DNA of 64,000 nt, from positions 806,001 to 870,000 of the forward strand of contig NZ_JAGHZS010000001.1 in the NCBI RefSeq assembly GCF_017745275.1. The letters run 5' to 3'. A model generated the notes under the pieces. The model ran no database searches. It saw only the letters and a program-made list of their open reading frames with translations, and was not told where the DNA came from. Position 1 is the stretch's first letter, and each line of letters opens with the position of its first letter. Of the stretch, positions 1 to 64,000 are shown piece after piece. The DNA is from Chitinophaga sp. (GTDB lineage: Bacteria > Bacteroidota > Bacteroidia > Chitinophagales > Chitinophagaceae). The translations under genes and the position numbers were made by a program.

Positions 1-1614
1 AATGTAGGTATCTCACTGGACGAAACCGTTACACTGGCTGATGTCAACGATATCCTGCATGTATTTGGCGCCGGCACAACCGACGCAGCAGAAGTATCTA
101 ACGGTACTACCGGTATTGCAGCAGATTTACAGCGTACTTCTCCTTACCTGCAACACATCGTGTTTAACAGTCATCACAGTGAATCACTGATGATGCGTTA
201 CCTGAAGATGCTGGAAAATAAGGATCTGTCGCTCAATACTTCCATGATCTCCCTGGGTTCCTGCACCATGAAACTGAATGCAGCTACTGAGATGATTCCG
301 TTAAGCTGGGCACACTGGAGCAAAATGCATCCTTTTGCTCCTAAAAACCAGGTGGGTGGCTATTTACAAATGGCCAACGAACTGGGTGAATACCTGAGCA
401 AAATTACCGGTTTTGATTCCTGCAGCCTGCAACCTAACAGTGGTGCACAGGGTGAATATGCCGGCTTGCTGGTGATTCGTGAATACCAGAAGAGCATTGG
501 CCAGGGCCACCGTAACATCATACTGATCCCGATCAGTGCACACGGTACCAACCCTGCATCTGCAGTAATGGCGGGCTTCAAGGTAGTAATTGTAAAAGCA
601 CTGGAAAACGGTTATATCGATGTGGAAGATCTGAAAGCAAAGGCTGCTGCTCATAGCAAAGACCTGGCTGGTATCATGATCACTTACCCATCTACTTACG
701 GTGTGTATGAAGAAAGTGTGAAAGAAATTTGTGCTACCATACACGAACACGGCGGACAAGTGTACATGGACGGCGCCAATATGAACGCACAGGTAGGCTT
801 AACTGCCCCTGGTTTGATTGGAGCAGACGTATGTCACCTGAACCTGCACAAAACCTTCGCTATTCCTCATGGCGGCGGTGGTCCCGGCATGGGCCCTATC
901 TGCGTAGCCAAACACCTGACACCATTCCTGCCAGGCCACGTTACGCTGAATGATGGCAAACCATCCAATGCAGTATCTGCTGCACCATTCGGTTCTGCCA
1001 GCATCCTGCTCATCTCTTACGCTTACATCCGTATGCTTGGATTCAATGGTGTAAAAGCAGCTTCTGAATACGCGATCCTGAATGCCAACTACATGAAGGC
1101 AAGACTGGAAAAAGCATATGATATCCTGTACACTGGTGTTAACGGCACCTGCGCACACGAATTCATTGTAGACCTCCGTCCGTTTAAAGCATCTGCTGGT
1201 ATTGAAGCGGAAGATGTAGCAAAACGTTTGATGGACTACGGTTTCCACGCTCCTACTATGAGCTTCCCGGTACCAGGCACTGTCATGATTGAGCCTACCG
1301 AAAGTGAAGATAAAGGGGAACTGGATCGCTTCTGCGATGCGTTACTGGCTATCCGTGCTGAAATTGCTGCGGTAGAACAAGGCGCTGTAGATAAACAAAA
1401 CAACGTACTGAAAAATGCACCACATACCCAGGCGGTGATCACTGCTGACGAATGGACCCGTCCATACAGCCGTCAACAGGCAGCATTCCCACTGGAATAT
1501 GTGAAAGCAAATAAATTCTGGCCTTCTGTAAGCCGTATCAACAATACGTTCGGTGACAGGAACCTGATTTGTACCTGCGAACCTGCAAGTGCATATGAGG
1601 AGGCAACAGTGTAA
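1..1614 (+). CDS. gcvP: Glycine dehydrogenase (decarboxylating), C-terminal part, truncated by window start
   Basis: Frame 1 is open from base 1 ([25 protein letters not shown]...) into the 160..1614 ORF; motifs [56 protein letters not shown]. Confidence 0.97.
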
Positions 1615-1650
1615 GAAACAGCTATTAGCTTTTAGCTACTAGCTATTAGT

Positions 1651-1687
1651 AAAAGCGGAGAGCATATAATATGCTCTCCGCTTTTTT
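1651..1687. terminator. Hairpin terminator after gcvP
   Basis: AAAAGCGGAGAGCATATAATATGCTCTCCGCTTTTTT, near-perfect stem with T-run. Confidence 0.8.
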
Positions 1688-1719
1688 AATGTTATATGAT
1701 CTTTACTGCATTGGCTGAG

Positions 1720-3003
1720 CTAAAAGCTGGGGGCTAACAGCTGTTCCAATACTTCCAGCTTACCATCAATTGGCTGCGTAATATCCAGTCCCAATATTTT
1801 TGCTACTAACGGGTACACATGTACGTTTTCGAAAGTGGCGATGCGGGTATTGGTTTTGAAAGCGGGTCCCCAGGCCATGAATATGGCATTCATGTTGGTG
1901 AGGTTGTTATCGTATCCGTGATGTCCGGGATGCATTTTTTTACCGTTGGTATCGAAAGCGTAATTCGCTTCTGCCAACAGGATAATATCACCGATGCGGT
2001 TATACACATCTTCCTGGCCGTAGTGCCATCTTTCCGGCGTTTCATTTTTCAGGTAAGCGGTATAATGATTTTCATGTGTTTTGAGATAGGTATAAGCGGC
2101 TTTTATTTCGGTTTCGCTTTTACCGTAGTACATTACCTTTTCCATACCCGGCATTACTTTCAGCGGTTGTAGTTCAGGCGCGTCGGGGATTTTGAGGGTA
2201 TTTACCGTATCTACTGCAAGCATACCATGATCAGATACCACGATGAAATTTACCGGCAGCTGTAGTTGATTCACGGCGGCAACCATTTTGCCAATGGCGG
2301 CATCTACAAATTGAACGGCGTTGCGTGCGCTGTCAGAATCCGGGCCGTATTTATGTCCCATGTGATCTACTTCGGGGAAGTAGAAAGTGATAAGGTGCGG
2401 GCGTTGATCTTCCGGGAGCTGCAGCCAGTTCACCACTTGTTGAATACGTTGGTCGATACCTGTTTTTTCCTGGTATTTAAAGTAATAAGTAGGTCTTATA
2501 TTTTGTACGGCGCTTTCCGTGCCTACCCAGAAATAGCTGGCACTCAGCATTTGCTGTTTTTCGGCGAGTACCCATAATGGTACGCCGTTGTACCAGGTGC
2601 CATCTTCCACGGCGTCGCGGTTACCAACTTTGTATACTGCATCGCGTTTACGATCGTAAAATAGATTATCTACCAGGCCGTGATGCGCAGGATATAAGCC
2701 GGTGGCCAGTGAGTAGTGGTTAGGAAAGGTGAGCGAAGGAAAAGATGGCTGCATAGCGGTAGCGCGTACGCCTGCCCCGGATAACTGAAGCAGATGCGTG
2801 GCGTTATATTTTTCTGCGTAGTCATAGCGAAATCCATCAATGGAGATCATAATAACATAAGGCCTGGTTTGTTGTGTAGCGCTGTTTTTCCTTCCTTCTA
2901 CAATTAGCTGGGCCGTGTCCTGTGCGTAGTTGTTGATACTGATCAAAAGCAGGGCGGCGGCGAATAAAAAAATCCTTTTCACGATTGTTGTTTTATGATA
3001 CAA
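1720..3003 (-). CDS. Alkaline phosphatase family / ectonucleotide pyrophosphatase-phosphodiesterase, secreted
   Basis: Signal peptide; YVIMISIDGFRYDY, PSFPSLTFPNHYSLATGLYPAHHG, VSDHGM metal-site motifs. Confidence 0.88.
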   Translation of the reverse strand: MYHKTTIVKRIFLFAAALLLISINNYAQDTAQLIVEGRKNSATQQTRPYVIMISIDGFRYDYAEKYNATHLLQLSGAGVRATAMQPSFPSLTFPNHYSLATGLYPAHHGLVDNLFYDRKRDAVYKVGNRDAVEDGTWYNGVPLWVLAEKQQMLSASYFWVGTESAVQNIRPTYYFKYQEKTGIDQRIQQVVNWLQLPEDQRPHLITFYFPEVDHMGHKYGPDSDSARNAVQFVDAAIGKMVAAVNQLQLPVNFIVVSDHGMLAVDTVNTLKIPDAPELQPLKVMPGMEKVMYYGKSETEIKAAYTYLKTHENHYTAYLKNETPERWHYGQEDVYNRIGDIILLAEANYAFDTNGKKMHPGHHGYDNNLTNMNAIFMAWGPAFKTNTRIATFENVHVYPLVAKILGLDITQPIDGKLEVLEQLLAPSF

Positions 3004-3286
3004 TGGGGTAGAAAAACAGATGGGTTATAATAAGGGGAGCAAATTAGGTAACTATTTTCACTCTGCGCGACATAAATAAATTATGAATACGTTAATAAGC
3101 CCGAAGAAATAAATAACTGAGGAGGTATCTATCTCCCTAAATATGTAATAATATTTTAACACATATTATCCCCAAACTGCTGTAAATAAGCAAAATGATA
3201 ATCACTGAAGAAAAAATTATATATATAATATTAATTAATTAATTGTTTATCTTTATATTAGCCTACTGAAAAACCATACAATAACT

Positions 3287-3799
3287 ATGTCCGACTACAC
3301 CTTTATTACTACTGAAGAACACTTTTTACTACAGGATGCGCTGAAGAGAAACAAGCAACAGTTGACCAAATTTGCCCTTATTGGTTTTGGCTTATTACTG
3401 GTAGCAGCCATCATCCCGCAAATATATTTGTATACTCACAACACGATGGGTGATGCAGATGATTCGCTCCTGTCGTTCAAGAACCTTTGGTTCTGGGTAT
3501 GGTTGTTATCTTTTGTGATAGCGCTTGTATTTGCCCTCATTAAAGTAACTGACATCCGTTACTGGGCAATTAAAAAGGATCTTACTTCTTTACAGAAAGG
3601 TACTTTGCAGGCGCCAATGGAAGCAGTGTACCTGGAAAACAATGATTCACAAACCAACATTATGATCCTGCTGGAGAATAAGAAAAAACGTTTGTTTTAC
3701 TGGATGCGTGGTGCACTGGAAGGCTATCGTGCCGGGCAGGAAGTAGAGATTACGTATGCCCGTTATTCCCGTGTAATCATCAGCATTAATAAGAAATAA
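3287..3799 (+). CDS. Hypothetical membrane protein, two predicted TM helices
   Basis: 170 aa ORF with two hydrophobic segments; hairpin terminator follows. Confidence 0.7.
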   Translation: MSDYTFITTEEHFLLQDALKRNKQQLTKFALIGFGLLLVAAIIPQIYLYTHNTMGDADDSLLSFKNLWFWVWLLSFVIALVFALIKVTDIRYWAIKKDLTSLQKGTLQAPMEAVYLENNDSQTNIMILLENKKKRLFYWMRGALEGYRAGQEVEITYARYSRVIISINKK

Positions 3800-3821
3800 T
3801 TGATCGTTTTTCACGTGCCGG

Positions 3822-3853
3822 GTCCTGTGCGTTGGTTTACTAACGTACAGGAC
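3822..3853 (+). terminator. Hairpin after the 3287-3799 ORF
   Basis: GTCCTGTGCGTTGGTTTACTAACGTACAGGAC followed by a T-rich stretch. Confidence 0.6.
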
Positions 3854-3939
3854 TATTTTATTTTGTTAATCTCTACCTGCCCCGTATCTTGTATTGAACT
3901 GACTTTTATATCCCAAATAACACTTTTACAAGTAAGCCT

Positions 3940-4785
3940 ATGTTTGTATTTAAAAAAAATGGTGCCCTAAAATGTTTCGCAATTGTATCGCTACTGTCTA
4001 TGATCGCCTGTCGAAAAAAAAACGATCCTGTTAAACCAACAGTTCCAAATGACGGCTACCTGATAAAGACCGCGACCTTTGTATCCAACTCACCATATAT
4101 CCTGAGTATGACCTTCAACTATAACAACAAATACCAGTTGACATCTGTTGGAATGGGCAATGAAAAAGGACTTTACGCGTCTAACCAACAGCATTATGAT
4201 GAGCAGGGAAGAATTATCTATAATAACGGATTTCGGGGAGATAACATCACGCCTGTTTCTTATGACTCTATTGTATGGGCTGGCCAAAAATCAATGCGCT
4301 ATACCCGCTGGATTTCAGCTGGCCCAACGGTTTACGATACCGCCCAATATGAGTATAATAATACCGGACTTCCAATTTTCTGGAGTCGTCCTATCGTTGA
4401 TCTCGAGTATATCTATGAAAATGGCGACCTCGTGAAGCGGATTACGACCAAGTTTGCCGGTAGAGATAATATTTTTTCCAAGTCGGAAGCTACTTTTGAA
4501 TATGATTCTATGCCTAACCCTTTCTATTGGCTGTTTCTGCATAACCCATACGTTAGTGAACTTTCAGAACGAGCCGACTACTTTATGTTACCCAGCAAAC
4601 ATAATATCACTAAAATGAGCATCAACTATCTCTCCGGAGGAGATCCCGCGTATATCACCGAAATGCTCTTTGAAAATAAATACAACGCTACCACCCACTT
4701 GCTGGAAGAGCAAACTTTGAAATATAAGACTTTACCCGGAGATACCGTACGATCAAGTACCGTCTTTACGTACATCAAACTGTAG
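3940..4785 (+). CDS. Hypothetical lipoprotein (DUF4595-like style)
   Basis: Lipobox-like LLSMIAC; YD-like beta repeats (FEYDSMPNPFY). Confidence 0.65.
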   Translation: MFVFKKNGALKCFAIVSLLSMIACRKKNDPVKPTVPNDGYLIKTATFVSNSPYILSMTFNYNNKYQLTSVGMGNEKGLYASNQQHYDEQGRIIYNNGFRGDNITPVSYDSIVWAGQKSMRYTRWISAGPTVYDTAQYEYNNTGLPIFWSRPIVDLEYIYENGDLVKRITTKFAGRDNIFSKSEATFEYDSMPNPFYWLFLHNPYVSELSERADYFMLPSKHNITKMSINYLSGGDPAYITEMLFENKYNATTHLLEEQTLKYKTLPGDTVRSSTVFTYIKL

Positions 4786-4870
4786 TAACAGATCTTACCA
4801 GATATGCCAAAATTTACAGACTTTTGTATGCAGCCAATCTGCATTCAAAAATCAGTAAATCATTTTCATC

Positions 4871-5221
4871 ATGACCCTCGCCCAATTTCAGGAATATTGC
4901 CTTTCACTTCCCGGTGTGACAGAAGAATTTCCTTTCGGAGATCAAACCCTGGTATATAAAGTAAGTGGTAAAGTATTTGCCCTCAGTGGCATAGAAGATT
5001 TCCATTCCATCAACCTGAAATGTGATCCGGAAGAAGCCATAGAACTGCGTGAACGCTATGAAGGCGTTATCCCCGGCTATCACATGAATAAGAAACACTG
5101 GAATACCGTGGATGTACATTCCGGCATCTCCAACAAGCTGATACTGGAATGGATAAAAAATTCCTACAACCTGGTAGTTGCCAGCTTGCCTAAAAAAGAG
5201 CGGGAAAAACTGGGCCAATAA
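4871..5221 (+). CDS. MmcQ/YjbR family DNA-binding protein
   Basis: CLSLPGVTEEFPFGDQTLVYKV...PGYHMNKKHWNTV motif set. Confidence 0.88.
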   Translation: MTLAQFQEYCLSLPGVTEEFPFGDQTLVYKVSGKVFALSGIEDFHSINLKCDPEEAIELRERYEGVIPGYHMNKKHWNTVDVHSGISNKLILEWIKNSYNLVVASLPKKEREKLGQ

Positions 5222-5300
5222 CCGTTCCCCATATAACCCACCAGTCATCCATATTTTTGCATTATTTTAGCCCCCAATCTAAATCTTAAATAAACCGTTT

Positions 5301-7193
5301 ATGAGAAAATGGCTGCTACTGGCCTGCACCGCGCTATTTCTGATACCCGCTGTGTGTAAAGCTGTTAACCAGGACTCCCTTTGGATGTATGAACACTACA
5401 CCAAAAAAGAAGTATACATCCCTATGCGGGATGGCGTAAAATTGTTTACCGCCGTTTACCTGCCCAAGGATCAATCAGAAAAACATCCGATCCTGATGAC
5501 GCGCACTCCGTATTCCTGCGCTCCTTATGGCGAAAAAAATTTCCGTCCGTATTACAATACGTACTTCAACAACTACATGAAAGAAGGTTATATCCTGGTA
5601 GTACAGGATGTGAGAGGTACCTGGATGAGTGAAGGTAAGTTTGTGAATGTACGTCCTTTTAACCCGGCCAAGAAAGGGAAGACTGACATCGATGAAGCCA
5701 GTGATACTTATGATACCATCGACTGGCTGGTGAAAAATCTCGCCGGCAACAACGGTAATGTAGGCGTACTGGGTATTTCCTATCCCGGCTTCTACTCTAC
5801 CATGGCTTCACTGAGCAACCACCCTGCTTTAAAGGCAGTGAGCCCACAGGCTCCTGTTACTGACTGGTTTGTAGGAGATGACTTTCATCACAACGGTGCG
5901 TTCTTTCTCTCCGATGCCTTTTCTTTCTACACCGTTTTCGATCATCCACATCCGAAACCAACAACAGTAGGGCCTAAAGGCATCCAATACTACACCCGCG
6001 ATAATTATAAGTATTACCTGGAAACCGGCGCACTGCCTAACTTCTCCAAAATTATCGGTGACAGCGTTACTTTCTGGCAGGAGATGTATGCGCATCCTAC
6101 CTACGATAGCTGGTGGAAAGCGCGTAACGTACGCAACTTCGTGCAAAATGTAAAACCAGCCATGCTGGTAGTTGGCGGCGTATTTGACGCAGAAGATTGC
6201 TTCGGCGCCTGGAACACTTATAAAGCCATCGAAGAAAAAAGTCCGGCTACCAATAACCGCCTTGTAATGGGCCCCTGGTATCATGGTCAATGGGCATCCA
6301 ATGATGGTACTCACCTGGGTAACGTACGCTTCGGCAGCAATACCGCTGAATACTATACCAGCAACATCGAAATTCCTTTCTTCAACTATTACCTGAAAGG
6401 TAAAGGACAGGCACCTGCCATAGCAGAAGCCACCATCTTCTTCACCGGCGAAAACAAATGGAAACAATTACCTAAATGGCCTCCTGCAGATATGTCGCCA
6501 ACACCTATCTACCTGCAGGATAATGGCAAGCTTGATTTCACCAAACCAGCCGGCAGCAACAACTTTAGTGAATATGTGAGCGATCCCGCGAAACCTGTTC
6601 CATATACAGAGGATGTACATTTCAACCGTACTATCAACTACATGACCGACGATCAGCGCTTTGCTTCCCGCAGACCAGATGTTGCCGTATTTGAAAGTGA
6701 AGAACTTACCAGCGATGTTACCCTGGCAGGTCCGGTGGTAGCTGACCTGATCGCCAGCATCAGCACTACCGATGCGGACTTCATTGTAAAGGTGATTGAT
6801 GTATTCCCGAACGATTTTAAATATGAAGAAGATGCCAGCACGGAACATCGCCGTGTTCCGTCTTCTACCTATCCAATGGGTGGTTACCAGATGCTGGTAC
6901 GCGGAGAAATTATGCGCGGCAAATTCCGCAATAGCCTCGAAACACCGGAAGCATTTGTTCCTGATCAACCTACCAACGTGAAATTCACGTTACCGGACGT
7001 GGCCCATACCTTCCAGAAAGGCCACCGTATTATGATACAGGTACAAAATAGCTGGTTCCCACTGGTTGACCGCAATCCGCAGCAGTTCATGGATATTTAC
7101 AAAGCCACAGATAAAGACTTCAAAAAAGCAACTATCCGCATCTATCACGATGCACAGCACCCTTCCAGTGTGATATTGCCAATTGTAAAATAA
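5301..7193 (+). CDS. CocE/NonD family hydrolase (X-Pro dipeptidyl-peptidase/acylase)
   Basis: YIPMRDGVKLFTAVYLP, QDVRGTWMSEG, GISYPGFYSTMAS nucleophile elbow, C-terminal jelly roll. Confidence 0.92.
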   Translation: MRKWLLLACTALFLIPAVCKAVNQDSLWMYEHYTKKEVYIPMRDGVKLFTAVYLPKDQSEKHPILMTRTPYSCAPYGEKNFRPYYNTYFNNYMKEGYILVVQDVRGTWMSEGKFVNVRPFNPAKKGKTDIDEASDTYDTIDWLVKNLAGNNGNVGVLGISYPGFYSTMASLSNHPALKAVSPQAPVTDWFVGDDFHHNGAFFLSDAFSFYTVFDHPHPKPTTVGPKGIQYYTRDNYKYYLETGALPNFSKIIGDSVTFWQEMYAHPTYDSWWKARNVRNFVQNVKPAMLVVGGVFDAEDCFGAWNTYKAIEEKSPATNNRLVMGPWYHGQWASNDGTHLGNVRFGSNTAEYYTSNIEIPFFNYYLKGKGQAPAIAEATIFFTGENKWKQLPKWPPADMSPTPIYLQDNGKLDFTKPAGSNNFSEYVSDPAKPVPYTEDVHFNRTINYMTDDQRFASRRPDVAVFESEELTSDVTLAGPVVADLIASISTTDADFIVKVIDVFPNDFKYEEDASTEHRRVPSSTYPMGGYQMLVRGEIMRGKFRNSLETPEAFVPDQPTNVKFTLPDVAHTFQKGHRIMIQVQNSWFPLVDRNPQQFMDIYKATDKDFKKATIRIYHDAQHPSSVILPIVK

Positions 7194-7199
7194 ATATCT

Positions 7200-7232
7200 T
7201 TCCTGGCGCCCTATATCAGCGGGCGCCAGGAT
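7200..7232. terminator. Hairpin between convergent genes
   Basis: CCTGGCGCCCTATATCAGCGGGCGCCAGG. Confidence 0.65.
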
Positions 7233-7235
7233 CAT

Positions 7236-8420
7236 TTACCAGCGCATCTTTCCGCCCCCACCCCATTCAATCCAGTCGGCTGCACCACCATCCATGGTTT
7301 TAAGTGCTACCTGTATAAAGCCATACCTGCCTATATTATAACGCAAGGCTATCCGCATAAAGTAATTTCCTTTTTCATTATTACGCTTCCAGGCATAGGA
7401 ACCCAACTGGGCCTTCATTTCAAAGTCTTTCACATGCAACGTATAGCCGGCATGGTAGCCCATCAGCATTTTATCCGTGGTGCTTACGTTGGTATATAAC
7501 TTATGATAAGTCCAGCCCAGGGAGCCATCATAAAACCCATCGAGTCCGCCGCCGATGCTGCTCATGTGGGAGATACGGCGGTTATAGTCAAATATCAGGG
7601 AAGCGGTACCATAAAAGGCTTGCAGGTGTTCATCGCTGGGAGTTTGTACTACGCCAAAGGCAGCGGTAGCACTGACTTCATTATACAACCGCGGCGGTGG
7701 TACCGGTTGTTTCACAAAGGTGGGTCTTCGTGGCGCCTTGTATGTAGGATCAATTTGTTGTATTACAATACCGCGGATAATATTGTAATGGTAGCGTATT
7801 CCTACATGCAGGCCGGCCATATTTAATCCCAGGTTGGGCGTATGTGTACGGCCATTGGAAAAGTGGGTGATATCTGCTCCATAAAGGAAATCAATGGCGT
7901 CCGAAACTTTCAGCACTCCACTGGCGCTAAGATTAAAATAAACATCCACCTTGGAGCCAATGGCATCGTTGAGAGGATTTTTGCTGGAGTCATAGGGGTT
8001 TAGGTCATAAGTCAGGCCCAGGGATAGTCCCAGCTCAAAGTCGTTGATTTTCCGGCGATGAAAAGGCACAAAAAAGAAACCGTATATCCCGCTGGGGTTT
8101 CCCAGGATAGTGGGATTGCCAATATCTCCGGTGTAAAAACCGAGACCATAGCTGGGATAATTAAACACGCGCTGCCAGGTTTTGTTGCCACTGGATTGCC
8201 AGCCCATGCGCAGCTCTACCGACCGGTAACCATCATCCAGCGCAATTTTCAGCTCTTCCCCATTATATAAATGGGAGCCGGAGTGGAACTTTAGCTCCAG
8301 GTATTTATGCTGGCCAAGGTTAGGATTCAACCTGGCTCTTTTCCACAGATCAGTGGTATCCTGTGCTGGCAAACATCTCCCGAAAAATAATAATAACAGA
8401 AACAGGGCATATGGCTTCAT
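7236..8420 (-). CDS. Outer-membrane acyloxyacyl hydrolase / PagL-like lipid A deacylase family
   Basis: Signal peptide; HFSNG catalytic-type motif in ADITHFSNGRTHTPNLGLN; beta-barrel pattern. Confidence 0.65.
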   Translation of the reverse strand: MKPYALFLLLLFFGRCLPAQDTTDLWKRARLNPNLGQHKYLELKFHSGSHLYNGEELKIALDDGYRSVELRMGWQSSGNKTWQRVFNYPSYGLGFYTGDIGNPTILGNPSGIYGFFFVPFHRRKINDFELGLSLGLTYDLNPYDSSKNPLNDAIGSKVDVYFNLSASGVLKVSDAIDFLYGADITHFSNGRTHTPNLGLNMAGLHVGIRYHYNIIRGIVIQQIDPTYKAPRRPTFVKQPVPPPRLYNEVSATAAFGVVQTPSDEHLQAFYGTASLIFDYNRRISHMSSIGGGLDGFYDGSLGWTYHKLYTNVSTTDKMLMGYHAGYTLHVKDFEMKAQLGSYAWKRNNEKGNYFMRIALRYNIGRYGFIQVALKTMDGGAADWIEWGGGGKMRW

Positions 8421-8556
8421 AACAATGGCAAAAACAAGAAATATGGCCGAATGTTCAATGCCATAAAAGGCCGGCCTGCTAAAATATTTTATTGATTAAC
8501 TTGCAGGCATTAATAAAACCCTTATTTTAAATAATATTACTGACAACAACGCTTTT

Positions 8557-9282
8557 ATGTACAAGAAATACCTGTTCATCGGTGCACTGGGATGTTTGTC
8601 TACACAAGCTTTCAGTCAAACCAAACCTACACCTAAGCCAGCTGCCAAACCGGCCGTAAAAACTGCCGCGAAAGCATCCGTAATGAAAACACGCCTGGAT
8701 TCCGTGAGCTATGGTATTGGCGCTAACATTGCCGAAAACCTGAAAGCCCAGGGACTGGATAATATCAATACCGCTTTATTAGCCAGGGCTATACAGGATG
8801 CACTTAAAAATCAAACTTTATTACTGTCAAAAGAACAATGTGATATGAGCATAAGTAATTATCTGCAGCAGTTAAAAGCTGACAAATCTGCCAAGAACCG
8901 TGAAGCAGGGCTGAAGTTCCTCGCCGAAAACAAATCAAAACCAGGCGTGGTAACCCTTCCTGATGGTTTACAATATGAAATCCTGAAAGCAGGAGATGGT
9001 CCTAAACCAACTATCAACGACAAAGTAAAAACACACTACCACGGTACTTTAATTGATGGTACTGTGTTCGATAGCTCTGTTGACAGAGGTCAGCCTATCT
9101 CCTTCCCGGTGAGTGGTGTGATAAAAGGATGGACAGAAGCCCTGCAATTAATGCCTGTAGGCTCTAAATGGCGTCTTTTCATTCCATCTGAGCTGGCATA
9201 TGGCGATCGTGGCGCAGGTCCGAAAATCGGCCCCGGCAGTACGCTGGTGTTTGATGTGGAATTGCTGGCTATTGAGCAGTAA
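8557..9282 (+). CDS. FKBP-type peptidyl-prolyl cis-trans isomerase, secreted
   Basis: KVKTHYHGTLIDGTVFDSSVDRGQPISFPVSGVIKGWTEALQLMPVGSKWRLFIPSELAYG. Confidence 0.95.
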   Translation: MYKKYLFIGALGCLSTQAFSQTKPTPKPAAKPAVKTAAKASVMKTRLDSVSYGIGANIAENLKAQGLDNINTALLARAIQDALKNQTLLLSKEQCDMSISNYLQQLKADKSAKNREAGLKFLAENKSKPGVVTLPDGLQYEILKAGDGPKPTINDKVKTHYHGTLIDGTVFDSSVDRGQPISFPVSGVIKGWTEALQLMPVGSKWRLFIPSELAYGDRGAGPKIGPGSTLVFDVELLAIEQ

Positions 9283-9289
9283 TTTATGG

Positions 9290-9405
9290 AGCTGAAAGCA
9301 TAAAGCACAAAGCATAAAGCTATTGAAGCGATTGATTAAAGCGAAAATCTTCGCTCTCATCAATCGCTTCAATAGCTTTATGCTTTGTGCTTTATGCTTT
9401 CAGCT
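9290..9405. repeat. Heptad palindrome, subfamily B
   Basis: AGCTGAAAGCATAAAGCACAAAGCATAAAGCTATTGAAGCGATTGAT... and its near-perfect reverse complement; fills the FKBP/aroC convergent gap and overlaps the aroC stop. Confidence 0.9.
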
Positions 9406-10390
9406 TCCTCGGCCTGCGTTGTTCCAGCAGCATAAAATCTGCCAGCACCATAGCCGTTACTGCCTCCAGTACTACGGGTACACGGAGCGCAATACATAAG
9501 TCGTGGCGCCCTTTCACACTGAATGTTTCCACTTCCCCGCTTTTGATATTCAGGGTTTGTTGTTCCTTTGGTGTGCTGGACGTAGGCTTCACTGCAATCC
9601 GGAATACCAGCGGGTTACCGTTGGTGATACCGCCTACCACGCCGCCGGCATGATTAGTAGCTGTTTTACCGGTTTTATCCAGGATGGCATCGTTGTGTTC
9701 CAATCCTTTCATTTTGGCGGCGGCAAAGCCAGCGCCAAATTCAATACCTTTCACCGCGGGGATAGCAAATACTGCATGTGCCAGCGCTGACTCCAGGGAA
9801 TCAAAGAAGGGTTCTCCCAATCCGATAGGCAGGCCGTCTACCACACATTCCACGATACCGCCTACAGAATCTTTCGCCGCAATAGCTGCTTCCAGGCCTT
9901 CTTCCGCATTGGCATAGCCACCCACTTCTGTGATGGTAGCATTTACCTGGATATCGTTCCCTAAAATTTTCTTGGCAATAACACCGGCTGCTACCAGATT
10001 GAGGGTGAGCCTGCCGCTGAAATGCCCGCCACCACGGTAGTCTTCAAAGCCTCCGAATTTTTCGGTGGCTACAAAGTCGGCATGACCCGGACGCGGGAAC
10101 TCTCGTAATTTATCATAATCGGCGCTACGGGTATTGTTATTTTCAAACAAGATAGTCACGGGTGCGCCGGTTGTATGATCATTAAACACACCGGATTTAA
10201 TGAACGGTAAATCTTCTTCTTTTCGGGGAGTAGTGCCCCTGGAGCCGCCTTTACGGCGTTCCAGGTCTGCCAGGAAATCTTCCTGCTTTAAAGGCAGGCC
10301 GGCAGGAATGCCATCTATATTTACGCCAACACTGGCGCCATGTGATTCTCCAAAAACGTTGACCCTGAATAATCTGCCAAAACTGTTCAC
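9392..10390 (-). CDS. aroC: Chorismate synthase
   Basis: FGESHGASVGVNIDGIPAGLP, RPGHADFVATEKFGGFEDYRGGGHFSGR, NHAGGVVGGITNG. Confidence 0.97.
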   Translation of the reverse strand: MNSFGRLFRVNVFGESHGASVGVNIDGIPAGLPLKQEDFLADLERRKGGSRGTTPRKEEDLPFIKSGVFNDHTTGAPVTILFENNNTRSADYDKLREFPRPGHADFVATEKFGGFEDYRGGGHFSGRLTLNLVAAGVIAKKILGNDIQVNATITEVGGYANAEEGLEAAIAAKDSVGGIVECVVDGLPIGLGEPFFDSLESALAHAVFAIPAVKGIEFGAGFAAAKMKGLEHNDAILDKTGKTATNHAGGVVGGITNGNPLVFRIAVKPTSSTPKEQQTLNIKSGEVETFSVKGRHDLCIALRVPVVLEAVTAMVLADFMLLEQRRPRKLKA

Positions 10391-10417
10391 ACGCTGATAA
10401 TTTAAAGTGAAAAAACA

Positions 10418-10520
10418 GCTGTTAGCTTTTAGCAGTCAGCTTTTAGCAAATGCAGCGGAGATTAACATATTATATAGTCTCGCTGCATTTGCTAAAAGCT
10501 GACTGCTAAAAGCTAACAGC
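10418..10520. repeat. Heptad palindrome, subfamily A
   Basis: Identical 40-bp arms GCTGTTAGCTTTTAGCAGTCAGCTTTTAGCAAATGCAGCG at 10418-10457 and, inverted, 10481-10520. Confidence 0.92.
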
Positions 10521-10527
10521 CAGCACG

Positions 10528-11790
10528 CTATACGCTTACCGCAACTTTGCCACCTAACAAGGCCAGGTGATCATAAAATTCCGGGTAAGATTTATTGATG
10601 GCTTCTGCATTGTCGATGGTAACAGGACCATCGGCGGTGAGCGCAGCCACTGCGCAGGCCATCGCGATGCGGTGATCATTATGCGAATGCACGTGGGCGC
10701 CTTTAATACCGGTGCCACCGTGTACCAGCATGAGATCGCCCTGCAGGTCTATTTTAATACCCATCTTACCAAATTCCTCCTGTAAAGTTAATCCGCGGTC
10801 ACTTTCTTTATGTGCCAGGCGGCTCACTCCTTTTATTTTCGTAGTGCCGTGGCAGTTAGCAGCCAGTGCTACCAGCGGAGGAAACAGGTCAGGGCAATCT
10901 GTTGCATCTATTTCAAATGGTTGGAGTCCGCCTTTTTCTATGTTTACGGTGAATACTCCGGACATCAGGTGGGCACCTGCTTTTTCCAGCGCTTCCAGTA
11001 TCGCCTTGTCTGACTGTGCAGAGGCGACATTCAGGTGCTGTACTTCCGCTTTACCCGCTACTGCTGCTGCTACCAGCAGGAATGCGGCGCCGCTCCAGTC
11101 ACCTTCTACCGTATAATCTACGGCTTTATACGCCTGTTTGCTGCCGAAATGGAATGTTTCGAAATTCTTTTCTGTTACCTGTACACCAAAATGTGCCATC
11201 AGTTGCAGGGTTAACGCAATGTATGGTTTGCTCTTCAGGTCTGTTACTGTGATCGTCGCATTTTCAGCGGTAGCGCCATATGCCATCAGCAAACCAGTGA
11301 GGAACTGGGAGCTTAATGATCCATCGATCGTAATATCTTTAGGTTGTAGCGGGCCCTGGATATGCAGCGGCAGCTTACCACCCTGTGTAGTGCATTTCAC
11401 CTCCAATTGTGGCAATACCTGCTCGAAGAAGTCCATTGGGCGGGTAGTTAAGCTACCATGTCCTTCAATGGTAATAGGCAGGGAAGACAATGCTGCGATA
11501 GGTGTAAACATACGGATACCGAGGCCTGATTCGCCGCAGTTAATTTCATCATAAAACGGGGCTACGCCATTGCTGGTGATTTCAAAATAATCGTATTCCC
11601 GTTTGATCTTAGCACCCAGATTTTCGGCTACTTCCAGTGCTGCCAGGCAGTCATTGCTGAGGCCAGGATTACGGATGATCGTCGTTCCCTTTGCCAGCAA
11701 AGCTGCTGCTACAGCGCGTTGCATAGCGCTTTTGGAAGGATTGGCCGTAACGGTACCGGCAATGGTAGCTGGTGATACAGTAACTTGCAT
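10528..11790 (-). CDS. aroA: 3-phosphoshikimate 1-carboxyvinyltransferase (EPSP synthase)
   Basis: NPSKSAMQRAVAAALLAKG, GESGLGIRMF, DGSLSSQFLTGLL, HNDHRIAMACAVAAL. Confidence 0.96.
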   Translation of the reverse strand: MQVTVSPATIAGTVTANPSKSAMQRAVAAALLAKGTTIIRNPGLSNDCLAALEVAENLGAKIKREYDYFEITSNGVAPFYDEINCGESGLGIRMFTPIAALSSLPITIEGHGSLTTRPMDFFEQVLPQLEVKCTTQGGKLPLHIQGPLQPKDITIDGSLSSQFLTGLLMAYGATAENATITVTDLKSKPYIALTLQLMAHFGVQVTEKNFETFHFGSKQAYKAVDYTVEGDWSGAAFLLVAAAVAGKAEVQHLNVASAQSDKAILEALEKAGAHLMSGVFTVNIEKGGLQPFEIDATDCPDLFPPLVALAANCHGTTKIKGVSRLAHKESDRGLTLQEEFGKMGIKIDLQGDLMLVHGGTGIKGAHVHSHNDHRIAMACAVAALTADGPVTIDNAEAINKSYPEFYDHLALLGGKVAVSV

Positions 11791-11829
11791 ATATATTTTC
11801 GTCCGCCTTTAATTTGATTAGAAAAAATT

Positions 11830-12855
11830 TTACAACTCCTGCAGTAACAATTTCAGTTCTGCAATGGGTACCGGCATGGTGGTAGCTTTACCTATTTCCT
11901 CCAGCAGCACAAAATGGATCACATCTTTCTCGCGTTTTTTATCCAGTTTAAAGATATCAAACACGGCCTCTTTATCTGATGTAAAAGCGACTGGCAGTTG
12001 GTAGTCGTTAATCAGTTTTATCAATCGCACGGTGGCGGAAGTAGGCAGGTTCATCAGCTTTTCCGAAAAACGGGTAGCTGCTACCATACCAATTGCTACA
12101 GCTTTACCGTGTGCAATGTGTTCCAGCTTTTCTACCGCATGGCCAAGGGTATGACCGAAATTCAGCCAGCGACGGGGGCCCGTTTCCAGCTCATCTTCCA
12201 ATACTACCTTTGTTTTTGCGGCCACTGATTTTTCCACCAGGTATTCTAATACTGCCACATCACGGGCCAATGCTTTCTCTTTGTTTTGCTCCAGGAAATC
12301 AAATAATTCCGCATCCATGATGCAGGCATATTTAATGATTTCCGCAAAGCCGTTATGCCATTCTTCTGCCGGCATGGTGAGTGGTAAGGTATAGTCGAAC
12401 AGGATAAACTGCGGCTGGCGGATAATACCCAGCAGGTTTTTATGTTTACCATGACTTACCCCATTCTTGCCGCCAATAGAGGCATCTACCTGTGCCAGCA
12501 AAGTAGTGGGTACAAATCCAAAAGGAATCCCCCGCATATAAATGCTGGCGGCAAACCCGGCTACATCCGTCATCATACCACCACCGATGCCTACCAGCAT
12601 GGTTTTGCGGTCGGCTTCGTAAGCAATGAGGCCATCAATGATTTTTTCAACGGTGGCCATATTCTTTACTTCTTCGCCGGCGGGGATTACAATTTTTTTC
12701 CAATTGTGCAAATGATGACCATGATGTCGTTCCACATTTTCATCTATTACCAATACGGCCCTGTTACGGTCTACATGATTGCCCAGCTGCAGCAGGCTTT
12801 CTCCCAAAAAATAGGTAGTTTCCTGTTGTGCAAACTGGTGGAGTTGTTTGAGCAT
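11830..12855 (-). CDS. aroB: 3-dehydroquinate synthase
   Basis: PAGEEVKNMATVEKI, GIGGGMMTDVAGFAASIYMRGIPFGFVPTTLLAQVDASIGGK, NFGHTLGHAVE. Confidence 0.97.
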   Translation of the reverse strand: MLKQLHQFAQQETTYFLGESLLQLGNHVDRNRAVLVIDENVERHHGHHLHNWKKIVIPAGEEVKNMATVEKIIDGLIAYEADRKTMLVGIGGGMMTDVAGFAASIYMRGIPFGFVPTTLLAQVDASIGGKNGVSHGKHKNLLGIIRQPQFILFDYTLPLTMPAEEWHNGFAEIIKYACIMDAELFDFLEQNKEKALARDVAVLEYLVEKSVAAKTKVVLEDELETGPRRWLNFGHTLGHAVEKLEHIAHGKAVAIGMVAATRFSEKLMNLPTSATVRLIKLINDYQLPVAFTSDKEAVFDIFKLDKKREKDVIHFVLLEEIGKATTMPVPIAELKLLLQEL

Positions 12856-12882
12856 TTAGCTGTTAGCTTTTAGAAAGATATG

Positions 12883-12991
12883 TAAATAGCTATTAGCTGT
12901 TAGCTTTTAGCTTTTAGTAAATGCAGCGAAGATGATTATATGTTGGTCTTCGCTGCATTTACTAAAAGCTAAAAGCTAATAGCTAACAGCT
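12883..12991. repeat. Heptad palindrome, subfamily A
   Basis: GCTATTAGCTGTTAGCTTTTAGCTTTTAGTAAATGCAGCGAAGA ... inverted TCTTCGCTGCATTTACTAAAAGCTAAAAGCTAATAGCTAACAGC; first two heptads swapped between arms. Confidence 0.9.
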
Positions 12992-12997
12992 GTCTCG

Positions 12998-14101
12998 CTA
13001 TTTCTCTTCGTTCATCACTTTGTTCTGGCGGTTGATGGATTCCAGGTGAACTGCATCGAAATATTTCAGGATGAATTCTTTCGTCAGGCCCAGTTTCTCA
13101 CCTTTTGCGATGTTGCGCTCCAGGATTTCGTTCCAGCGGTTTGTTTGCAGGATGGTGATGTTGTTTTCTTTCTTGTAGGTACCGATTTTTTCAGCAATTT
13201 TCATACGGTTGCCGAGCAACAGCATGATTTCATCATCTACCTGGTTGATTTGCGCACGCAGTTTTTCCAGGGCAGAGTTGAAGTCTTTTTTATCGGTATG
13301 TTCTCTTCTCCAAACGATACCATCCAGCAGTTCTGCCAATTTTTCCGGTGTCACCTGTTGTTTGGCATCGCTCCATGCGTTGTCCGGATCTACGTGTGTT
13401 TCCAGCATCAGACCATCGTAATCGAGGTCAATGGCTTCCTGTGAAACTTCCTGTAAGATATCGCGACGGCCGGAGATGTGTGATGGATCGCAGATCATTG
13501 GCAGTTCAGGCATACGGCGTTTCAGCTCAATAGCCAGGTGCCACATCGGCGCGTTGCGGTATTGGGTGTTACCATAGCTGGAGAATCCACGATGGATTAA
13601 ACCTACTTTGGTGATACCTGCTTTCTGAATTCTTTCTACAGCGCCGAGCCACAGTTCGAGGTCCGGATTGATAGGATTCTTAATTAAAACGGTAGTATCA
13701 ACACCTTTCAGGGCGTCGGCTACTTCCTGTACGGAGAAAGGGTTTACCGTGGTACGTGCACCTACCCACAGGATATCTACACCAAAATGCAATGCATCTT
13801 CTACCTGTTTAGCAGTAGCTACTTCCACTGCCAGTGGTAAGCCGGTGATTTCGCGGGCTTTCTGCAACCATGCAAGGCCTTTGGTACCGATACCTTCAAA
13901 GGAACCGGGACGGGTACGTGGCTTCCAGATACCAGCGCGTAACACGTCTACTTTACCAGTTTTTTGCAGGGCCAATGCGGTGGCTAATACCTGCTCTTCG
14001 GTTTCTGCACTGCAGGGTCCGGAAATGATCAACGGCTTTTTATCGGAAGACGGATCGGAGAATTTGGTTTTAGATAAAATCTGTTCCATTGTCTGTACCA
14101 T
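12998..14101 (-). CDS. Bifunctional 3-deoxy-7-phosphoheptulonate synthase / chorismate mutase
   Basis: IISGPCSAETEEQV, GIWKPRTRPGSFEGIG, CDPSHISG; C-terminal LRAQINQVDDEIMLLLGNRMKIAEKIGTYKKENN chorismate mutase helix. Confidence 0.95.
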   Translation of the reverse strand: MVQTMEQILSKTKFSDPSSDKKPLIISGPCSAETEEQVLATALALQKTGKVDVLRAGIWKPRTRPGSFEGIGTKGLAWLQKAREITGLPLAVEVATAKQVEDALHFGVDILWVGARTTVNPFSVQEVADALKGVDTTVLIKNPINPDLELWLGAVERIQKAGITKVGLIHRGFSSYGNTQYRNAPMWHLAIELKRRMPELPMICDPSHISGRRDILQEVSQEAIDLDYDGLMLETHVDPDNAWSDAKQQVTPEKLAELLDGIVWRREHTDKKDFNSALEKLRAQINQVDDEIMLLLGNRMKIAEKIGTYKKENNITILQTNRWNEILERNIAKGEKLGLTKEFILKYFDAVHLESINRQNKVMNEEK

Positions 14102-14135
14102 AGTATTGAAGTTAAGTAGATTATCAGAATTAAAG

Positions 14136-14978
14136 TTATTTCAGGATCTTCCTGATTTTATTGGATTTTTGAATCAGTTTATAAAAAGTATCGTAGTCTT
14201 CTGTTTCGAGTAATGACTTCATTTGCTGTAGCTGGCTGATATGTTCATCCAGTACATCCAGCACGTTGTTACGGTTATGCTTGAAGATCGGCACCCACAT
14301 ATCAGGCGAGCTTTTCGCCAGGCGCACGGTAGATTCGAAACCACCGCTGGCCAGTTCAAAGATGCGGCCTGACTCTTTCTCTTTTTTCAACACTGTTAAT
14401 GCCAGTGCAAAAGAGGTGATGTGAGAGATATGCGATACATAAGCTGTGTGCAGGTCGTGCTCTTCTGCATTCATATATACGGTGCGCATCTGCAGTTGGT
14501 CTACCATATTTTCCACTACTTCCAGGGCATCTTCATCGCTGTTTTTCACATCGCATAATACCATGGTTTTGTTGACGAACAGGTTGCGTATCGCTGCATC
14601 GGGGCCGGAATACTCGGTGCCGGCCATCGGGTGGGCAGCCACGAAGCGGCCTCTGTTTGGATGACCGGCAACGAGTTGCAGTATTTTTTCTTTGGTAGAA
14701 CCTACGTCCATAATTACCTGGCCAGGGCGCGCCTGATCCATGATACCGGGCAATGCCTGTAATACGCCATCCACGGGAATGGCCAGTATTACCAGGTCGG
14801 AGCGCTGCATGGCTGCTTCCAGGGTAGCGCCTTCATCGATGATATGAAGGTCCAGTGCACGTTGCAGGTGCTCCTGGTTGTTGTCTACCCCGATCACCCG
14901 TTCCGCCACGCCTTTTTCTTTCAGCGTAATGGCGAGTGAGCCTCCTATTAAACCCGTACCTATTATTGTTACGATCAT
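14136..14978 (-). CDS. tyrA: Prephenate dehydrogenase
   Basis: IIGTGLIGGSLAITLKEKG, DVGSTKEKIL, AAHPMAGTEYSGP. Confidence 0.93.
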   Translation of the reverse strand: MIVTIIGTGLIGGSLAITLKEKGVAERVIGVDNNQEHLQRALDLHIIDEGATLEAAMQRSDLVILAIPVDGVLQALPGIMDQARPGQVIMDVGSTKEKILQLVAGHPNRGRFVAAHPMAGTEYSGPDAAIRNLFVNKTMVLCDVKNSDEDALEVVENMVDQLQMRTVYMNAEEHDLHTAYVSHISHITSFALALTVLKKEKESGRIFELASGGFESTVRLAKSSPDMWVPIFKHNRNNVLDVLDEHISQLQQMKSLLETEDYDTFYKLIQKSNKIRKILK

Positions 14979-16138
14979 TGTATGCTTGTTTTGATGCGTG
15001 CTATCGCTTCTTCAAATACTTTTTCTTCCTGGCAGAGACTTACCCTGATATATCCGTTTCCATTGCTGCCGAATATGCCGCCGGGAGTAATGAATACACG
15101 GGCTTTTTGCAGGATCTCATCTGTTAACGTATAGCCGTTATCGATAGTAGCCGGAATTTTTGCCCATACGAACATTCCTACCTGGTTTTTATCGTAGGTG
15201 CAGTGCAACAGGTCCAGCAACTGGAATACTTTTTCACGGCGGCCGCGATAAATTTTATTCAGGTTGTCGTACCAGTCTTTCCCCAGTTGCAACGCCTTTA
15301 CAGCGGCCATTTGCATAGGTTGGAACATACCGGAATCCATATTGGATTTGAAACGCAATACTTCACTGATCCATTCGGCTTTACCAACCAGCATGCCTAT
15401 ACGCCAGCCTGCCATGTTAGATGATTTGCTGAGGGAGTTTAATTCCAGCACCACGTCTTTGGCACCTTCAAACTGCAACAGGCTTTCCGGTTGCTCATTT
15501 AAAATGAAGCTATACGGATTGTCGTGGCAGATGAGGATATCATGTTGTTTTGCGAAAGCAATCAGCTTTGCAGCAAATTCCTTATTCACTTTAGCGCCGG
15601 TAGGCATATGCGGGTAGTTTACCCACATCAGTTTTACGCGGCTCAGGTCTCTTTTCGCCAGGGCGTCCAGATCAGGTAACCAACCATTTGCTTCAATCAG
15701 GTCGTAATCCACTACGGTAGCGCCACTGAGGTTTACCGCGGAGCGATAAGTAGGATAGCCCGGGTTGGGGATGAGCGCTTCATCGCCTTCCTGCAGGTAG
15801 GTCATGCAGATGTGCATAATTCCTTCTTTGGAACCTATCAGTGGCAATACTTCTGTATCCGGGTTCAGGGTTACGTTGTAGTAGCGCTGATACCATTCTG
15901 CCATTGCCTTACGCAGGGCGGGAATCCCTTTATAGCCCTGGTAGTTGTGGGTATTGGGCAACACAGCATTTTCGTTTAATGCAGCCACCACAGAAGGATG
16001 CGGAGGTAAATCGGGGCTACCGATACCGAGGTTAATGACCCGGGTACCTGTTTGATTCATTTCCTCTATTTCCCTGAGTTTTTTGGAGAAGTAGTATTCT
16101 TCTGTGCCTTGTAATCTTTTAGCAACCTGTATCTGCAT
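14975..16138 (-). CDS. Class I/II pyridoxal phosphate aminotransferase
   Basis: NLGIGSPDLPPHPSVV, NPGYPTYRSAV, ELNSLSKSSNMAGWRIGMLVG PLP-lysine motif; overlaps tyrA start. Confidence 0.93.
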   Translation of the reverse strand: MQIQVAKRLQGTEEYYFSKKLREIEEMNQTGTRVINLGIGSPDLPPHPSVVAALNENAVLPNTHNYQGYKGIPALRKAMAEWYQRYYNVTLNPDTEVLPLIGSKEGIMHICMTYLQEGDEALIPNPGYPTYRSAVNLSGATVVDYDLIEANGWLPDLDALAKRDLSRVKLMWVNYPHMPTGAKVNKEFAAKLIAFAKQHDILICHDNPYSFILNEQPESLLQFEGAKDVVLELNSLSKSSNMAGWRIGMLVGKAEWISEVLRFKSNMDSGMFQPMQMAAVKALQLGKDWYDNLNKIYRGRREKVFQLLDLLHCTYDKNQVGMFVWAKIPATIDNGYTLTDEILQKARVFITPGGIFGSNGNGYIRVSLCQEEKVFEEAIARIKTSIQ

Positions 16139-16146
16139 AAAACTGA

Positions 16147-16971
16147 TTAATGTGTTTTTCCTTTTTTATAAATACCCAAAACTTTCAGGTGTTCGGTCAA
16201 TGGCGCTATTTTGTCGAGTGCTTTTTCGAAGTGAGCGGCATTATCGAATTCCATATCTGCGTGGAAGTAATAGTTCCATTCTTTTGCCGGGATAGGAAAG
16301 GATTGCAGTTTAGAGAGATTAATACCTGCTACTGCTATCTGTGTCAGCACTTTGGCCAGGCTTCCTCTGTCGTGGCTGGTTTGGAAATATACTGAAGCTT
16401 TGTTGGCATCTTCCGCAGTAGCTACCGGGGTACGGGATACGGCGAGGAAGCGGGTATAATTATTTTTATTGGTATGAATATTTGGCGCGATGATATCCAA
16501 TTCGAAGATTTCGGCGGCCAGTTTACCGGCAATAGCGGCGGTACTTTTCAGTTTCTTTTGTCTTACGTGCCGGGCGCTGAGGGCGGTATCTTCCGTTTCT
16601 ACCAGCTTGATATGCGGGTATTTTTCCAGGAAGTCCATGCACTGTAATAACGCCATGGGATGGGAATGCACCTCGCGGAGGTCTTCCATCGTTTGGCCGG
16701 GTAATACCATCAGGTGTTGATTGATCTGGAGGTAGATTTCACCGATGATGTGCAGGCCGGAATTCTTGATGAGGGTATAGTTAGGTAAGATGCTGCCGGC
16801 GATAGAATTTTCGATGGCCATGATACCTGCATCCACATCGGGTTGCTGTTTTGCTTTTTTAACCAGTTCTGCAAAGGAGCCACAGCACTCTATTTCGATT
16901 TTTTTACCGAAATATTCCTGGGCCGCAACCTGGTGAAAACATCCTTCAAACCCCTGTATGGCAATTTTCAT
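16147..16971 (-). CDS. pheA: Prephenate dehydratase with ACT domain
   Basis: IAIQGFEGCFHQVAAQEYFG, GIMAIENSIAGSI, NYTRFLAV, SVYFQTSHDRGSLAKVL (ACT). Confidence 0.94.
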   Translation of the reverse strand: MKIAIQGFEGCFHQVAAQEYFGKKIEIECCGSFAELVKKAKQQPDVDAGIMAIENSIAGSILPNYTLIKNSGLHIIGEIYLQINQHLMVLPGQTMEDLREVHSHPMALLQCMDFLEKYPHIKLVETEDTALSARHVRQKKLKSTAAIAGKLAAEIFELDIIAPNIHTNKNNYTRFLAVSRTPVATAEDANKASVYFQTSHDRGSLAKVLTQIAVAGINLSKLQSFPIPAKEWNYYFHADMEFDNAAHFEKALDKIAPLTEHLKVLGIYKKGKTH

Positions 16972-17031
16972 GTGTGTGTGATTGATTTTTATTTATTTAT
17001 AGTTGCTGTAGCAACTAGCTATTAAAAACAG

Positions 17032-17058
17032 AAAGGGTCCCAGTCCGGGACCCTTTTT
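17032..17058 (-). terminator. Attenuator terminator 2 of the aromatic operon
   Basis: Minus strand AAAAAGGGTCCC-GGACT-GGGACCCTTTC; competing pairing GGGACTC (17096-17102) with GGGTCCC (17047-17053). Confidence 0.85.
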
Positions 17059-17084
17059 GCGTTGTACTTTTTATGGTAAGTATG

Positions 17085-17195
17085 TTATTGCAAACGAGTC
17101 CCCTGCTTCTTCGCATAAAAGAAGTAAGAGAAGTAATAAAAAAAGGAATTGCCTAAAGCTGGCTGTAACATATACTTACGGTTTGTTAATGTCAT
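17085..17195 (-). CDS. Aromatic leader peptide 2, MTLTNRKYMLQPALGNSFFYYFSYFFYAKKQGTRLQ (possible internal start at MLQPAL)
   Basis: 36-codon ORF with FFYYFSYFFY run directly upstream of a terminator; starts 2 nt after terminator 1; not in the ORF track. Confidence 0.85.
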   Translation of the reverse strand: MTLTNRKYMLQPALGNSFFYYFSYFFYAKKQGTRLQ

Positions 17196-17196
17196 T

Positions 17197-17229
17197 AAAA
17201 AAGGCCTTCCGGTTTCGGAAGGCCTTTTT
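17197..17229 (-). terminator. Attenuator terminator 1 of the aromatic operon
   Basis: Minus strand AAAAAGGCCTTCCG-AAAC-CGGAAGGCCTTTTTT; competing pairing GGAAGGTC (17255-17262) with GGCCTTCC (17217-17224). Confidence 0.9.
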
Positions 17230-17261
17230 GTAGTATCTTTTATTTTACACAAACGACCTTC

Positions 17262-17321
17262 CTATTCCTGGTACCAGAAATAATAAAAGCCAAAAAATCC
17301 AAAGTTCGTTTGTGGTATCAT
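17262..17321 (-). CDS. Aromatic leader peptide 1, MIPQTNFGFFGFYYFWYQE
   Basis: 19-codon ORF, 9 of codons 7-17 are Phe/Tyr/Trp; promoter upstream, terminator downstream; not in the ORF track. Confidence 0.88.
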   Translation of the reverse strand: MIPQTNFGFFGFYYFWYQE

Positions 17322-17352
17322 GTGCTTGGTTGTACTCTTTTTGAGTGTAGAA

Positions 17353-17382
17353 CAAAAATACGGCACGATTTTAATTATCCAA
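17353..17382 (-). promoter_or_regulatory. Bacteroidota-type promoter of the aromatic operon
   Basis: Minus strand TTG-N19-TATTTTTG, matches TTG/TAnnTTTG consensus, 32 nt before leader 1 ATG. Confidence 0.7.
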
Positions 17383-17474
17383 GGGGTAATATCAAAAAAT
17401 ACACTTTTTTCAACAACAAGCACCATTTATTAAATAACTTTCAATAAAATCGACTTTATGAATCTAACGGACAC

Positions 17475-17512
17475 AAAAAAACCGTCCTGGCCAAGCCGGG
17501 ACGGTTATTTAT
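17475..17512 (-). terminator. Terminator of the small lipoprotein gene
   Basis: Minus strand AACCGTCCCGGCTTGGCCAGGACGGTTTTTTT. Confidence 0.85.
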
Positions 17513-17528
17513 AAAACCTAAAGTTAAA

Positions 17529-17762
17529 TTAGTGTTTTGCAGCAGCAGTATCGATAGCTTTAGCAGCTGAATCAACAGTAGATTTTGCAGCAGCAGCTAC
17601 TGAATCAACAGCAGTAGTAGCAGCTTTAGCAGCTGAATCGATAGTAGAAGCAGCAGAAGTTGCTGTAGAATCACCTTCAGTTTTAGCAGCACCACCACCG
17701 CAAGCAACTGCGAAAATACCGAAAGACAGAGCTAAGAAACCGATTTTAATTACGTTCTTCAT
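17529..17762 (-). CDS. Small Ala-rich lipoprotein with 11-residue repeats
   Basis: Lipobox FAVAC; STIDSAAKAAT/TAVDSVAAAAK/STVDSAAKAID repeats; own terminator. Confidence 0.75.
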   Translation of the reverse strand: MKNVIKIGFLALSFGIFAVACGGGAAKTEGDSTATSAASTIDSAAKAATTAVDSVAAAAKSTVDSAAKAIDTAAAKH

Positions 17763-17809
17763 GTTACAATTATTTAAGTTGTTTTTTGAATGATTTAACC
17801 TTTATACCA

Positions 17810-17869
17810 GGGTCACCTAAAAGGTAACCCAACTTTTAAAAATATTTTTTTTCGGTACTTTGGGTTACC
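17810..17869. promoter_or_regulatory. Three GGGT(C/T)ACC motifs in divergent promoter region
   Basis: GGGTCACC 17810-17817, GGTAACCC 17823-17830, GGGTTACC 17862-17869. Confidence 0.4.
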
Positions 17870-17893
17870 AAATGCCTAATAACTGTATTAAGA

Positions 17894-18469
17894 GTGAAGC
17901 AAAATCAAGACATAACAAGAGATAGGGAATTATTGCTGGGACTGGCAAAAGGTGAGGATAAGTCATTGGAAATCATCTATTCAGAAAATTTTCCAGTGGT
18001 TTTAAGGATGATCCTTCAGCACAATGGCTCAGAAGATGACGCCAAAGATGTATTCCAGGAGGCTATTATAGTCTTATATGAAAAAGTACAAAAAAACGAC
18101 TTCACCCTCAGCAGCAGGCTAAAAACCTTCCTTTATTCGGTTTGCCGCCATCTGTGGCTTAAAAAAGTTCAGCGTACTTACGGACTATATACCCTGTCTC
18201 CAGAGCTGGAAGAAGTAATTCCGGCTACCGAGGAACTGGAAGAACATTATGCGAAGGACCAGGAATTCAGGATCATGGAAGGGGCTATGAGCAGTATTGG
18301 TCAACCCTGCCAAACCATCCTGGAAGATTATTACCTGCATAAAAAATCTATGCAGGAAATAGCTGAGAAGTTTGGATATACCAACGCCGAAAACGCCAAA
18401 AACCAGAAGTATAAGTGCCTGATGCGTTTGAAGAAGTTATTTTTTGATCAATACAACACATCTATATAA
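17894..18469 (+). CDS. ECF-type sigma-70 family RNA polymerase sigma factor (GTG start)
   Basis: DAKDVFQEAIIVLYEKV region 2, LEDYYLHKKSMQEIAEKFGYTNAENAKNQKYKCLMRLKKLF region 4. Confidence 0.88.
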   Translation: MKQNQDITRDRELLLGLAKGEDKSLEIIYSENFPVVLRMILQHNGSEDDAKDVFQEAIIVLYEKVQKNDFTLSSRLKTFLYSVCRHLWLKKVQRTYGLYTLSPELEEVIPATEELEEHYAKDQEFRIMEGAMSSIGQPCQTILEDYYLHKKSMQEIAEKFGYTNAENAKNQKYKCLMRLKKLFFDQYNTSI

Positions 18470-18482
18470 GGAGAAAGCAGCC

Positions 18483-19577
18483 ATGAAAGAGGACATGATC
18501 TTATTGCGTGACATTGAGCGTTACCTGGAAGGGGAAATGAGCGAACAGGAAAAAACTGCTTTCGACGAATTACGCCGTACCAACCCGCTGATTAACCGGC
18601 AGGTAGAAGAACACCAATTGTTTCTCCAACACCTGGGTAATTATGGTCAGCGTCAACATTTACAAGCAAAACTGGAAAAGATACACCAGCAACTGGATAT
18701 GCCTACCCTCCGCAAACAGGCGCAGGACGACAACCAGGCAGCAAAACGGTTATCTATCCGTCGCAGAACCATCACCAACCTGGCTGCAGCGGCCTGTATT
18801 GCACTGGTTACCTCCCTTTCTACCATTGCCGTAATACAGAATGTAGCCCGCAACAAGTCCACCGCACAATATGAAGATGTAAGAAGGGTGCTGAATAATA
18901 TTCAACGCTCCCAGAATGCACTCATTAATGATATGAACAGCAAAAGCAAAGCACCGTTAAATCCCGGCACCTATGGCGGTACTGGTTTTGCGGTATCCGG
19001 TAATGGTTACATTGTTACTAACTATCATGTAGTAGCCGGCGCCGACTCTGTGTATGTTCAAAATAATAAAGGCGAAGCATTTAAAGCAGTCAGCGTATTT
19101 GAAGATATTTCCAGCGACCTGGCCGTATTAAAAATTGCCGACTCCACTTTCAAAAGCCAGCCACTCCCTTACGCTTTGAAACCACAAAGTGTAAAACTGG
19201 GTGAAGAAGTATTTACCATGGGCTTCCCCCGCGATGAAATTGTTTATGGCAAAGGTTATATCAGCGCCAAAACAGGCTTCAATGGCGATACTACGGCTTA
19301 CCAGGTGTCTATCCCGGTAAACCCAGGCAACAGTGGCGCTCCACTGCTCGACAGCAAAGGCGATGTAGTAGGTATTGTTACCGGCAAACAAACAACCTCC
19401 GATGGTATTGCTTTCGCTGTGAAATCAGCACACCTGAAACACCTGCTGGATGAAATGCCAAAAGACAAACAAATCCGGAAAGATCTGAACCATAAAAGCC
19501 ACCTGGATGGCATGAACCGGGTAGATCAGATTAAGAAACTGGAAGACTTTGTGTATATGGTGAAGGTGTATAATTGA
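18483..19577 (+). CDS. Anti-sigma-like N-terminus, TM helix and trypsin-like (HtrA/DegP-type) serine protease domain
   Basis: DIERYLEGEMSEQEKTAFDELRRTNP; TM AAAACIALVTSLSTIAVI; catalytic NYHVV, SSDLAVLKI, NPGNSGAPLL. Confidence 0.85.
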   Translation: MKEDMILLRDIERYLEGEMSEQEKTAFDELRRTNPLINRQVEEHQLFLQHLGNYGQRQHLQAKLEKIHQQLDMPTLRKQAQDDNQAAKRLSIRRRTITNLAAAACIALVTSLSTIAVIQNVARNKSTAQYEDVRRVLNNIQRSQNALINDMNSKSKAPLNPGTYGGTGFAVSGNGYIVTNYHVVAGADSVYVQNNKGEAFKAVSVFEDISSDLAVLKIADSTFKSQPLPYALKPQSVKLGEEVFTMGFPRDEIVYGKGYISAKTGFNGDTTAYQVSIPVNPGNSGAPLLDSKGDVVGIVTGKQTTSDGIAFAVKSAHLKHLLDEMPKDKQIRKDLNHKSHLDGMNRVDQIKKLEDFVYMVKVYN

Positions 19578-19616
19578 AATTAACTTTCAGCCATTAGGCA
19601 CTAACTTATAGCAAAA

Positions 19617-19650
19617 AGCCGCTACGCCATGACGTAGCGGCTTTTTTATT
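19617..19650. terminator. Hairpin terminator after the protease gene
   Basis: AGCCGCTACGCCATGACGTAGCGGCTTTTTT. Confidence 0.85.
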
Positions 19651-19662
19651 GAAGCAAACTGC

Positions 19663-20385
19663 TTAATTCTTTTTCGCCTTCCAGGCTTTGTATTTATCGG
19701 TGATCCAGTAAAGCAGATCATTGTTAGCGATGGTACGCATGGTGTTGTAATCCGGATAGTTATCCCGCATAAACAGGTGCAGGGAATCGCCAGTGAGGCC
19801 GGTTACCTTGTTTACTAACAACGGTGTAAAACGGGAGTCGATGAATTTCTCTTTTTCCATCTTCTCATAGTTTTCTTTAAACTGTCGTTTCTGTTTTTCC
19901 TTTTTGGAGAAACGGGTGATTGGACTAATCACAATACCTGCGCCTTGAGGTGTATTACCGCCTGCCAGTGGCTTGTTAGGCTGATCAAGAATATACCCGT
20001 ACTGGTTGCGTCTTTCAATGGAATCTTTCTGGTAAGGTGTGTACTGAGAAGTGATTTCTACTCCTTTCAGAAACTTACCTGCTGCTATCAATACTACATT
20101 GGATGTTTGGGTACCTGTACTTTGGGTAACAATTAAGGTATCCGGTACATACCCCACAAATGTAATAACGATGCGGTCGTTGCGGTTACCCGTTATTTTA
20201 TAATAGCCGCCCTGATCAGAGAGAGAACGTTTACCATTATTCAAATTGCTGATGGTAGCGTAGGGTAATACCAGGTTGTTACTGTCTGAAATCATCCCCG
20301 TAACCGTTACCTGCGCGCTCACCCCGGATGCGAATACCATACTAAAAATACAGCCCAATGCTATAATACGTAAGAAAACCTTCAT
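19663..20385 (-). CDS. Carboxypeptidase-like regulatory domain protein, secreted
   Basis: Signal peptide then VTVTGMISDSNNLVLPYATISNLNNGKRSLSDQGGYYKI. Confidence 0.75.
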   Translation of the reverse strand: MKVFLRIIALGCIFSMVFASGVSAQVTVTGMISDSNNLVLPYATISNLNNGKRSLSDQGGYYKITGNRNDRIVITFVGYVPDTLIVTQSTGTQTSNVVLIAAGKFLKGVEITSQYTPYQKDSIERRNQYGYILDQPNKPLAGGNTPQGAGIVISPITRFSKKEKQKRQFKENYEKMEKEKFIDSRFTPLLVNKVTGLTGDSLHLFMRDNYPDYNTMRTIANNDLLYWITDKYKAWKAKKN

Positions 20386-20509
20386 ATAATGTGTAATAAT
20401 TTAACTGCTGAATCCTTTCCTCTCCTTTACAAACAGATCAATATAGACATTGTTCATATCCGTATTTGAAGTTACAAATTAAAGGAAATGCAGGCGTGTT
20501 AAAAAAACA

Positions 20510-20537
20510 AAATCCTTCCGCTAACGGAAGGATTTTG
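20510..20537 (-). terminator. Terminator of the CsbD-like gene
   Basis: AAATCCTTCCGCTAACGGAAGGATTT. Confidence 0.8.
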
Positions 20538-20560
20538 CTTTTTGCATATTCCCTATGTTC

Positions 20561-20749
20561 TTATCCGGCAGATTTCAGCAGGCTGATCACTTCATCCCTG
20601 GTTTTGCCCAGCTTCTGCTGCAGTTTTCCGATCAACTTATCTTCCTGTCCTTCTTCATATAACAGATCATCATCAGTCAGATCAGCATACTTTTGCTTGA
20701 GCGTGCCTTTTAATTCATTCCACTTTCCCTTTAGTTGTAACTGGTCCAT
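20561..20749 (-). CDS. CsbD family stress protein
   Basis: [49 protein letters not shown]. Confidence 0.85.
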
Positions 20750-20829
20750 AATTTTCCAATTTATAAGGTGAAATAATTCTGGTTACTTACAAACAGGAAA
20801 GCCAACAACTATGCCATGGGGCTGATTAC

Positions 20830-21783
20830 CTACAGTGATATCTTAATGCGGGTATCAAAAACACGGCTTTCCCCGGCAGCCAGCTGAACCAGTCCAAGCC
20901 CGTTATTAAAGGCATCCGGCGCACCGCTGAGGTTCTCCACTGCAATGCTGTTGCGATGAGGTGGAATATATATTTGCAATATCGGGTAGTTGTTGCCAGG
21001 ATAAAAAGCAATGTTGATATTTTTCTTCGGATCGTGGATGTTGGCCAGCGGTTGTGCTTTGCTTTGATCCAGGATGAAAGAGTTATCCAATTCTACTCCT
21101 TTGAGCAATTTACCGCCGGTAAACTCCGTATAGGGGAGCAGGTTACCTGTAGGCAGTAATTTTTCATTGAACTCTACTATTTGTTTAGATGCGAAGGTCA
21201 GTTCCAGCTCGTCTACCGGTGTGCCTGTAGCGAAGTAAGGATGCCAGCCATCCATTACCGGGATAGTGCTACCACTTTGATTGATAATGGTGGTGCTAAG
21301 CTGCAGTTCATTGCCGGCATGCAAGGTAAATGTAGCCACACAATCATAAGCGAAGGGATAACCCGCGTCATCAGTGGCTTTAAAATGATGTGCCAGGGTT
21401 ACGGATGCCTGTTGATCATCTGCCTGTTGTGCGGTGATGGCAAAAGGCACGTCGTATAACAAGCCATGGATGGCGTTGCCAGGTGCAATTGTTTTTTGAA
21501 TTTCGAGAGAAGAGCCTTCCCAGGTATATTTTGCGTCCTTAATGCGGCAGGCATAAGGGCTCAATTTTACGCTTTTGAAACTGCTGCGGAGATTTGCTTC
21601 GAGGTCAGCCAAATCCTGGTAGCTATCGATCAGGTTAATGGTTTCCTGTTGACGCTTTACTTTGAAAGCATGCAACAATGCGCCGAAAGCGGGAATGATT
21701 TCTACCTGTGTGCCTGTTGCCAGGTCCTGGAGTGCGATGATATCAAATCCTGCCTCTTTAAAAGAATGGATGCCAAATTTCAT
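20830..21783 (-). CDS. Aldose 1-epimerase family protein
   Basis: IHGLLYDVPF, MDGWHPYFATG, ENLSGAPDAFNNGLGLVQLAAGES. Confidence 0.85.
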   Translation of the reverse strand: MKFGIHSFKEAGFDIIALQDLATGTQVEIIPAFGALLHAFKVKRQQETINLIDSYQDLADLEANLRSSFKSVKLSPYACRIKDAKYTWEGSSLEIQKTIAPGNAIHGLLYDVPFAITAQQADDQQASVTLAHHFKATDDAGYPFAYDCVATFTLHAGNELQLSTTIINQSGSTIPVMDGWHPYFATGTPVDELELTFASKQIVEFNEKLLPTGNLLPYTEFTGGKLLKGVELDNSFILDQSKAQPLANIHDPKKNINIAFYPGNNYPILQIYIPPHRNSIAVENLSGAPDAFNNGLGLVQLAAGESRVFDTRIKISL

Positions 21784-21917
21784 TGTTCAATATTTAGAAT
21801 TCCAGACAAAATAATAAATTTTTAGTGAGATACACGATTAAACACACTCCTGTAGTGCTTCATAAAACAACAGGCATCTGCCGGTGAAGACAGATGCCTG
21901 TGTTAATATTGTTGATA

Positions 21918-23396
21918 TTACTTAATGGCCGCCCGTAATCCGTTTAGCCAGCTACCGTATACATCACGGTATTGCGCCTGCAGGGCTACATCCGGTTCTA
22001 TAACCGACAGGCATTCCATCCCGCGGAAAGCATCTGCCTGGCTCACGTAACCGGCTCCTATGGCTGCACCTCGTGCCGCACCCTGGGCGCCATCTGTATT
22101 ATATAATTCGATGACCACATTAGCAGTGTTGGCAAACGCCTCGCGGAACAGGGGGCTGAGGAACATGTTGGCATGCCCGGCCCTTACGCGGTGAATGTTC
22201 AAATCCATTTCCGCCATGATGTCCATCCCGTAGTTAAGCCCGAATACAATACCTTCCTGTACGGCACGCATCATGTGCGCACGCTGATGGCGATTGAAAT
22301 TCAGCTGGCTAACGGAAGCGCCTATACTCCGGTTTTCCAGGATACGTTCTGCACCGTTGCCGAAAGGAAATACCTGCAGGCCATCTGCACCAATAGGCGC
22401 CTGAGCAGCCAGGGCATTCATTTCAGGATAGGTAATATCACCTGCCAGGTTCTTTAGCCAACTGTTGGCAATGCCAGTGCCGTTCAAACACATCAGCACT
22501 CCATTTCTCGTATGTGCGTCATCGTTATTCACATGTACGAAAGTGTTAACACGACTCTGGCGATCGAAACTATTTTTGTTGTGCACAGCGTAAACCACAC
22601 CGGAAGTACCAGCGGTGGTAGCTGCTTCGCCGGGTTGCAGTACATTCAGTGAAAACGCATTGTTCGGCTGATCGCCGGCGCGATAGGTTACCGGTGTGCC
22701 GGGCGCCAGTTTGAGTATGGCAGCAGCGGCGGCTGTTAACTGGCCCTGTACACCGAAAGTGGGCACAATGGCCGATAGCAGCGCTTCGTCAATGTTATAA
22801 TGCTTCAGCAACGCCTTGGAAACACCTTTTTCTGCGAAGTCCCAGAAGGTGCCTTCAGAAAGACCGGAAATAGTGGTGGCAGCTTCGCCCGTTAATTTCA
22901 TAGCAATGAAATCACCGGGTAACATCACTTTATGAATACGTTCGTAAATGTGAGGTTCGTTTTCCTGTATCCAGCGCAGTTTAGAGGCGGTGAAGTTACC
23001 GGGAGAATTGAGCAGATGAGACAGGCAATATTGTTCTCCGAGTGTTTTAAAGGCGGTGTTACCGATATCAACAGCGCGGCTGTCGCACCAGATAATAGCG
23101 GGCCTTAATACCTGCTGGTTTTTATCCACACATACGAGGCCATGCATCTGATAAGCGATACCGATGCCTTTAACTTGTTCCGGGGCAACGGGAAAGCGGC
23201 TTAATAAGATGCCGGTAGCATTGATAATTTCCTGCCACCAGTTTTCTGGTTGTTGCTCGGCCCAACTAGCATATGGCACTTCAATTGCCATCTCTTTTTC
23301 AGGGCAGGTGGCGGTGGCCACACAGGCGCCGGTATCTGCATTCAGCAACGCTGCCTTGATAGAGGACGACCCAATATCATAACCTATAAAGTACAT
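21918..23396 (-). CDS. xylB: FGGY-family carbohydrate kinase, xylulokinase-like
   Basis: GYDIGSSSIKAALLN, WAEQQPENWW, PGDFIAMKLTGEAATTISGLSEGTFWDF, TAGTSGVVYAV. Confidence 0.85.
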   Translation of the reverse strand: MYFIGYDIGSSSIKAALLNADTGACVATATCPEKEMAIEVPYASWAEQQPENWWQEIINATGILLSRFPVAPEQVKGIGIAYQMHGLVCVDKNQQVLRPAIIWCDSRAVDIGNTAFKTLGEQYCLSHLLNSPGNFTASKLRWIQENEPHIYERIHKVMLPGDFIAMKLTGEAATTISGLSEGTFWDFAEKGVSKALLKHYNIDEALLSAIVPTFGVQGQLTAAAAAILKLAPGTPVTYRAGDQPNNAFSLNVLQPGEAATTAGTSGVVYAVHNKNSFDRQSRVNTFVHVNNDDAHTRNGVLMCLNGTGIANSWLKNLAGDITYPEMNALAAQAPIGADGLQVFPFGNGAERILENRSIGASVSQLNFNRHQRAHMMRAVQEGIVFGLNYGMDIMAEMDLNIHRVRAGHANMFLSPLFREAFANTANVVIELYNTDGAQGAARGAAIGAGYVSQADAFRGMECLSVIEPDVALQAQYRDVYGSWLNGLRAAIK

Positions 23397-23422
23397 AACG
23401 TGAAAAATTAACCATCAAAAAG

Positions 23423-23460
23423 CAGTTGTCCTCCCCCCGCTTATAGCGGGGGGACAACTG
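23423..23460. terminator. GC-rich hairpin between transporter and kinase genes
   Basis: CAGTTGTCCTCCCCCCGCTTATAGCGGGGGGACAACTG. Confidence 0.6.
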
Positions 23461-23471
23461 TAATATTTCTC

Positions 23472-25166
23472 TTACCAGAAAACAGTATACAGGGCAATCA
23501 GTATACCTATAATGAGCAACGCGCCCACTACGAAACCGGTATTAGGTTTAAACATTGAGCTGTCGATAGCCAGTCCTTTCGGATTGTTGGCGCTGGATTT
23601 ATCGCTCAGGGTGATGATCACCATACCGATTACGCAAATCACAAACACCAGGCCCATACGATCAATAAACGCCATTTCCCATAAACCGCTGTCCGGATTC
23701 AACGCTGCAAATCCAATCTGGTTTAATGGTTCCAAGTTGATCCATGCCGGCATAAACTTCAGGAAGAAAGACAACAGCAAACCACCAATCATGGCGAACA
23801 TCGCTGCACTGGAAGTAGTGCGTTTCCAGAAAAATCCAAGTGCAAACATGGCGAATACACCCGGAGAAACGAAACCGGTATATTCCTGTATGAACTGGAA
23901 TCCACCTTTTTTATCGATACCCAGGAAGTTGGAAATCACAATAGCAATAATCATGGTTACTACCACTACTGTACGTCCTACACCCACGATCTTCTTTTCG
24001 TCGGCTTCTTTGTTGTATATCTTCTTATAAATATCTAAAGAGAAAATAGTAGAAATACTATTGGCTTTACCTGCCAGAGAAGCTACCACCGCTGCTGTTA
24101 ATGCTGCGAAAGCCAGTCCTTTCAGACCAATAGGCAGCAGGTTCAGTAATACAGGATAAGCATTATCTGCATTCAGGGAACCGCCTTTCATCATGGATTG
24201 TGCAAAATCACCATGATTCTGGGAATACAGCACATAGGCAGCAATACCAGGTAATACCACAATCACCGGCATCAGCAATTTCAGGAAACCGGCGAAAAGC
24301 AAACCACTGCGGGCAGTTTTCAGATCTGCGCCCAGTGCACGTTGTGTGATATATTGGTTACAACCCCAATAGTTCAGGTTTACAATCCACATACCGCCCA
24401 CCAGTACACTCAATCCCGGCAGATCCAGGTATTTGGGGTTCTCTTTATGCAGGATCATGTGGAAATGCTCACTGGCATGTTGAGTCATCAGGGAGAAGCC
24501 TTTCAGTACGCCAGTGGTGCCGAAATGCTCAGATACCAATTGTAATGCCAGGTAAGTAGTTGCCAGCCCACCGAGGATCAGGAAAAACACCTGGATCACA
24601 TCTGTGTAACCAATCACCTTCATACCGCCCAGTGTAATGAGAATAGCGAAGAACGCCAATGCCACCATACATGCGTAGAAGTTGATACCGGAAATAGTTG
24701 ATACCGCCAGGGCGCCCAGGTACAGGATAGAGGTAAGGTTTACCACCACGTACAATAACAGCCAGAACACGGCCATGATGGTACTTACCGTTTGATTATA
24801 CCTGCGCTCCAGGAACTGGGGCATCGTATAAATCTTGTTTTTCAGGTAAATAGGCAGGAAAAATACTGCCACCACAATCAACGTAGCAGCCGCCATCCAT
24901 TCGTAGGTAGAAATAGCCAATCCTATATTGAAGCCATTTCCGGACATTCCGATAAATTGCTCCGCAGAAATATTGGATGCGATCAGCGAAGCGCCAATAG
25001 CCCACCAGGTAAGCGATCCTTCCGCCAGGAAGAAGTCTTTCGAATCCGTGGTCGCCTTCTTTTTCTTGCGATAAATATAGTAGCCGTAGCCTGCCACTAT
25101 TACAAAATATACCAGGAATACCAGGTAGTCAAAGATGTGTAAGGATTTTGTTTGCATAACGTTCAA
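23472..25166 (-). CDS. Sodium:solute (sugar) symporter, SSS family
   Basis: 13-14 TM segments; DFFLAEGSLTWWAIGASLIASNISAEQFIGMSG. Confidence 0.92.
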   Translation of the reverse strand: MNVMQTKSLHIFDYLVFLVYFVIVAGYGYYIYRKKKKATTDSKDFFLAEGSLTWWAIGASLIASNISAEQFIGMSGNGFNIGLAISTYEWMAAATLIVVAVFFLPIYLKNKIYTMPQFLERRYNQTVSTIMAVFWLLLYVVVNLTSILYLGALAVSTISGINFYACMVALAFFAILITLGGMKVIGYTDVIQVFFLILGGLATTYLALQLVSEHFGTTGVLKGFSLMTQHASEHFHMILHKENPKYLDLPGLSVLVGGMWIVNLNYWGCNQYITQRALGADLKTARSGLLFAGFLKLLMPVIVVLPGIAAYVLYSQNHGDFAQSMMKGGSLNADNAYPVLLNLLPIGLKGLAFAALTAAVVASLAGKANSISTIFSLDIYKKIYNKEADEKKIVGVGRTVVVVTMIIAIVISNFLGIDKKGGFQFIQEYTGFVSPGVFAMFALGFFWKRTTSSAAMFAMIGGLLLSFFLKFMPAWINLEPLNQIGFAALNPDSGLWEMAFIDRMGLVFVICVIGMVIITLSDKSSANNPKGLAIDSSMFKPNTGFVVGALLIIGILIALYTVFW

Positions 25167-25517
25167 ACGTGGTTATAAAAAATTTGGCGGATCAATATAC
25201 GAATAAATGTAAAAAATACGCTTACAATGTTTTTTTTAATGAAAAGTAGTCTACCTGGCAGTTCGGCCGATAAAACTATTCATTTAAAATTCCTGTCGTA
25301 GCTCATTTATAAAAATGAAACAATTAATACCCTTTACAGATACAAAAAGTACCTGTACACATCTTTAAAAAATGAGTTTCAGCTGGTTTTCCTTTCTTTA
25401 TAAGGTGGGAACGGTCAACTGAATGCCTGCTAAGCGTGGAATAAAAAATTAAATATAGAAAAGAGAAATTCAGGAAGCAAGCTCTTTTTTTTGACTGCTG
25501 CCATTCAACAGCCGGCA

Positions 25518-26657
25518 TTAGCTGTTCAGGGCCATCCTTGCAATTTTATCACCGATCATAGAACCAATGGCTACGCCCATGCCACCCATGCGCACACCGA
25601 TAACTACATTCTCCGTGTGCATTTTTACCAAAGGTTGTTTCGTTTTACCGAAAGCCATGATGCCCGTCCACCGGTCAGCGATGGCTACATCCCGGCCTGG
25701 CAGTATGGTAGTATGCAACAATACTTCCAGCTCATGCTGGATACGGTCGTTGTATTGAAAGGCAGTAGTGGTTTCCCCGCTAAAGTCCAGCTGGCGCCCG
25801 CCGCCCAGCAGCACCCGGCCATCCAACTCCCGGAAATAGTAATATCCTTCTTCCAAATGGAAGATCCCTTTAAAAGGCAAACCGTTTACAGGCTCTGTGA
25901 TCAGTACCTGTCCCCTGCCCGGTGTTACTTCTTCTTCCGGCAACAGTTGCCGGGTAAAGGCGTTGGTACAGATCAATACTTTGCGGGCGGAGAATATGAT
26001 ATCTTCTTTCAGGGTGTGATGAGGTACTATCACGTTGACCCCTGTATGAAAATCAGCGATGCTGCTGACAGGGCAACCGGTTTTTATTTCTATACCACTG
26101 TTGATGGCTTTATCTATCAGGGCACGCATCATTTTCCCGGTATGTAGTTCCCCTTCAAAATTATTGCGGACCAGGGCTTTAATATACCGGGGTTCAAAAC
26201 CAAAAGCAGGCAGTTGCTGATCTGCCCGGGTAAATGCGGGCTGTCCATCAAACAGGTTGCCCAAAATATTATTCACCTCCGGCAACTGTTGCAGTGCCCA
26301 TTCTTCGCGGGTGCTGATTAATTCGAAGCTGCCCTGCTCCCGGTATCCGATCCGGTCATCTCCCAAACGCTTTCTCAACAAACGTAAACCTGATAAGCGC
26401 AGATCTACCAGGTTGAGGACATCCTCCACCACCATGGTTTGCAAATCGGCCAGAATTTCCGTTAAACTGCCAATACAGGCAAAACCTGCATTCTTGGTGC
26501 TGGCCCCGGTGGGCAATACTTCCCTTTCCAGGACCATCACCCGGCTTTGCGGCGCCCGTTCCTTCAGGCTGATGGCTGCCGACAGTCCTACGATACCACT
26601 ACCAATGATGATATAATCGTATTGCAGGAGGCTTTGTTTTTCCCAATAACTGAGCAT
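25518..26657 (-). CDS. FAD-dependent oxidoreductase (DAO family)
   Basis: DYIIIGSGIVGLSAAISLKE; GVRMGGMGVAIGSMIGDKIA. Confidence 0.9.
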   Translation of the reverse strand: MLSYWEKQSLLQYDYIIIGSGIVGLSAAISLKERAPQSRVMVLEREVLPTGASTKNAGFACIGSLTEILADLQTMVVEDVLNLVDLRLSGLRLLRKRLGDDRIGYREQGSFELISTREEWALQQLPEVNNILGNLFDGQPAFTRADQQLPAFGFEPRYIKALVRNNFEGELHTGKMMRALIDKAINSGIEIKTGCPVSSIADFHTGVNVIVPHHTLKEDIIFSARKVLICTNAFTRQLLPEEEVTPGRGQVLITEPVNGLPFKGIFHLEEGYYYFRELDGRVLLGGGRQLDFSGETTTAFQYNDRIQHELEVLLHTTILPGRDVAIADRWTGIMAFGKTKQPLVKMHTENVVIGVRMGGMGVAIGSMIGDKIARMALNS

Positions 26658-26666
26658 AGCTGTAAG

Positions 26667-27467
26667 TTACACCGTTCCCACCGATCCACCATCTACCCTG
26701 AAAACAGATCCGGTGATAAAAGCCGCCTGGTCGGAAGCGAGGAAGGCAACGATGCCGCCGGTTTCCTCGGGCAGACCTGGCCTGCCCAACACCTGGTAAG
26801 GGCGGTTCTCTTTCAAAAACTGCCTGGCTGCTTCCGCAGTGGATATGCCGCGTTCTTTTGAAATGCCCTCCAACATATCATCTACCAATGGTGTTTTAAT
26901 AAAGGCCGGAGATACGGTATTCACCAGTATGTTATCCTTACCATAATTCTGCGATAGTGTTTTGGAATAGTTATTCAGTGCGGCTTTGGTAGCATTATAA
27001 TGTCCCATATTCGGATCCGGCTGTTCTGCATTTTCCGAAGAGATATTAATAATCCTTCCACCACCCTGCTTTTTGAGGTGGGGAATCACCAGGTTCGTCA
27101 GGGCTACGAGGCCGAAGAAGTTGACTTCAAATACCTGCCGCCATTGCGCCATGGTAATAGTGTCCAGGGGACCGAAGGTATCTATGCCACCAGCGTTGTT
27201 GATGAGGATATCTATATGTCCGTAATGCTGAATGGTGGTGTCGACTAATCGTTGCAGGTCTGCTTCTTTGGTCATATCCGCCACTACGGCAAGGACTTCT
27301 TTACCATCTAACCGGAACATGGCGGCAGTGTCTTCCAATTCATCGGCATTACGGGCGGTGATAACCACCGTTGCATTTTCCTTTAGCAACGCCGCAGCGA
27401 TACCTTTTCCAATGCCTTTGCTACCACCGGTAACGATGGCTACCTTTCCTTTTAAGTTAAGCTCCAT
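26667..27467 (-). CDS. SDR family NAD(P)-dependent oxidoreductase
   Basis: VTGGSKGIGKGIAAALL, NNAGG, YNATKAALNNYSK; start trimmed to MELNLKGK. Confidence 0.93.
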   Translation of the reverse strand: MELNLKGKVAIVTGGSKGIGKGIAAALLKENATVVITARNADELEDTAAMFRLDGKEVLAVVADMTKEADLQRLVDTTIQHYGHIDILINNAGGIDTFGPLDTITMAQWRQVFEVNFFGLVALTNLVIPHLKKQGGGRIINISSENAEQPDPNMGHYNATKAALNNYSKTLSQNYGKDNILVNTVSPAFIKTPLVDDMLEGISKERGISTAEAARQFLKENRPYQVLGRPGLPEETGGIVAFLASDQAAFITGSVFRVDGGSVGTV

Positions 27468-27617
27468 GATTGTATGATTTGATACCAAAAATAAAAGATA
27501 CGGTTCGGGGAATGATGGTATAAGTTATTGAAAAAACGGTAAAAAGACAGGAGGATATCTGTGAACTTATCGTCAATTGTACAAATTACGTAGCTTCGGG
27601 GCCTAAAAATCTACACC

Positions 27618-28667
27618 ATGATTGCAACAAAAGCTTATGCTGTGCAGGATGCTGCTTCACCGCTGGGTCCATGGAATTTTGAACGCAGAGAACCCGGTCC
27701 GCACGATGTACAGATTGAAATTTTATATTGCGGTGTATGCCATTCCGATATACACCAGGTACGGAATGAATGGGGTGGCTCCATTTACCCAATGGTACCC
27801 GGCCATGAAATAGTAGGGCGCATTACCAAAGTAGGCGACCATGTTACCCGCTTCAAAGTAGGCGACCTGGCAGGTATTGGTTGTTTTGTAGATTCCTGCC
27901 GGGAATGTGATCCCTGCAAGGCAGGCGAAGAACAATACTGTGTTACCGGTGGTGCCAGTACCTATAACGGGTATGAAATGGATCGTAAAACGCCCACGTA
28001 TGGCGGCTATTCCACGCAGATTGTAACAGATGAAAAATACACCCTGAAAGTTTCTGATAAATTACCGCTGGAAGGAGTAGCGCCGTTGTTATGCGCCGGT
28101 ATTACCACCTACTCTCCCCTGCGCCACTGGAAAGTAGGCAAAGGGCACAAAGTGGGCGTAGTTGGCCTGGGTGGTTTAGGGCATATGGCTGTGAAACTGG
28201 CTGCCTCTATGGGGGCAGAAGTCACGATGCTGAGTACCTCTCCTTCCAAAGAAGCAGATGCAAAAAGACTGGGTGCGCATCACTTTGCGCTGATGACAGA
28301 TAAAGAGCAGGTAAAAAAACTGCGGAATAAGTTTGACTTCATTATCAACACCATCTCCGCCCCGCATGATTATACTACTTATCTGAATTTACTGAACCTG
28401 GATGGCGTCATGATTTGTTTGGGTGTGCCTCCGGAACCATCTCCAGTACCTGCTTTCAACCTGATCATGGGTCGCAGGAGTATTGCAGGTTCTTTAATTG
28501 GCGGTATCCGTGAAACACAGGAAATGCTGGATTATTGTGCAGCACACAATATTACCAGTGATGTAGAAGTGATTGATATAAAAGATATCAATACCGCGTA
28601 TGAAAGAATGCTGAAGGGAGATGTGAAATATAGGTTCGTGATTGATATTGCGTCGTTGAAAAAATAG
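27618..28667 (+). CDS. NAD(P)-dependent zinc alcohol dehydrogenase (YahK-like)
   Basis: CGVCHSDIHQVRNEWG, GHEIVGRI, CRECDPCKAGEEQYC, GLGGLGHMAVKLAASMG. Confidence 0.94.
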   Translation: MIATKAYAVQDAASPLGPWNFERREPGPHDVQIEILYCGVCHSDIHQVRNEWGGSIYPMVPGHEIVGRITKVGDHVTRFKVGDLAGIGCFVDSCRECDPCKAGEEQYCVTGGASTYNGYEMDRKTPTYGGYSTQIVTDEKYTLKVSDKLPLEGVAPLLCAGITTYSPLRHWKVGKGHKVGVVGLGGLGHMAVKLAASMGAEVTMLSTSPSKEADAKRLGAHHFALMTDKEQVKKLRNKFDFIINTISAPHDYTTYLNLLNLDGVMICLGVPPEPSPVPAFNLIMGRRSIAGSLIGGIRETQEMLDYCAAHNITSDVEVIDIKDINTAYERMLKGDVKYRFVIDIASLKK

Positions 28668-28782
28668 CGGAAAGCAGAAAGCAAAAAGCAAAAAGCTATT
28701 GTAGCGATTGATCAAAGCGTATAAATATTCGCAATGGTCAATCGCTACAATAGCTTTTTGCTTTCTGCTTTCTGCTTTCCGC
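28667..28782. repeat. Heptad palindrome, subfamily B
   Basis: GCGGAAAGCAGAAAGCAAAAAGCAAAAAGCTATTGTAGCGATTGA... with inverted arm; spans the whole adh/ilvA gap. Confidence 0.9.
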
Positions 28783-28783
28783 T

Positions 28784-30040
28784 CTATACCAGGTATCCAA
28801 AGAGCGTATCGTTCTTATTCAGTTCCGTTACCTGGAAATTATATTTTTTGAAATTGGCCATGAGTTTGTCGTAATCCTCCTTGTACTTCAGTTCTATTCC
28901 TACCAAAGCAGGTCCAATTTCTTTATTATGTTTTTGTATGTATTCAAAGCGGGTGATATCGTCGTTAGGGCCGAGGATATGATTCAGGAATTCTTTCAGG
29001 GCACCCGGGCGTTGGGCAAAGCGTACAATAAAGTAGTGCTTTAATCCTTCGTAAAGCAGGGAGCGTTCTTTTATTTCCTGCATGCGGTCAATATCGTTGT
29101 TGCTGCCGCTGACTACGCACACTATTTTTTTTCCTTTTATTTCTTCTGCAAAATCGTCCAGTGCTGCAATAGAGAGGGCGCCGGCAGGTTCTACCACAAT
29201 GGCGTCTTCATTATACAGGCGAAGGATGGTAGAGCATACTTTTCCTTCCGGTACGAGGTGCATTTTTTCCAATACCTCTTTACAGATATCGTAGTTGAGG
29301 GTACCTACTCTTTTCACAGCGGCGCCGTCTACAAAGCGTTCAATTTCGTCGAGGGTAACGGGAGCGCCATTTTCCAGGGCGCGGAGCATGGAGGGGGCAC
29401 CTTCGGGTTCTACGCCAATGATGCGGGTTTTAGGGCTATAGGTTTTAAAGTAAGTGCCTAAGCCGGCTGCGAGTCCGCCGCCACCAACAGGTACAAAGAG
29501 GTAATCGATGCCGGTTTGATCTTCCAGGATTTCCACGGCTACGGTACCTTGTCCTTCTATAATTTTTGGGTTATCGAAGGGAGGGATAAAAGTCATGCCA
29601 TTGGCTTTGGTGAAAGCCTGTGCTTCTGCGGAGCAGTCGTCGAAGGTATCTCCTACGAGAACGATTTCGATGTTATCGCCGCCGAACATATTTACCTGGT
29701 TAACTTTTTGTTTTGGTGTAATCACGGGCATGAATACCACGCCTTTAATGTTCATGGCTTTGCAGGCATAGGCGAAGCCCTGGGCGTGGTTTCCGGCGCT
29801 GGCACAGGTAACGCCTTTAGCCAAGATTTCGGCAGAGAGGCTGCTGATCAGGTTATAAGCGCCTCTTAATTTATAAGAGCGTACAATCTGCATGTCCTCT
29901 CTTTTCAGATATACATCACAGTTATAGCGCCGGGAGAGATTGGCGCTATACATAAGCGGGGTGCGTGTGACCACCGGCTTCAGCTTCACCGCGGCATCGA
30001 GGATATTCAGCGAATTGACACTACTCATTACTTCAGACAT
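28784..30040 (-). CDS. ilvA: Threonine ammonia-lyase (biosynthetic)
   Basis: YLKREDMQIVRSYKLRGAYN, SAGNHAQGFAYA, PVGGGGLAAGLG, C-terminal ACT-like region. Confidence 0.95.
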   Translation of the reverse strand: MSEVMSSVNSLNILDAAVKLKPVVTRTPLMYSANLSRRYNCDVYLKREDMQIVRSYKLRGAYNLISSLSAEILAKGVTCASAGNHAQGFAYACKAMNIKGVVFMPVITPKQKVNQVNMFGGDNIEIVLVGDTFDDCSAEAQAFTKANGMTFIPPFDNPKIIEGQGTVAVEILEDQTGIDYLFVPVGGGGLAAGLGTYFKTYSPKTRIIGVEPEGAPSMLRALENGAPVTLDEIERFVDGAAVKRVGTLNYDICKEVLEKMHLVPEGKVCSTILRLYNEDAIVVEPAGALSIAALDDFAEEIKGKKIVCVVSGSNNDIDRMQEIKERSLLYEGLKHYFIVRFAQRPGALKEFLNHILGPNDDITRFEYIQKHNKEIGPALVGIELKYKEDYDKLMANFKKYNFQVTELNKNDTLFGYLV

Positions 30041-30059
30041 AAAATGTAATTAATACAAA

Positions 30060-30181
30060 TGGCAAAGCATCTTCGGCATTATCGAAATCATGGAACCTGT
30101 ACTCAGTATCAGAAAGAAATGTAATCTTCTGTACTAAATACCAGCACCAATAATTTCAATAATTCGAAAATGCTTTGCCAT
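30060..30181. repeat. Imperfect inverted repeat in the ilvC-ilvA gap
   Basis: ATGGCAAAGCAT...TCGAAAT at left and its inverse ATTTCAATAATTCGAAAATGCTTTGCCAT at right. Confidence 0.8.
30134..30181 (-). promoter_or_regulatory. Possible Ile-rich mini-leader MAKHFRIIEIIGAGI upstream of ilvA
   Basis: 16-codon ORF with 5 ATT Ile codons; 12-bp inverted match (ATGGCAAAGCAT) to the region just before the ilvA start. Confidence 0.45.
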
Positions 30182-30202
30182 TGTAATTTATAATATTAGC
30201 TA

Positions 30203-31249
30203 TTACGCGTTATTAGGACGCAGCTTACGTACAGCCGCACCTGCCTGCCACATTTCGCTTTCGCGCAGTTCTCTCAGTTCTTCGTTCAGTTTTTCACGAT
30301 AGTCAGGAGTGCTGTTGGAAGCGATAGAGCGGGCAGCTTCTTTACCTGCAGCAACGCTGGCATACAGTTCATCGAATACAGGCTGAGTAGCTGTTTTGAA
30401 CTTCTTCCACCAGTCGAGCGCACCACGCTGAGCAGTAGTAGAGCAGTTAGCATACATCCAGTCCATACCGTTTTCTGCTACCAGTGGCATGAGGGATTGA
30501 GTCAGTTCTTCTACTGTTTCGTTGAACGCTTCAGAAGGAGAGTGACCATTTTTGCGCAGTGTTTCGTACTGAGCAGCGAAGATACCCTGGATACAGCCCA
30601 TCAGTGAACCACGTTCGCCGGTGAGGTCGGAGAATACTTCTTTTTTGAAATCTGTTTCAAACAGGTAACCGGAACCAACGCCGATACCCAGTGCTACTAC
30701 GCGTTCTTTAGCGCGGCCGGTAGCATCCTGGAAGATAGCGAAGCTGGAGTTCAGACCCTGACCAGCCAGGAACAGGCGACGCAGAGAAGTACCGGAGCCT
30801 TTTGGAGCAACCAGGATTACGTCTACATCAGCCGGAGGAATGATACCAGTTTGTTCTTTATAAGTGATACCGAAACCATGGGAGAAGTATAATGCTTTAC
30901 CAGGAGTCAGGTATTGCTTTAAGGTAGGCCACAGGGTGATTTGACCAGCATCAGATAACAGGAACTGGATGATAGTACCTTTCTGAGCGGCTTCTTCGAT
31001 ATCGAATAAAGTTTCACCAGGAACCCAGCCATCAGCTACTGCTTTATCCCAGGTTTTAGAATTTTTACGCTGACCTACGATAACGTTAAAGCCATTGTCT
31101 TTCAGGTTAAGCGCCTGACCAGGACCTTGAACGCCGTAGCCAATTACTGCAATCACTTCGTTTTTCAGCACTTCCCTTGCTTTTTCCATAGGGAATTCTT
31201 CTCTGGTTACTACTTGTTCGAGTACCCCTCCAAAATTGATGGTTGCCAT
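30203..31249 (-). CDS. ilvC: Ketol-acid reductoisomerase
   Basis: VIGYGVQGPGQALNLKDNG, VAPKGSGTSLRRLF, DLTGERGSLMGCIQG. Confidence 0.96.
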   Translation of the reverse strand: MATINFGGVLEQVVTREEFPMEKAREVLKNEVIAVIGYGVQGPGQALNLKDNGFNVIVGQRKNSKTWDKAVADGWVPGETLFDIEEAAQKGTIIQFLLSDAGQITLWPTLKQYLTPGKALYFSHGFGITYKEQTGIIPPADVDVILVAPKGSGTSLRRLFLAGQGLNSSFAIFQDATGRAKERVVALGIGVGSGYLFETDFKKEVFSDLTGERGSLMGCIQGIFAAQYETLRKNGHSPSEAFNETVEELTQSLMPLVAENGMDWMYANCSTTAQRGALDWWKKFKTATQPVFDELYASVAAGKEAARSIASNSTPDYREKLNEELRELRESEMWQAGAAVRKLRPNNA

Positions 31250-31261
31250 GTGTAGTTTTTT

Positions 31262-31298
31262 TTAGCTGTTAGCTACTAGCGGTTAGCTATTAGCTGAG
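31262..31298. repeat. Single heptad arm, subfamily A
   Basis: TTAGCTGTTAGCTACTAGCGGTTAGCTATTAGCTGAG, no inverted partner seen. Confidence 0.7.
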
Positions 31299-31357
31299 GA
31301 TTGATTGAATGAATAATGATTTATAATTTATGCTGTTTGCATCTCGTGCGTTACCTG

Positions 31358-31912
31358 TTAGTGAATGCTTTCGGCTTTTTGCTTAATGCTTTCGGCCTGT
31401 TGCAGTTCTTTCAGGTGTTCGTGGAAACGGCGGCTCCATTTCACAATGGCTACACGTCCACTCTTTGAATACTCGATCAAACCATATGGTTCCAGTTGCT
31501 TGATGAAAGCAGTTAATTCTTCCTGGTGACCGGTTTTTTCAATGACAAAATAATCAGCGGTGATGGTCAGAATGCGTGCGTTATTTTCGCGGATCAGTCT
31601 TTCTATATCACCGGTATGTAAAGCTTTGGTAGAGATCTTGTACAAAGCCAGTTCCTGGTACACCACTTCTTCTTCCTCGTGAACGAAGGCGCGGTGTATT
31701 TCGATGAGTCTTTCTATCTGGCCTACCACTTTATCCAGCTTTTCACGTGTAGACATCACCGTGATGATGAATTTATATACGCCGGGGATTTCTGTTTCAG
31801 CAGTGGTTAAACTGGTGATATTGATGCCCCGTCGGGTAAATATAATGGTGATACGGTTGGTTATACCTATACGATCTTCCGTATATACCGTTACTGTATA
31901 TTCTTTTTGCAT
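31358..31912 (-). CDS. ilvN: Acetolactate synthase small subunit
   Basis: ACT domain YTVTVYTEDRIGITNRITIIFTRRGINITSLTTAETEIPGVYKFIITV. Confidence 0.94.
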   Translation of the reverse strand: MQKEYTVTVYTEDRIGITNRITIIFTRRGINITSLTTAETEIPGVYKFIITVMSTREKLDKVVGQIERLIEIHRAFVHEEEEVVYQELALYKISTKALHTGDIERLIRENNARILTITADYFVIEKTGHQEELTAFIKQLEPYGLIEYSKSGRVAIVKWSRRFHEHLKELQQAESIKQKAESIH

Positions 31913-31962
31913 ATACCTGTTGTGAATTACAAATGATCAATATGAATCCTTCCTGCGGGAAA

Positions 31963-33711
31963 CTACTCTAACCGGATGCTGCTCACCGGTGCGCCGGCAG
32001 GTACCATAGGGAATACGTTGTCTTCTTTTTCCACTACTACTTCCAGCAGATAAGCACCTTTGTGTGCCAGCATTTCGTCGATTGCGGCAGATATATTTTC
32101 CCTTGCAGTTACTTTTTGACCGGGGATATAAAATCCTTTGGCAATCTGTACAAAGTCGGGATTGACCATTTCAGTAGAGGAATAGCGTTTGTCGAAGAAC
32201 AGTTGCTGCCATTGTCTTACCATTCCGAGGAAGTTGTTGTTCAGGATCACTATTTTCACACCGATCTGTGACTGGTGAATAGTGCCCAGTTCCTGCAAGG
32301 TCATCTGGAAGCAACCATCGCCGATGATGGCTACCACTTCTTTTTCAGGCGTACCTGTTTTGGCGCCCATTGCCGCTGGCAGGGAGAAGCCCATGGTACC
32401 CATACCACCGGAGGTGATGTTGGTATTAGGGTTCTTAAAGCGATAGTAGCGGGAAGCTACCATCTGGTGCTGACCTACGTCTGTTACCAGTACTGCTTCG
32501 CGGTTGGTTTTTTCTGAGATGAGGCGGATTACTTCTGCCATTTTCAGTTCACCTTCTGTCGGGTACAGTTCTGCCTGTTGAACTTTATCGTATTCTTTTT
32601 TATCGGCATCGCGGAATTCCTGGAGCCATGCGGTGTGATCTGCCTGGTTTACCTGTGGCAACAAAGCTGCCAGGGCTTGTTTGGCATCAGCATGTACGGC
32701 TACATCCGCTTTGATGATTTTATTAATTTCAGCAGCATCGATTTCGATGTGGATTACTTTGGCATTAGGCACATAGCTTTCTACATCACCGGTAACGCGG
32801 TCGTCGAAGCGCATACCTACGGCAATAACTACATCGGCTTCGCCGGTGAGCATATTAGGACCGTAGTTGCCGTGCATACCCAGCAGGCCTACATACATCG
32901 GATGATCTACCGGTACAGCGGAAAGTCCCAGCAGTGTGGATCCTACAGGGATCTGTGCTTTTTCTGCCAGTGCAATCAATTCTTTTTCTGCTCCGGATAA
33001 TAATACACCGTGACCACAGAGAATGAAAGGTTTCTTCGCGCTGTTGATCAGTGCTGCTGCTGCCGTAATCGCTTCCTGGTTTAATTCAGGAACGGGGCGG
33101 TAGCTGCGGATATATTCACATTTCTTATAGGAATATTCGAATTCACCGAATTGTGCATTTTTGGTAATATCTACCAGTACAGGACCTGGGCGGCCGCTGC
33201 GGGCGATATAAAATGCTTTCGCCATGGCAGCAGGAATATCTTCTGCGCGGGTTACCTGTATATTCCATTTAGTGATAGGCATGGTGATACCAATCACGTC
33301 TGTTTCCTGGAAGGCGTCTGTACCCAGTAAGGAAGCGGCCACCTGGCCGGTTACGCATACCATAGGGGTACTATCCATGTAGGCATCTGCCAAACCAGTT
33401 ACCAGGTTGGTAGCGCCGGGACCTGAAGTAGCAAATGCTACTCCTACTCTACCGGAACTGCGTGCATATCCCTGAGCAGCGTGTGTAGCACCCTGCTCAT
33501 GACGGACGAGTATATGACGAACCTGATCCTGGAAATCGTAGAGGGCATCATAAATAGGCATGATCGCCCCGCCGGGATAGCCGAAGATGGTGTCTACTCC
33601 TTCTTCAATGAGGGAGCGGATCACGGCTTCAGACCCTGTAATCACAGGTTTGGCAGTTAACTGCTTATCTGCTATCTCAGGCTTCATCTGTAACACATCC
33701 TTCTGCTGCAT
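31963..33711 (-). CDS. ilvB: Acetolactate synthase large subunit (start uncertain; ORF open to 33747)
   Basis: [72 protein letters not shown]. Confidence 0.95.
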
Positions 33712-35356
33712 TTTTAACAAGTTTTGCGTACTTAAATAAGATTCCATTGGATGCTTTCAATGCAGGCTGGATCCACTGTGCCCTGCGGGCTGCCAGCTCT
33801 TCATCACTGATCTCTACATTGATATAATTTTTGGTGGCATCTATTTCGATAATATCGTTGTCTTTTACGAGAGCGATGTTACCACCTTCAAAAGCTTCGG
33901 GGGTAATATGGCCTACTACAAATCCATGGGTACCACCAGAGAAGCGGCCGTCGGTGATCAGTGCCACGCTTTTTCCTAATCCTACGCCCATGATGGCGCT
34001 GGTAGGTTTCAGCATTTCAGGCATACCAGGTGCGCCTTTAGGGCCTACCTGGCGGATCACTACCACATCACCGGATTTCACTTTACCGGAAGTAATGCCG
34101 GCAATCAGTTCAAATTCGCCGTCGAATACGCGGGCAGGGCCTTTGAAGCGTTCGCCTTCTTTACCGGTGATTTTGGCTACGGAACCTTCAGTAGCGAGGT
34201 TACCATAGAGGATTTGTATGTGTGCGGTTTGTTTCAGCGGATTTTCGAGCGGTACAATGATGTCTTGTGTACCGAAATCGATGTCTGCCACGTCTTCCAG
34301 GTTCTCAGCAATTGTTTTGCCGGTAACGGTCATACAGTGGCCGTGTATATAACCTTTCTTCAGGAGGTATTTCATCACTAATGGAACGCCGCCGATGTTG
34401 TGCAGGTCTTCCATCAGGTATTTACCACTTGGTTTGAGGTCGGCGATCAATGGTGTTTTGTCGCTGATACGCTGGAAATCTTCCAGTTTGATAGGAACGC
34501 CAACTGATTTTGCGATGGCGATGAAATGCAGTACAGCATTGGTACTGCCACCTAAAGCCATGATGATGGTGAGTGCATTTTCGAATGCCTCTTTTGTCAT
34601 GATGTCTCTTGGTTTAATATCTTTTTCGAGGAGCAGGCGGATGTATTTACCTGCAGCGAGGCATTCTTCCTTTTTCTCCTTGCTCAACGCGGGGTTAGAG
34701 GAACTGTAGGGCAGGCTCATACCGAGTGCTTCGATAGCGGAAGACATGGTATTAGCGGTATACATACCACCACAGGCACCTGCACCGGGGCAGGAATTTT
34801 GAACGATGCCTTTAAAGTCGCCTTCATCCAGTTTACCGGCCATTTTCTGACCGAGTGCTTCAAATGCTGAGATGATATTGAGATCCTGGCCTTTGTATTT
34901 TCCGGGAGCGATGGTTCCACCGTATACCATGATAGATGGGCGATTGAGGCGACCCATGGCCATCAGGGAACCGGGCATATTTTTATCGCAGCCTGGTACA
35001 GTAATGAGCGCATCATAATATTGTGCGCCGGCTACTGTTTCAATGGAATCAGCAATCAGATCACGGCTGACGAGGGAATAACGCATACCTGGGGTACCGT
35101 TGCTCATACCATCACTGACGCCAATGGTATGGAAAATAAGTCCGACCAGATCATTTGCCCAGACGCCTTTTTTCACGTCCTGTGCCAGATCATTCAGGTG
35201 CATATTGCAGGTGTTGCCATCGTAGCCCATGCTGACGATGCCTACCTGTGCTTTCTTCAGGTCTTCCTCTGTCAATCCAATTCCGTACAACTGCGCTTGC
35301 GCTGCAGGTTGTGTAGGATCTTGCGTGATCGTTTTGCTATACTTATTTAATTCCAT
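33677..35356 (-). CDS. ilvD: Dihydroxy-acid dehydratase
   Basis: [72 protein letters not shown]. Confidence 0.97.
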
Positions 35357-35551
35357 TGCTTGTAGTTATTACCGGAGTTTACCATTTGTTTATAGTAACC
35401 CTATTTTAAAACTTCGCTACTAAATTACCGGGTCGTGTCTTGATATTCAAACCAACAATTTTCAATTTACCGGTATTCAAATCTGCGGTTTCAGCGCTCA
35501 AACCCTTTATGGGAAAGGATTGTAAGTTTTTCGATTTACAGTCTTCAAAGG

Positions 35552-35697
35552 GAGCTGAAAGCAGAAAGCAGAAGGCAAAAAGCGATTGTGTTATCCTGAA
35601 GACCATTTGAGAGGAAGCTTGGGGCAGAAAGCAAAAAGCTATTTAAGACTATATATTCGCTTCAATAGCTTTTTGCTTTCTGCTTTCGGCTTATGCT
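35552..35697. repeat. Compound heptad palindrome, subfamily B, with extra partial left arm
   Basis: AGCTGAAAGCAGAAAGCAGAAGGCAAAAAGCGATTG, then GCAGAAAGCAAAAAGCTATT and inverted AATAGCTTTTTGCTTTCTGCTTTCGGCT. Confidence 0.8.
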
Positions 35698-36611
35698 AAT
35701 TGCGCTTCGCGTTGAAATGCTTTTTCCAATACTCTGGCTTTGTAGGCCTGTTGCAGCAATTTGCCGAGAGATTGTGCCCATGGTTTGCCAAAAGACTGAC
35801 CATCGAGGGAGTCGAGGCCAATGACTTCTGCTGCGGTACCGCAGAAGAATGCAGCGTCAGCTTCTTTGAGTTCAGCGATGGTGAATAATTTTTCTTCCAG
35901 TGGGATATTCAGTTCGTGGCAAAGTTCGATAACAGTGGCGCGGGTGATGCCTGGGAGGATGTTACCGGCAGGGGGAGTATAAATTTTGCCGTCTTTTTCG
36001 AAGAAGATGTTAGCACCAGGGCCTTCTGCAACGTATCCATTCATATCCAGCAGCAGTGCTTCATCGTATCCTTTTTCTTTTGCTTCCTGCGAGGCCAGTA
36101 TGGAGTTTACATAAAGACCTGCCGATTTGGATTCTATTTTGAAAGCTTTTGGATTAGGTCGTTCGTAAGAGGAAGTCATTACGCGCAACAGCTTTTCTCC
36201 CAGGTAAGCTCCCCATTCCCATGCGCAGATCAGGATTTGAGATTCTGATGCGGCTTTCAGTGTCATGTTAGGTGGACAGAAAACCAGGGGTCTGATGTAG
36301 GCTTCTTCCATGTTGTTCATCTCCAGTACTTTGTAACAGGCAGCGATCAATGCTTCGTTATCAAACTTGTACGGGATGTGGATCAGTTCACAAGAACGCT
36401 TCAGGCGATCAAAGTGTTCTTTTGCTTTAAAGATTTTTACTTCGCCACTGGCCGTTTTGTAGGCGCGGATGCCTTCAAATACTGCATACCCATAGTGGAG
36501 TGACTGGCCATACAGGTCAGTGGTCGCTGCGTTTGCTTTGGTGTACTCACCGTTGATGTAAAGAAAAGTGTTGTCGTTGTAATAGCTATACATAAAATTG
36601 AAATTATACAA
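35691..36611 (-). CDS. ilvE: Branched-chain amino acid aminotransferase (start may be MYSYYN, 18 nt in)
   Basis: LHYGYAVFEGIRAYKT, YIRPLVF, GYDEALLLDMNGYVAEGPGANIFF. Confidence 0.94.
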   Translation of the reverse strand: MYNFNFMYSYYNDNTFLYINGEYTKANAATTDLYGQSLHYGYAVFEGIRAYKTASGEVKIFKAKEHFDRLKRSCELIHIPYKFDNEALIAACYKVLEMNNMEEAYIRPLVFCPPNMTLKAASESQILICAWEWGAYLGEKLLRVMTSSYERPNPKAFKIESKSAGLYVNSILASQEAKEKGYDEALLLDMNGYVAEGPGANIFFEKDGKIYTPPAGNILPGITRATVIELCHELNIPLEEKLFTIAELKEADAAFFCGTAAEVIGLDSLDGQSFGKPWAQSLGKLLQQAYKARVLEKAFQREAQLA

Positions 36612-36625
36612 GGAATATACAGTCC

Positions 36626-36657
36626 AAAAAAAAGCCTTCCTCTTTGCGGAGGAAGGC
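36626..36657 (-). terminator. Attenuator terminator of the ilv operon
   Basis: Minus strand GCCTTCCTC-CGCAAA-GAGGAAGGC-TTTTTTTT, 9-bp perfect stem plus 8 T. Confidence 0.92.
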
Positions 36658-36687
36658 GTTATATTTTGTGATTATATGCACGTTTAC

Positions 36688-36804
36688 CTATCCTCCATAC
36701 TGGTGGCTAATAATGACAACGACGATAATCACGACCTTCGTGATAGCCCAATTGAGCTGAGGTACGATGTGATTAAGTTTTATATTGTCTTTATTTACCC
36801 ACAT
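36688..36804 (-). CDS. ilv leader peptide MWVNKDNIKLNHIVPQLNWAITKVVIIVVVIISHQYGG
   Basis: VVIIVVVII run; GGAGGATAGG at its stop can pair with CCTTCCTCC of the terminator 5' arm; promoter lies within the longer ORF-track frame. Confidence 0.88.
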   Translation of the reverse strand: MWVNKDNIKLNHIVPQLNWAITKVVIIVVVIISHQYGG

Positions 36805-36833
36805 GGGAGGACTTATTTTCTTTAGCGTTTCTA

Positions 36834-36864
36834 CAAAAGTATTTGTGAAAAAAATAAAAAACAA
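36834..36864 (-). promoter_or_regulatory. Bacteroidota-type promoter of the ilv operon
   Basis: Minus strand TTG-N20-TACTTTTG just upstream of the leader ATG at 36804. Confidence 0.65.
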
Positions 36865-37106
36865 TAACCTCCCCAATATTTCGTAAAAAATTAATCACAT
36901 TAAGTGTTTTTGAAAATATTTAAAAAAAGAGGTCGATAGTTAGGTTATTTCTAAATAAACCAACAGATCCTTATAATTTAATCTACTGATTTTGTGTACA
37001 AAAGACGCGGATCAGCCACTTTGGGAGCAGGTGCGCACGGGTTGCAGGAAACAGCAGGCGCCAAAAAATAGCTTACATTGATTGACAAATGATTAATACC
37101 CTCATT

Positions 37107-37607
37107 ATGAAACCTATTTTCGTATTACTGGCCCTGGGACTATTCCTTCATAGTGCTGCCCAGCAAACCCCTCCCAGGTTACCTTCCAGCCTGGTACATT
37201 TTTTTACAGGCACCTGGAAGGGAGCAGGCACCTTTGCCAATGGCAAGCCCATCGCAGCTACGGCCACTTTTACTTTATCGCTCGACAGTTGCTGGCTGCA
37301 ATATGAACATGTGGATATACCTCCCAATGTATATAAAGCACATGCTTTATGGGGTGCAGGAAACGATGGTTCTTTACTGGCATATATCTTTGATAACTTC
37401 GGCGGACACCGGCAGTTTACCGGTAATTATACCAATGATGCGCTGGTATTGGTGAGCGCACAAATATACCCGGGCAATAAGAAAGTTTATCAGCAATTTG
37501 TTTACAGGAAGCTGTCGGCTGCCAGCTTTAAGATGTCATATGAGATGAGTACAGACAGCGTCCAATGGCGTATGGGCGATACATTGATATTCCACCGTGC
37601 AGGTTAG
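37107..37607 (+). CDS. Hypothetical secreted protein (lipocalin-like/DUF1579-type style)
   Basis: Signal peptide; FFTGTWKGAGTFANGKPIAATATF. Confidence 0.65.
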   Translation: MKPIFVLLALGLFLHSAAQQTPPRLPSSLVHFFTGTWKGAGTFANGKPIAATATFTLSLDSCWLQYEHVDIPPNVYKAHALWGAGNDGSLLAYIFDNFGGHRQFTGNYTNDALVLVSAQIYPGNKKVYQQFVYRKLSAASFKMSYEMSTDSVQWRMGDTLIFHRAG

Positions 37608-37630
37608 ATTTGCCATACAGCAAAAAAAAT

Positions 37631-37655
37631 CCCGGTGCAGGAAGCACCGGGATCA
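37631..37655. terminator. Hairpin between convergent genes
   Basis: ATCCCGGTGCAGGAAGCACCGGGAT. Confidence 0.75.
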
Positions 37656-37702
37656 AATGATTTCATTTCATTTACTGTTCACGTTCTAAAAAATGATTTC
37701 AT

Positions 37703-38800
37703 TTACTGTTCACTTGTTACGCTTACCAGCAGGCATTTGTCGATGATTTCCTGCAGTACCGTTTCTTTTTCCATCAACCGTTGTAAAAGTACCAATTGGT
37801 TTTTAGCACGGTTGTAATTGTGTGTCGGATACTTGATGGGATAGTATACATCACCGTTTAAGTAGTCAGTGAGGAACCTGATTCCCTGCATGTAGATCAT
37901 GAACTTCCCGGCAAAGAACAGTTGTTCTTTTTCTACTTTGGTTAAAGTACCGCCAATCTCTGCGAGATACCCCTGCATAAGGGCTTCGTAGTATTCTTCG
38001 CGGATAACGATCTGGCTGAAATCTATTTCTTCTTCAGAAACGGGGCAAACATAGGTACGTACCATGTCCCCAAGATCTGAGATGATTTTTCCGGGCATCA
38101 GGGTATCCAGGTCGCAAACACATATACCTTCATAAGTATCCTTGTTCAGCAATACGTTATTGATTTTGGTATCGTGGTGCATCAGATGGTCCCTGAATTC
38201 GGGATTTGTTTTCAGTTGTTCATACGTTACAGCGATGTCAGAATAGCGGAGGAATTCTTCAATCATCTCTTCTGCTGCAGCTTTCCTGTCTTCCTTAGCT
38301 GTACGGATAGCTTCCTGGAAGGCGCTGTACCGTAAGGTCAGGTTGTGAAAGTTTGGAATAGAAGCTTTAAACGGCTTCAGGTCAATTCCCGAAAGGTAAC
38401 TGGCAAGGCGGCCAAATTGTCTGGCTGCTTCAAATGCCTGCTTTGGGTTGTCGGCCTGGTCTACCGTTACGGAATCCGCAATAAAAGGGATCATTCTCCA
38501 GTATTCGTTGTCAATTACAAAGAGCTCTTCCCCGTTAACCGTGGGGATCGGCGTAATAAACAGATAGCCGGGATGATGTGCTGCCAGGTAATCTGCTGCC
38601 ATTCTTTGATTGGCGGCGATCACTCCTGGTTCCTTAAACACGTTTACATTGATTTTTTGTAAAACGTATCTACTGCCGTCCTGCTTTTTTTCCAGCAAAA
38701 AAGTGTTGTTGATGTGTCCTGATCCAAATTTTCGGACATTTAATCCTTCAGGCTCAAGTCCGAAAGCCTGAAGGATCTTCGTGTTTGGCTTTATTTCCAT
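37703..38800 (-). CDS. APH-family phosphotransferase, N-acetylhexosamine 1-kinase-like
   Basis: FGSGHINNTFLLE, HHDTKINNVLLNKDTYEGICVCDLDTLMPGKIISDLGDMVRT; start trimmed to MEIKPNTK. Confidence 0.8.
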   Translation of the reverse strand: MEIKPNTKILQAFGLEPEGLNVRKFGSGHINNTFLLEKKQDGSRYVLQKINVNVFKEPGVIAANQRMAADYLAAHHPGYLFITPIPTVNGEELFVIDNEYWRMIPFIADSVTVDQADNPKQAFEAARQFGRLASYLSGIDLKPFKASIPNFHNLTLRYSAFQEAIRTAKEDRKAAAEEMIEEFLRYSDIAVTYEQLKTNPEFRDHLMHHDTKINNVLLNKDTYEGICVCDLDTLMPGKIISDLGDMVRTYVCPVSEEEIDFSQIVIREEYYEALMQGYLAEIGGTLTKVEKEQLFFAGKFMIYMQGIRFLTDYLNGDVYYPIKYPTHNYNRAKNQLVLLQRLMEKETVLQEIIDKCLLVSVTSEQ

Positions 38801-39693
38801 AAATTGTCTGGATATTCTCCATTGGCAACCAGCGCTGAAAGGCTGGCCTGCACGCCAGGTGCATCTTCTTTGTAAGTAACGCCAAACCATTTAGCGCTGG
38901 TAGGCAGTACTTTTACTTCTCCTTTACCACGGCGGATAAACTCATCAGCTACAATCGGAATAAAGAATTCTGATTTAGGATTGCTGAGGTTTTTATCCAG
39001 GAATTCGTTGAAAAGGGTTTGACTCAGGTCAAATACACTCGGATGGAATCCCCAGAAGTTCATAGATACCGGCGTGTTAGCAGGCAATGGGTGCTTGCTG
39101 CCATCGGCTTCTTCATAAACGATCTGGCCATTTTCCGGGTATATTTTTGTTCTTTCATTGATAGCTGCCAGGTTACCTGCTGCATTCACTTCACATACTC
39201 CACGGGATACAGAACCGTGTTCACTTACGGTTTTGCCCAGTTCATAGCCTACAACGCTGTAAACATTGGGTTTGCAGCCATTATTCAGGAATTCTGCCAT
39301 TTTCACGAAAGAATCGGTACCATAGAAGTCATCCGCGTTAATTACCGCAAATGGCTCATTGATAGCGTTTTTAGCGCAAAGGATCGCATGTGCGGTACCC
39401 CATGGCTTGGTCCTGTCGGCCGGAACCGCATGGTCACCTACAAATGAATTCATATCCTGGTATACATAATCAACAGCCACGCGGCCTTTGAGCTTAGGTT
39501 CAAAGATTTCTTTGAACTCCGCTGCAAAATTCTCGCGGATGATGAACACTATTTTTCCAAAACCGGCGCTGATAGCGTCGTAAATAGAGTAATCAATGAT
39601 AGTTTCACCGCTGGGGCCAAATTCCTGGATTTGCTTTAAACTGCCATAACGACTGGCCATACCGGCCGCCAAAATCAATAAAGTCGGTTGCAT
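38791..39693 (-). CDS. Nucleotidyltransferase family protein (sugar-phosphate nucleotidyltransferase)
   Basis: LLILAAGMASRYGSLKQIQEFGPSGETIIDYSIYDA, FAVINADDFYG. Confidence 0.9.
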   Translation of the reverse strand: MQPTLLILAAGMASRYGSLKQIQEFGPSGETIIDYSIYDAISAGFGKIVFIIRENFAAEFKEIFEPKLKGRVAVDYVYQDMNSFVGDHAVPADRTKPWGTAHAILCAKNAINEPFAVINADDFYGTDSFVKMAEFLNNGCKPNVYSVVGYELGKTVSEHGSVSRGVCEVNAAGNLAAINERTKIYPENGQIVYEEADGSKHPLPANTPVSMNFWGFHPSVFDLSQTLFNEFLDKNLSNPKSEFFIPIVADEFIRRGKGEVKVLPTSAKWFGVTYKEDAPGVQASLSALVANGEYPDNLWK

Positions 39694-39823
39694 TTTTTTG
39701 ATATTAGTTTTATAGTTTTCAATTCTCTACTAAAAATATCGGCGTTAAATTTAATCATTAAAACTATTTTCACACTTTCTTTTTGTGGAGAATACCTTTT
39801 TTAAAGATTAATTAAACAGAACA

Positions 39824-41164
39824 ATGAAGAGACTTTTAGTGCTGGGAGCCTTTGCCACGTTGTTTTTTACAAACGCACACGGGCAACAAAAAACGAATCC
39901 GGAAGACATTAGTAAAAAAATGCAATGGTTTGCTGATGCCAAACTGGGCATATTCATCCACTGGGGCATTTATTCTGTCAACGGAATTGATGAATCCTGG
40001 TCATTCCACAACAAAAAAATATCCTATCCTGATTACATGCAGCAGCTGAAAGGCTTTACTGCCAGTAATTATGATCCGCAGGCCTGGGCCGACCTGATTA
40101 AAGCATCCGGTGCCCGCTATGCGGTAATGACCACCAAACACCACGATGGCGTGGCTTTATGGAACAGTAAATTAGGTAAACTGAATGTTGCTACAAGTAC
40201 ACCGGCTAAAAGAGACGTATTGACGCCTTTCTTCGCAGCTTTGCGGCGCGATAGTATCAAATGTGGTGCCTATTTTTCCCTGATAGACTGGAGCTACAAA
40301 GATTATCCGCAATTTTTGAAAGATAGCAACCGCTACGAGATCAAGGCACAACCGGAAAGATGGCAGCGCTTCCAGAAATTCTATGAGGGGCAGATGGCCG
40401 AAGTGATGAACCAGTTTAACCCCGATCTGTGGTGGTTTGACGGCGATTGGGAACACTCAGCAGACGAATGGGAAGCAAAAAAAATGCGGACCATGCTTAC
40501 CTCCCATAACCCCAACACCATTATCAACGGACGTTTACAAGGTTATGGCGATTACGAAACACCTGAACAAAACTTCCCGGTATCCCGTCCAAAGTTCCAC
40601 TGGTGGGAACTTTGCATGACCATCAACAACAACTGGGGATGGCAGCCACAGGATACTAACTGGAAAACACCGTTCGAAATCATTACCATCTTCGTAGATG
40701 CTGTGAGCAATGGCGGTAACCTCCTGCTGGACATTGGCCCTAAAGCAGATGGCACCATCCCTGAAGAAGAAGTAACCATGCTGAAGGAACTGGGCGCCTG
40801 GAACCAACGCAATGGAGAAGCTGTTTTCAATACCATTGCTGGTATCCCACAGGGACACTTCTATGGTCCTACCACCCTCTCCAAAGATTCTACCACCCTG
40901 TACCTGTTCCTCCCTGCTAAAACCAGCGGCCAGGTAATGGTAAAAGGGCTGACCAATAAAATTGAAAGCATCACCATGCTGGGCAGCGGACAACAGCTGC
41001 AACACAAGGTAGTGGGCAAAATTTCCTGGAGTGCTGTACCCGGGCTGGTATTTATCGACGTTCCGGCCACAGGACAGGATAAATATATTACCGTGCTGAA
41101 ACTGAAGCTAGACAAGCCAGTGAAGCTGTACAGGGGCCAGGGTGGATTTTTAACGAATGAATAA
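39824..41164 (+). CDS. Alpha-L-fucosidase, GH29
   Basis: KLGIFIHWGIYSVNG, YAVMTTKHHDGVALWNSK, DLWWFDGDWEH, GGNLLLDIGPKADGTIP. Confidence 0.93.
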   Translation: MKRLLVLGAFATLFFTNAHGQQKTNPEDISKKMQWFADAKLGIFIHWGIYSVNGIDESWSFHNKKISYPDYMQQLKGFTASNYDPQAWADLIKASGARYAVMTTKHHDGVALWNSKLGKLNVATSTPAKRDVLTPFFAALRRDSIKCGAYFSLIDWSYKDYPQFLKDSNRYEIKAQPERWQRFQKFYEGQMAEVMNQFNPDLWWFDGDWEHSADEWEAKKMRTMLTSHNPNTIINGRLQGYGDYETPEQNFPVSRPKFHWWELCMTINNNWGWQPQDTNWKTPFEIITIFVDAVSNGGNLLLDIGPKADGTIPEEEVTMLKELGAWNQRNGEAVFNTIAGIPQGHFYGPTTLSKDSTTLYLFLPAKTSGQVMVKGLTNKIESITMLGSGQQLQHKVVGKISWSAVPGLVFIDVPATGQDKYITVLKLKLDKPVKLYRGQGGFLTNE

Positions 41165-42054
41165 TGCGTTACGATTCTATTACACTTGATTCCTTTCATA
41201 CCGCATGGCTGCCTGCTTCTATCCAGGCAGCCATGCTGCGTTTAGACAAGATTCATCCGGAGATATCCGGTAACAAATGGTTTAAGCTAAAAGAAAATAT
41301 CAATGCTGCCATAGCACAAGGCCGCACTGGCCTGCTGACCTATGGCGGCGCTTATTCCAATCATATTGCCGCTACCGCTATGGCCTGTAAAGAAGCGGGG
41401 CTGGCCGCTACAGGGATTATCAGGGGAGAAGAAAATGGCGCAAAATTGAATCACACGCTTCAAACGGCCGCCAGCCTTGGCATGGAACTCTTATTCGTTA
41501 CCCGGGAAGATTACCGAAATCCTGCTTTAAAAGCGCATTGGGAAGCCCTTTATCCACAATACCTAGCCGTTCCGGAGGGAGGACACAATGCGCTGGGCGC
41601 CAAAGGCTGTGAGGAAATAATATCCATCTTCCCCACTACTCACTTTACACATATACTTTGTGCGGCAGGTACCGGTACTACACTGGCAGGACTTATCAAC
41701 AGTGCGCAGCCACATCAGCGGGTAACCGGCGTCTCCGTTTTAAAAGGTGCACAATACCTGGAGCAGGAAGTACGCGACTTGTTGCACGCCGGCAATACCA
41801 CGCCCTGGGAATTATTACATGATCATCATGGAGGCGGTTATGCGAAGCAATCTCCCGCACTTATAGATTTTATCAATACTTTTTATACCGACACAGGCAT
41901 TCCTACGGATATTATTTACACTGGTAAACTGGTGATGGCTTTCCGTGAGTTATTGCAGCAGGGCTATTTTCCGGAGAACAGTCACGTATTGCTTATACAT
42001 ACCGGTGGCCTGCAAGGCAATCTTTCACTGCCCCCCGGCGTTTTATCCTTTTAA
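41164..42054 (+). CDS. 1-aminocyclopropane-1-carboxylate deaminase / D-cysteine desulfhydrase family
   Basis: RLDKIHPEISGNKWFKLKENI, GGAYSNHIAATAMACKEAG, overlaps fucosidase stop (TAATG). Confidence 0.88.
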   Translation: MRYDSITLDSFHTAWLPASIQAAMLRLDKIHPEISGNKWFKLKENINAAIAQGRTGLLTYGGAYSNHIAATAMACKEAGLAATGIIRGEENGAKLNHTLQTAASLGMELLFVTREDYRNPALKAHWEALYPQYLAVPEGGHNALGAKGCEEIISIFPTTHFTHILCAAGTGTTLAGLINSAQPHQRVTGVSVLKGAQYLEQEVRDLLHAGNTTPWELLHDHHGGGYAKQSPALIDFINTFYTDTGIPTDIIYTGKLVMAFRELLQQGYFPENSHVLLIHTGGLQGNLSLPPGVLSF

Positions 42055-42121
42055 AAACTGTTCATTATATTTGAACGGTAGTGTATTTTTGCCAACTTAA
42101 AGAGCTCAGGGAATAATCAGT

Positions 42122-42847
42122 ATGAAGCAAATAGTGCGTATAACTTTTGTTATTGGAATGTTTTTATTGACCGCATATACAGGCCGGGCCCAGGAATATA
42201 CTCCTCCGGTACTACCTCAGTTTGCGGCCTCCATTAAAACCGGCAAAATACAGCTGGACTGGATTTCCGGCTTCACCCAGGTAAAAGAAATTGGTATACA
42301 GCGGTCGCTGGATAGCGTGCTGAACTTCAATACCATTGGCTATGCCAGCTATCCTACACAAACCAGAAACGCTTACCTGGATAATAAACCGTTACCTGGC
42401 AGCAACTATTACCGCCTGTTTATTTTATTTACCAATGGCCGGTTTATGTACAGTAAAACTGTGCTGGCGCTGTCTGACAGCACTATCCGCGCTGACCAGA
42501 AGCTACAGTATGCTGACATTAAAGATGCCGCCAAAGGCCTCAGGGGCAAAGAGCAGGAAAACAAAGAACCAGAAAGAGTGGTGTGGCATCCGTCTAACTA
42601 TATTTATACCACCGCTGATGGTAATGTGAATATTAAATTGCCGGAGGCTCTGCAGAAAAAATATGCCGTTAAATTCTATGAATCCAATGGCACCTTCCTC
42701 TTCGATATTGAACAAGTAAAGGCACCTTTCCTCATTTTAGAGAAAGCCATTTTCCTGCATGCAGGCTGGTTTAACTTTGAAATATTTGAAGACGGCAAAC
42801 TGAAAGAGAAATGGAATTTGTTTATTCCGTTGAATTATAAAATGTAG
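42122..42847 (+). CDS. Hypothetical secreted protein
   Basis: 241 aa ORF with signal peptide; stop adjoins a heptad palindrome. Confidence 0.7.
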   Translation: MKQIVRITFVIGMFLLTAYTGRAQEYTPPVLPQFAASIKTGKIQLDWISGFTQVKEIGIQRSLDSVLNFNTIGYASYPTQTRNAYLDNKPLPGSNYYRLFILFTNGRFMYSKTVLALSDSTIRADQKLQYADIKDAAKGLRGKEQENKEPERVVWHPSNYIYTTADGNVNIKLPEALQKKYAVKFYESNGTFLFDIEQVKAPFLILEKAIFLHAGWFNFEIFEDGKLKEKWNLFIPLNYKM

Positions 42848-42959
42848 CAGAAAGCGAAAAGCATAAAGCATAAAGCTATTAAAGCGAATGACCAGAGCGT
42901 ATGAATAATTTAAATATTCGCTCTGGTCATTCGCTTTAATAGCTTTATGCTTTCCGCTC
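42847..42959. repeat. Heptad palindrome, subfamily B
   Basis: GCAGAAAGCGAAAAGCATAAAGCATAAAGCTATTAAAGCGAATGACCAGAGCG with inverted arm; spans whole gap between two convergent stop codons. Confidence 0.9.
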
Positions 42960-43664
42960 TTATATCACTTCAGCTTCAAACACTTCCCCAAAGTGTTTGC
43001 TCAGCCGGGCTTTTACTTCCTCCATATTCACTTCTCTGCCCAATTCCCGGTTAAGAGATGCTACCTGTTTATCTGCAATACCACAGGCGATAATATTATT
43101 GAAATAATCCATCAGCGTATTTACATTCAGGGCAAAGCCGTGCATGGTTACCCAACGGCTGCACCGTACGCCCATCGCGCATATCTTACGTGCCTTTCCA
43201 GGTTGATCAGGATCCAGCCATACACCGGTTTCTCCTTTGGAGCGATCACCGGTTACTCCATAATCCGCCAGGGTACGGATAATTACTTCTTCCAGGCAGC
43301 GCAGGTATTTCCCGATATCAGTGAAAAAGTTCTCCAGGTCTATAATGGGATACCCCACTACCTGGCCGGGGCCATGAAAAGTAATATCACCACCGCGATT
43401 AGTAGGCACAAAGCCGATACCCTGCTCTTTTAGCTGTTCTTCAGAGATCAACAGGTTTTCTATATGTCCGCTTTTACCAAGCGTGTATACAGGCGGGTGC
43501 TCACAAAACAACAGGTAGTTAGTGGTAGGCTTAGGTGTTTGATCGCCGGCCTGTGACTTTAACTGCACATTTTCTTTCAACAACTGCTCCTGGTAATCCC
43601 AGGCTGCCTGGTAATCAATTACGCCGAGGTCTTTTACTACAATCTGTTGTTTTACTTTTTCCAT
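42960..43664 (-). CDS. lipB: Lipoyl(octanoyl) transferase
   Basis: LLFCEHPPVYTLGKSGH, NRGGDITFHGPGQVVGYPIIDL, KICAMGVRCSRWVTMHGFALNV. Confidence 0.95.
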   Translation of the reverse strand: MEKVKQQIVVKDLGVIDYQAAWDYQEQLLKENVQLKSQAGDQTPKPTTNYLLFCEHPPVYTLGKSGHIENLLISEEQLKEQGIGFVPTNRGGDITFHGPGQVVGYPIIDLENFFTDIGKYLRCLEEVIIRTLADYGVTGDRSKGETGVWLDPDQPGKARKICAMGVRCSRWVTMHGFALNVNTLMDYFNNIIACGIADKQVASLNRELGREVNMEEVKARLSKHFGEVFEAEVI

Positions 43665-43782
43665 GATCATACTTGGTCTTTTCAGCTGCGCAAAGGTACG
43701 CCAATTCGCGGTGATACATAACATTTGCGCAGATGGCTGCTAAACTGGCAACTAAACTTTACCTTTGCAAAAAATTATATTA

Positions 43783-44859
43783 ATGGCTGAAGAATTGCTG
43801 GAACTGGAAGATGAGCTGGATAACGGTGATGGCAGTGAGGAAATATATGAGAAAATCAATATGGTGGTGGACAAAGGTCAGGAACCCATCCGTATTGATA
43901 AATTTCTTACCGCCCGCATAGAAGGTGCCACCCGCAACAAGATACAGCAAGCACTGGATGGTGAAATGGTGATTGTAAATGATAAGCCTGTAAAGGCCAA
44001 TTACAAGATCAAGCCACTGGACAGGATTGTTGTGTTTTCCAACCGGAACCCGGAGAGTACGGACATTATTCCACAAGAGCTACCGCTGAATATTGTATTT
44101 GAAGATGAGGACGTAATGGTCATCGATAAGCCTGCCGGCCTGGTAGTGCATCCTGGTTGTGGTAACCGCGATGGCACACTGGTAAACGGTTTGGCGTGGT
44201 ACCTGGGTGATAAAACCCAGCCCATTGAGCCGGAGATACCACGGTTTGGCCTGGTACACCGTATCGATAAAAATACCAGTGGTTTGCTGGTGATTGCCAA
44301 ATCGCCCAAAGCCATGAATGATCTCGCCAAACAGTTCTTTGATCACACCGTACATCGTCGCTATATCGCGCTGGTATGGGGCGATTTTGAAGAAGAGGAA
44401 GGCACGGTAGTAGCCCACGTAGGCCGCCACCAGCGCCTGCGCAAAATCATGGATGCCTACCCCGACGGGGAATATGGCAAAGAAGCGATTACCCATTACC
44501 GCGTACTGGAACGCTATAACTACGTCAGCCTGGTAGAATGCCGCCTGGAAACCGGCCGTACCCACCAGATCCGCGTACATATGCAACATATCGGTCACTC
44601 CCTGTTTAATGATGAAACCTATGGCGGTAACCGCATTGTAAAGGGAACGGTGTATACCAAGTACAAACAGTTTATTGATAACTGTTTTGATATCATGCCC
44701 CGTCATGCCCTGCATGCGCAACAGCTGGGTTTCATACATCCACGCACCCGCGAGCAGATGTATTTTGAAAGCGCCATGCCGGCTGATTTTACCAGCGTAC
44801 TGGAGAAATGGAAAAGATATATTGCGGCAAGGCCTTTGAAAGAAGAGGACCCTACATGA
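43783..44859 (+). CDS. RluA family pseudouridine synthase
   Basis: S4 domain RIDKFLTARI; KPAGLVVHPGCGNRDGTLVNGL, RFGLVHRIDKNTSGLLVIAK. Confidence 0.95.
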   Translation: MAEELLELEDELDNGDGSEEIYEKINMVVDKGQEPIRIDKFLTARIEGATRNKIQQALDGEMVIVNDKPVKANYKIKPLDRIVVFSNRNPESTDIIPQELPLNIVFEDEDVMVIDKPAGLVVHPGCGNRDGTLVNGLAWYLGDKTQPIEPEIPRFGLVHRIDKNTSGLLVIAKSPKAMNDLAKQFFDHTVHRRYIALVWGDFEEEEGTVVAHVGRHQRLRKIMDAYPDGEYGKEAITHYRVLERYNYVSLVECRLETGRTHQIRVHMQHIGHSLFNDETYGGNRIVKGTVYTKYKQFIDNCFDIMPRHALHAQQLGFIHPRTREQMYFESAMPADFTSVLEKWKRYIAARPLKEEDPT

Positions 44860-44873
44860 TATTCCTGTTATTA

Positions 44874-44912
44874 AAAAAGGCGTCAGCAGCGGATTTACCG
44901 GGCTGACGCCTT
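44874..44912 (+). terminator. Hairpin terminator after the RluA-family gene
   Basis: AAAAGGCGTCAGCAGCGGATTTACCGGGCTGACGCCTTTT. Confidence 0.85.
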
Positions 44913-45026
44913 TTAGTTTCAACCAGTTAGTGCGCCGTTCAACTCCTTCTCAAATAATTCTGTTTTTATTATTACAAATATTCTACATACTTTAAGTTAT
45001 CTTAGCGGCAATTACCATGTCAATAC

Positions 45027-46703
45027 ATGAGAAGCCATCTACCGAAATCCTTTCGCATCCTATATCTTCTGCCAGCGTTACTGGTAGGTTGCCTGTTCGC
45101 TAACACAGCCACAGCACAAGGTAAAACACCTTTTACGGTATCATCCACCTGTGTAAATGACACCTCGTTTTTCCAGATTACTACTCCCGCGGGCATTGAT
45201 TCGGTGAAATGGTTCTTTGGAGATCCATTGTCTGCCGATAAAGATTCTTCCAAAGTCATTCGTGGCGCTTATCATATTTATCATAATACCGGCACGTATG
45301 CAGATACGCTGATCGCCTGGCGCGCCGGTGTACCGGATACCACCATACAATCCATCACAATTGTAACACCGGTTATTTTTGACCTGGGGCCACAGGACAT
45401 CACCTTGTGTGAAGGATCTACCATGACGCTGAATGCACCCGTGATACCCGGCGCTACCTACCTCTGGCAGGATAGCTCTACCGGCAGCAGTATCCTCGTA
45501 GATACTTCCGCTACCTATAAAGTAAAAATCAACGGCTGTCCCAACCCGGACTCCGTCAACGTATTTTACACGCCTATTCCAAAAATAGACCTGGGTAAGG
45601 ATCTTATTTTATGCACGGGAGAGCATATTGCCTTAGATGCTACTGCTCAAAACTGCACCTATAAATGGAATACCGGAAATACATCACCTACACAGGATGT
45701 CACCACTTCCGGTACCTACCATGTAGATATATTTCCAAAAGGTTGTCCTGCCATGTCAGATGAGGTGACCATCACCTTTACCGGCAGCCCTTACCCTTTT
45801 TCATTAGGACCCGATACGCTGTTATGCCCGGGAGAAAGTATCCGGATGGCGCCCAATATTCCCGAGGCTACCAAATGGGAATGGAGCACCGGTGCCACCA
45901 CACCGGCCGTAACGATTACCTCCACTACCAACCTGTGGGCATTGGTGGAGATAAATCATACCTGTAGCGTGGTGGATACCATTTTTATCAACTACAACCG
46001 GCTTAAGAAACTTAACCTGGGCAATGATACCACCATTTGTAAAGGCAACTTCCTGGTGCTGACCGCCGACTTTGGCAATGGTACCTACCGCTGGCAGGAT
46101 GGTTCAGATCAGGCCACCTATTATGTAACCAAACCGGGTTATTATTATGTAGATGCAAAAATCGGCCGCTGCGAATCCACCGATAGTATTTCAGTGTCTT
46201 TTGATGACACGCTGCGGGTAAACCTGGGGCCGGATACATTGCTGTGCAGAAATGAAATATTTGTATTACGTGCCACGGGTGCGGGTGGTGGCCATTACAA
46301 ATGGCAGGACAGTACCAGTACGCCCATGTATACGGTTACCAGGCCTGGTTTGTATGCCATTGTGGCGTATAATAGCTGTGGCAAAACAGCCGATTCCATA
46401 GTAGTGAGGTATCATGATTGTGCCTGTCAGCTGTACTTCCCTACTGCCTTTACGCCCAATGGAGACGGCCGGAATGATTATTTCAGGCCTATCTACCGGT
46501 GTCCCATATACGATTATACGATCAGCATCTATAACCGCTGGGGAGAACGGGTGTTTTACACCACAGATCCACAAATAGGCTGGACGGGGCGCGTGAACGG
46601 CAAGCTGGCCGACGTAGCCACTTATGTATGGATTGTAGACTACAAAGAAGTGGAAACAAAAATACCGGTGCATAAGACCGGTACCATTACGTTAATCAAC
46701 TAG
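45027..46703 (+). CDS. T9SS type B secreted protein with PKD-like start and five Ig-like repeats
   Basis: LGxDxxLCxG repeat units; C-term FPTAFTPNGDGRNDYFRPIYRC...YNRWGERVFYTTDPQIGWTGRVNG. Confidence 0.88.
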   Translation: MRSHLPKSFRILYLLPALLVGCLFANTATAQGKTPFTVSSTCVNDTSFFQITTPAGIDSVKWFFGDPLSADKDSSKVIRGAYHIYHNTGTYADTLIAWRAGVPDTTIQSITIVTPVIFDLGPQDITLCEGSTMTLNAPVIPGATYLWQDSSTGSSILVDTSATYKVKINGCPNPDSVNVFYTPIPKIDLGKDLILCTGEHIALDATAQNCTYKWNTGNTSPTQDVTTSGTYHVDIFPKGCPAMSDEVTITFTGSPYPFSLGPDTLLCPGESIRMAPNIPEATKWEWSTGATTPAVTITSTTNLWALVEINHTCSVVDTIFINYNRLKKLNLGNDTTICKGNFLVLTADFGNGTYRWQDGSDQATYYVTKPGYYYVDAKIGRCESTDSISVSFDDTLRVNLGPDTLLCRNEIFVLRATGAGGGHYKWQDSTSTPMYTVTRPGLYAIVAYNSCGKTADSIVVRYHDCACQLYFPTAFTPNGDGRNDYFRPIYRCPIYDYTISIYNRWGERVFYTTDPQIGWTGRVNGKLADVATYVWIVDYKEVETKIPVHKTGTITLIN

Positions 46704-46708
46704 ATCAC

Positions 46709-47659
46709 TTACTGTGGCGGCGTAAAATTGAGGAATTTTGCCACAAATACGGCTGTTTCCCGTTTTTTAAAGGGTACATTCCAGGTGCCGTTATAAGTGA
46801 CCAGTGAGGGGATGAGCAGGCCATTGAACTTTGTCATCTGTACATTCATCTTCACATTGAAGTCAAACAGCATGGTTTTATAGGAAAGTGCATATTTACG
46901 GCCTACAATTTCAAAATTATCTTTATTAAACCAGGTGATCAGCTCATCAATCACTACATCGGCCCTATCGATACGACTCAACCCTGGCTTTGCTTTAGCT
47001 GTAAATACATAGCAAGGGGTTCCATCTACATAGTTTTCGGCAGAAATAGAGAAGTCGTAAAAGCGCATCACTTCGTAATTGAAGATGGCTACTTTTTGTC
47101 CTACGATAGGCACGCCACGCACGGGTTTGCCGGGATTAAAGATCAGTTGTTTCAGTTGTGCTTTATGCCGGGCCAGGCTGCCACCGGAGCGCTCCGGTGT
47201 TTCACCGGCATCATCTGCACATACAGTTCCTTTTACAAAAAACAGGTTAGCGTATAATTCGGCTGTATAATAATTGTAATTGCCTTTGCGGGTGTAGAAG
47301 TCGCCGGTCACTTTTTCATTGGCCACTTTCATGGTCATACATTTCCCCTTTACTTCCTGGTGGGTTTCATTGTAAAGGGACGCTTGTATAGCGGCCTGTT
47401 TATCCAGTACACGTATGTCGTTAACGGCATCGAAGCCTACTACATGCAGGTTTTTGAATGCACGATAGAAGGTGGTGTCGTCTTCTACTCTTTTGATAAA
47501 ACTATTAACGTCAAAGCCTATACGTTTAGCAGCAACAATTACCTCATCCAGGTTTACCGTCATTCCTTTGTAACGGGCGGTGTCCTGGGCGGTCAGTTGC
47601 AGGTAGGTTAATCCAAATAGCACTACGGTTCCGGCTATACTTTTCCAAATATGTGACAT
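46709..47659 (-). CDS. Conserved hypothetical secreted protein
   Basis: 317-codon ORF with signal peptide, well-formed coding sequence. Confidence 0.7.
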   Translation of the reverse strand: MSHIWKSIAGTVVLFGLTYLQLTAQDTARYKGMTVNLDEVIVAAKRIGFDVNSFIKRVEDDTTFYRAFKNLHVVGFDAVNDIRVLDKQAAIQASLYNETHQEVKGKCMTMKVANEKVTGDFYTRKGNYNYYTAELYANLFFVKGTVCADDAGETPERSGGSLARHKAQLKQLIFNPGKPVRGVPIVGQKVAIFNYEVMRFYDFSISAENYVDGTPCYVFTAKAKPGLSRIDRADVVIDELITWFNKDNFEIVGRKYALSYKTMLFDFNVKMNVQMTKFNGLLIPSLVTYNGTWNVPFKKRETAVFVAKFLNFTPPQ

Positions 47660-47696
47660 GGGTGCAATTTAGGGAAAAGTTCCAGCATTGCATGGA

Positions 47697-47814
47697 AGCT
47701 GAAAGCGTAAAGCATAAAGCATAAAGCGATTGTAGCGGATAGACCTAAGCGAATAATATTCGCAAAGATCATCCGCTACAATCGCTTTATGCTTTCTGCT
47801 TTATGCTTTCAGCT
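47697..47814. repeat. Heptad palindrome, subfamily B
   Basis: AGCTGAAAGCGTAAAGCATAAAGCATAAAGCGATTGTAGCGGAT... inverted ATCCGCTACAATCGCTTTATGCTTTCTGCTTTATGCTTTCAGCT. Confidence 0.9.
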
Positions 47815-47819
47815 CAATC

Positions 47820-48668
47820 TCACCCCGGTATTTTTCCGGCCACATACATTTGTTCCATAGTTGGCGATGCAGCACCACCTTTTTTCTCCAGGGTAACGGC
47901 AAACATTTGTGCTTTACCGGTCACTTTCATTTTCTGGAGGAGGCTGGCGGTATCACCCATTTCGAACACACCCATATCTACTGGTTTGCCATCTACGATA
48001 GCCCACAGTTGATACTGTTTGTCGGCGGCTGGTTCTGGCAGTTTGTTTACTTTCAGATACACCTGCTGACTGGATGGGTTCCAGAATACGGTAGCTAATG
48101 CTTCAGGGAATGCTTTGGTACCTGGCATTGGCACTTTCAATACTTTAGGATCCTGGATAATTTCCATAGATTCCTGCATTTGTTCTAAGCGGCTTTTGTA
48201 CAAGTTGCTCTTGGACAAAATGGAATTCTGAGAAAGCAACAAAGATTCATACTTGTCTTTGTACTCCCGGAATAATTTGTACCGGTTAAAGAACACATAA
48301 TTTAAAATGAGGCTGCCGATCAGCAATACGGCGGCCACGGTGGCAATCCATTTCCAGGATAGGCTTTTGGTTTCTTGCATGGACACTACTTTTGATGGTT
48401 GCAGTTCTTCATCGGAAGCAAATGCTTCCTCCTGCAGATTGGGTTCATTATTGATTTTGGAGAATAAACTTGTTTTGATACCTGGTTGCGGATCTATCCC
48501 CTGCATCTCAATATACGCTTCCATATTACGGCGATAGGTTTCTACCTGGGCTGCCACTTCCGGAAACTGTGCCATAGCGGCTTCCAGCTCGCGTACCTCT
48601 TGTTCGGTAGCAATGCCAGCCATATACAGCTCAATAATTCCGGATGATATGAAATCTTGTGAGTCCAC
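47820..48668 (-). CDS. Anti-sigma factor (RskA-like C-terminal domain)
   Basis: ELYMAGIATEQEVRELEAAMAQFPEV; TM; YQLWAIVDGKPVDMGVFE. Confidence 0.88.
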   Translation of the reverse strand: MDSQDFISSGIIELYMAGIATEQEVRELEAAMAQFPEVAAQVETYRRNMEAYIEMQGIDPQPGIKTSLFSKINNEPNLQEEAFASDEELQPSKVVSMQETKSLSWKWIATVAAVLLIGSLILNYVFFNRYKLFREYKDKYESLLLSQNSILSKSNLYKSRLEQMQESMEIIQDPKVLKVPMPGTKAFPEALATVFWNPSSQQVYLKVNKLPEPAADKQYQLWAIVDGKPVDMGVFEMGDTASLLQKMKVTGKAQMFAVTLEKKGGAASPTMEQMYVAGKIPG

Positions 48669-48677
48669 TATAAAAAT

Positions 48678-49277
48678 TTACTTGTTCAAAATGTGTCTTA
48701 GTTGAATAATTGCGTTGCGCATTCTAGTTTTCACAGTACCTAACGGGATTTCCAGTGCGCGTGCTATTTCCTCCTGGGTACAACCTTTATAATAAGCCAG
48801 GTCGATGAGGGTACGTTGCTCTTTTGTCAACTGTTCCAATATTTGGGAAAAACCAATATAGTCGGTAGATAACTGAACGGTTAAGGCACTGTTGAGGATA
48901 TTTACGTGATCTGTTATATGTTGTATACGTTGTTCCTGCTTGTAGGATTTGGAACGAAGTATGTCGATGGCAGCATTGCGGGTAATGTTGAGCATCCAGG
49001 TAAAAAGGCGGCCTTTTTCTTCGTTGTAGCGATCGTTATTTCGCCAGATTTTCAAAAACACTTCCTGCAACACGTCCCCTGCGGAACTGTCGTTGTTCAG
49101 TACTTTTACAATCACCCCATACAGGGCAGGTGAATATTGATCATATAAGTAACTAAACACCTTCTGGTCGCGGGCTTTCAGGCCCTGTACCAGCTCTGCT
49201 TCTGTGTATATTGGAGTGTATTCCAAAATGGACCGGATATGATTAATGGTGTTTAATAGTGGCGCTGATTCCAGCAC
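48678..49277 (-). CDS. ECF RNA polymerase sigma factor
   Basis: FSYLYDQYSPALYGVIVKV, AGDVLQEVFLKIWRN, GCTQEEIARALEIPLGTVKTRMRNAIIQLR. Confidence 0.92.
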   Translation of the reverse strand: MLESAPLLNTINHIRSILEYTPIYTEAELVQGLKARDQKVFSYLYDQYSPALYGVIVKVLNNDSSAGDVLQEVFLKIWRNNDRYNEEKGRLFTWMLNITRNAAIDILRSKSYKQEQRIQHITDHVNILNSALTVQLSTDYIGFSQILEQLTKEQRTLIDLAYYKGCTQEEIARALEIPLGTVKTRMRNAIIQLRHILNK

Positions 49278-49425
49278 ACGACAAAACGAAACATGATCTT
49301 CATGACATCAGCCTTCCAGGATATTCCTCAATAACGTTCTATATGTCTTTTTGTAATTAACGGGGCTTATGCTATAAGCGATATAACGATTCCTAACGAT
49401 AGATACACTACTACCGTGTAAAAAT

Positions 49426-50355
49426 TCACTTCGTCACTTTAGCGGACATGCAAACCTGGTTCATAGAAGGTTCGGTACTACCACCCTTTTTTTCCAGCGT
49501 AATGGCAAAGCCTTGCGCTACTGCCACTGCTTTCATATGCTGCAGTTCCTGTGTCAGTTCTGCACCGGTATCGAAAACGCCTGCATCTACTAGTTTCTTA
49601 TTCACGATGGCCCACAACTGAAACTGTTTTCCGGCTGGTGGGAGAGGCATTATTTTCGCCTGCAGGTAAACGGCCTGTGTTTGGGCATTCCAGCCTACAG
49701 ATACAGACTTACCAGCATATGCACCACCACCTTGTAGTTGTGTCCACTTAAAATCAGGGTTACTCAAAGGGTCAGGATCTACGGGAATAGCAGTTGTTTC
49801 TTTAGAACTGGTCAGTGCCTGATGTTCTTTCTCTGCATCCAGTTTTTCTTTGGTGGCTATTAACGACTTATAGCGACTCTTGTAATCAGTGGATTTCTGG
49901 AAGAAAAAGAAATTCATGACCACACTTCCTATCAACAACACTACAATAGCTGCAGTCAGGTATTTCCACAAGCGATCCGATGATGATTTGGGAGTAGCTA
50001 AATACTTTATGGGTGTTTCTTTTTCTATATCAGGTTTTTTTTTACCCGGCACCTGGTGGCCATTATGTTTTGCACCATTCATGGGTGCACGCAATTCTTC
50101 CGGCAACAGCTTATTCCCATCTTCGGTATTTTCCTGACGGATGATTTCCGTTAACCGGTTCTTAATGCCAGTAGGAGGAGCCACGGCATAGAGTTGTACA
50201 AATCGTTCTTTGTCCTGCTGCAGCAGGTCCAACGCAGCTTTTACATCAGGGTATTGCGACACCAATTTTTCCACCTCGGTCTGTTCCGTTTCTGGTAACA
50301 TACCAAATACGTAACTTTCGAGGATTCCTGATGATATGTAACGTTGAACGTCCAC
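49426..50355 (-). CDS. Anti-sigma factor (RskA-like), paralog of 47820-48668
   Basis: ILESYVFGMLPETEQTEVEKLVSQYPDV; TM; FQLWAIVNKKLVDAGVFDTG. Confidence 0.88.
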   Translation of the reverse strand: MDVQRYISSGILESYVFGMLPETEQTEVEKLVSQYPDVKAALDLLQQDKERFVQLYAVAPPTGIKNRLTEIIRQENTEDGNKLLPEELRAPMNGAKHNGHQVPGKKKPDIEKETPIKYLATPKSSSDRLWKYLTAAIVVLLIGSVVMNFFFFQKSTDYKSRYKSLIATKEKLDAEKEHQALTSSKETTAIPVDPDPLSNPDFKWTQLQGGGAYAGKSVSVGWNAQTQAVYLQAKIMPLPPAGKQFQLWAIVNKKLVDAGVFDTGAELTQELQHMKAVAVAQGFAITLEKKGGSTEPSMNQVCMSAKVTK

Positions 50356-50365
50356 AGTTATGTGA

Positions 50366-50917
50366 TTACAATTGTTTTAAGAGTGTTCTCAATTGTATAA
50401 TGGCATTGCGCATGCGAGTTTTCACAGTGCCCAATGGTATTTCAAGGGACTTAGCTATTTCTTCCTGGGTATGTCCCTTGAAATAAGCCATGTCTATAAT
50501 TATACGCTGATCTTTTTGCAAACGTTCAATCACCTTGCTGAGGCCAAGATGATCTACCGACAGATGCACTGCCAGTTGTGGCTCATACATCAGCGCTACG
50601 CTGTTAACATCTTGTACCCGTTGATCCAGTTTGTGATTTTTTGAGCGGAGACTATCGATGGCGGTATTACGTGTTATATTCAGCATCCAGGTAAACAACC
50701 GTCCTTTTGAAGCATCGTAACGGTCTATATTACGCCATATTTTTACAAAAACTTCCTGTAAAACGTCCCCTGCTGCGGCTTCTTCTCCAACTACTTTGAG
50801 GGCAACACCATATAACGCCGGTGAGTAATGGTCATACAAATAAGTAAATATCTTTTCATCCCTGGCCAAAAGGCCCTGAATCAATTCAACTTCAGTGTAT
50901 GTTAAGGTCGCTCCCAA
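50366..50917 (-). CDS. ECF RNA polymerase sigma factor, paralog of 48678-49277
   Basis: FTYLYDHYSPALYGVALKV, AGDVLQEVFVKIWRN, GHTQEEIAKSLEIPLGTVKTRMRNAIIQLR. Confidence 0.92.
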   Translation of the reverse strand: MGATLTYTEVELIQGLLARDEKIFTYLYDHYSPALYGVALKVVGEEAAAGDVLQEVFVKIWRNIDRYDASKGRLFTWMLNITRNTAIDSLRSKNHKLDQRVQDVNSVALMYEPQLAVHLSVDHLGLSKVIERLQKDQRIIIDMAYFKGHTQEEIAKSLEIPLGTVKTRMRNAIIQLRTLLKQL

Positions 50918-50988
50918 GTTTGAGGATATGGATGTGATACTTTATGATACCAAAATAACAGGTTTTCTTTACATTACAAAATTATTTC

Positions 50989-51573
50989 CTATTTAGGGAA
51001 CGTCATTTTGTAATCCACCCTGATTTTACCTTTGGTGATATCGTCGAGCTTACTTTTCAACATTCTGCGCTTCAGTGGCTTCAGGTGATCAATGAATAAA
51101 ACCCCGTCGATGTGATCATATTCGTGCAGGATAACGCGGGCTGTCACACCTGTAAAAGTTCTCTCATGTGGAGTGAAGTTTTCGTCCACATAGCTAAGCG
51201 TAACTGTTTCTGCGCGGTTTACATCTTCCCGTACCTTTGGAATGCTCAGGCAGCCTTCATTATAGGCCCAGTCTTTCCCACCGGTTTCTACGATATGCGC
51301 ATTGATAAAAACGCCTTTTACGCCTTCATCACCAGGGTAGTCGTTTTTCTCGTCTTCTTCCAGATTATCTATAATTTGTTTGCTATCTACCACAAACAGG
51401 CGAATAGCTTTATTAACCTGTGGAGCAGCAATGCCCACGCCGTTTGAACCATACATGGTTTCCCACATATTAGCAATTAATTCCTTCAGGTTTGGATATT
51501 CTGGTGTGATATCTTCTGCTACTTTCCTCAAAACCGGGTGCCCGTAAGCAACTATTGGCAAAATCATGTTCAA
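50989..51573 (-). CDS. def: Peptide deformylase
   Basis: GVGIAAPQVN, EGCLSIP, HEYDHIDGVLFIDHL. Confidence 0.97.
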   Translation of the reverse strand: MNMILPIVAYGHPVLRKVAEDITPEYPNLKELIANMWETMYGSNGVGIAAPQVNKAIRLFVVDSKQIIDNLEEDEKNDYPGDEGVKGVFINAHIVETGGKDWAYNEGCLSIPKVREDVNRAETVTLSYVDENFTPHERTFTGVTARVILHEYDHIDGVLFIDHLKPLKRRMLKSKLDDITKGKIRVDYKMTFPK

Positions 51574-51651
51574 ATATTGGTTTAATCCGCAAAGATAGAC
51601 ATTTTAAGCTTCTTTGTATTGCGTGAGCCGCCTGATTATACTGATTTTTTA

Positions 51652-52065
51652 TTATATCTTATTTTGCAGATACTCCTGTAATATGATCGTAGCGCTGATT
51701 TCATCGACCAGGGCCTTATTACGGCGGTCTTTTTTCTTCAGGCCACTATCAATCATCGCCTGGAAAGCCATTTTGGAGGTAAACCGTTCATCGACCTTTA
51801 CTACGGGGATATCAGGAAAATTCTTTTTAATAATCCGGATGCATTCGATCACCAGCGCTGTAGCGTCGGTAGCGTTGCCATCCAGGTTTTTAGGTTCTCC
51901 GATCACAATTGTTTCTACCGGTTCTGTGGCAAAATATTTCTTGAGGAAAGGAATCAACTCGTGCGTAGGAATGGTGGTCAGTCCGCTCGCAATCAATTGC
52001 ATCGGATCTGTTACGGCCAGTCCTGTTCTTTTTTTTCCGTAATCAATTGCCATTAAACGGGGCAT
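51652..52065 (-). CDS. ruvX: Holliday junction resolvase-like RuvX/YqgF
   Basis: LMAIDYGKKRTGLAVTDP, VKVDERFTSKMA, KALVDEISATIILQEYL. Confidence 0.93.
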   Translation of the reverse strand: MPRLMAIDYGKKRTGLAVTDPMQLIASGLTTIPTHELIPFLKKYFATEPVETIVIGEPKNLDGNATDATALVIECIRIIKKNFPDIPVVKVDERFTSKMAFQAMIDSGLKKKDRRNKALVDEISATIILQEYLQNKI

Positions 52066-52070
52066 GAGAA

Positions 52071-52159
52071 AGCTTTTATCTGTTAGCAGTTAGCTTTTAG
52101 CCGTTAGTGATAGCCTGTTAGTTGTTGCTAACAGCTAAAAGCTAATGGCTAAAAGCTTA
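52071..52159. repeat. Degenerate heptad palindrome, subfamily A
   Basis: AGCTTTTATCTGTTAGCAGTTAGCTTTTAGCCGTTAG ... CTAACAGCTAAAAGCTAATGGCTAAAAGCTTATA. Confidence 0.8.
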
Positions 52160-53023
52160 TATAAAAATGAGCATATCTGCAATGGTAAATACTGCGAAAA
52201 CAACGCTGGCAATACCATTGGTAGTCATAAACATAATATTCACCTTACTCAGGTCGTCTGGTTTTACCAACAGATGCTGGGATACCAGCATCACTACGAA
52301 AACTGCGGCACCTATCCAGAACAGCCAGTGGAAGCCGCCGGCAAGCCCGATGGTCACTACCAGCGCCGCTGCTATTACGTGTAACAGCTCTGAAAAACGA
52401 AGGGCACCGGAAAGTCCCAGCCACGCCGGGATAGAGTTCAGTTGTTGCGACTTATCAAAATCTTCGTCCTGTAAGGAATAAATAATATCAAATCCGGATA
52501 CCCAGCACAGCACCAGTACAGATACCAATACCGGCAACACGGCAAACTGGCCGGTTACCGCCAGGTAGGCACCTATAGGCGCCAATGATAGCCCTACGCC
52601 CAATACCAGGTGACAAAGGGCTGTAAAACGCTTGGTATAGCTATATCCCAGCACTACCAGCAACGCTACCGGCGACAGGAAGAAACAGATGCGGTTAATA
52701 AACCAGGTGGTGATAATAAACAATACCACATTGGCGATAATAAAAAACATAGCATTTTTGGGAGATATAATACCTGCAGGTATTTCTCTTTTCGCCGTAC
52801 GTGGGTTCAATTTATCAATGTCCACATCGAGCCAGCGGTTGAACGCCATGGCGGCACTCCTCGCAAACACCATACACAATACCACGAGGCCGAAGGTAGC
52901 CCAGCTGAAATGTCCACCGCCCTTGGTAGTAGCCATGAAATAGCCCGTCAATGCAAAAGGCATGGCAAAAATGGTATGGCTAAACTTTACCAGTGACAGA
53001 TATTTATTCACCGTTGAGATCAT
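52157..53023 (-). CDS. ubiA: UbiA-type prenyltransferase
   Basis: AFNRWLDVDIDKLNPRTAKREIPAG, GFDIIYSLQDEDFDKSQ, multi-TM. Confidence 0.9.
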   Translation of the reverse strand: MISTVNKYLSLVKFSHTIFAMPFALTGYFMATTKGGGHFSWATFGLVVLCMVFARSAAMAFNRWLDVDIDKLNPRTAKREIPAGIISPKNAMFFIIANVVLFIITTWFINRICFFLSPVALLVVLGYSYTKRFTALCHLVLGVGLSLAPIGAYLAVTGQFAVLPVLVSVLVLCWVSGFDIIYSLQDEDFDKSQQLNSIPAWLGLSGALRFSELLHVIAAALVVTIGLAGGFHWLFWIGAAVFVVMLVSQHLLVKPDDLSKVNIMFMTTNGIASVVFAVFTIADMLIFI

Positions 53024-53027
53024 GTTC

Positions 53028-53151
53028 TAGCTTTTAGGTTTTAGCTGTTGGCTTTTAGTGTTTTTATAAAGACTAAAAGCTTTTATGATTAATATTTTGT
53101 TGTACCAGGTTGGTCATCAGCCCAAAGCTAACGGCTAAGAGCTGACAGCTT
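53028..53151. repeat. Degenerate heptad palindrome, subfamily A
   Basis: TAGCTTTTAGGTTTTAGCTGTTGGCTTTTAG ... AAAGCTAACGGCTAAGAGCTGACAGCTTT; overlaps the stop of the methyltransferase gene. Confidence 0.75.
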
Positions 53152-53667
53152 TACAAAGATATCCCAAACTACAATACCGGTGGTCACAGAAATATTCAGG
53201 GAGTGTTTCATGCCCAGCTGAGGGATTTCAATACAGCCATCCACCAGCTTCATCACTTCCCCGTCTACCCCGCTGACTTCGTTCCCAAAAACGAGTGCCA
53301 GTGGCTGCCCCGCAGGTGGCTGGAAACGATCCAGCATATGGCTGTTCACCGCCTGTTCGATGGCCAGTACCTTATAACCCGCTGCTTTCAGTTCCTCCAC
53401 CGCGTTTACGGTAGTATCGAAATACTGCCATTCCACGGTTTCCGTAGCTCCCAACGCCGTTTTGTTGATATCACGGTGAGGTGGCACGGGGGTATACCCG
53501 CAAAGTACGATACCCTGCACCAAAAAAGCATCTGCAGTACGGAATACGGAGCCCACATTGTGCATGCTGCGTATATTATCGAGTACCAGTACGATAGGCG
53601 TTTTATCGGCCGCCTTGAACTCAGCTACCGTTTTACGGCCCAGTTCATCCATGCTTAATTTTCTCAT
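53128..53667 (-). CDS. TrmH/SpoU family RNA methyltransferase
   Basis: LDNIRSMHNVGSVFRTADAF, LVFGNEVSGV, HSLNISVTTGIVVWDIF; start trimmed to MRKLSMDE. Confidence 0.93.
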   Translation of the reverse strand: MRKLSMDELGRKTVAEFKAADKTPIVLVLDNIRSMHNVGSVFRTADAFLVQGIVLCGYTPVPPHRDINKTALGATETVEWQYFDTTVNAVEELKAAGYKVLAIEQAVNSHMLDRFQPPAGQPLALVFGNEVSGVDGEVMKLVDGCIEIPQLGMKHSLNISVTTGIVVWDIFVKLSALSR

Positions 53668-53713
53668 CACCTGCAAAGATAATAGGATGGGATGAGTTTT
53701 ATATATTTGCGCC

Positions 53714-56323
53714 ATGGCAAAAAGTAAATCGGAAGAAACCCCGCTCATGCAACAACATAAGGCCATCAAGGCGAAATACCCTGATGCCGTACTGTTGTTC
53801 CGTGTTGGCGATTTTTATGAGACCTTCAGTGAGGATGCAGTCATAGCTGCCCGGGTATTGGGCATCGTGTTAACCAAGCGGGCTAATGGCTCCGCTTCTT
53901 ATGTAGACCTGGCCGGATTTCCCCACCATTCGTTAGATACTTATCTGCATAAACTGGTAAAAGCCGGCTATCGTGTAGCCGTATGCGATCAACTGGAAGA
54001 TCCTAAAACAGTAAAAGGTATTGTAAAACGTGGCGTTACCGAAATGGTCACCCCCGGTGTAGCCGTGAATGATAAGCTGCTGGAAAATTCCAGCAACAAC
54101 TTCCTGGCTGCCGTACATTTCGGTACGGACGTTACCGGCGTATCTTTCCTGGATATTTCTACCGGCGAATTCTTTATCGCCGAAGGCAGTATAGAATATG
54201 TGGATAAACTCCTGCAAAGCTTCCGCCCCGCAGAAGTGCTCTTCGCCAAACAACAGCAGAAACATTTTAAAGCCACTTTTGGCACCCGCTTCTATACTTA
54301 CACCATGGATGAGTGGATATTTACCACCACCTATGCGGAAGAAATACTGCTCAAACATTTTGAAACACATTCCCTGAAAGGATATGGAGTAGATGGCCTC
54401 CCCGCCGCTATCATCGCCGCAGGCGCCACCCTCCACTACCTGAAAGATACCGAACATCCGCACCTGCAGCACATCACCCGTATGCAGCGTATCAGCCAGG
54501 ACGATTTTCTGTGGATGGACCGTTTCACTGTACGCAACCTGGAACTGCTGAACAGCAGTGTGGAAAACGGACATACCCTGCTGAAAGTGCTGGATAACAC
54601 CGTAACCCCGATGGGCGCCCGTCTGCTTAAACGCTGGATGGTATTCCCCCTGCGTGATATCAAGGCGATCAACGAGCGATTGGACACCGTAGAATACTTC
54701 ATCAAAGAAACTGATCTTTCGAAATCACTTACGCATCACCTGAAGCAAACCGGTGACCTGGAAAGACTGGTCTCCAAAATCCCGCTGCGGAAGATCAATC
54801 CCCGGGAAGTAATGCAACTCGCCCGCTCCCTGGAGCAGGTAAAAGATGTACAGGCATTGCTGGCCAACACCAATAACGACTACCTCAAACGCCTGAACGA
54901 AAAATTGGATCCCTGTACACCATTGCTGAACCGGATCCTCAACGAAATTGCAGAGAATCCACCAGTACTGGTGAATAAAGGCGGTTGTATTAAAGAGGGT
55001 GTCAATGCGGAACTGGATGAACTGCGCAATATCGCCAACAAAGGCAAAGACTACCTCCTTCAAATACAGCAGAAAGAATCAGAAGCAACCGGTATTCCTT
55101 CCCTGAAAATAGCCTTCAACAACGTATTTGGTTATTACCTGGAAGTTACCAACACCCATAAAAACAAAGTACCGGAGCGCTGGATGCGTAAGCAAACGCT
55201 CGCTAATGCGGAACGTTACATTACCCCGGAGCTGAAAGAATATGAAGAAAAGATCGTAGGTGCGGAAGATAAAATCCAGGTGCTGGAAGCCAGGCTGTTT
55301 GAAGAACTGGTAGTGGCCCTGCAGGAATTTATTAAGCCTGTACAGGAAGATGCACAGGTATTTGCGCGGATCGACTGTCTCCTTTGCTTTGCGCAAAACG
55401 CCATGCAATACAAATATCGTCGTCCCAATATCAACGAAGGCTTTGACCTGGTGATCAAGGAAGGACGGCACCCGGTAATAGAAAGAGGATTGCCGGCCGG
55501 CGATACTTATGTATCCAATGATCTGCAACTGGACAAAGAACAGCAGCAAATCATTATTCTGACCGGTCCTAACATGAGTGGTAAATCGGCGCTGTTGCGT
55601 CAAACCGCTCTTATCACGCTGATGGCGCACATGGGTAGCTTTGTACCGGCCAACAGTGCAGACATCGGGCTCACGGATAAAATTTTCACCCGTGTAGGCG
55701 CTTCCGATAACCTTAGCGGCGGCGAATCTACCTTCATGGTGGAAATGAATGAAACGGCCAGTATTATTAACAGCATCACGCCCCGCAGCTTAGTGATATT
55801 GGATGAAATAGGCCGTGGCACCAGTACCTACGATGGTATCTCTATTGCCTGGAGTATCGTGGAATACCTCCATGATATGACCCAACACCGTCCGAAAACA
55901 TTATTTGCCACGCACTATCATGAACTGAATGAGCTGGAAAATAAACATGGCCGGGTAAAGAACTTCCATATCACCAATATGGAATCCGGCAATAAAATTA
56001 TTTTCCTACGCAAACTGGCAGCAGGTGGGAGTCGCCATAGCTTTGGTATCCACGTGGCCCGTATGGCAGGGATGCCGCCGGAGCTGATTAACCGTGCGAA
56101 CGAAGTGCTGGCCAATCTTGAAGAAAAACATATTGACGCACCTTTACAGAAAAATGTGAAGCAACTCAATACGCCTTCACAGAAGTTGCAGTTAAATATT
56201 TTTGATGCGCATAGTGATACTTTCCAGCAGATAAGAGAGAAACTGGATCATGTGGATATTAACCGGTTAACACCAGTGGAAGCGTTGCTAAAACTGAGTG
56301 AGATTAAGAATATGATTGGATAA
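53714..56323 (+). CDS. mutS: DNA mismatch repair protein MutS
   Basis: LLFRVGDFYETFSEDA, LTGPNMSGKSALLRQTALI, ILDEIGRGTSTYDGISIAWSIVEYL, ATHYHEL. Confidence 0.98.
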   Translation: MAKSKSEETPLMQQHKAIKAKYPDAVLLFRVGDFYETFSEDAVIAARVLGIVLTKRANGSASYVDLAGFPHHSLDTYLHKLVKAGYRVAVCDQLEDPKTVKGIVKRGVTEMVTPGVAVNDKLLENSSNNFLAAVHFGTDVTGVSFLDISTGEFFIAEGSIEYVDKLLQSFRPAEVLFAKQQQKHFKATFGTRFYTYTMDEWIFTTTYAEEILLKHFETHSLKGYGVDGLPAAIIAAGATLHYLKDTEHPHLQHITRMQRISQDDFLWMDRFTVRNLELLNSSVENGHTLLKVLDNTVTPMGARLLKRWMVFPLRDIKAINERLDTVEYFIKETDLSKSLTHHLKQTGDLERLVSKIPLRKINPREVMQLARSLEQVKDVQALLANTNNDYLKRLNEKLDPCTPLLNRILNEIAENPPVLVNKGGCIKEGVNAELDELRNIANKGKDYLLQIQQKESEATGIPSLKIAFNNVFGYYLEVTNTHKNKVPERWMRKQTLANAERYITPELKEYEEKIVGAEDKIQVLEARLFEELVVALQEFIKPVQEDAQVFARIDCLLCFAQNAMQYKYRRPNINEGFDLVIKEGRHPVIERGLPAGDTYVSNDLQLDKEQQQIIILTGPNMSGKSALLRQTALITLMAHMGSFVPANSADIGLTDKIFTRVGASDNLSGGESTFMVEMNETASIINSITPRSLVILDEIGRGTSTYDGISIAWSIVEYLHDMTQHRPKTLFATHYHELNELENKHGRVKNFHITNMESGNKIIFLRKLAAGGSRHSFGIHVARMAGMPPELINRANEVLANLEEKHIDAPLQKNVKQLNTPSQKLQLNIFDAHSDTFQQIREKLDHVDINRLTPVEALLKLSEIKNMIG

Positions 56324-56338
56324 CTGCATATAACGACA

Positions 56339-56378
56339 TAAAAAAAGTCCCCCCGCTAAGTAGCGGGGGGACTTTTTG
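56339..56378. terminator. GC-rich terminator after mutS
   Basis: AAAAAAAGTCCCCCCGCTAAGTAGCGGGGGGACTTTTT. Confidence 0.92.
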
Positions 56379-56396
56379 TTTATTCACTATGCTAAA

Positions 56397-58100
56397 TTAT
56401 TGTTTATCCCACCAAACACGGCCGGTAAAGGTGTTGGCATCATTACCATATTCACCGGTTTTCTGCATTTCAGCAATCGCATTTCTCCAGTTAGGCATGT
56501 TGTCGTTAGTACCTGGCTGAGGTAATGCCCAACGGCGAGGCACTACTATATTGGTACCCTGTGCAGAAACAAAAGGCTCGAAAGGCAGGATGCCGCCTAC
56601 TTTAGGTACATCCGCCCTTTTCCATGCGCCCCATGCTTCCCATGGAGATTTATAATGGTTCAGGAAGTTCTGGATATTGATTTTTTCCAGCAATACTGCA
56701 GTGCTACCGGTAAAGGCTACATTCGGCATCGCGATATAAGCCTGTATAGCGGCTGGATTTACCGCGGTATAATCCTTAATATTAGCCAATGATCCCATCT
56801 TATCGTAAGCATTTACTGAAGCAGTAATACCTTTTTCATACCAGGCCTTTGCGTCTTCCGCGATGATACCACGTACAGACAGTTCAGATAACATGAAACA
56901 CATTTCTGCATAAGTCAGAATTGGCTGAGTGTATTTACCCGGGCCGTTACCTTCCTGGTTCAGGTCAAACAAACGTTTCTGAATATTGGAAACCGTATCG
57001 TGGTTCACAGTTACCTGCTTACCATTGAGATTCAGTACATATGTTTTCTTAGCAAACAACGCTGCGTAAGTTGCACTGGTACGTTGAGCAGGGCTGGAAG
57101 GCAATCCTACATAACGCTGACCATCATAGATTGCGCCGGCAGATAACGCACCACCTGCTTTGAGGCTATCAAAAGCAGACTGGGTGTAAGTGTTCTTTTC
57201 GAAGAACAATCCAATACGCGGATCTTTATTGGCATTCATGTAATCCACCATGTTTTTGGCAGCTACAATCGGGCTGTTATCCATTGACCAGTTACCACCA
57301 CGAGCGAAATTGGTTTCAGCAGAAATAAATTTCCACTCATCATCCAGTCCGCTGAAGATACCTGCAGTACTTGCCAATACTTCTTTTGCAATCGGGCCTA
57401 CTTTTTCAGGAGATCTTTTCAGCAGACGCATGGCCAATTTCAGGCGTAAAACGTTGCCCGCTTTTGCCCAGTTGGCTGCATTACCGTTATAAAAAATATC
57501 ACCGGCGCCATAACTCACCTGGTTCTGTAAACCTTGTGTGAGCGTAGCCAATGCTGCTTTCAGCTCTGCATCCCAGGTAGCAAACAGGGTTTCCTGGTTG
57601 TCATATACCGGGGTGAAGGTACCACCATAACGGGAAGTCCAGGCTTGCGTATAAGGAATGCTACCATTGGCATCAGATACACGCCAGGAAGCATACACTT
57701 TAATAATCTTGGCAATGGCCACCAGTTGTGCATACTTTCCTTTCTGCTCTTCCGGCATCTTTTTTACCATTTCTTCAATGTCTACCAGGTTGCGACCAAT
57801 ATTTTTATAGAGTGCTCCATAAAAATCGTTGGTATTGGTTGGCGTAAACAAAGTAGCAACAGAAGAGTTAGGTGCAGCTGTTACAAACTGCATCCATTGC
57901 ATTTCGTATTGGTAGTTGTCGTAGAACCAGTCGAAGTCGCGATCCACTATACTTTTTACAGATTGTGTGATCAGCAGTTCCGGAGCGGTATTATCACTAA
58001 CGTTCGGACTTTTGTTAAGGTCCTCAAAACCTTTGGTACAGGAGCCCAGCATCATACCAGCCAGCACAGCTCCTATTCCCCATTTATTAACAGCTTTCAT
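56397..58100 (-). CDS. SusD/RagB family nutrient-binding lipoprotein
   Basis: Lipobox MMLGSCTKGFEDLNKSPN; DANGSIPYTQAW; PRRWALPQPGTNDNMPNW; C-term GRVWWDKQ. Confidence 0.92.
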   Translation of the reverse strand: MKAVNKWGIGAVLAGMMLGSCTKGFEDLNKSPNVSDNTAPELLITQSVKSIVDRDFDWFYDNYQYEMQWMQFVTAAPNSSVATLFTPTNTNDFYGALYKNIGRNLVDIEEMVKKMPEEQKGKYAQLVAIAKIIKVYASWRVSDANGSIPYTQAWTSRYGGTFTPVYDNQETLFATWDAELKAALATLTQGLQNQVSYGAGDIFYNGNAANWAKAGNVLRLKLAMRLLKRSPEKVGPIAKEVLASTAGIFSGLDDEWKFISAETNFARGGNWSMDNSPIVAAKNMVDYMNANKDPRIGLFFEKNTYTQSAFDSLKAGGALSAGAIYDGQRYVGLPSSPAQRTSATYAALFAKKTYVLNLNGKQVTVNHDTVSNIQKRLFDLNQEGNGPGKYTQPILTYAEMCFMLSELSVRGIIAEDAKAWYEKGITASVNAYDKMGSLANIKDYTAVNPAAIQAYIAMPNVAFTGSTAVLLEKINIQNFLNHYKSPWEAWGAWKRADVPKVGGILPFEPFVSAQGTNIVVPRRWALPQPGTNDNMPNWRNAIAEMQKTGEYGNDANTFTGRVWWDKQ

Positions 58101-58130
58101 CTTAATTTTTTTTGTTGTTAAACAGCATGA

Positions 58131-61100
58131 TTAGAATCCTACATGTATGGTTGCACCCAAATTGCGGATGAAAGGAACCGCGCCATACTCAGAGAATGCA
58201 AATGTAGCGTTGTTACGCACCGCTTCCGGGTTGATATGGTTAGGCAGGTTATTGAACAGGTAACCCAGGTTACGGCCTACCAGTGATACACGGAGACTGT
58301 TCAATTTCCAACGTTCGATCATCTTTGTTGGCAAAGAATATCCGATAGATACTTCACGTAAAGCCACATAAGAAGCGTCAAATACAGAAGTTTCGCGGAT
58401 ACCTATACCCCAGTCACCTTGCATTGCATAGTAATTAATAGGAGTAAGTGGCTCTACATAGCCTTTCTCATAAGCTTCTCTGTAAGACATACCATCCAGC
58501 TGGATGTTCTGACCATTTTTGTTGATAGTAGTTCCCTGGCGGAATACACCATCCGGGATCATACCATCTTCGTGTTTAACACCGGATGCATCTGTGAAAG
58601 CAATACCACCATGTGCCGCATCACGACCAAATTCTGTATTAGCAGTAGTACCACGTCCTGTTCCATATTGGTGAGAAGCAGAGAAGAAGTCGCCACCGAT
58701 ACGAGCCTGTACCAGCACGCCCAGGGTCCAGTTCTTATAGGTAAAGTTGTTTACCAGGCCGAGGTTAAAGTCGGGCATAATATTACCTACCACTGAATAA
58801 CCACGAACATAGTTGGATCCACCAGGTACATAGTTGATCAATGGTCTTCCATTGGCATCGCGGGTAAAACCGTAATCAGTTACCAGGTCACCATAAGAAC
58901 CTCCTACGTTAGCTACTGCTTTCACACCCTGGTCTTCACCCATCGTGTATTGCGCTACGCCTGGTGCAAGTGCGGCAATCTTGTTTTTATTGCGGCTTCC
59001 GTTCAGGGTTACATCCCAGCTAAAGTTTTTGTGTTGAATAGCAGTGGCATTGATAGCAACTTCAATACCTCTGTTGATCATACTACCTGCATTGATTTTA
59101 CGGGAAGTAACACCGGTTTCCTGTGTAGTTCCCAATGACAGGATCTGATTGGTAACGTTGGTGCGATACCAGGCAAAATCGAGACCGATACGGTTATTCA
59201 GGAAACGCAGATTTGTACCTACTTCAATCGTTTTAGCGAGAGAAGGTTTCAGGTTCATGTTTGGTAAAACATCGCCCTTATAGATATTAATCAACGGCAG
59301 GTTACTTCCGGTAGCAGCTCCTCTGAAATAGTCGGAGGTGTAATATCCGGTGTTGATGCTGTATGGATCGGTATCTCCTCCTACGCTGGCATAAGACGCA
59401 CGGAGTTTACCGTAGCTTAACCAGGAAGGCATCGCCTCTTTTAAGGTTTGTGTAAATTCCCACGCACCACTTACAGATGGGTAGAAGTAAGAGTTAGTAG
59501 TATTTCCCAAACTTCCAGGAGGATAAGTCAGCGCTGAGGACCAGTCGTTACGGCCGGTTACATCCAGGAACAATTCATTATTGTAAGAAATGCTGGCAGC
59601 GAAGAACAGGGAATTAATACGCTTGCGTAATAATGGGTCGTTGCTTACTCTTGCAGCGTTCATACTGTTACTGATATCGTACAGGAATGGCATACGTAAA
59701 CCACCATCGGTGTAGTTATTGTATTGTTTGCCGATTCCGCTGTTCCAGGCTTCAGCACCGAGCGTTAAGTTACCATCAAATTTCTTACCCAGCTTTGGTG
59801 TAATCACAGCCAAACCGGTGAAAGTATATTGAGATTTGTTTACGCCGGCTTGTGAGTAGTAACCATTGCTACCACCGAAGTTAGCATCAGTACCGGCTTC
59901 TTTACGCTCATCTGCGCTTTGCTCATTACTGAAGTTACCTTTAAATATAAACTTCAACCAGTCAGTAGCAGTAGCATTCAGGGCAAAGTTACCCATCAGC
60001 AATGTTTCTTTCCTGGTCCAGCTATTGTAAGCATTCTGGAAGAAATAGTCCGCACCTGGATGAGTAGCCAGGTCAGCACGACCTCCATTAGGGCCAACGT
60101 AGTTCTTCGCCTGATTCCAGTAACCTGGATCATAGTTACGTGGGAATACATATACCCATTTACGACCAATATTGTAACCGGTATAATCACCGCCCTGGCG
60201 ATCAGGATTCAGTGTTTTACTGGTAGCATAAGTCATCCCAACATCAGCGCTCAATACCTTGGAGATTACAGAAGATCCGCGGAAAGCAAAGCTATTTCTA
60301 CCGAAGCTATTGTTAGGAGATACGCTGTTATTATCGAGGTGAGAATATGATAAACGGAAAGTTCCTTTATCACTTCCACCTTCCATAGATACGTTGGTAT
60401 TATAGTATTTACCTGTTTGGTAAAGATCTGTAACGTTATTGGGTCTTGGAACAAACTTAGCGGTGGTACCGTCCAGCAACTGCACATCACGACCATCCAT
60501 TTTAGGACCGAAGCTGTAACCACCGGCAGTGTTATCATATACACCATCTATACCCTGACCATATGTATTCTGTAAGTCGATAGGCGCACGGTATACCTTT
60601 TCCATTTGCAGGGTCTGGCTAACGTTCACACCTATACCTTTTCTCTGAAGACCTTTCTTGGTAGTAATGAGGATAGCGCCGTTGAGTGCACGGGAACCGT
60701 ATAAAGCGGTAGCAGCAGCGCCTTTTAACACGGATACCGTTTCATAATCATCCGGGTTAAAGTTCTTTAATACGTTACCGAAGTTTACGTCGTTGGCGGA
60801 TACTTCGTTTTCGAAGATTACTCCATCAATCACGAAAATAGGCTGGTCATTACCGCCTAAAGATTTAGCACCACGTAATACTATTCTTGGCGCCGCCTGT
60901 GGACCACCGGCAGCAGCGGAGATATCCACACCTGGTACTTTACCCTGTAATGCAGCAACGGGGTTAACAGCGTTGGATTTCGCTATTTCACCACCTTTTA
61001 ATTCAGTTACGGCATAACCGAGTTTACGCTGTTCGCGCTTAATACCCAACGCAGTAACTACTACTTCGTTCAGGTTTTTGTTATCTTCTTTTAATACAAT

Positions 61101-61376
61101 GCTCAAGGTAGACTGTCCGTTAACAGCTACTTCCTGGTTGATAAATCCTATATAGGAAAAAGTGATGGTGGCACCGGGTGCTACCTGAATTTTAAAACTT
61201 CCGTCGGCGCCTGTAGTTGCTCCGTTGGAACTGTTTTTCTCTTTTACGGTGACACCAGGTAAAAATGTTCCTTTTTCATCCTTTACGGTTCCCGTAATAG
61301 CTTTCTTATCCTGCGCCCATGCAGTGATACAGCAGCATAAGAAAAGCAACGTGGTGAGAAGAAGTGATCTTCGCAT
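58131..61376 (-). CDS. SusC/RagA family TonB-linked outer membrane protein
   Basis: ITGTVKDEKGTFLPGVTVKEKNSSNGATTGADGSFKI; plug LNEVVVTALGIKREQRKLGYAV; ALYGSRALNGAILITTKKG. Confidence 0.96.
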   Translation of the reverse strand: MRRSLLLTTLLFLCCCITAWAQDKKAITGTVKDEKGTFLPGVTVKEKNSSNGATTGADGSFKIQVAPGATITFSYIGFINQEVAVNGQSTLSIVLKEDNKNLNEVVVTALGIKREQRKLGYAVTELKGGEIAKSNAVNPVAALQGKVPGVDISAAAGGPQAAPRIVLRGAKSLGGNDQPIFVIDGVIFENEVSANDVNFGNVLKNFNPDDYETVSVLKGAAATALYGSRALNGAILITTKKGLQRKGIGVNVSQTLQMEKVYRAPIDLQNTYGQGIDGVYDNTAGGYSFGPKMDGRDVQLLDGTTAKFVPRPNNVTDLYQTGKYYNTNVSMEGGSDKGTFRLSYSHLDNNSVSPNNSFGRNSFAFRGSSVISKVLSADVGMTYATSKTLNPDRQGGDYTGYNIGRKWVYVFPRNYDPGYWNQAKNYVGPNGGRADLATHPGADYFFQNAYNSWTRKETLLMGNFALNATATDWLKFIFKGNFSNEQSADERKEAGTDANFGGSNGYYSQAGVNKSQYTFTGLAVITPKLGKKFDGNLTLGAEAWNSGIGKQYNNYTDGGLRMPFLYDISNSMNAARVSNDPLLRKRINSLFFAASISYNNELFLDVTGRNDWSSALTYPPGSLGNTTNSYFYPSVSGAWEFTQTLKEAMPSWLSYGKLRASYASVGGDTDPYSINTGYYTSDYFRGAATGSNLPLINIYKGDVLPNMNLKPSLAKTIEVGTNLRFLNNRIGLDFAWYRTNVTNQILSLGTTQETGVTSRKINAGSMINRGIEVAINATAIQHKNFSWDVTLNGSRNKNKIAALAPGVAQYTMGEDQGVKAVANVGGSYGDLVTDYGFTRDANGRPLINYVPGGSNYVRGYSVVGNIMPDFNLGLVNNFTYKNWTLGVLVQARIGGDFFSASHQYGTGRGTTANTEFGRDAAHGGIAFTDASGVKHEDGMIPDGVFRQGTTINKNGQNIQLDGMSYREAYEKGYVEPLTPINYYAMQGDWGIGIRETSVFDASYVALREVSIGYSLPTKMIERWKLNSLRVSLVGRNLGYLFNNLPNHINPEAVRNNATFAFSEYGAVPFIRNLGATIHVGF

Positions 61377-61981
61377 AGCTTCCTTTTGGTTTAATGAATT
61401 ATAACAAGTGAATCAGACACATAAGCAAAAAAAGGCATGAAGGTTCCGCTACCATAGTTCCTGCATTGCACAGGAATCCTATTGATAAATACTTGGTTTC
61501 CGCCTCAAAATTTAAAATGGAATTACTCCATTGGCATTAATTGTTATTTTGACATTACATTACAGGTAAAACGTTTTAGCAAAATACCTTAAAAAAAAAC
61601 TTGTGTCATCACTCCCACATTTTCTATTCACACCAAGTTTTACATTCAGTCAGAATATCGGTTTCAAACTTAGGGATATTTACCAGAAGTGCAAAAAAGA
61701 TTTAACAATTTTTTTATTTTCAGTTAATGACTCGTTAAGAAAGTGAAAATACTATCTCACTAAATGAAAATAGCATCGGAATTAATTTTATAAAAATGAT
61801 GCGTAATAAACGTAGCTGGTACTTTTATTCGATCATTTTTTCATGCTTACTTTTATGGACAGGAAAAATAGAAGCCTGGAATTATTTTCCCAAAAACCTT
61901 TACTGTAAAGCGTTATCAGGCAATCCTAAAAGTCTGCTCTCCTTTCGCTTTTTTATTAAAAGCCTGACAGATTCAAAATAC

Positions 61982-62196
61982 TTATAGGTTATCCACCAAA
62001 CCGGTGTCATAAAAAAATCCGGTCCCGGTATCACATTCGATGCTTTCTATATTCGTTCTGTTCACATCATAGTTACTACCGGGATAATCTAAACGCCGGG
62101 GATTTGCCTCGTTGTTTTCATTGTTTTTATAGGTCACCTGATAAAAAAACGCCGGCGTGGTGCCGGCGCTATCAGTAACTTTTATGAAGTATGTTT
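61982..62196 (-). pseudogene. Possible gene remnant, SusD-like C-terminus
   Basis: Open minus frame ...YQVTYKNNENNEANPRRLDYPGSNYDVNRTNIESIECDTGTGFFYDTGLVDNL* without ATG; PRRxxxP...N resembles SusD C-termini. Confidence 0.3.
62146..62170 (-). terminator. Terminator of the LacI gene
   Basis: Minus strand GCGCCGGCACCACGCCGGCGTTTTTTT. Confidence 0.85.
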
Positions 62197-63214
62197 ATGT
62201 GCGGGAGGAAGACTCTCTGACAATGAGTTCCGGCGCCAGTACAATTTGTTGCGTATGTGCAGAAGGGTGGTTTAATTCCTTCATGAGTACATCCACAATA
62301 TTTTTCCCGATGGCGTGTATGGGTTGGGAAACGCAGGTAATAGAAGGGCTGTGGAGGCGGAACAGATCGTGATCATCAAATCCTACGAGCCCGATTTCTT
62401 TTCCTATTCTCCATCCGAGAGAGCGGATACTTTCGATGCCGGAGATGCCTAAATAGTTGGTAGCAAAGAATACGGCGTCGATGTCTTTTATGGAAGTAAG
62501 GAATTTTTTTATTTCGTTGTTAAAGCTTTCCCGGTCAAGGTCGAACGGAAGCCGTTTTATGAGTGATTTACTGAAAGTTAATTTGTGGTCTTTGAGTGCA
62601 GCTGCAAATCCATCCAGGCGGTCTTTCATCTGTGTTTGATCCGAGGCGATAGTAACGATGGCTATTTTCTTATAACCTTGTTTGGCCAGGTGGGCAGTGG
62701 CATCGTAGGCACCTTTGAAATTGTCGAGCACTACATAATGACTACTTACATGCGGGAAGTAGCGGTCCATGAGTACCAGTGGTTTGGCGGCTGTTTGCAG
62801 CTGTTCTATTTCTTTGTCCAGGTTTTTAGTGGGGGTGATGATATAACCATCTACCTGCCTGTACTTCAGTACTTCGAGTAATCCCTTTGCTTTCTCTGTA
62901 TTATCTTCGGTACTGCCGTAGAGCACTTTATAGCCGTATTTATCTGCTTCGTCTTCCACTATTTTAGCCAGTGAAGCGAAGAAGTTATTGGCAATATCTT
63001 CCACTATCAACCCGATAGTTTTGGTTTTTCCTGTGCGCAGGCCACGTGCTAGCTGGTTAGGCTTGTACTTGAGCCGGGTTGCAATCTTTTGTATTTTTTT
63101 ACTTACCTGTTCGCTGATTCTTTTCTCCTTTGCTTTTCCATTTAATACAAAAGATACCGTGGTAGGAGATACTCCGGCTTGCTTTGCAATATCTTTAATA
63201 GAGATCCCTTTCAT
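62195..63214 (-). CDS. LacI family transcriptional regulator
   Basis: SIKDIAKQAGVSPTTVSFVLNGKAKEKRISEQVSKKI; periplasmic-binding-like effector domain. Confidence 0.95.
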   Translation of the reverse strand: MKGISIKDIAKQAGVSPTTVSFVLNGKAKEKRISEQVSKKIQKIATRLKYKPNQLARGLRTGKTKTIGLIVEDIANNFFASLAKIVEDEADKYGYKVLYGSTEDNTEKAKGLLEVLKYRQVDGYIITPTKNLDKEIEQLQTAAKPLVLMDRYFPHVSSHYVVLDNFKGAYDATAHLAKQGYKKIAIVTIASDQTQMKDRLDGFAAALKDHKLTFSKSLIKRLPFDLDRESFNNEIKKFLTSIKDIDAVFFATNYLGISGIESIRSLGWRIGKEIGLVGFDDHDLFRLHSPSITCVSQPIHAIGKNIVDVLMKELNHPSAHTQQIVLAPELIVRESSSRT

Positions 63215-63528
63215 AGAAAAAAAATGCTATATCGATTTAGCCACGCCTAATTTACAAAATGAAGTTGGAAATTACGTTGTTGAACTAATTATTCCAAGGA
63301 ACCGCTAAAAACTTATCAGCAGGGTTCTGTCAGCCGTGTATCACATAAATTGGTTATTTTGGGTAGAATGATATTTTTTTAACCACTTTTTACTAATTTG
63401 GCATGATTCATAGGACGATCTCAATACTGCTCACCTACGCAAATCAGGTTCCGCTTCGGGGGAATAATGGTTATGGTAATAAAGTATAGGACTGCCACAG
63501 TAATATAGTAGCTTAAATTAATACATGA

Positions 63529-64000
63529 ATGAAACCCATCCTTATTAAAGTGGGGGCTTTTGCCGATAACCAGATCACGATTATAGAGAGAAGTGATCCT
63601 TATTTTAATACGCCTTTTCACTTCCACCCGGAATGTGAGCTGGTATACGTTACGGAAAGCCACGGTAAGAGAATAGTGGGTGACAGCATCGAGAGCTTTG
63701 AAGAAGGCGACATGGTGTTCCTGGGTCCGCATATACCGCATGTGTGGTATAATGAAGAGGAATATTACAAGGGAGACGACAGCCTGAAAGCCAGGTCTGT
63801 GGTGATTTATTTTCCCAAGGATATTTTCGGGGAGAAATTCTATGGACTGCCGGAAACGAAGGCGCTCACGGAGCTATTCCATCGTGCCCAGCGGGGTATG
63901 AAGATCACCGGTGCCACGCATGAATTGCTGAAGCCCGAAATCCTGGCCCTGCCCAGGAAAGAAGGGCTCGACAGGATTATTTCCCTGTTACACATTTTAA
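63529..64000 (+). CDS. AraC-type regulator, N-terminal cupin domain, truncated by window end
   Basis: MKPILIKVGAFADNQITIIERSDPYFNTPFHFHPECELVYVTESHGKRIVGDSIESFEEGDMVFLGPHIPHVWYN...; absent from ORF track because no stop in window. Confidence 0.75.
   Translation, partial: MKPILIKVGAFADNQITIIERSDPYFNTPFHFHPECELVYVTESHGKRIVGDSIESFEEGDMVFLGPHIPHVWYNEEEYYKGDDSLKARSVVIYFPKDIFGEKFYGLPETKALTELFHRAQRGMKITGATHELLKPEILALPRKEGLDRIISLLHIL

Follow-up and report, generated by a model that had tools for sequence, protein, structure and literature searches.

Two predicted leader-peptide attenuators in tandem upstream of the aromatic amino acid operon in Chitinophaga

The pheA operon of Chitinophaga sp. is preceded by a pair of leader-peptide attenuators, each formed by a short open reading frame rich in phenylalanine and tyrosine codons and followed by an intrinsic terminator. 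The pair is real and conserved, is almost certainly functional, and its members very probably stand in series; taken as a whole, the description of the region as two ribosome-mediated transcription attenuators acting in series on one transcript is, in our opinion, highly likely to be correct. Tandem Phe/Tyr attenuators had been proposed in the initial annotation of this DNA, and the proposal is supported by conservation of the codons and the stops, by covarying terminators and antiterminators, and by a shared promoter motif.

Results

The aromatic operon

The analysed window is a stretch of 64,000 nucleotides from a genome of 7.94 Mb. By PheA, the named species closest to it belong to Chitinophaga. 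The genes behind the leader region are the following.

16147–16971, minus strand: pheA, prephenate dehydratase (Pfam PF00800, E 1e-53), with the ATG at 16971
14975–16138, minus strand: class I/II aminotransferase (PF00155, E 1e-58)
14136–14978, minus strand: tyrA, prephenate dehydrogenase (PF02153/PF20463)
12998–14101, minus strand: DAHP synthase fused to chorismate mutase (PF00793 and PF01817)
11830–12855, minus strand: aroB, 3-dehydroquinate synthase (PF01761/PF24621)
10528–11790, minus strand: aroA, EPSP synthase (PF00275)
9392–10390, minus strand: aroC, chorismate synthase (PF01264)

These genes were initially described as a seven-gene operon. The order of the four-gene core, pheA–aminotransferase–tyrA–DAHP synthase, is kept in 43 of the 44 Chitinophaga loci; that all seven genes share a single transcript is likely, but has not been shown. 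The DAHP synthase of the operon is the only one found in the genome, type II DAHP synthases being outside the search, and the second PF00793 protein (278 aa) reads as KdsA, judged by its length and start.

Two larger intra-operon gaps, 12887–12992 and 10427–10511, are occupied by long palindromic hairpins of the GCTAAAAGCTAACAGC.. type. The palindrome at 12887–12992 occurs in about 40 copies genome-wide (81 matches, both strands counted), and hence resembles a mobile palindromic repeat of small size. The one at 10427–10511 was compared with this type by eye only.

Elements of the leader region

The promoter motif, both leaders, both terminators and pheA, all reported initially, are indeed seen on the minus strand at the positions given above and below.

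17353–17382, minus strand: Bacteroidota-type promoter motif TTG-N19-TATTTTTG (TTG at 17382–17380, TATTTTTG at 17360–17353), assigned by motif match
17262–17321, minus strand: leader 1 ORF, MIPQTNFGFFGFYYFWYQE and stop, found in all Chitinophaga loci examined
17300–17314, minus strand: region 1 of module 1 (CACAAACGA..CTTT), with a tentative pairing to region 2 (slide and swap tests, MFE fold)
17265–17280, minus strand: inner hairpin UUUCUG-GUAC-CAGGAA (TTTCTGGTACCAGGAA) around the leader 1 Trp codon, from the RNAalifold consensus
17248–17262, minus strand: region 2 of module 1 (GGAAGG and TCGTTTGTG), beginning at the leader 1 stop codon and supported by 2:3 covariation
17198–17229, minus strand: terminator 1 (regions 3:4), AAAAAGGCCTTCCG-AAAC-CGGAAGGCCTTTTT, with the T-run to 17197
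17085–17171, minus strand: leader 2 ORF from the conserved start, MLQPALGNSFFYYFSYFFYAKKQGTRLQ and stop (28 aa), with a further in-frame ATG at 17195
17090–17103, minus strand: region 2 of module 2 (GGGGACTCGTTTGC), within the last leader 2 codons
17032–17056, minus strand: terminator 2, AAAGGGTCCCGGACTGGGACCCTTT then CTGTTTTT, with a T-rich tail

One boundary needs correction. Leader 2 had been drawn from 17195 to 17085; the frame does end at 17085 and the in-frame ATG at 17195 is real, but the more likely start is 17171, since leader 2 of the relatives begins mostly at the Met aligned with this position. Judging by this alignment, translation probably does not begin at the ATG at 17195.

Each leader contains nine aromatic codons in 14. 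Among 2000 shuffles of the region that preserved dinucleotides, the best ATG ORF had at most eight such codons in 14, and among the ATG ORFs of 12–60 codons in the 64-kb window, both strands, the two leaders alone reach eight of 14. The folding z-score of the 314-nt leader RNA against shuffles is -5.4.

Conservation in Chitinophaga

The sample comprised pheA upstream regions from 50 loci of Chitinophaga, including two or more that duplicate others. Both leaders are present in all 50. The typical leader 1 is M..QTTFGYFYGFYFFWYQE (in L069, MQQTFGYFYGYYFFWYQK), and the typical leader 2 is MLQ..YFFYYFSYFFYAKKQGTRLQ. When modules of a leader plus a terminator were counted automatically, 47 loci had two of them, as opposed to none of 763 shuffled regions; in the remaining three loci both leaders are present, and one terminator stem is missed by the strict rule. 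These shuffles, and the absence of an equally aromatic ORF in all 2000 shuffles described above, rule out chance ORFs and chance terminators. Further, the covariance model of module 1 matches 78 of the 79 Chitinophaga genomes with E at most 1.5e-13; the remaining one is a 530-contig assembly.

The aromatic run in the 36 distinct versions of leader 1 varies almost only between TTT and TTC, TAT and TAC, or Phe and Tyr, and the stop is kept. The 40 versions of leader 2 follow much the same codon pattern, and the Trp codon occurs in none of them. Such synonymous and Phe/Tyr-preserving changes support translation of the leaders, although it remains an inference. Alignment of the pheA upstream regions had been suggested as a check on the aromatic codons and terminators, and across the Chitinophaga loci both are kept.

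Terminators and antiterminators

In both modules an intrinsic terminator lies behind the leader ORF and ahead of pheA, and an alternative antiterminator competes with it. In the alignment of 46 sequences, both sides change at five pairs of terminator 1, and terminator 2 is paired in 97.3% of cells. The module 1 antiterminator, formed by regions 2 and 3, is paired in 91.6% of cells, compared to 48–72% when slid, and the core of the module 2 antiterminator in 99.6%. In the swap test, region 2 of one species was combined with region 3 of another (5000 permutations). The native pairs were more stable than the swapped ones both in module 1 (-15.6 vs -13.5 kcal/mol) and in module 2 (-20.2 vs -18.3 kcal/mol), with 0/5000 in each case.

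The covariation signal comes partly from related sequences, which inflate such tests; hence single compensated cases outweigh counts. In L006 and L069, region 2 has become CCGGGG and region 3 has become CCUCGG, so that the change is compensated. In module 2 of L056, three regions (2, 3 and 4) are altered together. The tentative protector pairing of regions 1 and 2, which rests on module 1 alone, is present in the MFE fold and is less well kept than the other pairings (77% of cells paired, 32–49% when slid; 1/5000 in the swap test). The crossed 2:3 pairings between the modules have energies of only -5.7 and -8.9 kcal/mol vs -15.6 and -20.2 for the cognate ones, that is, by predicted energies the stems of the two modules are orthogonal.

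Several other assignments were considered. No Rfam T-box model matched upstream of the operon up to E 1, and a T-box riboswitch was rejected. The Rfam MicX match on the plus strand (17021–17231) was set aside as it is below the gathering score. Membership in the Rfam Phe_leader family (RF01859) misses the threshold, 37.6 bits vs the gathering score of 55. Finally, an origin of module 1 by borrowing from a different gene in this genome was rejected with the covariance model, whose matches there are module 1, a much weaker module 2 (E 8e-6) and the rest at E 0.02 and above.

Modelled positions of the ribosome

The pairing of regions 2 and 3 was assessed in a model that folds only the RNA beyond the 16-nt downstream edge of the ribosome, the footprint size being assumed. 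With any codon as far as Trp16 in the A site, regions 2 and 3 of module 1 pair with a probability of 1.00; the value is 0.99 for Tyr17, 0.53 for Gln18, and 0 for both Glu19 and the stop. For module 2, the pairing probability is 1.00 along the aromatic run, 0.27 at Gln23, and 0 from Gly24 on. The averages over all species resemble the window values for both modules. Since a stall at each aromatic codon frees region 2, while a ribosome at the end of the leader masks it, all aromatic codons of the runs have positions that suit control codons, at the level of the model and not of a measurement. The masking differs between the modules: in module 1 region 2 starts at the stop codon, and in module 2 it lies inside the last codons. 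In a truncated-RNA model without the ribosome, the 2:3 antiterminator is favoured in module 1, and hence termination of the untranslated leader is unresolved.

A codon-rich leader, a terminator, an antiterminator and, in the model, the codon placement are features of classical attenuators present in both modules. At that, the pair meets most of the testable defining features of the trp, his and phe attenuators, twice over.

Probable serial arrangement

That only RNA reading through terminator 1 can carry leader 2 was part of the original proposal, and the distribution of promoter motifs supports it. The motif TTG-N19-TAnnTTTG is found upstream of leader 1 in all 47 Chitinophaga loci, and the motif with TTG at 17–23 nt in none of the 47 inter-module gaps; a second promoter between the modules is thus unsupported. 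As the only promoter motif is upstream of leader 1, a full-length mRNA that begins there has to read through terminator 1. The promoter rests on a motif match and the single transcript on inference; with this reservation, the single motif supports the serial arrangement. Between the modules, internal promoters of some unknown type remain possible.

Two other arrangements should be weighed here. If each module had its own promoter, the attenuators would be parallel inputs not standing in series. A weak sigma-70-like match at 17195–17167 could serve as the inner promoter, but it comes from a scan that produced fewer matches than shuffles, and the contrast between the upstream regions and the inter-module gaps, as well as the same promoter trend in the tandems of other families (see below), leaves this arrangement very improbable. 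Alternatively, the proximal module with leader 2 could be the only regulator, with module 1 being a leftover or producing a small terminated RNA, for instance a trans-acting leader RNA or peptide. Indeed, leader 2 resembles the single leader of other Chitinophagaceae, and roles in trans are known for released leader peptides, such as peTrpL (PMC7298713). However, in this case too the transcript from the sole promoter motif has to cross terminator 1 to reach full length; moreover, the module 1 antiterminator is preserved by compensatory change, and each aromatic codon of module 1 is positioned so as to free region 2. Hence we consider a regulatory role of leader 2 alone unlikely and prefer the model with both attenuators in series.

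The tryptophan codon of leader 1

Leader 1 was initially proposed to sense Phe, Tyr and Trp, and leader 2 only Phe and Tyr. The Phe/Tyr codons of both leaders and the lack of Trp in leader 2 hold; Trp sensing by leader 1 is plausible but unproven. The TGG codon (Trp16) is invariant in the 36 distinct versions of leader 1. On the other hand, it lies within a hairpin, six pairs of which are kept in nearly all 46 sequences in the RNAalifold consensus, and the invariance of TGG may come from the RNA structure, from Trp sensing, or from both. The palindrome at 17265–17280 may act as a pause hairpin, belong to the 1:2 domain, or form a DNA site.

A refinement of the serial model would have gate 1 respond to Phe, Tyr and Trp and gate 2 to Phe and Tyr only, yielding graded chorismate supply. 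This would agree with TGG being invariant in one leader and absent from the other, with the Trp codon being among the last ones where a stall still fully frees region 2, and with the fact that Trp synthesis also depends on the DAHP synthase of the operon, the only one found. However, the run has eight Phe/Tyr codons and only a single Trp codon, the invariance of the latter could be explained by the conserved palindrome, and the trp operon has an attenuator of its own. Moreover, gates in series form an AND, and hence shortage of Trp alone should open gate 1, but transcription would still be halted at gate 2. We therefore retain gates with different signals only as a tentative refinement, somewhat more doubtful than not. 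The same logic affects the two-step gate on the chorismate flux suggested initially: the series stands, but the AND logic has to be added, since transcription under shortage of Trp alone would stop at gate 2. Compared with the two-step gate, the safer interpretation is a double lock that would leak less and respond more steeply.

Other operons and other families

Other operons of the same genome were sampled by gene only. The trp operon (L103, G000:C11, upstream of trpE) has a single Trp leader of the classic type, MITINKHWWWHGINS and stop, followed by a strong terminator; the his operon (L289, G000:C11, upstream of hisG) has a single His leader, MNTNIHIHHHHHFLPTR and stop, also followed by a strong terminator. 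Hence this genome uses the leader-peptide class of control.

The pheA loci of other Chitinophagaceae have one module in 91 of 96 cases and two modules in none, by strict count. The single leader is similar to leader 2 of Chitinophaga in its place and C-terminal codons.

Tandem leaders are also found in two other families. In family f19, from the same order, they occur in 17 of 38 loci by strict count; tandem loci of this family include L165, L187, L193, L196, L266-L268, L270, L275-L278, L280, L283, L284 and L288. Many of these tandems have two leaders with similar ends (..YGQP / ..YGSP), which looks like duplication on the spot. The second family, f70 of the same class, has a clade with tandems, in 12 of 29 loci by leaders alone (L207, L210, L234-L242, L248) and in one by strict count. 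Leader 2 of this clade resembles that of Chitinophaga (KKRGPVC vs KKQGTRL), and its PheA falls among Chitinophagaceae sequences; this similarity suggests transfer of the operon head. When 23 tandem loci of f19 and f70 were scanned, the promoter motif was found upstream of leader 1 in 13, all of them from f19, and in one locus a motif without TTG was found between the modules.

In the FastTree tree of PheA, Chitinophaga form one clade, f19 is placed elsewhere, and the f70 tandem clade is beside Chitinophaga. Because of this adjacency, the f70 tandems may stem from transfer or from a common ancestor, with losses in the latter case. The tree requires at least ten changes between tandem and not, and its branch support is weak. 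Whether all tandems have a single origin is not decided, as gain and loss are indistinguishable on the PheA tree.

Discussion

Leader-peptide attenuation belongs to textbook knowledge and is almost always depicted with a single leader and a single terminator. The Chitinophaga modules resemble the attenuators of the enteric trp, his and pheA genes and the Rfam Phe_leader (RF01859) in having an ORF with codons for the end product, alternative structures, and an intrinsic terminator before a biosynthetic gene. Unlike those, there are two complete modules in a row, and the phylum is different.

Two described systems have paired attenuators. In the Salmonella mgtCBR leader, two short ORFs each form a part of an attenuator; however, it senses ATP and proline, does not control an amino-acid operon, its effects are additive, and its stem-loops, unlike those of Chitinophaga, do not resemble intrinsic terminators (PMC3641672). 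Its authors called these tandem attenuators a singular example (PMC3641672). The macrolide-resistance operon mefA/msrD also carries two ribosome-mediated attenuators, said to act as a double lock on basal expression, but they are situated before mefA and before msrD, so that msrD alone is behind both, and the drug is sensed by ribosome stalling on the nascent peptide (PMC10314930). Neither system consists of two adjacent leaders with amino-acid codons and intrinsic terminators before one biosynthetic operon.

Two further cases are related. In Flavobacterium psychrophilum, from the same phylum, structured 5' regions upstream of amino-acid biosynthesis operons were reported to give strong clues to leader-peptide attenuation, and the passage concerned mentions no tandem (PMC9723704). 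The tandem riboswitches of B. clausii metE likewise have two modules and two intrinsic terminators in one leader, but they are metabolite-binding RNAs without leader peptides (as cited in PMC3641672). No serial pair on an amino-acid operon was found in the open-access PubMed Central literature, which is not proof of absence; within the same scope, the impression that such a pair on a Bacteroidota aromatic operon had not been described holds.

The leaders, the terminators and antiterminators, their conservation and covariation, the orthogonal stems and the single promoter motif can all be read from the sequences, at the level of prediction. The transcription start, translation, coupling, serial readthrough and physiological purpose are inferred, there being no transcript, ribosome or expression data. 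The proposed mechanism is as follows. RNA polymerase would start just downstream of the TATTTTTG motif. With charged Phe and Tyr (perhaps Trp) tRNAs, the ribosome would reach the leader 1 stop and cover region 2, and terminator 1 would form. With the ribosome stalled on an aromatic codon, region 2 would pair with region 3 and transcription would continue. At leader 2, the same decision would be taken independently, with region 2 inside its own last codons. Readthrough at both gates would be required for the full-length mRNA, and hence the basal leak would be multiplied down and the response to Phe/Tyr shortage would be steeper. For independent gates the readthroughs multiply and the logarithmic sensitivities add; this is arithmetic and not a measurement, and the underlying attenuator response was described by Elf and Ehrenberg (PMC1183508). 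The pair would then serve as a double lock on this operon, which encodes the only DAHP synthase found.

The analysis extends well-supported leader-peptide control to the Bacteroidota, for which the literature searched contains scattered candidates only. The serial pair is kept across the whole genus and is present in at least two other families, and it can be compared with relatives in which this operon has a single gate, so the effects of the second gate on leak, steepness and noise become measurable. Serial leader-peptide attenuation may even be a recurrent design in the Bacteroidota, a multiplicative AND gate whose two codon spectra may differ (in Chitinophaga Phe/Tyr/Trp followed by Phe/Tyr, on orthogonal stems), with lower leak and steeper response than one attenuator would give; we put forward this generalisation as a possibility falling just short of an even chance.
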